DNA from: an uncultured Veillonellaceae bacterium
Lineage (GTDB): Bacteria; Bacillota; Negativicutes; Selenomonadales; Selenomonadaceae
Length of the DNA: 40,396 nucleotides
Reading direction: 5' to 3'
Assembly: GCA_900316275.1 (NCBI GenBank)
Contig: ONCF01000033.1
Coordinates: 1-40,396 of the forward strand
Numbering within the stretch: position 1 is the stretch's first letter; each line of letters begins with the position of its first letter. A program made the translations under genes and the position numbers. Below the pieces are notes generated by a model, which worked only from the letters and a program-made list of their open reading frames with translations, had not been told where the DNA came from and searched no databases. This document shows, one piece after another, positions 1 through 40,396 of this stretch.

Positions 1-186
1 GCCGGCCCGGCTTCCTATGGTATGACGGATACGATGGGCCGCATGCACAGCGATGCCCAGTTCGCAGGCTCCTCCTCCGTGCCGGCGCACGTCGACATGA
101 TGGGCCTCATCGGCGCCGGCAACAACCCGATGGTCGGTATGACCGTCGCCGTGGCCGTCTCCGTGCAGGAAGCCATGAACAAGTAA
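1..186 (+). CDS. GGGtGRT protein, C-terminal fragment
   Basis: This is the last 61 codons of an open frame that enters from the left edge and ends at TAA 184-186. The peptide is rich in Gly, Met and Ala and contains GMTDTMGRMHSDAQF, then SSSVPAHVDMMGLIGAG and GMTVAVAVSVQEAMNK. I recognise this tail from memory as the C-terminus of the conserved GGGtGRT protein found in many anaerobic bacteria, whose biochemical role is unknown to me. The diagnostic GGGtGRT motif itself lies outside the window, so the assignment rests on the tail alone. A strong intrinsic terminator follows within 35 bases, so this is the last gene of its transcript. Confidence 0.6.
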   Translation, partial: AGPASYGMTDTMGRMHSDAQFAGSSSVPAHVDMMGLIGAGNNPMVGMTVAVAVSVQEAMNK

Positions 187-220
187 TTCACTTGCGAAAA
201 TACCCCATAACATAAAAGAG

Positions 221-250
221 ACCGGCAGTCCGCAGTGGCTGCCGGTTTTT
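221..250 (+). terminator. Intrinsic terminator after GGGtGRT gene
   Basis: An 8-bp perfect stem ACCGGCAG / CTGCCGGT with a 10-base loop is followed directly by a run of T. It closes the transcript of the partial gene at the left edge. Confidence 0.85.
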
Positions 251-298
251 GCTGTGTCGTTTTCCTCAGCGTCTCTTGAGGGATAAAAGAGTATACGA

Positions 299-338
299 AA
301 AAGGAGCCGGCGCACATATCGTGCGACAGCTCCTTTTA
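299..338 (-). terminator. Terminator of rpsT, possibly bidirectional
   Basis: The arms AAGGAGC and GCTCCTT enclose an inner pairing GCGCAC / GTGCG. On the minus strand the hairpin ends in a TTTTT run, which suits rpsT. On the plus strand it ends in TTTT, so it may also back up the terminator at 221-250 for the convergent gene. Confidence 0.7.
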
Positions 339-360
339 TCATAGCTGCGCTAACAGGCAA

Positions 361-627
361 TTACTTTGCCATGGCGTTGACTTTGCGAGCCAGACGAGAC
401 TTCTTGCGGCTGGCAGCGTTCTTGTGATACACATGGTTCGCAGCAGCCTGGTCAATCGTCTTGCAAGCGACGGAGAGGAGGGACTTCGCCTCTTCAGCGT
501 TGCCAGCCTCCACGGCATCGAGGACGCGACGGGAAGCCGTGCGGACACGGGACTTCTCAGCAGCGTTCTTGGCATGGCGCTTAGCGTCAGATTTCACACT
601 CAGGATAGATGCTTTGATGTTCGGCAA
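361..627 (-). CDS. rpsT: 30S ribosomal protein S20
   Basis: This small basic protein of 88 residues binds 16S rRNA early in assembly of the small subunit. It begins with the family hallmark PNIKASILSVKSDAKR and contains the Ala/Lys-rich helical body and the C-terminal KNAASRKKSRLARKVNAM typical of S20. The open frame extends further upstream, but the family start is the TTG at 627-625: it gives PNIK at the N-terminus and has a strong GAGGGGGTGA ribosome-binding site about 6 bases before it. A consensus-like promoter lies at 663-691 and a terminator at 299-338, so it is monocistronic. It is divergent from lepA. Confidence 0.95.
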   Translation of the reverse strand: MPNIKASILSVKSDAKRHAKNAAEKSRVRTASRRVLDAVEAGNAEEAKSLLSVACKTIDQAAANHVYHKNAASRKKSRLARKVNAMAK

Positions 628-662
628 GTATTTCACCCCCTCGTTTTTATCAGTACCATAGT

Positions 663-691
663 ATTCTAGCATGCGCGCGGCGAAAAAGCAA
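663..691 (-). promoter_or_regulatory. Sigma-A promoter of rpsT
   Basis: Read on the minus strand, TTGCTT (691-686) and TAGAAT (668-663) are separated by exactly 17 bases. The -10 box is preceded by TGC, giving an extended -10. It lies about 35 bases upstream of the rpsT start. Confidence 0.7.
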
Positions 692-720
692 CTACTTTTG
701 CAGGAAAATGCGGCGGATTA

Positions 721-750
721 TTGCTAGGGCAGGCCACGCAATGTTATAAT
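721..750 (+). promoter_or_regulatory. Sigma-A promoter of lepA
   Basis: TTGCTA at 721-726 and a perfect TATAAT at 745-750 are separated by 18 bases. A small hairpin (TAGAAG / CTTCTA, 752-769) follows near the expected transcription start, just before the ribosome-binding site. Confidence 0.7.
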
Positions 751-784
751 GTAGAAGATTTAGCTTCTAGAAAGGAACATGATT

Positions 785-2581
785 ATGGATAAGCAGCATA
801 TCCGCAATTTCTCGATTATCGCCCATATCGACCACGGCAAGTCGACGATTGCGGACCGGCTCATCGAGCTCACGGGCACGCTCACGAAACGCGAGATGGC
901 GGACCAGGTGCTCGACAGTATGGATATCGAGCGCGAGCGCGGCATCACGATTAAGTCGCAGACCGTGCGCCTCGACTATAAAGCCAGCGATGGCGATGAC
1001 TATGAGCTGAACCTCATCGACACGCCGGGGCACGTTGACTTCACATATGAGGTATCGCGCAGCCTCGCGGCCTGCGAGGGCGCGCTGCTCGTCGTCGACG
1101 CGACGCAGGGCGTGGAGGCGCAGACGCTCGCGAACGTCTACATGGCGCTCGAGCATGACCTCGAGATTATCCCCGTCATCAACAAAATCGACCTGCCGAG
1201 CGCGGACGTGGAGCGCACGAAAAAGGAAATCGAGGACGCCATCGGCCTCGATACATCGAACGCCGTGCTTTGCTCCGGCAAGACAGGTGAGGGCGTGCCG
1301 GACATCCTCGAGGCCGTCGTGGACTGGATACCAGCGCCGGAGGGCGAGGAGACGGCACCGCTGCAGGCGTTGATTTTCGATTCGTATTTCGATGCCTACA
1401 AGGGCGTGATTGCGCATATCCGTGTCAAGCAGGGCCAGATAAAAAAGGGCATGAAGCTCAAGATGATGGCGACGGGCAAGACGTTCGAGGTCACGGATGT
1501 GGGCTGCTTCAAGCCACAGGCCGTGGACACGGGCGTGCTCGACAACGGCGAGGTCGGCTACGTGGCGGGTTCGCTCAAGGACGTGCGCGACGTGCGCGTC
1601 GGCGATACCATTACGAGCGCACTGCACCCGGCGGCCGAGCCGCTGCCCGGCTACCGTGGCGTCACGCCCATGGTCTACTGCGGCCTGTACCCCGTGGAGA
1701 GCGCTGACTACGACAATCTCAAGGACGCGCTGGAAAAGCTGCAGATCAACGACGCGGCGCTCGTGTTCGAGCCTGAGACGTCCGTGGCGCTGGGCTTCGG
1801 CTTCCGCTGTGGTTTTCTCGGCCTGTTGCACATGGATGTCGTGCAGGAGCGTCTGGAGCGCGAGTATCATCTCAAGCTCATCACGACGGCGCCGACCGTG
1901 ATTTACCATGTCTACAAGACGAACGGCGAGCTGGTCAAGGTCAGCAACCCGTCCGAGCTGCCGCCCGCGACGGAAATCGAGCACATGGAGGAGCCATACG
2001 TCAAGGCCACAGTTATCGTGCCGAACGACTACGTGGGCGCCGTCATGGAAATCTCGCAGGAGAAGCGCGGCGAGTTCAAGACGATGAACTATCTTGATGA
2101 AAACCGCGTGCTGATTGAGTACCACATCCCGCTGAACGAGATTATCTACGATTATTTTGACCGTCTGAAATCGGCCACGCGCGGCTATGCTTCGCTCGAC
2201 TACGCACTCGCGGACTATCAGCCATCGCAGCTCGTGAAAATAGACGTGTTGCTGAACGGTGACCCCGTGGATGCACTCTCTACCATCGTGCACAAGGAGC
2301 GCGCCGTGAGCCGCGGGCGGCAGCTCGTCTCGAAGCTGAAGGAAATCATCCCGCAGCAGATGTTCGAAATCCCCATCCAGGCGGCCATCGGCTCCAAGGT
2401 CATCGCACGTGAGAACGTGCGCGCCCACCGCAAGGACGTGCTGGCAAAATGCTACGGCGGCGATATCACGCGTAAACGCAAACTGCTGGAGAAGCAGAAA
2501 GAGGGCAAAAAGCGCATGAAAGCCGTCGGCAGCGTAGAAATACCGCAGGAAGCCTTTATGGCTGTGCTGAAAATCGACTGA
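785..2581 (+). CDS. lepA: Elongation factor 4 (LepA), ribosomal back-translocase GTPase
   Basis: This is a translational GTPase that acts on ribosomes in the cytoplasm and is proposed to back-translocate or remodel stalled complexes. The G-domain motifs are all present: AHIDHGKST (P-loop), ERERGITI (switch I), DTPGHVDF (G3) and NKID (G4). EF-G-like domains follow and the LepA-specific basic C-terminus ends in [16 protein letters not shown]. Length is 598 residues, as usual for the family. Two ATGs, 779 and 785, are in frame. I chose 785 because the AAAGGAA ribosome-binding site (771-777) would lie only one base from 779 but about 7 bases from 785. hemW follows 8 bases later, so the two are probably co-transcribed. 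Confidence 0.96.
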
Positions 2582-2589
2582 GGCGGTAG

Positions 2590-3771
2590 ATGATGATAGC
2601 AAAAGAACCACAGACGGCAGGCGAACGGCCTGAGCGTTGGGGTGTCTACATTCATATTCCGTTTTGTCGGCAGAAATGCTTCTACTGCGATTTTCCTTCC
2701 TGGGCAGGCAGGGAAAAATATATGCAGGCTTATACGGAGGCCCTGTGCTGGGAAATCCAGCAGCAGGGCTCTCTTTTTGTGCAGCGCTGGGGTCAGCCGG
2801 CTACTATTTATATCGGTGGTGGCACGCCAACTGCCTTGTCAAATGAACTGTTAGAAAAGTTATTGGTACAAATAGAGGTCACGTTTGGCAAGGCAGCAGA
2901 ATTCACCGTGGAGGCGAACCCTGGCACTGTTGACGCGGCGAAGCTCGCGTTACTGCGGCAGCATGGTGTCAACCGCCTGTCGCTCGGGGTGCAGTCGTTT
3001 GATGATGCGCTGCTGCGGCGCATCGGCCGCATTCATACGGGCGCAGAGGCCGTGGCGGCTTTTCAGACGGCGCGGGCGGCGGTCTTTACGAATGTGAGCC
3101 TCGACCTCATGTACGGTCTGCCGGGGCAGAGCCTCGCCGCTTTGCAGGCCAGCGTGGAACAGGCACTGGCCCTTGCGCCGGAGCATATCTCTATTTACGG
3201 CCTGCAGCTGGAGGAAAATACCGCCTTTGCACGTATGCAGGAACTGGGCAAGCTCGACCTGCCGAGCGATGATGCGACGGAGGCCATGTACGATTACATG
3301 ACGACGGCGCTGCCCGCAGCAGGCTATGCGCGCTATGAGATTTCAAATTTCGCGCGCCCCGGCTATGCGAGCCGTCACAACCTCGCCTACTGGCAGGACG
3401 TGCCCTACCTCGGCCTCGGGGCGGCGGCGCACTCGTACCTCGACGGTCAGCGCTGGGCAAATGTGGCGGATATCGAGGCCTACCTTGAGGCCATCCACGC
3501 GGGACAGGTGCCGCGTACCGCCGAGGAGCCAGCGACGCGTGAGATAGCCATGGAGGAGTTCGCCTTCCTTGCGCTGCGCACGGCCACGGGCATCAGTCGC
3601 GCGGCTTTCGCGCGCAAATTCGGCGTGAGCCTTGACGCGATTTATGGCAATACCATTGCTCGCCTCGTAGAGCAGGGCGCACTCGTGAGCGAGCGTGACC
3701 GCGTCCACCTCACCGCGCGCGGCGCCAAATACGGCAATATGGTTTTTGAAAAATTTTTACTGACTAACTGA
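2590..3771 (+). CDS. hemW: Radical SAM heme chaperone HemW (HemN-like)
   Basis: This 393-residue protein belongs to the HemN/HemW branch of radical SAM enzymes. Near residue 26 the motif CRQKCFYC (CxxxCxxC) ligates a [4Fe-4S] cluster that binds SAM. YIGGGTPT and LSLGVQSF are further family signatures. The length and the position just before hrcA match HemW of other Firmicutes, which are thought to deliver heme to membrane proteins and are not oxygen-independent coproporphyrinogen oxidases. The substrate cannot be fixed from sequence. The start ATG 2590 follows the lepA stop closely, and an alternative ATG lies one codon later. The next gene, hrcA, has its own promoter. Confidence 0.92.
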   Translation: MMIAKEPQTAGERPERWGVYIHIPFCRQKCFYCDFPSWAGREKYMQAYTEALCWEIQQQGSLFVQRWGQPATIYIGGGTPTALSNELLEKLLVQIEVTFGKAAEFTVEANPGTVDAAKLALLRQHGVNRLSLGVQSFDDALLRRIGRIHTGAEAVAAFQTARAAVFTNVSLDLMYGLPGQSLAALQASVEQALALAPEHISIYGLQLEENTAFARMQELGKLDLPSDDATEAMYDYMTTALPAAGYARYEISNFARPGYASRHNLAYWQDVPYLGLGAAAHSYLDGQRWANVADIEAYLEAIHAGQVPRTAEEPATREIAMEEFAFLALRTATGISRAAFARKFGVSLDAIYGNTIARLVEQGALVSERDRVHLTARGAKYGNMVFEKFLLTN

Positions 3772-3791
3772 CTTTTTGACTAATTTAGGTG

Positions 3792-3820
3792 TTGACTTTT
3801 TGCTTTATTAGGGGTACACT
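3792..3820 (+). promoter_or_regulatory. Sigma-A promoter of the hrcA-dnaK operon
   Basis: TTGACT (3792-3797) and TACACT (3815-3820) are spaced by 17 bases. The expected transcription start falls about 7 bases after the -10 box, just before the CIRCE element. Confidence 0.8.
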
Positions 3821-3836
3821 CTTATTAGATTTCAGG

Positions 3837-3863
3837 TTAGCACTCAATCTCATAGAGTGCTAA
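3837..3863 (+). promoter_or_regulatory. CIRCE operator (HrcA binding site)
   Basis: The inverted repeat TTAGCACTC, 9 spacer bases, GAGTGCTAA is an exact match to the CIRCE consensus. It lies between the promoter and the hrcA start codon. By established knowledge HrcA binds it to repress the heat-shock operon and is released when GroEL is titrated by unfolded protein. It is the only CIRCE I see in the window, so it likely governs hrcA, grpE, dnaK and dnaJ together. Confidence 0.97.
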
Positions 3864-3883
3864 CAGCCTCGGGAGGTGAGGGC

Positions 3884-4924
3884 ATGGCAGAGGACGCGGA
3901 GCTCGATACCCGCAAGCAGCTGGTGCTGAAAGCCATCATCGATGACTACATCGAGTCGGCTGAGCCGGTGGGCTCTCGCACGCTGGCGCGCAAATACGAC
4001 CTCGGCGTGAGCCCCGCCACCATCCGCAATGAAATGGCGGATCTCGAGATGCTCGGCTATCTGCAGCAGCTGCACACGTCATCGGGGCGCATTCCTTCCT
4101 CGAAGGGCTACCGTTTCTACGTGGACGGCCTCATCCCGCCGCAGCCGGTGAGTGATGAGGAAAAGGCCATCATCGACAAGTGGTACCGCACGCGCGTGCA
4201 GCGTATCGAGGAGGTCTTCGTCGAGACGGCGAAAATTATCTCGCAGGCCACGCACAACGTTTCACTCGTGCTGGCGCCGCAGATGACACACGCCGCGTTC
4301 CGCTGTCTGCAGTTTCTGCCACTCGACGAGCGCCGCGTGATTACGGTGCTCATGACGGACGCGGGCTTTATCGAGAACAAGATTATCGCGATGCCCGATG
4401 GCGCGACGTTCGAGGACTTCCAGCGCATGGCGCAGGTCATCAACCAGAACCTGGCCGGCCACACGCTGAACTCCATCGAGCCGCCGCAGCTCAAGCAGAT
4501 TGAGGATGAAATCGCCGACAGCACGCTCTATGAGTCAGCGTTGGAGATCATCCACCGCGCACTGGACTCGGGCAAGCGAGAGCGCCTCTACCTCGGCGGC
4601 ACGACGGAGCTCCTGGCACAGCCGGAGTTCCACGATGTGGAAAAGGTCAAGGAAACGCTGCTCGTGCTCGAGGAGGAGTCCCTCATGAAGGACATCCTGC
4701 ACGCGCACATGGGCGAGGGCCTCGAGGTCACGATTGGCCAGGAGAACGAGGACAGGCATTTTCAGGACAGCAGCATCATCACCGCTACCTATCATCTGGA
4801 CGGTGAGCTGCTCGGCACCATCGCGGTGCTGGGACCGACGCGTATGGAGTACGCACGGGCCATGAGCCTGTTGGAATACATGAACAAAAACCTTACGGAG
4901 GTCATCAAGCGCTACCATTGGTAG
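3884..4924 (+). CDS. hrcA: Heat-inducible transcription repressor HrcA
   Basis: HrcA of 346 residues represses the chaperone operon through the CIRCE site directly upstream. The N-terminal winged helix shows the family motifs SAEPVGSRTLARKY and SPATIRNEMADLE, followed by LHTSSGRIPSSKGYRFYVD. The rest is the GAF-like dimerisation domain, ending in MNKNLTEVIKRYHW. The frame stays open upstream to a GTG inside CIRCE, but ATG 3884 is preceded by GGGAGGTGA at the right distance and is the true start. It opens the hrcA-grpE-dnaK-dnaJ cluster and is autoregulated. Confidence 0.96.
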   Translation: MAEDAELDTRKQLVLKAIIDDYIESAEPVGSRTLARKYDLGVSPATIRNEMADLEMLGYLQQLHTSSGRIPSSKGYRFYVDGLIPPQPVSDEEKAIIDKWYRTRVQRIEEVFVETAKIISQATHNVSLVLAPQMTHAAFRCLQFLPLDERRVITVLMTDAGFIENKIIAMPDGATFEDFQRMAQVINQNLAGHTLNSIEPPQLKQIEDEIADSTLYESALEIIHRALDSGKRERLYLGGTTELLAQPEFHDVEKVKETLLVLEEESLMKDILHAHMGEGLEVTIGQENEDRHFQDSSIITATYHLDGELLGTIAVLGPTRMEYARAMSLLEYMNKNLTEVIKRYHW

Positions 4925-4967
4925 GCAGAGGCTGACGACGGGATAGCTTTTGAAAGAGGTGAACACA

Positions 4968-5588
4968 TTGCCAGCATACGAAAAAGACGAGCTGAAGAAG
5001 AAAGAGCAGCAGCGCCTGGACGAGATGCAGGAGGAAATCGCCGATGCTGACGCGGCGGACGCAACGGCAGTGGAGGAGGAGCAGCCAGCTGAGGCACAGG
5101 CCGGGGCGGAGCAGCCCGACACGGCCGAGGCAGCTGACCCGACGGCCGAGCTCGCCCGGGTACAGCAGCAGCTGGAGGAGGCACAGCAGCAGGCACTGCG
5201 CCTGCAGGCCGACTTCGCCAATTTCCGCAAACGCTCGAACAAGGAGCGTGAGGAGCTCTCGGACGTCGTCACGCAGGAAATTCTCAAGGATATGCTGCCC
5301 ATCCTCGATAATTTCGAGCGGGCCATGGCGGCGGAAACGAAGGACGTCGAGGCGTTCCAGAAGGGCGTGGAGATGATTTACACGCAGTTCCAGGAGACGC
5401 TGAAAAAGGACGGCCTCGAGAAAATCGAGACGGAGGGGCAGAAATTCGACCCGAATTTCCATCAGGCGGTCATGCGTGTACAGAACCCCGAGCTCGAGGA
5501 TGATATGATTGCGCAGGAACTGCAAAAGGGCTACGTGGTCAAAGGCCGCGTCATCCGCCCCAGCATGGTGCAGGTCGTCGCGAATTAG
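4968..5588 (+). CDS. grpE: Nucleotide exchange factor GrpE
   Basis: GrpE (206 residues) releases ADP from DnaK and so drives the chaperone cycle. The N-terminal third is a very acidic, Ala/Gln/Glu-rich low-complexity segment. The coiled-coil helix then carries ADFANFRKRSNKER and the C-terminal beta domain contains FDPNFHQAVM and GYVVKGRVIRPSMVQV, all family hallmarks. The frame opens at TTG 4950, but TTG 4968 is preceded by AGAGGTGA five bases upstream and fits better. It lies 43 bases after hrcA and about 100 bases before dnaK, with a GCAGGC / GCCTGC hairpin at 5604-5627 in the latter gap. Confidence 0.94.
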   Translation: MPAYEKDELKKKEQQRLDEMQEEIADADAADATAVEEEQPAEAQAGAEQPDTAEAADPTAELARVQQQLEEAQQQALRLQADFANFRKRSNKEREELSDVVTQEILKDMLPILDNFERAMAAETKDVEAFQKGVEMIYTQFQETLKKDGLEKIETEGQKFDPNFHQAVMRVQNPELEDDMIAQELQKGYVVKGRVIRPSMVQVVAN

Positions 5589-5688
5589 TTTTCCTGTGGG
5601 AGCGCAGGCTGAGCCAGACAGGCCTGCTGCGTTTCCCCTTTCAACCATAAAAATAAAGAGTCAATGCACATTTAGGAGGATATGAACC

Positions 5689-7545
5689 ATGTCAAAGGTA
5701 ATTGGTATCGACTTAGGTACTACGAACTCCGTCGTGTCCGTGATGGAAGGCGGCGAGCCGACCGTCATCACGAACCCGGAGGGCAGCCGTATCACCCCGT
5801 CCGTTGTCGGTTTCACGAAGGACGGCCAGCGCCTCATCGGCCAGCTGGCAAAACGTCAGGCCGTCTCCAACCCGGAGCGCACGATTAAATCCATCAAGCG
5901 CCACATGGGTGAGAGCGACTACAAAGTTTCCATCGACGGCAAGGACTATACACCGCCTGAGATTTCCGCAATGATTCTGCAGAAACTCAAGAGCGACGCG
6001 GAGGCTTACCTCGGCGAGAGCGTGAGCCAGGCGGTCATCACGGTGCCGGCTTACTTCAACGACAGCCAGCGCCAGGCGACGAAGGACGCCGGCAAAATCG
6101 CAGGCCTCGATGTCCTGCGTATTGTCAACGAGCCGACGGCGGCCGCCCTGGCCTACGGCCTCGATAAAGATGAGGATGAGACCATCCTCGTGTTCGACCT
6201 CGGCGGCGGCACGTTCGATGTCTCCATCCTCGAGCTCTCCGAGGGTACGTTCGAGGTGCAGGCCACGAACGGCGATACGCACCTCGGCGGCGATGACTTC
6301 GACCAGAAGATTATGGACTGGATGGTCGAGGAGTTCAGGAAAGAGAACGGCATCGACCTCTCGCAGGATAAGATGAGCGCGCAGCGCCTCATCGAGGCCG
6401 CTGAGAAAGCGAAGATTGAGTTGTCCAGCATGACGCAGACGAACATCAACCTGCCGTTCATTACGGCGGATGCGACGGGCCCGAAACATCTCGACCTCAC
6501 GCTGTCGCGCCAGAAGTTCAATGAGCTGACGGCTGACCTCGTGGAGCGCACGATGGACCCGGTGCGCAAGGCCATGGCCGATGCGGACCTCTCGGGCGAC
6601 GATATCGACAAGATTATCCTCGTCGGCGGTTCCTCCCGTATCCCGGCCGTGCAGGACGCTATCCGCAATATCCTGCACAAAGAGCCGTCCAAGGGCGTGA
6701 ACCCGGATGAGTGCGTCTCCGTCGGTGCGGCCATCCAGGGCGGCGTGCTCGTTGGCGAGGTCAAAGACGTGCTGCTGCTCGATGTCACGCCGCTGTCTCT
6801 GGGCATTGAGACCCTCGGTGGTGTCTGCACGAAGATTATCGAGCGCAACACGACCATTCCGACGCACAAGAGCCAGGTGTTCTCGACGGCGGCCGATAAC
6901 CAGCCGTCTGTGGACATCCACGTGCTGCAGGGCGAGCGCGAAATGGCTGCCGGCAACAAGACGCTGGGCCGCTTCGAGCTCTCCGATATCCCGCCGGCGC
7001 CGCGCGGCGTGCCTAAAATCGAAGTTTCCTTCGATATCGATGCCAACGGTATCGTGCACGTCTCTGCGAAGGACCTCGGCACGGGCAAAGAGCAGAAGAT
7101 CACCATTCAGTCCGACAGCGGCATGAGCAAAGAGGATATTGATCGCATGGTCAAGGAAGCTAAGGCACATGAGGCTGAGGACAAGAAGCAGAAGGAAGCC
7201 GTCGACGCGAAGAACATGGGCGAGAACCTCGTCTATCAGGCAGAGAAGGCTGTGAAGGACTTCGGCGACAAGGCCGACAGCGCGAAGGTCTCTGCCGTCA
7301 ACGACGCCATTGCCAAGCTGAAGGATGCGCTCAAGGGTGGCGACACCGAGGCCATCAAGAAGGCGACGGAAGCCCTGCAGAAGCCGCTGTATGAGCTGAG
7401 CGCGCAGGCCTACCAGCAGGCTGGCCCGCAGGCCGGTGCCCAGGGCGCGGCAGATGCCCAGCAGCAGGCCGGTGCGCAGGAGAAAAAGGATGACGACAAC
7501 GTCGTCGACGCCGAGTACACGGACGTCAAGGACGACAAGAAATAA
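5689..7545 (+). CDS. dnaK: Chaperone protein DnaK (Hsp70)
   Basis: DnaK is the central ATP-driven chaperone for unfolded polypeptides. The 618-residue product starts [18 protein letters not shown] (phosphate-binding loop 1) and has [30 protein letters not shown] and [14 protein letters not shown]. The substrate domain contains [14 protein letters not shown]. The C-terminal lid ends in a disordered Gln/Ala/Gly-rich tail and the acidic [18 protein letters not shown]. It starts with ATG 8 bases after TTTAGGAGGA. It is the third gene of the CIRCE operon. A strong hairpin lies between it and dnaJ and may lower dnaJ expression or protect dnaK mRNA. Confidence 0.98.
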
Positions 7546-7570
7546 GCCGTCTCAATACTGAGTAACTACC

Positions 7571-7604
7571 GTTGGGAGTTGGGACCCGGTTCCCGACTCC
7601 CAAC
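7571..7604 (+). promoter_or_regulatory. Intergenic hairpin between dnaK and dnaJ
   Basis: GTTGGGAGTTGGGA pairs with TCCCGACTCCCAAC over 14 positions with a single G-U pair, around a 6-base loop. No T run follows (ATGTTTATG comes next), so it is more likely a partial terminator or mRNA-stabilising structure than a full terminator. The dnaJ ribosome-binding site lies about 10 bases downstream. Confidence 0.7.
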
Positions 7605-7626
7605 ATGTTTATGAGGATGGTGCAAC

Positions 7627-8808
7627 GTGAGCGAGAAACGCGATTATTATGAGGTCCTGGGCGTCGACCGCAATGCCGACGACAAGACCATCAAGAAAGC
7701 CTACAAGCGTCTGGCCCGCAAATATCACCCGGATCTTAATCCGGACAACAAGGAAGAAGCGGAGGCTAAGTTCAAAGAGGTCAACGAAGCCTACGACGTG
7801 CTCAAAGACCCGCAGAAGCGTGCGCGCTATGACCAGCTCGGTCCCGATGCGTTCAACAGCATGGGCAGCGGTGGGGCTGGCGGCTTCGACGGCTTCGGTG
7901 GTTTCGGCGGCTTTGGCGGTGCCGGTGGTATGGGCGGCATGGACGATATTTTCGACATGTTCTTCGGCGGCGGTGGCGGCCGTCAGCGCCGCAGTGCGGG
8001 CCCGCAGCCGGAGCGCGGTGCTGACCTCCGCTATGACCTCGAGATTACGTTCGAGGAGGCGGCCTTTGGCAAAAAGGCCAAGCTGCGGGTGCCGCACACC
8101 GATGCCTGCCCCGACTGCCACGGCAGCGGTGCGCAGGCCGGTTCGCAGCCGGAGAAGTGCCCGGACTGCGGCGGTACGGGGCAGCGCCAGACCGTACACA
8201 ACACGCCGTTCGGCCGCATGGTCAACGCCACGACCTGCAGCCGCTGCCACGGCACGGGTCAGATTATCAAAAACCCTTGCCACAAATGCCACGGCGACGG
8301 CACGGTGCGCGTGCAGGATGAGATTGAGGTCAACATCCCGAAGGGCGTCGATCAGGGCCAGCGCCTGCGTGTGAGCGGCAAGGGCAATGCCGGTAAGCAC
8401 GGCGGTGGCCGCGGCGACCTCTATGTCTACATCTTTATCAAGGACCACAAGTTCTTTAAGCGCAACGGTAACGACGTCTACGTCGAGGTGCCCATCAGCT
8501 TCGTGCAGGCGGCACTTGGTGCGACGGTTGAGGTGCCGACCATCGACGGCAAAGTCGACCTGAAAATCCCCGCCGGTACGCAGTCAGGTGTGAGCATGCG
8601 CATTAAAGGCCGTGGTATTCCCTATATGCGCGGCAACGGGCGCGGCGATGAGTACGTACACATCAAGGTCCTGACGCCGCAGAAACTCTCCAGCAAGCAG
8701 AAAGAGCTCCTGCAGCAGTTCGACGACCTCTGCAGCGGTAAAGAAAATCCCGAGCAGAAAACCTGGCTCGACAAAATGAAAGATTTCATCAAGAATTACG
8801 GCGATTAA
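7627..8808 (+). CDS. dnaJ: Chaperone protein DnaJ (Hsp40)
   Basis: DnaJ delivers substrates to DnaK and stimulates its ATPase. The 393-residue protein has an N-terminal J domain ([12 protein letters not shown], with the HPD tripeptide in KYHPDLNPD) and then a Gly/Phe/Met-rich linker. Next come four zinc-binding repeats ([32 protein letters not shown]), so it is a full type I DnaJ, with the C-terminal substrate domains behind them. GTG 7627 is chosen as start, behind a GAGG about 10 bases upstream. The terminator at 8813-8850 ends the heat-shock operon. Confidence 0.97.
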
Positions 8809-8812
8809 GTCC

Positions 8813-8850
8813 AAGCTTCTCTGCGTCTCTGACGCGGGGGAGCTTTTTTA
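8813..8850 (+). terminator. Terminator of the hrcA-dnaJ operon
   Basis: AAGCTTC...TGCGTC pairs with GACGCGG...GAGCTT around a TCT loop, followed by a run of T. It lies directly behind the dnaJ stop codon. Confidence 0.85.
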
Positions 8851-8857
8851 TGAACTA

Positions 8858-8887
8858 GTGACACCGCGTAAGGATTCATGCTAAGAT
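8858..8887 (+). promoter_or_regulatory. Probable promoter of the DNA glycosylase gene
   Basis: GTGACA (8858-8863) and TAAGAT (8882-8887) are separated by 18 bases. The -10 box is preceded by TGC (extended -10). Confidence 0.45.
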
Positions 8888-8929
8888 AGGCGCTGGAAAA
8901 GTGATAAACAATAAAGGGGTGAATTTACG

Positions 8930-9463
8930 GTGAAGCAAATGCAGACTGCAGCGGCAGATTTGTGTGTGGGTTTCCCACCCAGTGTAGATGAGAGTTGCCG
9001 TGTGCTGATTCTCGGCTCGATGCCCAGCGTGCGCTCGCTGGCTGCGCAGCAGTACTACGCGCACCCGCAGAATCGCTTTTGGCCCCTAATGACGCAACTG
9101 CTGACGGGCCAGACGGAACCACCAGCTGACTACAGTGCGCGGCTGCACATGCTGCTTGCGCACCACATCGCCCTTTGGGACGCCATCGCGACTTGCGAGC
9201 GGCAGGGCAGCCTGGACACGGCCATCCACGCAGTCGTGGGCAACGACTTTACGCAGTTCCTGGCGCAGTACCCGCAGATTCGCACGATTCTCTGTAACGG
9301 CACGAAGTCCTACCAGTGTTTCTGCCGCTACAACAAATCCCTGCTCACGCGTTCCGACCTGACCATCCGCCACATGCCCTCCACGAGCCCTGCCAACGCC
9401 CGCTGGCGCCTGCCTATGCTGGTAGAGGCGTGGGGCGAGGCGCTGGCAGGGCGCGTTGATTAA
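8930..9463 (+). CDS. DNA-deoxyinosine / mismatch uracil-DNA glycosylase family protein
   Basis: This 177-residue protein belongs to the uracil-DNA glycosylase superfamily and most resembles the hypoxanthine (deoxyinosine) DNA glycosylase branch. It would cut deaminated bases out of DNA as the first step of base excision repair. Visible motifs are VLILGSMPSVRSLAAQQYYAHPQNRFW near the N-terminus, where GSMPS is the water-activating loop and YYAHPQNRFW the base-recognition segment, and a C-terminal MPSTSPANAR matching the family's SPAN-type DNA-binding loop. The start is GTG 8930, 7 bases after AAAGGGGTGA. It stands alone with its own promoter and interrupts the usual dnaJ-prmA adjacency. Whether its substrate is hypoxanthine or uracil cannot be told. 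Confidence 0.85.
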   Translation: MKQMQTAAADLCVGFPPSVDESCRVLILGSMPSVRSLAAQQYYAHPQNRFWPLMTQLLTGQTEPPADYSARLHMLLAHHIALWDAIATCERQGSLDTAIHAVVGNDFTQFLAQYPQIRTILCNGTKSYQCFCRYNKSLLTRSDLTIRHMPSTSPANARWRLPMLVEAWGEALAGRVD

Positions 9464-9558
9464 ATTTTGTGCGTATGTAAAATTTACATAAAGTGTGGAT
9501 TATAGAAGTCGCGGCTCTGAATCGCCGCGCTGTTTGTTTGCGGTCAACTAATTATGCG

Positions 9559-9588
9559 TTTACGTTTATGCGGCACATGTGCTATAAT
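9559..9588 (+). promoter_or_regulatory. Promoter of the ATPase-nuclease gene
   Basis: A perfect TATAAT at 9583-9588 lies 18 bases after TTTACG (9559-9564). The surrounding 9464-9640 is clearly more AT-rich than the neighbouring genes. Confidence 0.6.
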
Positions 9589-9642
9589 TTACTCCATAGA
9601 ACTTTAGTAAAGTATCTTGGAGTAAAAAGAGGAGGTGGGGTT

Positions 9643-11040
9643 ATGCAATTTGTGGGACGCGCGCGGGAATTGGCGCGTCTAAAGCAGTGCTATGCGACGG
9701 CGCAGCAGGAGGCAGTGCTCATTTATGGGCGGCGGCGTATCGGCAAGAGCGAGTTGATTAAGTATTTTCTGCAGCGGGTAGATGGCGCGGGCGTTTACTA
9801 TGAGTGCAAGCAGACGACGGAGCAGGATAACGTCGCGAGCCTAGCGCAGGTGTGGGCTGAGCAGCAGCATTTGCCGCCGTTGGCTTTTGCGGGCATTGAG
9901 GCCTTGCTGACGTATTTCTTCGAGCAGGCACAGCAGCAGAAATTGATTCTGGTGTTGGACGAGTATCCCTACCTACGGCAGACGGTCAAGGGGATGGACA
10001 GCATTTTGCAGACGCTGCTCGATAAGTATGCTGCACGCTCACAGTTGAAGCTCATTCTTTGCGGTTCGTTCGTGGAGACCATGCAGGCGCTACTCATGGC
10101 ACACAATCCGCTGTACGGGCGTATCACGCTCACGCTGAATCTGCAGCCCATGGATTATTACGAGGCGGCAGCTTTCTATCCAAACTGCTCGCTGGCGGAC
10201 AGGGTGCGGCTGTACAGCGTCTTTGGTGGCGTGCCGTACTACAACCGGCTGATTGACGACACGCGCAGTGTGCGTGACAATATCCTGACGCTGCTGGTCA
10301 CGCCCGGGGCACGGCTGGAGAACGAAATCTTGCTTTACCTGCAGGGGGAACTCGCGCGTTTTAACAATGCCAATGCGGCCTTTGTGGCTATGACGCAGGG
10401 CTTTTCGCGCTTCAATGATATTTTGGCACAGTCTCACTTGGCGAGCGCCCAGGCGTTGACGGACGTGCTGAAGCGTCTCATGCTGATGGGTGTGGTACGC
10501 AAGGAGGCGCCTATCAATGACCAGCACAACCGCAAAAAGGCGGGCTATTTTATCAGCGACCCGCTGTCGGCCTTTTTCTACCGCTACCTTTTCCGCTATG
10601 CCTCGCAGCGGCAGGTCATGTTGCCGGAGGCGTTCTTTGCACGCTATATTGCCGAGGATTTTTCGCAGGCGTATGTGCCGCGGGCGTTTGAGCAAATCTG
10701 TCGCCAGTTCCTTGTGCGGCAGAATCTGCGGGGCGTGTTGCCCAAGCCTTTTGAGCAGATTGGCAAATATTACTACGATATGCCGCAGGAACATCGTAAC
10801 GGCGAGTTCGATGTGGTGACGCAGAACGCGCAGGGGTATACGTTTTACGAGGCTAAGTTCCGTGACCAGCCTATCACCTCGGCCATGATAGAGACGGAAA
10901 TCCAGCAGGTCAACGCAACGGGCCTGCAATGTCAGCAATACGGCTTCTTCTCCCGCAGCGGCTTCGACCTGTCGGAACCTTTGCGGCCGGATGTTGTGAC
11001 TTATACGTTGCAAGATATGTATAAAGTGTCATATAGCTGA
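9643..11040 (+). CDS. AAA-type ATPase with C-terminal nuclease-like domain (DUF234 family)
   Basis: The 465-residue protein fits the archaeal-type ATPase family with a C-terminal DUF234 domain. The Walker A motif GRRRIGKS is at residues 29-36 and Walker B LILVLDEYPYL at about 101-111. Near residues 383-405 the pattern EFDVV...YEAKF is that of a PD-(D/E)XK nuclease fold, with D390, E403 and K405 as candidate catalytic residues. The biological role of this family is not known. The frame is open upstream to 9493, but ATG 9643 follows AGGAGGTGGG at the right distance. It has its own promoter and no partner gene. Codon choice is less uniformly GC-ending than in its neighbours, which hints at acquisition by transfer. 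Confidence 0.85.
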   Translation: MQFVGRARELARLKQCYATAQQEAVLIYGRRRIGKSELIKYFLQRVDGAGVYYECKQTTEQDNVASLAQVWAEQQHLPPLAFAGIEALLTYFFEQAQQQKLILVLDEYPYLRQTVKGMDSILQTLLDKYAARSQLKLILCGSFVETMQALLMAHNPLYGRITLTLNLQPMDYYEAAAFYPNCSLADRVRLYSVFGGVPYYNRLIDDTRSVRDNILTLLVTPGARLENEILLYLQGELARFNNANAAFVAMTQGFSRFNDILAQSHLASAQALTDVLKRLMLMGVVRKEAPINDQHNRKKAGYFISDPLSAFFYRYLFRYASQRQVMLPEAFFARYIAEDFSQAYVPRAFEQICRQFLVRQNLRGVLPKPFEQIGKYYYDMPQEHRNGEFDVVTQNAQGYTFYEAKFRDQPITSAMIETEIQQVNATGLQCQQYGFFSRSGFDLSEPLRPDVVTYTLQDMYKVSYS

Positions 11041-11213
11041 GATTTCCGTATTCCTCTTGGGAATATACGCAATGGGTGAGACGTTATAAGCAGTTAAAAC
11101 CGAACGCGTGGCGGGAAAATTCCTGTGAATGGGTAAATCATCTTTGTCATTAACCGTGTTAGAGAGTTCCTAGGCAGAAAAAACGCGATGCTTTTTAAAG
11201 GAGACACTTAGGG
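11041..11213. other. Intergenic stretch, no gene recognised
   Basis: No open frame with a ribosome-binding site and no known RNA family was recognised here. The stretch is mixed in composition and ends at the terminator at 11214-11242. It could be the 3' untranslated region of the ATPase gene or hold a small RNA. Confidence 0.4.
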
Positions 11214-11242
11214 GTCGTGGCCGAGGTTGGTCGCGGCTTTTT
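11214..11242 (+). terminator. Terminator upstream of prmA
   Basis: GTCGTGGCC pairs with GGTCGCGGC over 9 positions including G-U pairs, around the loop GAGGTT, and runs into TTTTT. It probably ends read-through from the ATPase gene or a short transcript from the intergenic region. Confidence 0.65.
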
Positions 11243-11243
11243 C

Positions 11244-11272
11244 TTGTGTTTTTATTGCTGGCAACGTATAAT
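11244..11272 (+). promoter_or_regulatory. Sigma-A promoter of prmA
   Basis: TTGTGT (11244-11249) and a perfect TATAAT (11267-11272) are separated by 17 bases. It lies just downstream of a terminator and about 35 bases upstream of the prmA start. Confidence 0.65.
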
Positions 11273-11307
11273 GATTGGGCTGAGAATAGTGAAGGGAGTG
11301 ACGCTTT

Positions 11308-12309
11308 GTGAAGTGGGCGGAGGTTTCTGTAGTGGTCGCGCGGCCGGCGGTGGATATTGTGGCGCAGATTTTTGACCAGCTCGGCGCGGGCGGCGTGGTG
11401 ATAGAGGACCCAGAGGAGGTCAACGCCTGCATCGACGCAGGGCTGTGGGACTTCGAGGATATCCCGCGCACGGCGGGCGGTGAGAACGTGACGGTCAAGG
11501 CGTATCTGCCGGCGGACGAGTCGCTGGACGGGCGGCTGGAGCGGCTACGTGTGCGTATCGCGCGCATGCAGGCGGTCGACGGGCTGGAGAACGGGCCGTG
11601 CACGATTGACTGGCAGCTGGTGCAGGATGAGGATTGGGCCGATAACTGGAAACAGTATTTCCACGTGGACAAGGTCGGCGAGCACATCGTTATCCAGCCG
11701 AGCTGGGAGGCGTATACGCCGCAGGCTGGCGACATCGTGCTGAAACTCGACCCCGGGGCGGCGTTCGGCACGGGCACGCATCCGACGACGGCCATGTGCC
11801 TGCGCGCGCTGGAGCGGCTTGTGCAGCCGGGCGCGCGTGTCTTTGATGTGGGCACGGGCTCGGGCGTGCTGGCCATCGCGGCGGCGAAGCTCGGCGCGGG
11901 CACCGTCGTGGCCTGTGACTACGACCAACTGGCTGTCACGGTGGCGAAGGAAAATATCGCGGCCAATGGTGTGCAGGCACAGGTGCAGACGGGCGTGAGT
12001 GACCTGCTGCAGAACTTTAGCGGGCAGGCGGAGCTCATCATCGCCAACATCATCGCGGATATCGTCATCCGTCTGCTGGATGAGCTCGACGCGCATCTGG
12101 CGCCGGGCGGGCAGCTGCTGGCCTCGGGCATCATCGACGAGCGCGAGGCTGATGTACGCGCGGCTGTAACGGCGCACGGCCTGCAGGTGGCGGAGGCGTG
12201 GCACGACCACGGCTGGGTGGCGCTGCTGATTACGCGGGCGACGCAACATGAGGCGTGTGCTGCAAGCGCAAAGGCAGACGCGTATAACCCGCAAGGAGAG
12301 CAGGCATGA
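11308..12309 (+). CDS. prmA: Ribosomal protein L11 methyltransferase
   Basis: PrmA methylates ribosomal protein L11 using SAM. The 333-residue protein has the N-terminal substrate domain (WAEVSVVVARPAVDIVAQIF, then EDWADNWKQYF) and a class I methyltransferase domain. The latter carries the PrmA signature DPGAAFGTGTHPTT, the SAM loop VFDVGTGSGVLAIAAAKLGA and the catalytic-site stretch IIANIIADI. It starts at GTG 11308 after GAAGGGAGTGA. It is slightly longer than most PrmA proteins because of a C-terminal extension rich in Ala. The stop overlaps the rsmE start by 4 bases (ATGA), so the two are translationally coupled. Confidence 0.95.
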   Translation: MKWAEVSVVVARPAVDIVAQIFDQLGAGGVVIEDPEEVNACIDAGLWDFEDIPRTAGGENVTVKAYLPADESLDGRLERLRVRIARMQAVDGLENGPCTIDWQLVQDEDWADNWKQYFHVDKVGEHIVIQPSWEAYTPQAGDIVLKLDPGAAFGTGTHPTTAMCLRALERLVQPGARVFDVGTGSGVLAIAAAKLGAGTVVACDYDQLAVTVAKENIAANGVQAQVQTGVSDLLQNFSGQAELIIANIIADIVIRLLDELDAHLAPGGQLLASGIIDEREADVRAAVTAHGLQVAEAWHDHGWVALLITRATQHEACAASAKADAYNPQGEQA

Positions 12310-13067
12310 GGCGGCTGTTTTACCGCGGTCTGCTCGCGGATACAATAGAAATCACGGGCGAGGATGCGCACCATCTCATGCATGTCATGCGCGCGAAGCC
12401 GGGGCAGGAGGTCACGGTGGTCGACGACGCGGGACAGGCGGCGCGCATGGCCATGACGGCCTTTTCGGCCACGGCGGTGACGCTCACGCTCATTGAGCGG
12501 CTGGACGCGGATACAGAGCCGCCCATCGACATCACGCTCGCGCCGTGTCTGCTCAAGGGCGATAAAATGGAGTTCGTCGTGCAAAAGGCGGTGGAGCTCG
12601 GCGCGACGCGCGTCGTGCCGCTCAAGAGTCAGAACTGCGTCGTGCGCTACGAGGCGAAAAAGGCCGCACAGCGCCAGCAACGCTGGCAGAAAATCGCCGA
12701 TGAGGCATGCAAGCAGTGCGGGCGCACGAGCCTCATTGAGGTGGCGCCTATCGCGGAGCTGCAGGCGTTCGTGTCGACGGTGCCAGAGGGCGCGTGCTTG
12801 CTGTTCTGCTACGAAAACGAGACGCAGCAGGGCATCAAGCGGGTGCTGCGGCAGGCGGCGGCCATGGGTGTGCAAACGTTTATCCTGCTCATCGGACCTG
12901 AGGGCGGCTTTACGCTCGCCGAGGCGGCGGCTATCGAGCAGGCGGGTGGCCACAGCGTGACGCTGGGCCCGCGCATTTTGCGCGCGGAGACGGCGGCCGT
13001 GGCGGCGCTTACGGTCGTGCAGTATGAAAACGGAGACTTGGGAAGCAACGACCAACGAAGTTGGTGA
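12306..13067 (+). CDS. rsmE: 16S rRNA m3U1498 methyltransferase
   Basis: RsmE methylates N3 of U1498 in 16S rRNA. The 253-residue protein has an N-terminal PUA-like domain (GEDAHHLMHVMRAKPGQ) and a SPOUT trefoil-knot domain with KAVELGATRVVPLKS, LLIGPEGGFTLAEA and LGPRILRAETAAVAAL, which form the SAM-binding knot. It overlaps prmA by 4 bases and is followed 30 bases later by mtaB, so prmA-rsmE-mtaB form one operon, as in other Firmicutes. Confidence 0.95.
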   Translation: MRRLFYRGLLADTIEITGEDAHHLMHVMRAKPGQEVTVVDDAGQAARMAMTAFSATAVTLTLIERLDADTEPPIDITLAPCLLKGDKMEFVVQKAVELGATRVVPLKSQNCVVRYEAKKAAQRQQRWQKIADEACKQCGRTSLIEVAPIAELQAFVSTVPEGACLLFCYENETQQGIKRVLRQAAAMGVQTFILLIGPEGGFTLAEAAAIEQAGGHSVTLGPRILRAETAAVAALTVVQYENGDLGSNDQRSW

Positions 13068-13097
13068 AGCGTGCTTTCCGCAAGGAGGAATAATAAC

Positions 13098-14399
13098 GTG
13101 CCAAGAGTAGCACTGGCCACGCTGGGCTGCAAGGTCAATCAGTTCGAGACGGAGTCGATGGAGGGGCTGTTCAAGCAGGCGGGCTATGAGATTGTGCCCT
13201 TTGAGCAGGTGGCGGATGTCTATGTCATCAACACCTGCTCGGTCACGAGCATGAGCGACCGCAAATCGCGTCAGATGGTACGCCGCGCGCAGCACGCGAA
13301 CCCGCAGGCCATCATCGCGGTCTGCGGCTGCTATGCGCAGGTCTCGCCAGACGACGTCAAGGCTATCGAAGGCGTGCGCGTCGTGCTGGGCACGAAGGAG
13401 CGGGCTCATATCGTCGACTACGTGGAGCAGGCCGCGCGTGAGGCGGGCAAGGTGCTCGACGAGGTCGGCGACATCATGCAGACGCACACGTTCGAGGATA
13501 TCCCGCTTTACGATATGCCGCAGCGTACGCGCGCGTTTTTGAAAATCGAGGACGGCTGCGAGAATTTCTGCTCGTACTGCATTATCCCCTACGCGCGCGG
13601 TCCCGTGAAGTCGCGCCAGCCGGCGGCCGTGCGTCGCGAGGCGGAGAAACTCGTGGCGGCGGGGTTCAAGGAAATCGTGCTCACGGGCATCCATCTCGGC
13701 GCCTACGGGCGCGACCTCCAGGAGGACGTGCAGCTCGTTGATGCCTGCCGCGCCGTGCTCGCGGTACCGGGCCTGCGGCGGCTGCGCCTCGGCTCACTGG
13801 AGTCGCTTGAGCTCTCGCCGGAGCTCTTTGCGCTCATCCGGGAGGATAAACGCTTCTGTCCGCATCTGCATCTGCCGTTGCAGGCCGGTTCGGATGCCAT
13901 TTTAAAGGCCATGAACCGTCACTACGACACGGCGGAGTTCGCGCGGCTCATTCAGCACGTGGAGCAGGAGGTGCCGGGCATCGCGGTCTCGACGGACATC
14001 ATCGTCGGTTTCCCCGGCGAGACGGAGGCGCTGTTTCAGGAGAGCCTCGACTTCGTAGCACGCATGAATTTCGCGCGCATGCACGTGTTCCCGTATTCAC
14101 GTCGCGCGGGTACGCCGGCGGCTGCGCGCACGGACCAGGTGCCCGAGCCCGTGAAAAAGGAGCGCGTGCACCGCATGCAGGCGCTGGCCGCGCGCAAGAG
14201 CGAGGCGTTCCACCGGCAGTTCCTCGGCCGGACCATGGACGTGCTGTTCGAGACGACGACGGACGGCATCACGGACGGCCTGACCAACAACTACGTGCGC
14301 GTTTATACCGACCACCCGGTCACCAGCGGGGAAATTTATGCGGTAAAAATGGAAAAACTTTATCGCGATGGTGTTTGGGGGCAGGTATTAGCCGATTGA
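13098..14399 (+). CDS. mtaB: tRNA threonylcarbamoyladenosine methylthiotransferase MtaB
   Basis: MtaB converts t6A to ms2t6A at position 37 of tRNAs reading ANN codons. The 433-residue protein has an N-terminal UPF0004 domain with three cluster cysteines (LGCKVNQFE, INTCSVTSMSDRKSRQ, VCGCYAQ). A radical SAM core follows with the triad in GCENFCSYCIIPYARG, and a C-terminal TRAM domain ends in GEIYAVKMEKLYRDGVWG. The frame opens at 13071, but GTG 13098 is preceded by AGGAGGA and gives the family start PRVALATLGCKVNQ. The distance of 30 bases from rsmE supports co-transcription. Confidence 0.95.
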   Translation: MPRVALATLGCKVNQFETESMEGLFKQAGYEIVPFEQVADVYVINTCSVTSMSDRKSRQMVRRAQHANPQAIIAVCGCYAQVSPDDVKAIEGVRVVLGTKERAHIVDYVEQAAREAGKVLDEVGDIMQTHTFEDIPLYDMPQRTRAFLKIEDGCENFCSYCIIPYARGPVKSRQPAAVRREAEKLVAAGFKEIVLTGIHLGAYGRDLQEDVQLVDACRAVLAVPGLRRLRLGSLESLELSPELFALIREDKRFCPHLHLPLQAGSDAILKAMNRHYDTAEFARLIQHVEQEVPGIAVSTDIIVGFPGETEALFQESLDFVARMNFARMHVFPYSRRAGTPAAARTDQVPEPVKKERVHRMQALAARKSEAFHRQFLGRTMDVLFETTTDGITDGLTNNYVRVYTDHPVTSGEIYAVKMEKLYRDGVWGQVLAD

Positions 14400-14465
14400 T
14401 GGCGAATAGTATAGGAGTCGGGATAAAAATCCCGCCAATCCACAGACTCAAAGGAGGTGTTTTCG

Positions 14466-14813
14466 ATGGCAGATTGCATCTTTTGCAAAATTGCGCAGCA
14501 TGAGATCCCGTCCAGCATTGTCTACGAGGACGAGCAGTGCGTGGCGTTCAAGGATCTCGAGCCGCAGGCGCCGGTGCATGTGCTCGTTATCCCGAAGAAG
14601 CATGTGGAGAGCGTGCTCGCGCTGACGGATGCGGACCGCGCGCTCGTGGCGCACATCCTCGTGGATGTCGTGCCGCAGCTGGCACGTGAGCTCGGCGTCG
14701 CCGAGAAAGGCTTCCGCGTCGTGGCCAATACGGGCGACGAGGGCGGCCAGAGCGTCAAGCATCTGCATTTCCATCTCCTGGGAGGCCGTTCCCTGCAGTG
14801 GCCACCGGGCTGA
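14466..14813 (+). CDS. HIT family nucleotide-binding protein
   Basis: This 115-residue histidine-triad protein is of the HinT type, which hydrolyse nucleoside phosphoramidates such as AMP-lysine. The triad is HLHFHLLGGR near the C-terminus. The N-terminal CIFCKIAQHEIP carries the usual zinc-type cysteines and the body includes PVHVLVIPKKHVESV. The start ATG 14466 sits 8 bases after AAGGAGGT; the upstream in-frame GTG lies inside that site. It is 66 bases after mtaB, with a small CGGGAT / ATCCCG stem (14419-14434) in the gap. The physiological substrate is unknown. Confidence 0.93.
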   Translation: MADCIFCKIAQHEIPSSIVYEDEQCVAFKDLEPQAPVHVLVIPKKHVESVLALTDADRALVAHILVDVVPQLARELGVAEKGFRVVANTGDEGGQSVKHLHFHLLGGRSLQWPPG

Positions 14814-14832
14814 GTGCAGCGACGGAATTGTG

Positions 14833-14861
14833 TTGACATGACTGGGCCGTTGCGTTATAAT
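14833..14861 (+). promoter_or_regulatory. Consensus sigma-A promoter of rpsU
   Basis: Perfect TTGACA (14833-14838), 17-base spacer, perfect TATAAT (14856-14861). This is the only promoter in the window with both boxes identical to consensus, as suits a ribosomal protein gene. Confidence 0.9.
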
Positions 14862-14919
14862 GTTGTGGTGTAGTTATGAAACACAAACTCCCAAAACAGT
14901 GGAGGGGGGGAAACAATAG

Positions 14920-15102
14920 ATGGCAAACGAAATCAAAGTCGGCAAGAACGAGTCTATCGACAGCGCTCTGCGCCGCTTTAAGCGCATGTCCCAGAAAGCT
15001 GGTACGCTGGCTGAGGTCAGAAAACGTGAGCACTACGAAAAACCGAGCGTTCGCCGTAAGAAAAAGTCTGAGGCAGCTCGTAAACGCAAGTTCAGAGGCT
15101 GA
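14920..15102 (+). CDS. rpsU: 30S ribosomal protein S21
   Basis: S21 is a very basic 60-residue protein of the small-subunit platform that helps base-pairing with the Shine-Dalgarno sequence. It shows [19 protein letters not shown] and ends in [13 protein letters not shown], as in other Firmicutes S21 proteins. It starts at ATG 14920 behind a GGAGGGGGG ribosome-binding site. It has a perfect consensus promoter and a terminator 10 bases after the stop, so it can be made as a separate short transcript, with some read-through into yqeY. Confidence 0.97.
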
Positions 15103-15112
15103 TTAAAGCAGG

Positions 15113-15148
15113 GCGCCTGCGAGTCGCAAGATTCGCGGGTGCTTTTTT
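15113..15148 (+). terminator. Terminator after rpsU
   Basis: GCGCCTGCGAG pairs with TTCGCGGGTGC including G-U pairs, followed by TTTTTT. It lies between rpsU and yqeY. Confidence 0.8.
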
Positions 15149-15172
15149 GCATCATGTAGAGGAGGTAAAAAG

Positions 15173-15619
15173 ATGTCTATCAAAGAACAGTTGACGGCTG
15201 ATATGAAAGAGGCCATGAAAGCCCACGACAAGGACCGTCTGGCGGTCATCCGCCTCGCGCGCGGCGCCGTGCGGCAGGCCGAAATCGACGGTGGCCATAC
15301 GGAGCTCGATGACGAGGGCGTCATCGGCGTGCTGAGCAAAGAGGTCAAGATGCGTCGTGACTCGCTGGAGGAGTTCCAGAAGGGCGGCCGCGAGGATCTC
15401 GTGGCCAAGACGCAGGCCGAAATCGATGTGCTCATGCACTACCTGCCGGCGCAGCTCTCCGAGGACGAGGTGAAGAAGCTCGTGGCGGATGCGGTGGCCC
15501 AGACGGGCGCACAGACGCAGAAGGATATGGGCAAGGTCATGGGCTTGCTCATGCCGAAGGTCAAAGGCCGTGCCGATGGCAAAATGGTCAACACGCTCGT
15601 GCGCAGTATGCTGCATTGA
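15173..15619 (+). CDS. yqeY: GatB/YqeY domain protein
   Basis: This 148-residue protein is a stand-alone version of the C-terminal tRNA-binding domain of the amidotransferase subunit GatB. Features are SIKEQLTADMKEAMKAHDK at the start, RLARGAVRQAEID, VLMHYLPAQLSEDEVKKLV and GRADGKMVNTLVRSML at the end. Its function is not established; the link to tRNA is by family. It starts at ATG 15173 behind GAGGAGGT. Its place directly after rpsU is conserved across Firmicutes. Confidence 0.94.
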   Translation: MSIKEQLTADMKEAMKAHDKDRLAVIRLARGAVRQAEIDGGHTELDDEGVIGVLSKEVKMRRDSLEEFQKGGREDLVAKTQAEIDVLMHYLPAQLSEDEVKKLVADAVAQTGAQTQKDMGKVMGLLMPKVKGRADGKMVNTLVRSMLH

Positions 15620-15787
15620 GCGGGGCAAACACAATGAATCAGGAGCTCGCGCAGGCGGGCTCTTTTGGTCTGCAAAATTTTTAGGGAAAACTGTAAGTTC
15701 TTTAGCTTTTACCGACAAAGCGCGGTGTAATCGAGGAAAATGCTTTATAATTATGTAGGATAAAACGGTAAATCAGGAGGCGACATT

Positions 15788-17515
15788 ATGAATTGGTTGA
15801 GCAATGTCCGCATGGCATACAAGATACTATGTCTCGTCGTGGTGGCGGCACTGGGGCTGGCAGCCGTATCTTTTACGGGCTTTTCATCCCTGCAGAAGTC
15901 GCAGGATGATGTGACGAAAGTGGTCAATGTGTATCTGCCCGCGCGGCAGCAGCTCGCGGACAACGAGCTGAACATGCGTAAGATGCAGTCAGCCATGCTG
16001 GAGGCTATCGCGACCTCCGACCCCTCACGGCATCAGAAGATGCACAACGACATCGAGGACAAATACAAGCAGGACTACGGCACGGCCTGGACGAAATACA
16101 AGGAACTGCTCGGCGACCAGCCGGCGACGCAGGAGCTTATCAAAAAGACCGAAGCCGACTGGAAAAACTATCATGATACGTCATTGGCCGTTGTTGACCT
16201 GACCATCAAGGGACAGATTCCCGAGGCCAGCAAGCTGTACGGCGATAAGGGCATCAAGACACTGAATGCGCTGAAGAACGACCTCGCGGATTTGAAGGCG
16301 AACTGCGACGAGATTGCGGCGCAGACGAACGCGGAAAATGACGCGGCGGCCGCACGCTCGAAGACGATTATGACGGTCATCTCCATCGTCGCCTTTATCG
16401 TGCTGTTCCTCGCGCAGGGCTATATCACGCACGAAATCACGGGCGAGCTGAAACGCATGATGGCGGCCTGCGAGTCCATGAAGGACGGTGATTTCCGCAA
16501 TCACGGCGATAGCTCGGGCAGCGGGCGCGGTGACGAGTTCGGCCGCATGTGGCGCGCGTTGAACGGTGTGCGCGTGAACCTGAGCAAGCTCATGGGCACG
16601 TTCCACGAGGGGGCGGAGCAGCTCGCGGCGGCCTCGGAGGAACTCACGGCGACCTCGGAGCAGGCGGCGCACGACGTCGAGCAGATGGCGGGCTCGCTGG
16701 AGACGACGGCGGCGGCCATCACGCAGCAGCAGGCCTCCGTGGCCGACAGCACGCAGGCCATGGGCCAGGTGGCGGACAGTATCAACCATATCCAGCATAA
16801 CGCCGATCAGGTGGCACACAACTCGCGTCAGGCCTCGGAGCGCGCCGACGGTGGCAACCAGGCCGTCGACACGGCTGTACGGCAGATGCGGGATGTCGAG
16901 GGCACGGTCAGCACATCGGCGGATATCGTGGGCAAGCTGGGCGAACGTTCACAGGAAATCGGCCAGATTGTCGATACGATTACGGAGATTGCCGACCAGA
17001 CGAACCTGCTGGCGCTGAACGCGGCCATCGAGGCCGCACGCGCCGGGGAGGCGGGCCGCGGCTTTGCCGTGGTCGCTGACGAGGTACGCAAGCTTGCCGA
17101 GGCCTCGCAACAGGCCGCGGGCCGCATCGCGAGCCTGATTCAGAGTATTCAGGCCGATACGACGGCAGCCGTTGACTCCATGCAGGCTGGTCGCACGCAG
17201 GTGGCCGAGGGCGCACAGGCCGTCGAGAGCCTCAAGGAGACGTTCCGCGAGATTACGACGCTCGTCGAGCAGACTTCGGCGCAGATGCAGGAGATTGCGG
17301 CCTCCATCGCGGGTGTCTCGCAGGACACCGACGCCGTGCAGCGTAATATCAAGGAGCTCGATATCAGCAGCCAGCAGATTGCGCAGGATATGGAGGGCGT
17401 GGCCTCCACGACGGAGGAGCGCAAGGCTTCGGCGCAGGAGATCGCCAAGGCCAGCAGCTCGCTCGCACAGCAGGCCCAGCGCATGCAGGAGGCACTGCTG
17501 GTGTTCAAGCTGTAA
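15788..17515 (+). CDS. Methyl-accepting chemotaxis protein
   Basis: The 575-residue transmembrane receptor has a first membrane helix at about residues 12-32 and a periplasmic four-helix-bundle-type sensor at about 33-190. The second membrane helix is at about 193-213, followed by a HAMP linker and a long coiled-coil signalling domain. The conserved hairpin tip runs over about residues 400-437 ([35 protein letters not shown]), where CheA and CheW bind. The ligand is unknown. ATG 15788 follows an AGGAGGCGA site. It stands alone between yqeY and nfeD, an insertion into an otherwise conserved gene order, and ends at a strong terminator. A TATAAT lies at 15746-15751 without a good -35 box. Confidence 0.93.
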
Positions 17516-17540
17516 AAGCATATTTTTGTGCTATTTTCGT

Positions 17541-17578
17541 ACAGGGATTGCCCGAACGGGCGGTCCCTGTATTTTATT
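17541..17578 (+). terminator. Terminator after the chemotaxis receptor
   Basis: ACAGGGA / TCCCTGT outer stem with inner GCCCG / GGGC pairing and a short loop, followed by ATTTTATT. Confidence 0.85.
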
Positions 17579-17662
17579 GCCGGTTCGGGTGCGGGCAGGC
17601 AGGATTTTGCCCCCTCCCCATGGAATGTATAAATATAAACATTGACGAAAGGAGGCAGTACT

Positions 17663-18295
17663 ATGGACATCGTAACCTTGCCCGTGGTGCAGACGCTGCT
17701 GCTGGCCATCATGTTTCTGGCCCTGCTGGTGGAAATCAAGACGGGCGGCATGGGCGGCGGCATTATGCTGGGCATTGTAGCGGCAGGCGTGTTCTGGGGC
17801 AGCCGTTATGTGGAGGGACTTGTAGATTTATACCAGATTGCCATTTTTCTCGTGGGCATTCTCTGCATCATTGTGGAGTTGCTCATGCCGACTGTGGGCC
17901 TGCTCGCGGGTGTCGGTGTGGCGGCGCTGCTCTACAGCGTGCTGCTGGCGCTCGGCGGTGATATCAGCGCGTTGACGGCCATGGGCCTCGCGCTCGTGCT
18001 GGCCATCGCGGGCTTTGCGCTCATCGTGAAGCGCCTGCCCTCGAGCCGTCTGTGGGCAAAATTCGTGCTGCACGACCGCTCGACGTCACAGCGCGGTTTC
18101 GTGAGCGCCGAGACACCGAACGAGCTCGTCGGTCAGGAGGGCACTGTGCTCACGGAACTGCGCCCCGCAGGCTCGGTGCAACTCGGCGAGCGTATCGTCG
18201 ACGTGGTGTCGGAGGGTGCGTTCGTAGCCAAAGGCGAGCGCGTACGCGTGATTGCCGCCAACGGCGCGCGCGTCGTCGTACGCCGCGTGGGTTGA
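17663..18295 (+). CDS. NfeD family membrane protein
   Basis: This 210-residue protein has four or more hydrophobic segments in its first 125 residues (for example [36 protein letters not shown] and [18 protein letters not shown]). A soluble C-terminal OB-fold NfeD domain follows ([19 protein letters not shown], ending [20 protein letters not shown]). NfeD proteins are partners of flotillin-like proteins in membrane microdomains, and the next gene is floA. No N-terminal ClpP-like protease domain is present, so it is the short form. ATG 17663 follows AGGAGGCAG; the longer frame starting at 17642 lacks such a site. Confidence 0.92.
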
Positions 18296-18339
18296 GGTGC
18301 ATTATGTATTATCATTGGTCTTATCAGGGAGGTTTCAGC

Positions 18340-19338
18340 ATGGGTTCGTTAATCGGTTCGGGGTTCTTTCTGGTTTTAGTCATCGCGGCGGTGATGATTT
18401 TCCTGCATTTCGTGCCACTGGGGTTGTGGATTTCCGCGCTGGCCGCCGATGTGCGGGTGGGCATCATTACGCTCGTGGGCATGCGTATGCGTCGTGTGCC
18501 ACCCGCGAAAATTATCCTGCCGCTTATCAAGGCGAACAAGGCAGGTCTCGACGTGCAGGTCAACCAGCTGGAGGCCCACTACCTCGCGGGTGGTAATGTC
18601 GATAAGGTCGTCGATGCGCTCATCGCGGCGCATCGCGCACAGATTCCCCTGTCGTTCGAGCGCTCGGCGGCCATCGACCTCGCGGGGCGCGACGTGCTCG
18701 AGGCCGTGCAGATGAGCGTCAATCCGAAGGTCATTGAGACGCCGATTGTCTCGGCTGTGGCGCGCAACGGCATCGAGCTGAAAATCAAGGCACGCGTGAC
18801 CGTGCGCGCGAATATCGACCGCCTCGTGGGTGGCGCGGGCGAGCCAACGATTATCGCACGCGTCGGCGAGGGCATCGTCACGACCGTGGGCTCGTCCGAG
18901 AGCCACAACGACGTGCTCGCCAATCCGGACGACATCTCGAAAACGGTGTTGGGCAAGGGCCTCGACGCGGGCACGGCGTTTGAAATTCTCTCCATTGATA
19001 TCGCGGATGTCGACGTGGGCCGCAATATCGGCGCGCAGCTGCAGACGGATCAGGCTGAGGCTGACAAGCGCATCGCGCAGGCCAAGGCCGAGGAACGTCG
19101 CGCTATGGCCGTGGCGAAGGAGCAGGAGATGAAGGCCTACACGCAGGAGATGGAAGCCAAGGTCGTCGAGGCGCAGTCCGAGGTGCCGCACGCGATGGCG
19201 CAGGCGCTGCGCGAGGGTAAGCTCGGCGTCATGGATTACTACAACCTGAACAACGTGCAGGCCGATACGGATATGCGTCAGGCCATCAGCCAGGCCGGTG
19301 GCAGCGGCAAGTTGCAGCCGCCTGCGTCCGCGAAGTAA
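18340..19338 (+). CDS. floA: Flotillin-like protein FloA
   Basis: FloA is a membrane scaffold protein that organises fluid microdomains. The 332-residue product starts [20 protein letters not shown] with a membrane-inserted hairpin, continues with [26 protein letters not shown] and an SPFH domain, and has a long Ala/Glu-rich coiled coil (about residues 230-290). The C-terminus contains [21 protein letters not shown], typical of FloA. A much longer frame exists upstream but overlaps nfeD. ATG 18340 follows GGGAGG and is the family start. It lies 44 bases behind nfeD and 12 bases before the next gene, so the three form one operon. Confidence 0.95.
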
Positions 19339-19350
19339 GGGGGCACGCAT

Positions 19351-19926
19351 ATGGGCGATTTTATCGTCTTCCTCATCTTCGCTGTACTCATCTGGCTCAT
19401 CGACAAAGTGGATAACAAGCGCAAGCCGGTGCCGAAGCAGTCACGGCGCAAGTCGGGCAGGACGCTCAGGCACGAGGCCGGGCAACGTCAGGCAGATGTG
19501 CCGTTGCCGCCGGTGCCCGCGCCGTGGCCCGAGCAGCAGCGGCAGCAGCCCGAGGTACAGCCAGAGCCACAGATAGTCTGGGATATACCCGCACCGCCTG
19601 AGCGTGCGGAGCAGCAGGTCTACCGCGAGCCAGGGGCTGTTCTGCAAAATATGCAGGAAGCAGCGGCCGAGGCGGCGGACGAGGCGGCACGCATGGCAGC
19701 CTATGAAGCGGCACGGGCAGCTGAGGACGCCGCCATTCGCGCGCAGGAGCAGGCCGAGTATCAGCGGCAGGCAAAACTGCCGGGGACGCAGCCGGAGCGC
19801 AAGCCTCTAAGTTTGACGCCGGAGACGGCTATGCAGGCCGTGGCACTCAGTGTCATACTGGCCCCGCCACGGGCGCGTACACCGCGTCGCTACGGTTTTG
19901 GCGGTATGTACAAAAAGAAATCATGA
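19351..19926 (+). CDS. Small membrane-anchored low-complexity protein downstream of floA
   Basis: I do not recognise this 191-residue protein as a named family. It begins with one membrane helix, MGDFIVFLIFAVLIWLID, followed by a basic patch (NKRKPVPKQSRRKSGR) that would stay inside the cell. A Pro/Gln/Glu-rich segment comes next, then an Ala/Glu/Arg-rich, probably helical stretch (about residues 100-140) and a basic tail (YGFGGMYKKKS). It starts 12 bases after floA with an AAGGGGG site, in the place of the small gene yqfB in Bacillus, though I see no clear sequence likeness. Context suggests a role with FloA and NfeD. Confidence 0.75.
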   Translation: MGDFIVFLIFAVLIWLIDKVDNKRKPVPKQSRRKSGRTLRHEAGQRQADVPLPPVPAPWPEQQRQQPEVQPEPQIVWDIPAPPERAEQQVYREPGAVLQNMQEAAAEAADEAARMAAYEAARAAEDAAIRAQEQAEYQRQAKLPGTQPERKPLSLTPETAMQAVALSVILAPPRARTPRRYGFGGMYKKKS

Positions 19927-19951
19927 CAAGTGACGCGAAATGTAGTAAAAT
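19923..19951 (+). promoter_or_regulatory. Probable promoter of the prenyl diphosphate synthase gene
   Basis: ATGACA (19923-19928) and TAAAAT (19946-19951) are separated by 17 bases, each with one mismatch to consensus. It overlaps the stop codon of the preceding gene. A small TCGCG / CGCGA stem (20001-20018) lies in the leader. Confidence 0.55.
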
Positions 19952-20039
19952 GGATAAACGAGTGTAATACTGACTTGTTGAGAAATAAATTTTACTAACC
20001 TCGCGCCGGTGGACGCGAAGATATTTGTAGGTGATTGAT

Positions 20040-21011
20040 GTGTCAAACCCCATGTTTGATGTGATAAAGGGCGATTTGGAACAGCTGGAGGAGCATCTCC
20101 TGCAGGATGTGGCCTCACCCGAGGCGGACATCACGGAAATCGGCAGCCACCTTATCACATCCGGCGGCAAACGCATCCGGCCGGCGCTCTGCCTGCTGGC
20201 GGCGCACGGCGGGCCGGCCTTTGACCTCGCGCGCGTACTGCCGCTGGCCGCGGCGCTCGAGCTCATCCATACGGCCTCGCTCGTACATGACGACGTGATT
20301 GACGCGGCGGATACGCGGCGCGGCGCGGCGACGGTTAATGCGAAATGGGGTAACCAGATTGCCATCCTTTCCGGTGATTTCGTTTTTGCCCGCGCGTTCG
20401 CGCTCGTGGCGGAGCAGAACTACGGCGGCTTTGTGCTGAAGGCACTGGCGGACCTCGTGGGCAATCTGAGCGTGGGGGAAATCATTCAGGACCGCAACGT
20501 CTATCAGGCGTCGCGCGACGTGGCGGACTACTACGCGCGCATCCAGAAAAAGACGGCCGATTTCCTCGAGACCTGTTGCGCGCTCGGCGGCGAGGTCAGC
20601 GGCATGACGCGGGCGGATGTGGAGCAGCTCGCGGCCTATGGTCACGCCATCGGCATGGCGTTCCAGATTACGGACGATTTGCTCGACATCCTCGAGACGG
20701 AGGCCCAGACGGGCAAGCCGGCGGGCAACGATATCCGCCAGGGCATCCTCACACTGCCGGTCATCCGCGCTATGGAGGTCAGCCCCGACGCGGCCGAGCT
20801 CGAGCGCATTGTCACGGACCCCGAGATGACGGAGGAGATGGCCCAGCGCGCGCTCACCATCGTGCGTGCTACGGACGGCGTGGAGCGCGCCCGGGCCAAG
20901 GCGGACGAGTACCTGGCCACAGCGAAGGCGAGCCTGCCCGCCAGCCTGCCGGCGGATATCCGCGAGGCCTTCGTCATGGTGGCGGACTTTATCGGCGACC
21001 GGGAATTTTAA
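20040..21011 (+). CDS. Long-chain polyprenyl diphosphate synthase
   Basis: This 323-residue all-helical enzyme condenses isopentenyl diphosphate units into the long chain used for quinone side chains. The first Asp-rich motif with its Arg pair is LVHDDVIDAADTRRG and the second is FQITDDLLDILE. GGKRIRPALCLLAAHG marks the substrate-binding region near the N-terminus. The product chain length cannot be read with certainty; a hepta- or octaprenyl synthase is likely. The frame is open from GTG 20031, but GTG 20040 lies 5 bases behind AGGTGA and gives the start SNPMFDVIKGD. The downstream UbiD and UbiA genes fit a quinone pathway. Confidence 0.93.
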   Translation: MSNPMFDVIKGDLEQLEEHLLQDVASPEADITEIGSHLITSGGKRIRPALCLLAAHGGPAFDLARVLPLAAALELIHTASLVHDDVIDAADTRRGAATVNAKWGNQIAILSGDFVFARAFALVAEQNYGGFVLKALADLVGNLSVGEIIQDRNVYQASRDVADYYARIQKKTADFLETCCALGGEVSGMTRADVEQLAAYGHAIGMAFQITDDLLDILETEAQTGKPAGNDIRQGILTLPVIRAMEVSPDAAELERIVTDPEMTEEMAQRALTIVRATDGVERARAKADEYLATAKASLPASLPADIREAFVMVADFIGDREF

Positions 21012-21079
21012 AGTGTAATGCCCAAAACGCTATATGAATTTATCATGTTAGCATTAGTGATATTTATGGAGGACAGGAC

Positions 21080-21466
21080 ATGTTTGGCATCGGCTTCCCC
21101 GAACTCGTACTCATTCTCGTCGTCGGCCTCATCGTTTTCGGTCCGGGCAAGCTGCCGGAGATGGCGCGTCAGATTGGCAAGGGCCTGCGCGAATTCCGCC
21201 GTGCTTCAGCCGCGCTGCAGCAGGCCATCAACGAGCCGCAGGAGGCCGTGAAGACGGCCGTTAAGCCGCAGCCGCATCTGCAGGCCACGTCGCAGACTCA
21301 GACTGTTGCGCAGCCGGCTGCCACGGCCCAGGCGGCACCTGAGACCGCAACGACACAGGCGGCCGCTGCGAGTACCACGGCACAGGCGACCGCGGCTGCG
21401 CCAACGGAAACAGCGGCGGCATTGGCCACCACGGCGGCTGACCAGCAGTCTGCCACCAAGCAATAA
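21080..21466 (+). CDS. tatA: Twin-arginine translocase subunit TatA/TatB-like, long form
   Basis: This 128-residue protein starts with the TatA hallmark MFGIGFPELVLILVVGLIVF, one membrane helix, followed by the FGPGKLPEMARQIGKGLREFR hinge and amphipathic helix. The remaining 80 residues are an unusually long Ala/Thr/Gln-rich tail, probably disordered. By length it could act as the TatB-like partner of the shorter TatA encoded next. ATG 21080 follows TGGAGGACAGG. A terminator separates it from the second tatA gene. Confidence 0.9.
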   Translation: MFGIGFPELVLILVVGLIVFGPGKLPEMARQIGKGLREFRRASAALQQAINEPQEAVKTAVKPQPHLQATSQTQTVAQPAATAQAAPETATTQAAAASTTAQATAAAPTETAAALATTAADQQSATKQ

Positions 21467-21477
21467 AACAACATATG

Positions 21478-21508
21478 AGCAGTCGGTTCAGGCCGGACTG
21501 CTTTTTCT
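21478..21508 (+). terminator. Terminator after the long tatA gene
   Basis: AGCAGTC pairs with GACTGCT around an 11-base loop, followed by a T-rich run (TTTTCTTT). Confidence 0.75.
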
Positions 21509-21580
21509 TTAAGGCGCGGCAAGGCGTAGTCTGGTTGCCCAAAGTATAAACAATACTTATTTTGTGGCAGTCACTAATGA

Positions 21581-21609
21581 TTGAGATTTTTCGTGACAGC
21601 CTGTATAAT
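21581..21609 (+). promoter_or_regulatory. Sigma-A promoter of the tatA-tatC-ubiD operon
   Basis: TTGAGA (21581-21586) and a perfect TATAAT (21604-21609) are separated by 17 bases, about 40 bases before the second tatA start. Confidence 0.75.
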
Positions 21610-21649
21610 AGGTTTATGTGTTATTGACAGACATTAGGAGGAAATGAAC

Positions 21650-21862
21650 ATGTTTGGATTAGGTGTACCAGAGCTCGTACTCATTCTGATTATCGGCCTC
21701 GTCATCTTTGGCCCGGGCAAGCTGCCGGGCGTGGGCAAGGCGCTGGGCCAGAGCATCCGCGAGTTCAAGAATGCCAACAAGGATGAAAAGAAGGACGAGC
21801 AGATGATCAACGTGACCGAGCAGCCGAAAGAGCTGGCGGACAAGACGGACGAGAAGAAATAA
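21650..21862 (+). CDS. tatA: Twin-arginine translocase subunit TatA, short form
   Basis: TatA forms the protein-conducting part of the Tat system, which exports folded proteins. The 70-residue product has one membrane helix (FGLGVPELVLILIIGLVIFG), then FGPGKLPGVGKALGQSIREF, and a charged Lys/Glu/Asp tail. An ATG at 21644 is in frame, but ATG 21650 is better placed 7-8 bases behind AGGAGGA and gives the usual MFG start. tatC follows after 18 bases, so they are co-transcribed. Confidence 0.94.
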   Translation: MFGLGVPELVLILIIGLVIFGPGKLPGVGKALGQSIREFKNANKDEKKDEQMINVTEQPKELADKTDEKK

Positions 21863-21880
21863 GTGCGGTGAGAGGGATTC

Positions 21881-22696
21881 ATGGCGGAAGAAAATAAAGA
21901 AGCTCAGGCGGCGCAGGCGCCGGCCGTAGCACCGCCTGCCGCCCCGACGGAGTTCGAGACGTTCGAGGAGGAGCAGCCTGCAGCCGGGGAGGAACAGCTC
22001 GACGACGGCAGCATGTCGTTGACGGCGCATCTCACGGAGCTGCGCAGCCGCCTCATCAAGAGCCTCGTGGCCGTGGCCATCGGCAGCTGTGTAGGCTATT
22101 ACTTCATCGAAGACATCATGCACTACCTGACACTGCCGGCGGGCAAGCTCTACTACATGCAGCCGTCGGAGGCGTTCTTCACCTATTTGAAGGTTGCCGT
22201 GGTCGTGGGTTTCCTGCTGGCGCTGCCGGTCATCTTTTTCCATGTCTGGCGGTTTTTCCTGCCGGCGCTCACGCATACGGAGCGCGTAGTGCTCGGCGTC
22301 ATAGTGCCCACGTCGGTCGTGCTGTTTTTCTGCGGCCTGGCGTTTTCGTTCTTTCTCGTACTGCCCGCGGGCATTCGCTTTTTCCTCGGCTTTGGCACGA
22401 GCGAGCTCGAGGCGCTGTTTTCGGTCGATAAATATTTCGACTTTGTCATCTGGTTTGTGCTGCCGTTCGGCTTCGTCTTTGAGCTGCCGCTCGTGATTAC
22501 GATTCTCGGCAAGCTCGGCTTCGTGACGTCCGAGTTCCTCGGCAAGCACATGCGCATCGTCATCTTTTTGTCCTTCGTGGCGGCGGCCATTATCACGCCG
22601 ACGCCCGATGTGTTCACGCAGTCGATGATTGCGCTGCCGATGATTGTGCTCTACGGTGTGGGCTATCTGATTGTACGCTTTATTTTGCGTCGCTAA
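21881..22696 (+). CDS. tatC: Twin-arginine translocase subunit TatC
   Basis: TatC recognises the twin-arginine signal peptide and forms the core of the translocase. The 271-residue protein has six predicted membrane helices. The conserved MSLTAHLTELRSRLIKS precedes the first helix and the family stretch GFVFELPLVITILGKLGFV lies in the middle. The N-terminus carries an extra acidic and Ala/Pro-rich segment of about 45 residues before the conserved part. It is behind tatA in the same operon, and ubiD starts 15 bases after its stop. Confidence 0.95.
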   Translation: MAEENKEAQAAQAPAVAPPAAPTEFETFEEEQPAAGEEQLDDGSMSLTAHLTELRSRLIKSLVAVAIGSCVGYYFIEDIMHYLTLPAGKLYYMQPSEAFFTYLKVAVVVGFLLALPVIFFHVWRFFLPALTHTERVVLGVIVPTSVVLFFCGLAFSFFLVLPAGIRFFLGFGTSELEALFSVDKYFDFVIWFVLPFGFVFELPLVITILGKLGFVTSEFLGKHMRIVIFLSFVAAAIITPTPDVFTQSMIALPMIVLYGVGYLIVRFILRR

Positions 22697-22711
22697 GCAG
22701 GAGGTAATACG

Positions 22712-24172
22712 TTGGCCTATCAGGATTTACGAGAGTTTATGGCGGCGCTCGAGCAGCGCGGCCTCTTGAAACGCATCACGACGGAGGTCGACCCCGAGCT
22801 GGAAATCACGGAGATTACCGACCGCGTCTCGAAAATGAGCGGGCGCAAAAATGTGGCACTGCTCTTTGAAAATGTCAAGGGCTCGAAGATGCCCGTGCTC
22901 ATGAATGCGTTCGGCAGCTATGAGCGCATGGCGCTGGCGCTGGGCGTGGAGAAACTCGACGATGTGGCGGACGAGTTGCGCGAGCTGCTCAAGCTGCCGT
23001 ATCTGACGATGAAAAACAAGATGAGTGTTGTTTCGCTCATCCCGAAGCTCAAAAATGCGGTCAATTTCCCGAAATACGTGAAAAATGCGCCGTGCCAGGA
23101 GGTCGTGGAGACGGAGCACCCGAATCTCGACGAGATTCCCATCCTCAAGTGCTGGCCGGATGATGGCGGCCCGTTCGTGACGTTGCCGCTCATCTTTACG
23201 AAAAATCCGCGCACGGGCAAGCGCAACGTGGGCATGTACCGCCTGCAGAAATACGACAGCCAGACGACGGGCATGCACTGGCATATTCACAAGAACGGCG
23301 CGGAGAATTACCGTGACACGAAGACGCTGGGCGGCGACCGCATCGAATGCGCCGTGGCCATCGGCACGGACCCCGTCGTGACCTACGCCGCGACGGCGCC
23401 GCTGCCGCGCGACGTGGACGAGATGGTCTTCGCCGGTTTTCTGCGTCACAAGCCCGTGGAGCTCGTGCAGTGCAAGACCGTGGATATCCAGGTGCCGGCG
23501 ACGGCGGAGATTATCCTCGAGGGCTATGTGCTGACGGACGAAAAGCGCCGTGAGGGGCCGTTCGGCGACCATACGGGCTACTATTCGCTCGCGGATGACT
23601 ACCCCGTGTTCCATATCACGGCCATTACGCACCGCAAGGACGCGATTTACAGCGCGACGGTCGTGGGCAAGCCGCCCATGGAGGACTGCTTCCTCGCCAA
23701 GGCGACGGAGCGCATTTTCCTGCCGCTGCTGCAGCAGATGCTGCCGGAGGTCATTGACATCAACATGCCGCTGGAGGGCGTGTTCCACGATTGTTGCATC
23801 GTTTCCATCAAGAAGTCTTACCCCATGCAGGCGCGCAAGGTCATGCACGCGTTCTGGGGCATGGGCCAGATGATGAACGTCAAGATGATTATCGTCGTCG
23901 ACGCGCATGTGGACGTGCAGAACATCAGCGAGGTCGCCTGGCGCGTGTTCAACAACATCGACGCGGAGCACGATTTGGAAATCGTGCACGGCCCGCTCGA
24001 TGTGCTCGACCATTCGTCGCCGATGGCGAAGTGGGGCGCGAAGCTCGGCATCGACGCCACGAAGACCTGGCCCGAGGAGGGCCACAGCCGCGAGTGGCCG
24101 GACGAGGTCGGCATGACGGAGGAAATCCGTCGCCGCGTCGACGCGAAGTGGAGCGAGCTGGGACTGGACTGA
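22712..24172 (+). CDS. UbiD-family decarboxylase (probable quinone biosynthesis)
   Basis: UbiD enzymes decarboxylate aromatic acids using prenylated FMN. The 486-residue protein carries the family signature REGPFGDHTGYYS in the middle, the N-terminal YQDLREFMAALEQRGLLKRI, and a C-terminal WPEEGHSREWPDEVGM. The start is TTG 22712, 5-6 bases behind AGGAGGTAA. The position between tatC and a UbiA-type prenyltransferase, with a polyprenyl synthase nearby, points to quinone synthesis: either MqnL-like in the futalosine menaquinone route or ubiquinone-like chemistry. Which one cannot be decided without the mqnABCD or men genes. No UbiX partner is in the window. Confidence 0.9.
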   Translation: MAYQDLREFMAALEQRGLLKRITTEVDPELEITEITDRVSKMSGRKNVALLFENVKGSKMPVLMNAFGSYERMALALGVEKLDDVADELRELLKLPYLTMKNKMSVVSLIPKLKNAVNFPKYVKNAPCQEVVETEHPNLDEIPILKCWPDDGGPFVTLPLIFTKNPRTGKRNVGMYRLQKYDSQTTGMHWHIHKNGAENYRDTKTLGGDRIECAVAIGTDPVVTYAATAPLPRDVDEMVFAGFLRHKPVELVQCKTVDIQVPATAEIILEGYVLTDEKRREGPFGDHTGYYSLADDYPVFHITAITHRKDAIYSATVVGKPPMEDCFLAKATERIFLPLLQQMLPEVIDINMPLEGVFHDCCIVSIKKSYPMQARKVMHAFWGMGQMMNVKMIIVVDAHVDVQNISEVAWRVFNNIDAEHDLEIVHGPLDVLDHSSPMAKWGAKLGIDATKTWPEEGHSREWPDEVGMTEEIRRRVDAKWSELGLD

Positions 24173-24222
24173 GCGGCAGTCGCAGACTGACGCGAAGGCA
24201 AGTACATTTATAGAGCTGAGAG

Positions 24223-24272
24223 TTGGGAGTTGAGAGTTGTGAGTATTGCAGCCGGCTCCCAATTTTTGTTTT
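24223..24272 (+). terminator. Terminator-like hairpin before the UbiA gene
   Basis: TTGGGAG (24223-24229) and CTCCCAA (24256-24262) form a stem around a long loop that repeats GAGTTG units, followed by TTTTTG and TTTTT. It separates ubiD from the prenyltransferase gene, though no new promoter is evident between them, so partial read-through is likely. Confidence 0.6.
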
Positions 24273-24285
24273 TGGAAGTGATGGT

Positions 24286-25134
24286 TTGATAGATATTAAG
24301 GCGCATATCAACAATGTGGCGCTGCATCATACGATTTTTGATTTACCGTTCGCCTTTATGGGCGCGTTCCTCGCGGCGGGCGGACACCCACGGCTCTGGG
24401 ACATCATCTGGATTGCCCTGGCCATTACGGCGGGGCGCGCGGCGGCGATGGCCATGGACAACCTCGCCGACCTGAAATACGACAGCCAGCAGCCGCGCCT
24501 CGCCTACCGCGCCATGGTGGCAGGGCGCATCAGCAAGCGTGAGGCCAAGATTTTCATCGTGCTCTGCCTCCTCATTATGGTGCTGGCGGTGCTGCAGCTG
24601 CAGCCCATCTGCATTTACCTGCTGCCCGTGGCGGCCGTGCCCTGTCTCGTCTATCCCTATATGAAGCGCGTGACGGGCTGGGTGCATTTGTTCCTCGGTC
24701 TCGCCATTGCCATGGCACCCGCGGGCGGCTGGGTCGGCGTCTCGGGCAAGATTACGCTGCCGCTCATCGTGCTCAGTCTGGCCGTGGCGCTCTGGATTGG
24801 CGCGTTTGATGCCATGTATGGCGCACAGGACGAGGCGTTCGACCGCAGTCAGGGCCTGCATTCGCTCGCCGTGTCCTACGGCGCCGAGGGCGCGTTCCGC
24901 ATTTCGGCTGTGCTGCACGTCGTTTGCATTATCTGCTTTGCGGCCGTCGGTGTACTGCTGGGCCTCGGCTGGTTCTACTATGTGGGCGTGGCCATTGCGG
25001 CCGCGACGCTTGTTTACCAGCATCACATCATCGGCCCGCACGATTTCCGCCGCGTCACGCAGGCGTATTTCATGCGCAACGGCATCGTCTCCGTGGCGAT
25101 TTTCCTGTGCACCTGGGTGAGCTTTTACCTGTGA
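24286..25134 (+). CDS. UbiA-family 4-hydroxybenzoate polyprenyltransferase-like protein
   Basis: This 282-residue membrane enzyme would attach a polyprenyl chain to an aromatic ring. It has about eight hydrophobic helices. The first Asp-rich motif is DNLADLKYD within MAMDNLADLKYDSQQPRLAYR, and the second is DAMYGAQDEAFDRSQGLHSL. The second motif is typical of the bacterial UbiA branch that includes MqnP. The frame runs upstream to 24223, but that part overlaps the terminator. TTG 24286, about 5 bases behind GGAAGTGA, gives the start IDIKAHINNVALHHTIFDLPF. The neighbouring UbiD and polyprenyl synthase suggest the three act in one pathway. Confidence 0.9.
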   Translation: MIDIKAHINNVALHHTIFDLPFAFMGAFLAAGGHPRLWDIIWIALAITAGRAAAMAMDNLADLKYDSQQPRLAYRAMVAGRISKREAKIFIVLCLLIMVLAVLQLQPICIYLLPVAAVPCLVYPYMKRVTGWVHLFLGLAIAMAPAGGWVGVSGKITLPLIVLSLAVALWIGAFDAMYGAQDEAFDRSQGLHSLAVSYGAEGAFRISAVLHVVCIICFAAVGVLLGLGWFYYVGVAIAAATLVYQHHIIGPHDFRRVTQAYFMRNGIVSVAIFLCTWVSFYL

Positions 25135-25157
25135 GGATATGATAACGTAAAGGCTGT

Positions 25158-25242
25158 GGCAATTTTGGCAGTATAGGGGACCATGATTAAGGTGTCAGCT
25201 CAGTTGAGACCAGCGTGGTTAACGCGATTAATCAGTGTTGCC
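25158..25242 (+). ncRNA. Candidate structured leader RNA of folD
   Basis: The 136-base gap before folD holds nested complementarity. GGCAA (25158-25162), or GGCA (25167-25170), can pair with TTGCC (25238-25242). Inside, TGATTAA (25184-25190) pairs exactly with TTAATCA (25228-25234). The enclosed bases form CTCA / TGAG (25200-25207) and GCG / CGC (25213-25225) hairpins, giving a three-way-junction shape. No T run follows, so any control would be at translation; the GGGAGGAG ribosome-binding site starts about 15 bases later. I could not match it to the THF or ZTP riboswitch consensus. The pairing is by eye and not computed. Confidence 0.4.
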
Positions 25243-25270
25243 CTAGGCTTACATATGAGGGAGGAGTTTT

Positions 25271-26137
25271 ATGTCAGCGAGAATTTTAGCGGGCAAGGAG
25301 TTTGCGGCGCAGCTGAAAGCCGAGGCCGCACAGCGCGTCAAGGCTTTGCAGGATAAATACGGTGTGACGCCGGGACTGGCCGTCGTGCTCGTGGGCGACG
25401 ACCCTGCGTCGCAGGTCTACGTACGCAACAAGGACCGGGCCTGCGCCGAGGTCGGTATCCACGCCGAGCGCATCAATCTGCCGGCCGATACGCCACTCGA
25501 GGAACTGCTCGCGGTCATCGACCGGCTGAATGCGGACGCGAGCATTCACGGCATCCTCGTGCAGCTGCCCCTGCCCGCGCAGATTGCGGCGCACGAGGGC
25601 GAGGTCATTAACCGCATCAGCCCGGACAAGGACGTGGACGGTTTCCACCCTGTGAGCGTCGGCCGCCTCGTGACGGGCGAGTCGGGCCTGCTGCCATGCA
25701 CGCCGGCCGGCTGCCTGCGCATGCTGGAACTCGCGGGTATTCCCGTGGACGGGAAGCGCGCCGTGGTCGTCGGCCGCAGCAATATCGTGGGCAAGCCCAT
25801 GGCCATGCTGTTGCTGCGCAAAAACGCGACGGTCACGATTTGCCACAGCCATACACAGGACCTCGCAAGCATCACACGCGAGGCGGATATCCTCGTGGCG
25901 GCCATCGGCAAGCCGAATTTCATCACGGCCGACATGGTGAAGCCGGGCGCGACGGTCATCGATGTGGGTATCAACCGCATAGCGCCGAAAAAGCTCGTGG
26001 GTGACGTGGACTTCGCGGCCGTGAGCGAGGTGGCGGGGGCCATCACGCCGGTGCCGGGCGGCGTCGGCCTGCTGACGGTGGCCATGCTCATGGAGAATGT
26101 CGTGCAGGCGGCGGAGCAGCAGCTCGCCGCCAAGTAA
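25271..26137 (+). CDS. folD: Bifunctional methylene-THF dehydrogenase / methenyl-THF cyclohydrolase
   Basis: FolD interconverts 5,10-methylene-, methenyl- and 10-formyl-tetrahydrofolate using NADP(H). The 288-residue protein carries the signatures [15 protein letters not shown] (with the active-site Tyr-x3-Lys pattern), [42 protein letters not shown] (the NADP-binding fold) and [18 protein letters not shown] 25271 sits 5 bases behind GGGAGGAGT. It is followed by fhs, which makes the 10-formyl-THF that FolD uses, so together they form the one-carbon module. The leader before it may fold into a regulatory structure. Confidence 0.96.
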
Positions 26138-26147
26138 TAAGCTGGTA

Positions 26148-26254
26148 ACGGTGCGTGTAAGCAGCGCGCCGTAAGCATAAGCTAGCGCTGACGAAAGCGT
26201 CAGTCCAGTCTGGGCGGAAAAAGCTGCGCCCCTTGGGACTGATTTTTAGTCAGT
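26148..26254 (+). ncRNA. Leader of fhs with terminator and competing hairpins
   Basis: Four pairings can be seen. P1 is ACGGTGCG (26148-26155) with CGCGCCGT (26165-26172). P2 is CTGACG-AAAG-CGTCAG (26188-26203). A terminator follows: TCAGTCC (26200-26206) with GGGACTGA (26235-26242), the inner stem GGGCG / CGCCC and TTTTT at 26243-26247. The last is ACTGA / TCAGT (26238-26254). P2 shares bases with the 5' arm of the terminator, so the two exclude each other, as in an attenuator. I see no clear promoter between the terminator and fhs. No known riboswitch family was matched. Confidence 0.5.
26200..26247 (+). terminator. Intrinsic terminator between folD and fhs
   Basis: Outer stem TCAGTCC / GGGACTGA, inner stem GGGCG / CGCCC, followed by TTTTT. 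It is probably conditional, as described for the fhs leader. Confidence 0.75.
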
Positions 26255-26298
26255 GTGGTCATCATTTCTGGTTGGTATTTTTGTGAGGAGAGAAAGCC

Positions 26299-27966
26299 AT
26301 GTTAACAGATGTGGAAATTGCGCAGGCAGCCGAAATGCACCCCATCCGCGAGATTGCGGAGAAACTGAACCTGACGGAGGATGATATCGAGCTCTACGGC
26401 AAATACAAGGCGAAAATCGCGCTCGACGTCTGGCAGCGCGTCAAGGACCGCCCGAACGGCAAGCTCATTCTCGTGACGGCTATCAACCCGACGCCGGCGG
26501 GTGAGGGCAAAACGACGACAAGTGTCGGCCTCGCCGACGCATTCCACCGTCAGGGCAAGAAAACGGCCGTGGCGCTGCGTGAGCCCTCGCTCGGTCCCTG
26601 CTTCGGCCTGAAAGGCGGCGCAGCGGGCGGCGGCTACGCCCAGGTCGTGCCCATGGAGGACATCAACCTGCATTTCACGGGTGATTTCCACGCCATCACG
26701 ACGGCACACAACCTGCTGGCCGCGGTCATCGACAACCACATCCAGCAGGGCAACGCGCTGGATATCGACGTGCGCCGCATTACCTGGAAACGCGTGCTCG
26801 ACCTCAACGACCGCGCCCTGCGCCACGTCGTCATCGGTCTCGGCGGCAAGGCACACGGCGTGCCGCGTGAGACGGGTTTTGATATCACGGTGGCCTCGGA
26901 GATGATGGCTATCCTTTGCCTCGCGGACGGTCTTGAGGATATGAAGCGCCGCCTCGGCGAAATCATCGTGGCCTATACGCGTGACGGACGCGCCGTGCGT
27001 GCCAAGGAGCTCGGCGTTACGGGCGCGCTCACGCTGCTGTTTAAAGACGCCATCAAGCCGAACCTCGTGCAGACGCTCGAGGGTACGCCAGCCTTTATCC
27101 ACGGCGGTCCGTTCGCCAACATCGCGCACGGCTGCAACAGCATCATGGCGACGAAATTCGCGCTGAAATTCGCGGATTACGTTGTGACGGAGGCCGGCTT
27201 CGGTGCGGACCTCGGCGCGGAGAAATTCCTCGACATCAAATGCCGCTTTGCGGGCTTCCACCCCGACGCGGTTGTCATCGTCGCCACGGTGCGTGCGCTG
27301 AAAATGCACGGCGGCCTGGCGAAGACGGAGCTCACAAAGGTCGACATGGCGGCGCTGGAAAAGGGCCTCGCCAATCTCGAGAAACACATCGAGAACATTC
27401 AGGCCTTCGGCCTGCCCGCGGTCGTGGCCATCAACGCGTTCCCGACGGATACGCCGGAGGAGCTGGCCTTCGTCGAAAAGAAGTGCCAGGAACACGGCGT
27501 CGAGGTCGCGCTCTCCGAGGTCTGGGCCAAGGGCGGCGCGGGCGGTCTCGCGCTCGCGGAGAAAGTGGAGGCGGCGACTAAGAAGCCGAACAACTTCCAC
27601 GTGCTCTACGACGTAGAGGATAGCATCCCCGAGAAAATTACTAAAGTCGCGCAGACGGTCTATGGTGCCGATGGCGTGGACTTCACGGATGCTGCGCAGA
27701 AGCAGCTGCAGGAAATCGAGGCCCTCGGTCTCGACAAGATGCCCGTCTGCATGGCCAAGACGCAGTACTCGCTCTCGGACGACGCGACGAAACTGGGGCG
27801 CCCCACGGGCTTCCGCATCACGGTTCGCGAGCTGCGCGTCTCCGCCGGCGCCGGCTTCATCGTCGCCCTCACCGGCAACATCCTCACCATGCCCGGTTTG
27901 CCTAAAAAGCCTGCGGCAGAAAATATGGATATCGACGCGAACGGCAAGATTACGGGCTTGTTCTAA
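26299..27966 (+). CDS. fhs: Formate-tetrahydrofolate ligase
   Basis: Fhs makes 10-formyl-THF from formate, THF and ATP. The 555-residue length is usual. The ATP loop is [17 protein letters not shown] near residue 60. Other signatures are [33 protein letters not shown] and [20 protein letters not shown]. The C-terminus has [24 protein letters not shown] 26299 is 6 bases behind GAGGAGAG. With folD upstream and a MetF-like protein downstream it forms the folate arm of one-carbon metabolism, feeding purine and methionine synthesis; acetogenesis cannot be inferred from these genes alone. A terminator closes the unit at 27980-28015. Confidence 0.97.
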
Positions 27967-27979
27967 AATCAAGGAATCG

Positions 27980-28015
27980 GCTACCAACCCTAAGCAGGCT
28001 GGTAGCTTTATTTTT
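27980..28015 (+). terminator. Terminator after fhs
   Basis: GCTACCA (27980-27986) pairs with TGGTAGC (28000-28006) around a 13-base loop, followed by TTTATTTTT. Confidence 0.85.
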
Positions 28016-28027
28016 GCCACTAACGTA

Positions 28028-28221
28028 GCGCAGGGAGGGCCGTGGCACGAGTGTAGCGTTTATTTTTGGCGTGAAGAAAGATTTTTTTGCCGACTAGCTT
28101 CCTGCAAAAGTTTCAACCGTTCAAGCGCAGCGCGTTTTGGAACTTTTACAGGTTTAATTCTCGGCAAAAAAATCTTTTAGCCAAAAATATCAGCGAAACG
28201 ACGCCACGGCCCTCCCTGCGC
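28028..28221. repeat. Long fold-back palindrome (about 194 bases), possible MITE-like element
   Basis: The outer arms GCGCAGGGAGGGCCGTGGC (28028-28046) and its exact reverse complement (28203-28221) are 19 bases each. Inside follow TATTTTTGGC (28061-28070) with GCCAAAAATA (28180-28189), and AAAGATTTTTTTGCCGA (28077-28093) with an exact complement (28161-28177). Nearer the centre CTGCAAAAGTTTCAA matches TTGGAACTTTTACAG with two mismatches. The arms align along their whole length with small bulges, so the transcript could form one giant hairpin. No open reading frame of its own and no clear target duplication are seen. It separates fhs from the metF-like gene. Confidence 0.85.
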
Positions 28222-28281
28222 GGTCGCCTGCCACGAATTGACTTGAATAATACTACTATTGACAGCATTAATATTGCACGC

Positions 28282-28310
28282 TTGCAAAATTTGTGAAAAA
28301 TAATTACAAT
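28282..28310 (+). promoter_or_regulatory. Probable promoter of the MetF-like gene
   Basis: TTGCAA (28282-28287) and TACAAT (28305-28310) are separated by 17 bases in an AT-rich stretch, about 45 bases before the start codon. Confidence 0.6.
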
Positions 28311-28355
28311 AGTACCTGTGTCTGAATAGCAGGACAGTAGAGCGGAGGTTGCGCT

Positions 28356-29099
28356 ATGAAACGAGTATCTGTGGAGCTGGTCCCGAGGGATGAACAGGCG
28401 CTGCGCGAGGAGCTGGGCGTTGTGGCACAGTATCGGGAGCGGGTGGATGTCATCAATATCCCCGACCTGCTGCGTTTCCCTATGCGCAGCTGGGAGGGTG
28501 CGGCCGTGGCACAGGAGACGTATGCGGCTGCGATGCCACATATCCGCGCCATGGATATCGACTTGCGCGAAGAGCTGCCGATGAAGGCGTTCCTGCGGGA
28601 GCATAACATCCGTGAGGTGCTCGTAATTCAGGGCGACCCACCGCAGGATATGACGCATGAGGTTTATCCGACGACGAGCACGGATGTCATTCGCAAGTTC
28701 CGCGAAGAGATGCCGGAGGTGCGCGTTTACGCGGGTATCGACCAGTATCGCAGCTCCATGCGCGACGAGCTCTACCGCATCCGCCGCAAAGAGCAGGCCG
28801 GCGCGGCGGGGTTCTTTACGCAGCCGTTCTTTGACCTGCGTTATCTGGAGATGTACGCGGATATGCTCGCGGGGCTCGACGTGTACTGGGGCGTGTCGCC
28901 CGTTATGACGCGGCGCTCGCAGAGCTACTGGGAGCGCAAGAACAATGTCGTGTTCCCGCACAGCTTCGAGCCGACACTGGAGTGGAGCGTCGATTTCACG
29001 CGGCGTGTCATGGAACTGGCGGAGCGCGAGGCGGCCAGCCTCTATGTCATGCCGATTAAGAGCAATCTCGCTGCGTATCTGCAAGGCATTTTTGCTTGA
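28356..29099 (+). CDS. Methylenetetrahydrofolate reductase-like protein
   Basis: This 247-residue protein looks like a divergent, short member of the MetF family, which reduces 5,10-methylene-THF to 5-methyl-THF. MetF-like stretches are VLVIQGDPPQD (compare the ALRGD motif) and QAGAAGFFTQPFFDL (compare the GADFIITQ-FFD motif). The usual N-terminal SFEFFPP motif is weak (SVELVPRD), and the protein is about 45 residues shorter than E. coli MetF. No MetV-type partner is adjacent. The NfnAB-like flavoprotein genes directly downstream could supply electrons. ATG 28356 follows GGAGGTTG. The exact reaction should be considered open. Confidence 0.75.
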   Translation: MKRVSVELVPRDEQALREELGVVAQYRERVDVINIPDLLRFPMRSWEGAAVAQETYAAAMPHIRAMDIDLREELPMKAFLREHNIREVLVIQGDPPQDMTHEVYPTTSTDVIRKFREEMPEVRVYAGIDQYRSSMRDELYRIRRKEQAGAAGFFTQPFFDLRYLEMYADMLAGLDVYWGVSPVMTRRSQSYWERKNNVVFPHSFEPTLEWSVDFTRRVMELAEREAASLYVMPIKSNLAAYLQGIFA

Positions 29100-29150
29100 G
29101 CCGTCAGGCGAGTAACGTATGCAACAAATCACTTTTTAGGAGAGTGTGAC

Positions 29151-29990
29151 ATGTTCAAAATTCTTGCGAAAGAAGAACTTTCACCAAATGTCTACGCGAT
29201 GACCATTGAGGCACCGCGCGTGGCGCGCAAGGCGCAGCCGGGACAGTTCATCATTTTGCGCATCGACGAGCAGGGCGAGCGCATCCCTTTGACGATTGCC
29301 GACTTCGACCGCGAGCAGGGCACGATTCTGCTCGTGTTCCAGACCATCGGCGCCTCGACTATGCAGCTCGCGGAGCTGAACGCGGGCGACAGCCTGCTGG
29401 ACTTCGTGGGCCCGCTCGGCACGCCGTCCGTCATCAAGAAATTTGACGGCACGGTTGTCGTCGTGGGCGGCGGCATCGGCGTCGCGCCGACGTACCCGAT
29501 TGCGCGCGCTATGAAGGAGGCCGGCAACAAGGTCATCGCCATCATGGGCGCCAAGACGAAAGACATCCTCATTATGGAGGAGCAGATGAAACAGGTCACG
29601 GACGAAATCCTCGTGACGACCGATGACGGCTCGCGCGGCATCAAGGGCTTTGTCACCTACGCCGTGCAGGCGCTCGTCGACCGCGGCGAGCATATCGGCC
29701 AGATTACGGCCATCGGCCCCTGCATCATGATGAAGAGCGTGGCCGACGCGACGCGCCCGCTGGGCATCCCGACCGTTGTGAGCCTCAACCCCATCATGGT
29801 CGACGGCACGGGTATGTGCGGTGGCTGCCGCGTGACCGTGGGCGGCGAGACGAAGTTCGCCTGCGTTGACGGTCCGGAGTTCGACGGGCATCAGGTCGAC
29901 TTCGCGGGGCTCATGAGTCGCCAGCGCATGTACCGCGACCTGGAGGCCGAGGAAAAGGATCATGTGTGCCGTATCGGTCTGGGGAGGTAA
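29151..29990 (+). CDS. NfnA/SudB-type ferredoxin-NADP reductase subunit alpha
   Basis: The 279-residue protein is a flavoprotein of the dihydroorotate dehydrogenase electron-transfer (PyrK)/SudB family. RIPLTIADFD lies in the FAD-binding barrel and VVVVGGGIGVAPTYPIARAM starts the NAD-binding domain. The C-terminal MCGGCRVTVGG together with FACVDGPEFDGHQVDF supplies the [2Fe-2S] cysteines. With the next gene it forms the pair known as NfnAB (electron-bifurcating NADH-dependent ferredoxin:NADP oxidoreductase) or sulfide dehydrogenase. ATG 29151 follows TTTTAGGAGAG. The stop lies 6 bases before the start of the beta subunit. Confidence 0.9.
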   Translation: MFKILAKEELSPNVYAMTIEAPRVARKAQPGQFIILRIDEQGERIPLTIADFDREQGTILLVFQTIGASTMQLAELNAGDSLLDFVGPLGTPSVIKKFDGTVVVVGGGIGVAPTYPIARAMKEAGNKVIAIMGAKTKDILIMEEQMKQVTDEILVTTDDGSRGIKGFVTYAVQALVDRGEHIGQITAIGPCIMMKSVADATRPLGIPTVVSLNPIMVDGTGMCGGCRVTVGGETKFACVDGPEFDGHQVDFAGLMSRQRMYRDLEAEEKDHVCRIGLGR

Positions 29991-29996
29991 CGGGAA

Positions 29997-31403
29997 ATGG
30001 CTTTGTCATTAAAGAAACATGCGATGCCGGTGCAGGCGCCGGACGTGCGCGCCCATAATTTCGACGAGGTGGCGCTGGGCTACGACGCCGAGACGGCTGT
30101 GGCCGAGGCGGAGCGCTGCCTGCATTGCAAAAAGCCGCTCTGCCGCGAGGGCTGCCCGGTGTCCATCGACATCCCGGCCTTTATCGCGCTGATTAAGGAG
30201 CGCGACTTCCAGGGCGCACTGGCGAAAATCCAGGAGGCGAACGCGCTGCCGGCCATCTGCGGCCGTGTCTGCCCGCAGGAGAACCAGTGCGAGAAACACT
30301 GCATCCTCGCGAAAAAGGGTGAGGCCGTGGCCATCGGCCGTCTCGAGCGCTTTGTCGCCGACTGCGGTCTGGCGGCGGGCGAGGAGGTACAGCCGGTCAA
30401 GGCAGCTGCTGACGCGCAGAAAGTCGCTGTCATCGGCGCCGGCCCCTCCGGCCTCTCCTGCGCGGGCGACCTCGCGAAAAAGGGCTACAACGTGACGATT
30501 TTTGAGGCGCTGCACAAGGCGGGTGGCGTGCTCTCCTATGGCATCCCGGAGTTCCGTCTGCCAAAGGAAAAGGTCGTGCAGAAGGAAATCGCCAATATCG
30601 AGAAGCTCGGCGTGAACATTGAGCTCGACTCCGTGGCCGGCCGTCTGTTCACGGTCGACGAGCTCATGCAGGACGAGGGCTTTGATGCCGTCTTTATCGG
30701 CACGGGCGCGGGTCTGCCGCGTTTCCAGAACATCCCCGGCGAGAGCCTGAACGGCGTGTACTCGGCCAATGAGTTCCTCACGCGTTGCAACCTCATGCAG
30801 GCCTATGACTTCCCGCACCATGTGACGCCCATTAAGGTCGGCCAGCATGTGGCCGTCGTGGGCGGCGGCAACGTGGCCATGGATGCGGCGCGCACGGCCC
30901 TGCGCCTTGGCGCGGCGGAGGTCACGATTGTCTACCGTCGCAGCGAGGCCGAACTCCCGGCACGTCTCGAGGAAATCGGTCATGCGAAAGAAGAGGGCAT
31001 CCAGTTCCAGTTCCTCACGAACCCCGTCGAGGTACTCGGCGACGAAAACGGCTGGGTCAAAGGCCTGCGTTGCATCCGCATGGAGCTCGGCGAGCCCGAC
31101 GCCTCGGGCCGCCGTCGGCCTATCCCCGTCGAGGGCTCGGAGTTCGAACTGCCGATGGAGACGGTGATTATCGCCATTGGTACGGGGGCGAACCCCATCG
31201 TGGCGCAGACGACTGAGGGACTCGCTACGAATAAACGCGGCTATATCGAGGCCGACGAGACGACGGGCGCCACGTCGAAAGCGGGCGTCTTCGCCGGTGG
31301 TGATATCGTGACTGGTGCCGCTACGGTTATCCTCGCGATGGGGGCGGGCCGCAAGGCCGCCGCGTCTATCGATGCGTATTTGCAGAGCAAACGGGCTGAC
31401 TGA
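29997..31403 (+). CDS. NfnB / NADPH-dependent glutamate synthase small-chain-like subunit (gltA type)
   Basis: The 468-residue flavoprotein has an N-terminal domain with cysteine groups for two [4Fe-4S] clusters (CLHCKKPLCREGCPV and ICGRVCPQENQCEKHC). Two Rossmann folds follow: VIGAGPSGLSCAGDLAKKGY for FAD and VVGGGNVAMDAARTALRLG for NADPH. The family covers glutamate synthase small chains and NfnB. The adjacent SudB/NfnA-type subunit and the absence of a glutamate synthase large chain favour the NfnAB reading, which would balance NADH, NADPH and ferredoxin. The stop overlaps the start of the next gene. Confidence 0.9.
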   Translation: MALSLKKHAMPVQAPDVRAHNFDEVALGYDAETAVAEAERCLHCKKPLCREGCPVSIDIPAFIALIKERDFQGALAKIQEANALPAICGRVCPQENQCEKHCILAKKGEAVAIGRLERFVADCGLAAGEEVQPVKAAADAQKVAVIGAGPSGLSCAGDLAKKGYNVTIFEALHKAGGVLSYGIPEFRLPKEKVVQKEIANIEKLGVNIELDSVAGRLFTVDELMQDEGFDAVFIGTGAGLPRFQNIPGESLNGVYSANEFLTRCNLMQAYDFPHHVTPIKVGQHVAVVGGGNVAMDAARTALRLGAAEVTIVYRRSEAELPARLEEIGHAKEEGIQFQFLTNPVEVLGDENGWVKGLRCIRMELGEPDASGRRRPIPVEGSEFELPMETVIIAIGTGANPIVAQTTEGLATNKRGYIEADETTGATSKAGVFAGGDIVTGAATVILAMGAGRKAAASIDAYLQSKRAD

Positions 31404-31984
31404 TGATGAACTTTGCGGCGATAGATTTCGAGACGGCCACGAGTGCGCGCAACTCGGCGTGCAGTGTGGCCGTGGTGGAGGTGCGGGATGGGCAGCTCTA
31501 CGACAGCTATTACACGCTCATCCAGCCGCCTGAGAACTACTATAACTATTTCAATACGCAGATTCACGGCATTACGCGGGAGGATACGGCGACGGCACCG
31601 GACTTTGCGGCCATCTGGCCCGAACTCGCGGAGCATCTCGCCGGTCGTATCGTGGTGGCGCATAATGCGCGCTTTGATATGGGCGTGCTGCGTGCCTGCT
31701 TGCAGACGGCAGATTTGCGGGCGCCGAGTTTTGCCTATGCGGATACGGTGACGATTGCGCGCCGCGTCTGGCCCGAGCTGCCGAACCACAAGCTCGATAC
31801 TGTGGGGGACTTCCTGCATATTGATTTCCATCACCATAACGCACTGGATGATGCGCGTACCTGTGCGGCTATTCCGCTCTACGCGGGGCGGCAGATTGCG
31901 GTAGATGATTTCCGCACCTTGGCCGAGCGGCTGGGGTTCCGCATTTACCCCTTTGGCTCGCGCCGGGCGGGTATCCCACGCTAA
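31403..31984 (+). CDS. DnaQ-like DEDDh 3'-5' exonuclease
   Basis: This 193-residue nuclease has the DEDDh motifs: FAAIDFETAT (Exo I, D and E), VVAHNARFDMGVL (Exo II) and HHNALDDARTCA (Exo III, with catalytic His and Asp). It resembles the stand-alone proofreading-type exonucleases and the epsilon subunit of DNA polymerase III, but lacks a polymerase-binding tail, so it probably works in DNA repair or RNA trimming. It overlaps the stop of the preceding flavoprotein gene, and a second ATG lies one codon downstream. The coupling to redox genes is unexplained. A strong terminator follows. Confidence 0.9.
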   Translation: MMNFAAIDFETATSARNSACSVAVVEVRDGQLYDSYYTLIQPPENYYNYFNTQIHGITREDTATAPDFAAIWPELAEHLAGRIVVAHNARFDMGVLRACLQTADLRAPSFAYADTVTIARRVWPELPNHKLDTVGDFLHIDFHHHNALDDARTCAAIPLYAGRQIAVDDFRTLAERLGFRIYPFGSRRAGIPR

Positions 31985-32012
31985 GGAAACACTAACTGAA
32001 TAAAAGCTGATG

Positions 32013-32046
32013 ACGGTCTCGTTTTGCATAAAAATGAGGCCGTTTT
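32013..32046 (+). terminator. Terminator after the exonuclease gene
   Basis: ACGGTCTCGTTTT pairs with AAAAATGAGGCCGT over 13 positions with two G-U pairs, around the loop GCAT, and ends in TTTT. Confidence 0.9.
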
Positions 32047-32100
32047 GCTTGCTCTTTCGGGGAAATAATAGAAAATATGAAAGAAATTTCGCGTTTGCTC

Positions 32101-32129
32101 TTGCATGGGCGTGAAGCCTATGGTATACT
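32101..32129 (+). promoter_or_regulatory. Strong promoter of the SLH porin gene
   Basis: TTGCAT (32101-32106) and TATACT (32124-32129) are separated by 17 bases and the -10 box is preceded by TGG (extended -10). The start codon lies 115 bases after the -10 box, so the leader is long. Confidence 0.75.
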
Positions 32130-32136
32130 GGTAACA

Positions 32137-32243
32137 GTTCCATAAAGGAACACACCAGTTAACGCCCAAATGCGAGTAACGAGGAAACAGGGGAACTCGT
32201 AATTGCGCTGCGGGCAAGAGATGTTTTTAGGGGGATAAACCAA
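32137..32243 (+). promoter_or_regulatory. Structured 5' leader of the porin mRNA
   Basis: The leader of roughly 107 bases holds GTTCC-ATAAA-GGAAC (32137-32151) right at the expected transcription start. A second stem ACGAG / CTCGT (32179-32200) follows, then the ribosome-binding site AGGGGGA. Such 5' hairpins often raise mRNA stability of abundant outer-membrane proteins; here that is inference. Confidence 0.5.
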
Positions 32244-33539
32244 ATGAAAAAAACTATGGTATCCGCACTCACCGCTGCACTGGTTCTCGGTGCTGCCAGC
32301 ACGACGTTTGCTGCTGCCAACCCGTTCAGCGATGTGCCGAGCGACCACTGGGCGTATGACGCCGTGAGCCAGCTCGCACAGGATGGCGTCATCGAAGGCT
32401 ATGGGGATACGACCTTCCAGGGCGACAAGAATATCACGCGCTATGAGATGGCGCAGATGGTCGCGAAAGCCATGGCGAAAGCCAGCGCGGGTAACGTGCA
32501 GGGCGCAGACAAGGCGCTCATCGACAAGCTGGCCGCTGAGTTCTCCGATGAGCTCAACAACCTCGGCGTCCGTGTCGCGAACCTCGAGCGCAATGCCGAC
32601 AAGGTTGCTTGGCATGGCACGGCTGAGTACACGTTCCAGCACTACATGAACAAGAATGAAGCTAAGGATAAGTTTAATAGCCGCAACAACGTGCTGCTGC
32701 GCCTGCTGCCGGATGCTGAAGTCAACGCAAACTGGCATGTCAAGGCTCGTCTCGATGCCAACAGCTTCCTCGATGAGGATAGCAGCTCTAATCCAGCTGT
32801 TGAAGATAACGGCAAGGTTGCTCTGAAGCGTGTCTGGGCTGAAGGCCATTATGGCGACATGCGCTATATGGCTGGTAAATACGAGTTCCCGGATCCGGAC
32901 ACGATTACCGATACCGTGATGTCCGGTGTTGAGGTCGGCTACCTGCCGGCTACGGGTTGGAATGCACAGATTGGTGCTGGCCGTTTTAACCTCGGCGATC
33001 ATTATACGAGCACGAAGGATACGGCAGCAGATTCGCAGTATGTGCATGTTGGTTATAAGCAGGGCAAGTTCAATGCGGCTGGTGCGTTCTATCACCTCAA
33101 CGCAGAACATATGGATAACTACAACGAGAGCGGCGCTTATGCTAAAGGCACGACGGATGATGCCAACATCTGGACGGGCAAAGGCGGCTATCAGTTTGAC
33201 AACAACTGGGGCCTGAAAGGCTTCTATGCCGAGAACACGGAGGCTGATTATTACAAAAAGGCCGGCTCCGTTGAGCTCGACTATAAAGGCTCGCAGCTGC
33301 AGAATGCTGGCACGTACGGCGTGTGGGTGGCTTACCGTCACTTCGGCCGCAACGCTTTCGTCAGCAGCCCGTGGGATGTCATCAACCTCGACCGCAACGG
33401 TGAGAAGGGCTGGGAGCTCGGCGGTAACTTCGTACCGTTCAAGAACACGATTGTCACGCTCCGCTATGGTAACGGCGAGTACCTCGACAACGGTAAGGAC
33501 GTGGAGAACCTCTTCGGCCGCGTGAACTTCCTGTTCTAA
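32244..33539 (+). CDS. SLH-domain outer-membrane porin (OmpM type)
   Basis: The 431-residue protein has a signal peptide (MKKTMVSALTAALVLGAAS, cleavage near TFA-AA) and then one SLH domain (about residues 26-80: NPFSDVPSDHWAYDAVSQLA, then GYGDTTFQGDKNITRYEMAQ). A short coiled coil is at about 88-115. The rest is a beta-barrel rich in aromatic strands that ends in the phenylalanine of FGRVNFLF, the outer-membrane insertion signal. In Negativicutes such proteins tether the outer membrane to peptidoglycan and act as porins. It has its own promoter and terminator. Confidence 0.95.
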   Translation: MKKTMVSALTAALVLGAASTTFAAANPFSDVPSDHWAYDAVSQLAQDGVIEGYGDTTFQGDKNITRYEMAQMVAKAMAKASAGNVQGADKALIDKLAAEFSDELNNLGVRVANLERNADKVAWHGTAEYTFQHYMNKNEAKDKFNSRNNVLLRLLPDAEVNANWHVKARLDANSFLDEDSSSNPAVEDNGKVALKRVWAEGHYGDMRYMAGKYEFPDPDTITDTVMSGVEVGYLPATGWNAQIGAGRFNLGDHYTSTKDTAADSQYVHVGYKQGKFNAAGAFYHLNAEHMDNYNESGAYAKGTTDDANIWTGKGGYQFDNNWGLKGFYAENTEADYYKKAGSVELDYKGSQLQNAGTYGVWVAYRHFGRNAFVSSPWDVINLDRNGEKGWELGGNFVPFKNTIVTLRYGNGEYLDNGKDVENLFGRVNFLF

Positions 33540-33587
33540 TTCGCACCACTGATACCAAACATTACTTTCTTGATACCTCTATAAAAG

Positions 33588-33614
33588 GAGCTGCCCCTTG
33601 CGGGCGGCTCTTTT
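33588..33614 (+). terminator. Terminator after the porin gene
   Basis: GAGCTGCCC pairs with GGGCGGCTC (one G-U pair) around the loop CTTGC, followed by TTTT. Confidence 0.85.
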
Positions 33615-33640
33615 GTGTTGCAGCGATACGGTTTCCTGCA

Positions 33641-33669
33641 TTGCGCCACCGGGCGCGATGGGGTATAAT
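33641..33669 (+). promoter_or_regulatory. Promoter of the HD-domain gene
   Basis: TTGCGC (33641-33646) and a perfect TATAAT (33664-33669) are separated by 17 bases, about 50 bases before the start codon. Confidence 0.65.
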
Positions 33670-33720
33670 ATAAGCATTGGTTTTTACACAAGAGATGAAC
33701 AGAAAGAAGGACTAATCCTT

Positions 33721-34521
33721 TTGACAGAGTTATTACGCGCGATGCATACCTGGATGAGCCAGTACATGCGCTCCTTTCATACGGAGGATGCCGTGGTCAT
33801 GCAGGGCATCCGCATCAAGGAGGAGCACACGGGCTATGTGACGCGCATCGCCGTCGAGCTGGCGCAGCACCTCGGGCTGAACGCGCATGACGTGCAACTG
33901 GCCGAGATTATGGGCCTGTTCCACGATGTGGGGCGGTTTCGCCAGTACAGCCTCTACCAGACGTTCAACGACGCGCAGTCGGAGGACCACGCGGACCTCG
34001 GGCTCAAGGTGCTCGCGGAGCTGCCGCTCATGCAGCAGCTGACGGCTGAGGACCGGGAGCTCGTGCGTTTCGCGATTGGCAACCACAACAAAAAGGAGAT
34101 TGCACCGACCGACGACAAGCGCGCGCTGCTCTTTGCGCGGCTGCTGCGCGACGCGGACAAGCTGGATATCTACCGCGTGCTCGCGCCCTATATCGCGCCG
34201 GAGCATGCGGACGAGGCACCGCAGTTCGTGCGGCAGACGGACGACCAGAGCATCAGCCCGCAGTTCGTGGCCGATTTCGCGGCGGGTCGTCAGGCCGACT
34301 ACCGCAAGCTGAAAACGCAGGGCGACCGCAAAATCGTGCGCCTCATGTGGGTCTACGACATCAACTTCAGCTGGACGCTGCAACGCATCGTCGAGCGCGG
34401 CTACATCGACCTCATTATCAAATATTTGCCGCAACAGGACGGCGTAGCGGCGGGCATCGCGCGCCTGCAGGACTATGTGCAGCAGAAATGCGCGACGTCA
34501 GATACCATAGATACATATTGA
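33721..34521 (+). CDS. HD-domain metal-dependent phosphohydrolase
   Basis: This 266-residue protein has the HD superfamily metal ligands: [17 protein letters not shown] (first His), [12 protein letters not shown] (HD pair) and [13 protein letters not shown] (last Asp). Such proteins hydrolyse phosphate esters, often of nucleotides; the substrate here is unknown. The frame stays open to 33598, but that part overlaps the promoter and the preceding terminator. I chose TTG 33721, about 9 bases behind AGAAGGA, which gives [19 protein letters not shown]. The protein ends 37 bases before glnS, so read-through is possible. Confidence 0.85.
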
Positions 34522-34558
34522 AATTTTCCCAAGACAAGAGAAGGGTAGGCATAAGAAC

Positions 34559-36226
34559 ATGGCAGAGCAGTCATCGAATTTCATTCACAACGCAATCGAC
34601 GAGGACCTGAAGCAGGGTAAGTATACGGACGGCATTCACACGCGTTTCCCACCCGAGCCGAACGGCTACCTGCACGTGGGTCATGCGAAGTCCATCTGCC
34701 TGAATTTTGGCACGGCGGAGAAATACCACGGCCTGTGCAATCTGCGTCTCGATGATACGAACCCCACGAAGGAGGACACGGAGTATGTGGACTCCATCCA
34801 GGAGGATATCAAGTGGCTGGGCTTTAGCTGGGGCGACCGCAAATTCTATGCTTCGGACTATTTCGACCAGCTGTTTGACTTCGCGGTGAAGCTTATCGAG
34901 AAAGGCCTCGCCTATGTCGACGATCTCTCGGCCGAGGAGATTAAGGCCTACCGCGGCACGCTGACCGAGGCGGGCAAGGAAAGCCCGTACCGTAACCGCA
35001 GCGTGGCGGAGAACCTCGCCCTGTTCCAGCGCATGAAGGCGGGCGAGTTCGCGGATGGCGAGAAGGTGCTGCGCGCGAAAATCGATATGGCGTCGCCGAA
35101 TATCGTCATGCGCGACCCGGTCATCTACCGCATCGCGCATGTGGCGCATCACCGCACGGGCGACAAATGGTGCATCTACCCGATGTACGATTTCGCGCAC
35201 CCGCTCTCCGATGCCATCGAGGGCATCACGCACTCCATCTGCACGCTGGAGTTTGAGATTCACCGCCCGTTCTACGACTGGCTGCTCGACTCGCTGGATT
35301 TCGACCCGAACACGCGGCCGCGCCAGATTGAGTTCGCGCGCCTGAACCTCACGAACACGGTCACGAGCAAGCGCAAGCTGCGTCAGCTCGTGGAGGAGCA
35401 CTATGTGAGCGGCTGGGATGACCCGCGCATGCCGACCATCTGCGGCCTGCGCCGCCGCGGCTACACGCCGGCGGCCATCCGCAATTTCTGCGAGGAAATC
35501 GGCGTCGCGAAGGCGGACAGCCTCGTCGATGTGGCCATGCTCGAGCACTGCGTGCGTGAGGACCTCAACGAGCACGCGAATCGCGTCATGGCTGTGCTGC
35601 ATCCGCTGAAAGTCGTCATCACGAACTATCCTGAGGACAAGCAGGAGTGGCTGCTCGCGGACAACAACCCCATGCACGGTGGCACGCGCTTCGTGCCGTT
35701 CAGCCGCGAAATCTGGATTGACCGCGACGACTTCCTAGAGGACGCGCCGAAGAAGTTCTTCCGCCTGAAACCAGGTGGGGAGGTGCGCCTGAAGCACGCT
35801 TATATCATCAAATGCGACGAGGTCATCAAGGACGCGGCGGGCAACATCACGGAGCTGCACTGCACGGCCGACCCCGACTCCAAGACGGGCGGCCCGACGG
35901 CGAACCGCAAAATCAAGGGCACCATCCAGTGGGTGGCCGCGCCGACGGCACTGGACGCCGAGGTGCGTCTCTACGACTGCCTGTGTGAGACCGACGAGAA
36001 CGGCAACGTGCCGAGTGACTTCATCGCGGCGCTGAACAAAAACTCGCTCGAGGTCATCAAGGATGCGAAAATCGAGCCGTCCGTGCATCTGACGGCCGCG
36101 GGCACGCATTATCAGTTCCTGCGCATCGGCTATTTCGTCGTCGACCCCGATACGACGCCGGAGCATCTCGTGTTCAACCGCGTCGTGGGGCTGCGCGACA
36201 CCTGGGCCAAGGTGCAGAATAAATAA
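34559..36226 (+). CDS. glnS: Glutaminyl-tRNA synthetase
   Basis: GlnS charges tRNA-Gln with glutamine. The 555-residue class I synthetase has the HIGH motif as HVGH at residues 39-42 within [15 protein letters not shown] and the KMSKS-type motif as VTSKRKL at about residues 268-274. [18 protein letters not shown] and the C-terminal two beta-barrel anticodon domains are also present. Many Firmicutes lack GlnS and use GatCAB instead, so its presence is a lineage marker. ATG 34559 has only a weak ribosome-binding site. The small unknown gene follows 17 bases later and is probably co-transcribed. Confidence 0.95.
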
Positions 36227-36243
36227 CAGGGAGGCTGCATTTT

Positions 36244-36549
36244 ATGTCAAAAATCCCCAAGAACCTCAGCGATAAAGACATGCTGAAAAACTGGGTGGAG
36301 GAGACGAGCGTCGAGAACACGTTCCTCGCGGCCGAGCAGAAGGCCAAACAGGCCGCGAAAGGCCAGGCGGAGTTCGAGCCGCCGGCGGCGTTCCGTCAGG
36401 CTGGTTTCCATCCGGCGCTCATGCAGGAGCTCGGGCGGCAGTTGCTTCAGCTGCGCCTGCAGCTCGCGCAGAAGGGCGCGTCGCATTTTACCTATAAAAT
36501 CAAACGCGAGGGCGAAAATATCGTCATCGCGCCGCAGTACCAGCTGTAA
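36244..36549 (+). CDS. Small hypothetical protein downstream of glnS
   Basis: I do not recognise this 101-residue protein. It is soluble and mostly helical by composition, with an Ala/Lys/Glu-rich first half (VENTFLAAEQKAKQAAKGQ), then FEPPAAFRQAGFHPALMQEL and the helix LGRQLLQLRLQLAQKG. A short C-terminal strand-like part (SHFTYKIKREGENIVIAPQY) ends it. ATG 36244 is preceded by GGGAGG, supporting real translation. It lies 17 bases after glnS in the same direction. A role with tRNA charging is only a guess from context. Confidence 0.75.
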   Translation: MSKIPKNLSDKDMLKNWVEETSVENTFLAAEQKAKQAAKGQAEFEPPAAFRQAGFHPALMQELGRQLLQLRLQLAQKGASHFTYKIKREGENIVIAPQYQL

Positions 36550-36641
36550 GCTCACCATAGTCAAATAAAAGCAGCCGCCCTACGACTGGTGGGGCCGCCG
36601 CAGGAAAACGCCCCAGCGCGGGCGGGAGAGAAGGGGTCTAT

Positions 36642-37925
36642 GTGCTAAGCAGTACCACCGTGGCCGTCGTCATTTTCGTGGCGGCCTACGCCTTGATTAT
36701 TTCCGAGAAAGTACACCGCACGATTGTGGGTATCGTGGGCGCCATGCTCATGATTTTCTTTGGCATTCTCGACCAACAGACGGCCATCACCCACATCGAT
36801 TTCAACACGCTGGGCCTGCTCATCGGCATGATGGTCATCGTGAATATCACGAGCGAGACGGGCCTGTTCAACTTCCTCGCCATCTGGGCGGCGAAAAAGG
36901 TCAAGGCACGGCCCATCGAGCTGCTCGTGGCACTCTCGGCGCTCACGATGGTCTGCTCAGCGCTGCTCGACAACGTGACGACGGTGCTGCTCACCGTGCC
37001 CATTACGTTCAGCATTACGGCGCAGCTGAAAGTCGACGTTAAACCGTATTTATTCTCGCAGATTTTGTCGTCGAACATCGGCGGCACGGCCACGCTCATC
37101 GGCGACCCGCCGAACATCATGATTGGCAGTGCCGTAGGTCTGAACTTTATGGATTTTGTTTGGAACCTCACGGGCATCGCTGTGCTCATCTTCATCGTGA
37201 CGGAGCTCGTACTCATCGCGATTTACGGCAAACGGCTCAAGACGTCGCCGGATTTGCAGGCGCAGGTCATGCGGCTGAACGCCAAGAGCCAGATTGCCAA
37301 TCCGACGTTGCTCAAAAAATGCCTCGTGGTGATTTTCTTCACCATCAGCCTGTTCGTGCTGCACGATACGCTCGGCCTGCAGACGGCCACGGCCGCGCTG
37401 CTCGGTGCCGGTATCCTGCTGCTCATCACCTACACACGCGATGAGAGCATGATTGCGAAGGTGCTCTCCAAGGTGGAGTGGACGGCCATCTTCTTCTTCG
37501 CGGGCCTGTTCGTGCTCGTCGGCGCGCTCGTGGAGACGGGCGTTATCAAGGAACTCGCAGCGGCGGCCATCGCGCTTACGCACGGCAGCACGGAGGCCAC
37601 GGCGTTCCTCATCCTCTGGATGAGCGCCGTCGCCTCGGCCTTCATCGACAACATCCCGTTCGTGGCCACGCTCATCCCGCTCATTCAGGACATGGGCGCC
37701 ATGGGTATGAGCAACCTCGACCCGCTCTGGTGGTCGCTCTCACTCGGTGCCTGCCTCGGCGGCAACGGCACGCTCATCGGCGCGAGCGCCAACGTCGTCG
37801 TGGCCTCCATGGCGGCCCAGCGCGGCAAGCAGATTTCCTTCATCGGTTTCATGAAAGTCGCGTTCCCGCTCATGCTCATGAGCATCGCGATTTCGACCGT
37901 CTACGTCTGGTTGCGTTATCTCTGA
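36642..37925 (+). CDS. IT-superfamily permease (ArsB/NhaD/SLC13-type)
   Basis: This 427-residue integral membrane protein has about 11-12 hydrophobic helices arranged as two similar halves. Each half has the conserved re-entrant motifs: LLDNVTTVLLTVPI then GGTATLIGDPPNIMIGS in the first, and AFIDNIPFVATLIPLI then LGGNGTLIGASANVV in the second. These mark the ion-transporter superfamily that includes ArsB, NhaD and dicarboxylate carriers. The transported ion cannot be decided; no arsR or citrate genes adjoin. The start is GTG 36642 behind AGAAGGGG. An ATG two bases upstream is in another frame and stops at once. A palindromic terminator follows. Confidence 0.88.
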   Translation: MLSSTTVAVVIFVAAYALIISEKVHRTIVGIVGAMLMIFFGILDQQTAITHIDFNTLGLLIGMMVIVNITSETGLFNFLAIWAAKKVKARPIELLVALSALTMVCSALLDNVTTVLLTVPITFSITAQLKVDVKPYLFSQILSSNIGGTATLIGDPPNIMIGSAVGLNFMDFVWNLTGIAVLIFIVTELVLIAIYGKRLKTSPDLQAQVMRLNAKSQIANPTLLKKCLVVIFFTISLFVLHDTLGLQTATAALLGAGILLLITYTRDESMIAKVLSKVEWTAIFFFAGLFVLVGALVETGVIKELAAAAIALTHGSTEATAFLILWMSAVASAFIDNIPFVATLIPLIQDMGAMGMSNLDPLWWSLSLGACLGGNGTLIGASANVVVASMAAQRGKQISFIGFMKVAFPLMLMSIAISTVYVWLRYL

Positions 37926-37968
37926 TAGACTGTAGATAACTTTAACTGCATAGAGTTAACCACAAAGA

Positions 37969-37996
37969 GGCCCGCTATCGCTGTGGATAGCGGGCC
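37969..37996 (+). terminator. Terminator hairpin after the permease gene
   Basis: GGCCCGCTATC and GATAGCGGGCC form a perfect 11-bp stem around a 6-base loop. The following GTTTCTG is only moderately T-rich. Confidence 0.7.
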
Positions 37997-38061
37997 GTTT
38001 CTGTGCATAACCATACGTAAGAGCATTTATCATGGTGCTTTGTGATGATGAAAATGGTAGG

Positions 38062-38334
38062 TTATTCTTTGCGATAAATTTCGCTGCGGTGTCCGACCGT
38101 CAGAGCGAGGATGACAAGTTCTTCGTCTTCAATCTCACAGATGAGGCGATAATCGCCGATGCGGTAACGCCACAGACCTGCGAGGTTTGCCGTCAGGCCT
38201 TTTCCCGTCGCACGTGGATCTTCACAGCCAATCAGGTGTTTTTCCATCCAGGTCTTCAGGATTCGCTGTGTGTAGCGGTCGAGTTTCTTGAACTCCTTGC
38301 GGAAGCGTATGGTTGTCTCTATGCGGTAACTCAT
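38062..38334 (-). CDS. RelE/ParE-family toxin
   Basis: This 90-residue basic protein fits the RelE branch of ribosome-dependent mRNA interferases. Typical parts are TTIRFRKEFKKLDRYTQR, GLTANLAGLWRYRIGDYRLI and the C-terminal GHRSEIYRK, where Arg and Tyr residues contribute to catalysis in RelE proteins. Its ATG overlaps the antitoxin stop by 4 bases (ATGA), so translation is coupled, the usual design of such pairs. It converges on the permease gene, with the permease terminator between. The target and cut preference cannot be told from sequence. Confidence 0.9.
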   Translation of the reverse strand: MSYRIETTIRFRKEFKKLDRYTQRILKTWMEKHLIGCEDPRATGKGLTANLAGLWRYRIGDYRLICEIEDEELVILALTVGHRSEIYRKE

Positions 38335-38552
38335 AAATCCAGCTCCTGCCAGAGCTTTTCAATGGGCTCGCTCTTTTTGCCGCTCTTTACGTAGTCAGCG
38401 TGGGCTTCCTCTGCTACGCGGATATCGTATTCGTCTTCAATTTTTTCAAATAATGCCCGTTTGAACGCCTCGCCCAGGGACATGGCGTGTAATTTGGCGT
38501 AGCTGTCAGCCAGCATACGCTCATCTTCATTCAACCGAATCGAGAATCCCAT
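38331..38552 (-). CDS. RelB-type antitoxin (ribbon-helix-helix, DUF6290-like)
   Basis: This 73-residue antitoxin neutralises the toxin encoded behind it and, by family, binds the operon promoter. The N-terminus GFSIRLNEDERMLADSYAKLHAMSLGEAFKRAL fits a ribbon-helix-helix fold. The acidic C-terminus (EKIEDEYDIRVAEEAHADY, then SEPIEKLWQELDL) would wrap the toxin. The frame is open to 38606, but ATG 38552 is preceded by GAGGGGAGTGA and gives the family start. The ribosome-binding site lies within a 23-bp-arm palindrome described separately. Confidence 0.9.
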   Translation of the reverse strand: MGFSIRLNEDERMLADSYAKLHAMSLGEAFKRALFEKIEDEYDIRVAEEAHADYVKSGKKSEPIEKLWQELDL

Positions 38553-38553
38553 A

Positions 38554-38602
38554 AAAATCACTCCCCTCTGTAGTACATTGTACCACAGAGAGGAGTGATT
38601 TT
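38554..38602. promoter_or_regulatory. Long palindrome over the antitoxin leader
   Basis: Two 23-base arms (38554-38576 and 38580-38602) are inverted copies with mismatches only at 38565/38591 and 38572/38584, separated by ATT. The core is CTCTGTAGTAC-ATT-GTACCACAGAG. On the minus strand the arm contains the antitoxin ribosome-binding site, and the hairpin ends two bases before its ATG. It may be the operator for the antitoxin complex, a ribosome-blocking mRNA hairpin, or both. Confidence 0.75.
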
Positions 38603-38889
38603 CCAACTTCTTTCGGGTGAGAGCATTTGATGATTTTGTGTGATTTTTATTTTACGGTAAATTTTTCTTACTCGGTTCGTGTGGTTTACGTAGGTCGGTA
38701 ATTATGGTATTCTTTAAAACAATACAGGTAGGATTTTTTTGTTTTATGCAGAATTTTATAAATGGATTAGCGTGGCTAGCATATCTTTTGGCCTAAATAG
38801 ATTGCTTTGTCCATATGGAAAGTATGCGAGTCTTGTTTATGCCAGCAGAGGGAGCTTTTGGCTGGCGTTGGAGAGGTAGTTTTATCATA
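38603..38889. other. AT-rich spacer between toxin-antitoxin and hsdM
   Basis: The 287 bases are strongly AT-rich compared with the flanking genes. They contain T runs (for example ATTTTTCTTACTC) but no open frame I can support apart from a 25-codon in-frame extension of hsdM. They should hold the divergent promoters for the antitoxin and for hsdM, but no box pair is clear enough to place. Confidence 0.5.
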
Positions 38890-40396
38890 ATGGCCAGGAA
38901 GAAAACAACAGAAAAATTGAATTTGGACGCGGTGTTGTTCAAATGTCGCGATATCTTGCGCAAGGCGAGCAATTCGGGGTCGTTCTTTGAGAAACGCGAT
39001 TTGATGCTGACGCTGGTCTTCCTGCGCTTTATCGGGGAGAAGTTCGCGGATGGTGTGGAGCATCTGGCGGCACAGCTCCGGGAGAAAGGGCTGGACCCTG
39101 AGGCACCGGAGATTCATGCGGCATTTTTCGATGACCCTTCGTTTACCGATGGCACGTATAATCTGCAAAAGGAAGCACGCTGGTCAACCATCATCAACAC
39201 GCCAGCGCCAAAGCTGAACGCGGCACTGGACGCGGCCTTGCACAGCATCGCCACGACGGATGCGCGGCTCAGAGGCTGTTTCAATGAAGGCACGTTTACT
39301 TCGCGGGGGCTGGGTGCGAGCGATATCAAGCAGCTGGTCGATGAGGTCAATAAAATCAGTCACAAGAAATTCGGCGAGGAGAAAGACCTTATCGGGCGCG
39401 TCTACGAATATTTCCTCAAGGAGTTCGCCGTCAACGCCACGAAGGAGGAGGGCGAGTTCTATACGCCGCATGATGCGGTGCAGCTGATTGCGGCGATGAT
39501 TGAGCCGTTCGATGGGACACTCTATGATCCGTGCTGCGGCTCGGGCGGCATGTTTATCCAGAGTGCCGACCTCGTCAAGGCGCGCAAAGGCGACATCAGC
39601 CGTATCAACGTATACGGGCAGGAAAAGGAAGCGGCGACCCTGCGTCTGGCCAAGATGAACCTCGCGTTGCGCGGCATCAGTAACAATCTGGGTGAGATGA
39701 GCATTTCCACGTTCAAAAACGATTTGCATAAGGGGCTGTATTTCGACTATATCATGGCGAATCCGCCGTTCAATCTCAAGAACTGGTGGGAGGATGGGCT
39801 CGCCAATGATGCCCGTTGGGTGGACTATGGCGTGCCGCCGCAGAGCAACGCGAACTATGCCTGGGTGCTGCACATCCTGTCCCATCTGAAGCCTTTGACC
39901 GGTGTGGCAGGCTTCCTGCTTTCGAATGGTGCGCTCAACGACAGCGATGCGCTCGCCATCCGGCAGAAATTGCTGGAGCATGACAAGGTGGAGGCCATCG
40001 TCATCCTGCCGCGCGAGCTCTTTATCACGACGGATATCAGCGTGACGCTCTGGATCCTGAACCAGAATAAACGCGGCGGCGCCTACCATGACCGGCAGCT
40101 GCGCGATCGTCAGGGTGAGGTACTGTTCCTCGACCTGCGTACGTGGCGGGAGCACGCGGTCAAGGGTGAGCAAAAGAAAAAGGTCATGCTCGACAGCGAG
40201 CAAATCGCGCGGGCAGCCGCCATCTATCACCGCTGGCAGGAGGTGGGCACGGACGGCAGCCACTACGCGGAGCCCGAGCTCTACCGCAGCGTGAGCTTGG
40301 CGGCGATCAAGGCCCACGACTGGAGCCTCATCCCCTCGCAATATATCGAGTTCGTCGATCACGACCTGGAGATGGACTACGCCGCGGAAATGCAGC
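38890..40396 (+). CDS. hsdM: Type I restriction-modification methyltransferase subunit HsdM, 3' truncated by window end
   Basis: The open frame runs from ATG 38890 to the window end with no stop (502 codons). It encodes the N6-adenine methyltransferase subunit of a type I restriction-modification system. The N-terminal helical domain begins MARKKTTEKLNLDAVLFKC. The SAM-binding motif I is DPCCGSGGMFIQ after EEGEFYTPHDAVQLI, and the catalytic motif IV is NPPF in YIMANPPFNLKNWW. The N-terminal and catalytic domains are complete in what can be seen. A start 25 codons upstream is in frame, but ATG 38890 lies behind AGAGGTAG. The hsdS and hsdR genes are expected beyond the edge. Confidence 0.95.
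   Translation, partial: MARKKTTEKLNLDAVLFKCRDILRKASNSGSFFEKRDLMLTLVFLRFIGEKFADGVEHLAAQLREKGLDPEAPEIHAAFFDDPSFTDGTYNLQKEARWSTIINTPAPKLNAALDAALHSIATTDARLRGCFNEGTFTSRGLGASDIKQLVDEVNKISHKKFGEEKDLIGRVYEYFLKEFAVNATKEEGEFYTPHDAVQLIAAMIEPFDGTLYDPCCGSGGMFIQSADLVKARKGDISRINVYGQEKEAATLRLAKMNLALRGISNNLGEMSISTFKNDLHKGLYFDYIMANPPFNLKNWWEDGLANDARWVDYGVPPQSNANYAWVLHILSHLKPLTGVAGFLLSNGALNDSDALAIRQKLLEHDKVEAIVILPRELFITTDISVTLWILNQNKRGGAYHDRQLRDRQGEVLFLDLRTWREHAVKGEQKKKVMLDSEQIARAAAIYHRWQEVGTDGSHYAEPELYRSVSLAAIKAHDWSLIPSQYIEFVDHDLEMDYAAEMQ

What the first reader, a model, noticed from the sequence alone, without database searches (positions are those of the whole stretch)
28028..28221. 194-base fold-back palindrome with perfect 19-base ends
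Nearly the whole segment is one imperfect palindrome, with exact matches of 19, 10 and 17 bases in register along the arms and no gene inside. This exceeds what terminators need and resembles a fold-back or MITE-type mobile element, or a long-hairpin RNA. Small bulges differ between arms, as expected after drift from a perfect repeat.
Basis: partly seen in the sequence, partly recalled or inferred. Interest (0 to 1): 0.6.

Follow-up and report, generated by a model that had tools for sequence, protein, structure and literature searches.

The report
Dispersed giant-hairpin repeat of gut bacteria
The 194-base palindrome is one copy of a previously unlisted family of long-hairpin DNA repeats scattered in dozens of copies between the genes of many gut bacteria; its two arms change together while a short tip sequence stays fixed, so it looks like a small mobile element recognised by its folded shape.

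Summary
It is not unique. A covariance model built from 34 copies finds 22 full-length copies in the same genome and hits in 61 of 189 genomes of the family (11 of 30 genera). Weaker but multi-copy matches occur in Lachnospiraceae/Eubacteriales genomes (up to 29 copies) and one Bacteroidales bin. Every copy keeps a 20-base cap (CGTTCAAGCGNAGCGCGTTT) and characteristic internal bulges, while the arms differ in sequence but stay complementary. At five orthologous loci, 53 base pairs changed on both sides and only 5 on one side. Sister species show empty sites, including at fhs-metF, and some genera carry many near-identical copies, so the elements spread. Copies sit at gene 3' ends or between co-directional genes, never in divergent promoter gaps. 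When two are close, they point away from each other. No RAYT/Y1 transposase or reverse transcriptase exists in the host genus and no linked gene was found. I read it as a non-autonomous, structure-recognised mobile repeat, REP/ERIC/MITE-like in behaviour but fitting no family in the libraries searched. The mobilising enzyme, and whether RNA or DNA is the working form, remain unknown.

The parts
28014..28027 (+). Left flanking motif TTGCCACTAACGTA; the consensus TTGCCACnAACGT recurs left of many own-genome copies
   Evidence: alignment of 21 own-genome copies
28028..28046 (+). Outer stem, 5' arm (19 bp perfect); copy-specific sequence that covaries with its partner
28048..28060 (+). Second segment (consensus CATAAGCGnAGCGTT), two 2-bp helices with internal loops
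28061..28070 (+). Second stem, 5' arm (TATTTTTGGC)
28069..28076 (+). Conserved asymmetric bulge motif GCGTGAAG (consensus GCGTTAAG)
   Evidence: conserved across the 34 copies; opposite TTTTAGC
28077..28093 (+). Third stem, 5' arm (17 bp perfect, AAAGATTTTTTTGCCGA)
28093..28099 (+). Conserved internal-loop strand (ACTAGCT) opposite TTTAATT (28153-28159)
28118..28137 (+). Cap: CGTTCAAGCGCAGCGCGTTT, the most conserved part, also found in Lachnospiraceae and Bacteroidales copies
28161..28177 (+). Third stem, 3' arm
28174..28182 (+). 3' side of the bulge motif (CTTTTAGCC)
28180..28189 (+). Second stem, 3' arm (GCCAAAAATA)
28203..28221 (+). Outer stem, 3' arm
28229..28238 (+). Right flanking motif TGCCACGAAT; the consensus TGCCTCGAAC recurs right of many copies
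27979..28015 (+). Probable fhs intrinsic terminator (GGCTACCAACCC...GGCTGGTAGCTTTATTTTT) immediately left of the element
   Evidence: sequence; scored L+; a terminator-like hairpin also follows fhs in G003 (L057)

Best explanation
A copy of a non-autonomous, multi-copy mobile repeat whose identity lies in its fold rather than its ends. It is a ~195-nt hairpin with a fixed cap and fixed bulges and free-running but complementary arms. Shown: dispersal, conserved architecture, covariation, empty sites, gene-end location, and outward-facing pairs. Inferred: an unidentified trans-acting enzyme or host factor recognises the folded single strand (DNA or RNA) through the cap and bulge motifs and copies or moves the unit into intergenic sites near gene ends and terminators; it may be carried within larger lineage-specific units with their own terminal repeats. 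Arm-to-arm complementarity is then maintained after insertion, by selection on the fold and/or by hairpin-templated (quasipalindrome) correction, because changes almost always appear on both arms.
For: 22 full-length copies in the own genome and 61 of 189 family genomes positive; 35 in one single-contig genome and 29 in a Clostridiales bin. Covariation: 49 of 61 pairs with double changes, 394 double-change cells against 119 in shuffles and at most 143 in slid controls. Orthologous copies between species: 53 pairs changed on both sides, 5 on one. No hairpin in the fhs-metF gap of G003 and G002; clean 9- and 20-bp gaps in G003 where the own genome holds ~430-475 bp hairpin pairs. Near-identical expanded units in G182/G184/G186/G006 with terminal repeats; those tested by pattern (G006, G182/G170) are absent from reversed-pattern controls. 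No divergent gap among 42 gene contexts. Pairs under 500 bp apart all in - + orientation.
Against: No mobilising enzyme was identified; no recurrent neighbouring gene other than a generic ABC transporter cluster. Terminal repeats differ between genera and exact target duplications could not be fixed. Several copies are vertically inherited between species, so movement in the own lineage is slow. The 2:1 excess of G.U over A.C hints at an RNA function that a purely selfish DNA element would not need.
Confidence: 0.6

Rival explanations
1. A host-selected structured RNA (3'-UTR, operon-internal or trans-acting) whose long dsRNA stem, cap and bulges bind a protein or ribonuclease; dispersal is secondary.
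For: G.U wobbles exceed A.C mismatches 94:45 in 87 deduplicated copies on the cap-sense strand; an invariant G.U in the cap and a near-invariant one by the bulge; two pairs lie inside operons or a riboswitch leader and so are probably transcribed.
Against: No strand bias relative to flanking genes (++ 16, -- 15); G.U pairs are only a few per cent of pairs; no Rfam match; copies absent at orthologous loci.
Confidence: 0.22
2. A DDE-transposase MITE: each lineage's hairpin is simply cargo of a terminal-inverted-repeat unit moved in trans by a resident IS.
For: Terminal repeats GGGGCTGTAACGAAATA in G006, AAATTRCAGTTTGTRGG in G182/G170 and AAACTGGAAGTTA in G186; shortened copies keep ends but lose the hairpin tip.
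Against: Different terminal repeats per genus but the same hairpin; no terminal inverted repeat recognised in the own genus; no long transposase-carrying copy seen among the paired ends found.
Confidence: 0.12
3. REP/REPIN mobilised by a RAYT (Y1 HUH transposase).
For: Extragenic, palindromic, paired in inverted orientation, gene-3'-end location.
Against: No Y1_Tnp in G000-G003 and none listed for the expanded genomes G182 and G186; five to ten times longer than a REP.
Confidence: 0.02
4. A locus-specific terminator or regulatory hairpin of fhs-metF, or an assembly artefact.
For: It lies between a probable terminator and a promoter-like site.
Against: Same architecture at 21 other loci; absent at this locus in sister species; present in independent and single-contig assemblies.
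Confidence: 0.02

Closest known systems
REP / REPIN (with RAYT)
   Same: Extragenic palindromic repeats, many copies, gene-end location, inverted pairs
   Different: ~195 nt instead of 20-40 nt; cap conserved rather than a GTAG/CGTC tag; no RAYT in the host genus or listed for the expanded genomes G182 and G186
ERIC / Correia-type MITEs (from general knowledge)
   Same: 100-200 bp intergenic imperfect palindromes, non-autonomous, few to dozens of copies
   Different: In those families copies share arm sequence and ends; here ends and arms vary freely but covary, and the interior cap is the conserved part
Rfam structured RNAs
   Same: Conserved secondary structure with strong covariation
   Different: No Rfam 15 family matches, even at relaxed threshold, around the window copy or in seven non-Selenomonas-type loci
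Group II introns / retrons
   Same: Structured mobile units; terminator-side insertion recalls group IIC introns
   Different: Single hairpin, no ribozyme; no reverse transcriptase domain in the host genus

Membership tests
REP/REPIN-RAYT | Cognate Y1_Tnp (RAYT) gene in genomes that carry the repeats | tested here: not met
   PF01797 absent from G000-G003 and not among the positive rows for G182 or G186
REP/REPIN-RAYT | Short (20-40 bp) tagged palindrome | tested here: not met
   ~195-nt hairpin
MITE | Multiple dispersed non-coding copies with empty sites | tested here: met
MITE | Terminal inverted repeats shared by all copies | tested here: inconclusive
   Clear within G006, G182/G170 and G186 but different between them; not recognised in the own genus
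MITE | Target-site duplication | tested here: inconclusive
   TA-like pattern in some G182/G170 units only
Retron / group II intron derivative | Reverse transcriptase in the genome | tested here: not met
   RVT_1 absent from G000-G003
Known Rfam RNA | Match to a covariance model | tested here: not met
Structured RNA | Expressed transcript | not testable with these tools
   no expression data held

The most novel reading that the evidence does not exclude
A mobile-element class spanning at least two major Firmicutes lineages (and possibly Bacteroidales) whose recognition signal is a folded giant hairpin, namely a conserved cap and a set of bulges, with arm sequence free to change so long as both arms change together, moved by an undescribed trans-acting enzyme.
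Probability: 0.35. Interest if true: 0.82.

Novelty: new variant of a known kind. Interest (0 to 1): 0.62.

Why it matters
If right, it is a widespread, unannotated family of intergenic repeats in gut bacteria with unusually strong structural covariation. It gives a direct test of whether arms of long bacterial palindromes evolve in concert by hairpin-templated repair or by selection on a fold, and its fixed cap is a handle for finding the protein that recognises it. It may also explain contig breaks (seen in G006, G167 and G184) and gene-end spacers in these genomes.

Tried and rejected
RAYT/Y1 transposase: absent from the host genus. Reverse transcriptase/retron/group II intron partner: absent from the host genus. 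Known RNA family: none. Plasmid or phage origin: no blastn match; the single viral-contig hit matches only the 20-base cap. Autonomous partner by shared terminal repeats: only short non-coding units found. Recurrent neighbouring gene: the largest cluster was ABC transporters, judged generic from one member's sequence. A first ORF-based context count was discarded because antisense ORFs dominate in this GC-rich DNA; replaced by codon-usage scoring. Terminator adjacency is above shuffled flanks (14/47 against 6%) but that is expected at gene ends, so it is only suggestive. Literature searches found no description of this family; only open-access papers were searchable.

Full report
Observation. 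The segment is as described: three exact arm blocks in register, a single hairpin with MFE -112.7 kcal/mol for 28000-28250, z = -9.1 against shuffles. It lies between fhs (stop at 27966) and a metF-like gene (start 28356), just after a probable fhs terminator and before a promoter-like site.

It is a repeat family. blastn with the element finds about 20 other places in the own genome. These copies align across the whole hairpin. A covariance model R1 from 34 copies of five genomes finds 22 full-length copies in the own genome (a further 14 listed rows are antisense echoes of the same palindromes). It finds hits in 61 of 189 genomes of the family, 11 of 30 genera. A single-contig genome, G170, holds 35. 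The exact cap pattern CGTYCAAGCGNAGCGCGTTT occurs in at least 119 stretches of GTDB contigs, among them Selenomonas, Mitsuokella and Centipeda but also Lachnospiraceae/Eubacteriales and a few Bacteroidales bins. R1 confirms most of those tested and most fold into long hairpins with the same cap (a few, such as L228 and L275, match the cap only). Such genomes are themselves multi-copy: 29, 16, 15 and 11 copies in four Clostridia-type genomes and 5 in the Bacteroidales bin. The Bacteroidales copy read here lies between miaA-like and valS-like genes, by my reading of the translations, so it is probably not a stray contig. Bin contamination cannot be wholly excluded.

Anatomy. From outside in: a copy-specific outer stem of about 15-20 bp; short helices around CATAAGCGnAGCGTT; an AT-rich stem; an asymmetric bulge GCGTTAAG opposite TTTTAGC; a ~17-bp stem; an internal loop ACTAGCTT opposite TTAATT; an inner stem; and the cap. 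In own-genome copies TTGCCACnAACGT stands left and TGCCTCGAAC right of the stem in many cases. Two copies carry a ~66-bp insert at the apex (L016, L019).

Covariation. Of 61 consensus pairs, 49 show double changes. There are 394 double-change cells against 119 in shuffles, and the covariation score is 0.516 against 0.07-0.15 in slid controls. One-sided changes are about ten times rarer than two-sided ones. In five loci where own-genome copies and sister-species copies are in orthologous flanks, 226 pairs are unchanged, 53 changed on both sides, 5 on one side (pairs displaced by the alignment are left out of this count). The arms therefore change together at fixed positions, while the unpaired bulges and cap stay put. 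Two causes fit: selection on the fold, or intrastrand template-directed correction of a quasipalindrome (established in other bacteria, from general knowledge; here inferred). Conserved asymmetric loops argue that selection plays a part.

Strand. In 87 deduplicated copies, G.U on the cap-sense strand outnumbers A.C 94 to 45, which a purely double-strand constraint does not predict. Among flanking-gene orientations there is no strand bias (++ 16, -- 15). RNA or DNA as the working form is unresolved.

Mobility. The fhs-metF gaps of G003 and G002 have no hairpin. In G003 two loci that carry ~430-475-bp hairpin pairs in the own genome are closed to 20 and 9 bp between alignment blocks. One lies between a Moco riboswitch terminator and the next gene, the other between two co-directional genes, molybdate-transport-like by my reading. 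G001 keeps reduced versions. In other genera the hairpin is carried in recently multiplied, near-identical units: ~300 bp with GGGGCTGTAACGAAATA ends in G006 (44 end matches, 0 in reversed control), 570-700 bp two-hairpin units with AAATTRCAGTTTGTRGG ends in G182 (36 matches, 0 in control), and ~725 bp with AAACTGGAAGTTA ends in G186. G006 also has shortened copies that lost the hairpin tip. The ends differ between genera; the hairpin does not.

Placement. Of 42 copies with both neighbours called by codon usage, 31 lie between co-directional and 11 between convergent genes, none in divergent gaps. Pairs under 500 bp apart are all arranged - + (15, not all independent since some are copies of one mobile unit; also five pairs in G170 and two in G208, read from the coordinates).

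Mechanism. Y1_Tnp/RAYT and RVT_1 are missing from the whole own genus, and no linked gene or longer transposase-carrying copy was found. The simplest account is a non-autonomous element recognised by fold and cap, moved in trans by an unidentified factor, with arms kept complementary after insertion. Dispersal, architecture, covariation and empty sites are shown; recognition by fold, the enzyme, and RNA versus DNA are inference.

Known or new. It works like REP/ERIC/MITE-type intergenic repeats but fails the RAYT and size tests for REPs and lacks the constant ends of a classical MITE. No Rfam family matches and no paper found describes it, within an open-access library. I file it as a new variant of a known kind.

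Noticed in passing
L392:4728-5331 (G000:C75): Moco/tungsten riboswitch (RF01055) followed by a terminator, then an outward-facing hairpin pair inserted before the downstream gene; a possible natural change of riboswitch output.
   Followed up: partly
L122 (G000:C93:13724-13986) and L123 (G000:C75:31064-31326): Two copies carry a near-identical ~66-bp insert with its own ACCTGT...ACAGGT inverted repeat at the hairpin apex.
   Followed up: no
L050 (G001:C51) against L112/L114 (G000:C77): A hairpin pair in one species is reduced to a fused one-and-a-half hairpin in the other, as expected of palindrome-driven deletion.
   Followed up: partly
window:38554-38602: A short 24-bp near-perfect inverted repeat with 1-nt spacer (92%).
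   Followed up: no
G186 RVT_1 hits: Six reverse-transcriptase genes with identical scores in one Selenomonas genome, probably a multiplied group II intron.
   Followed up: no
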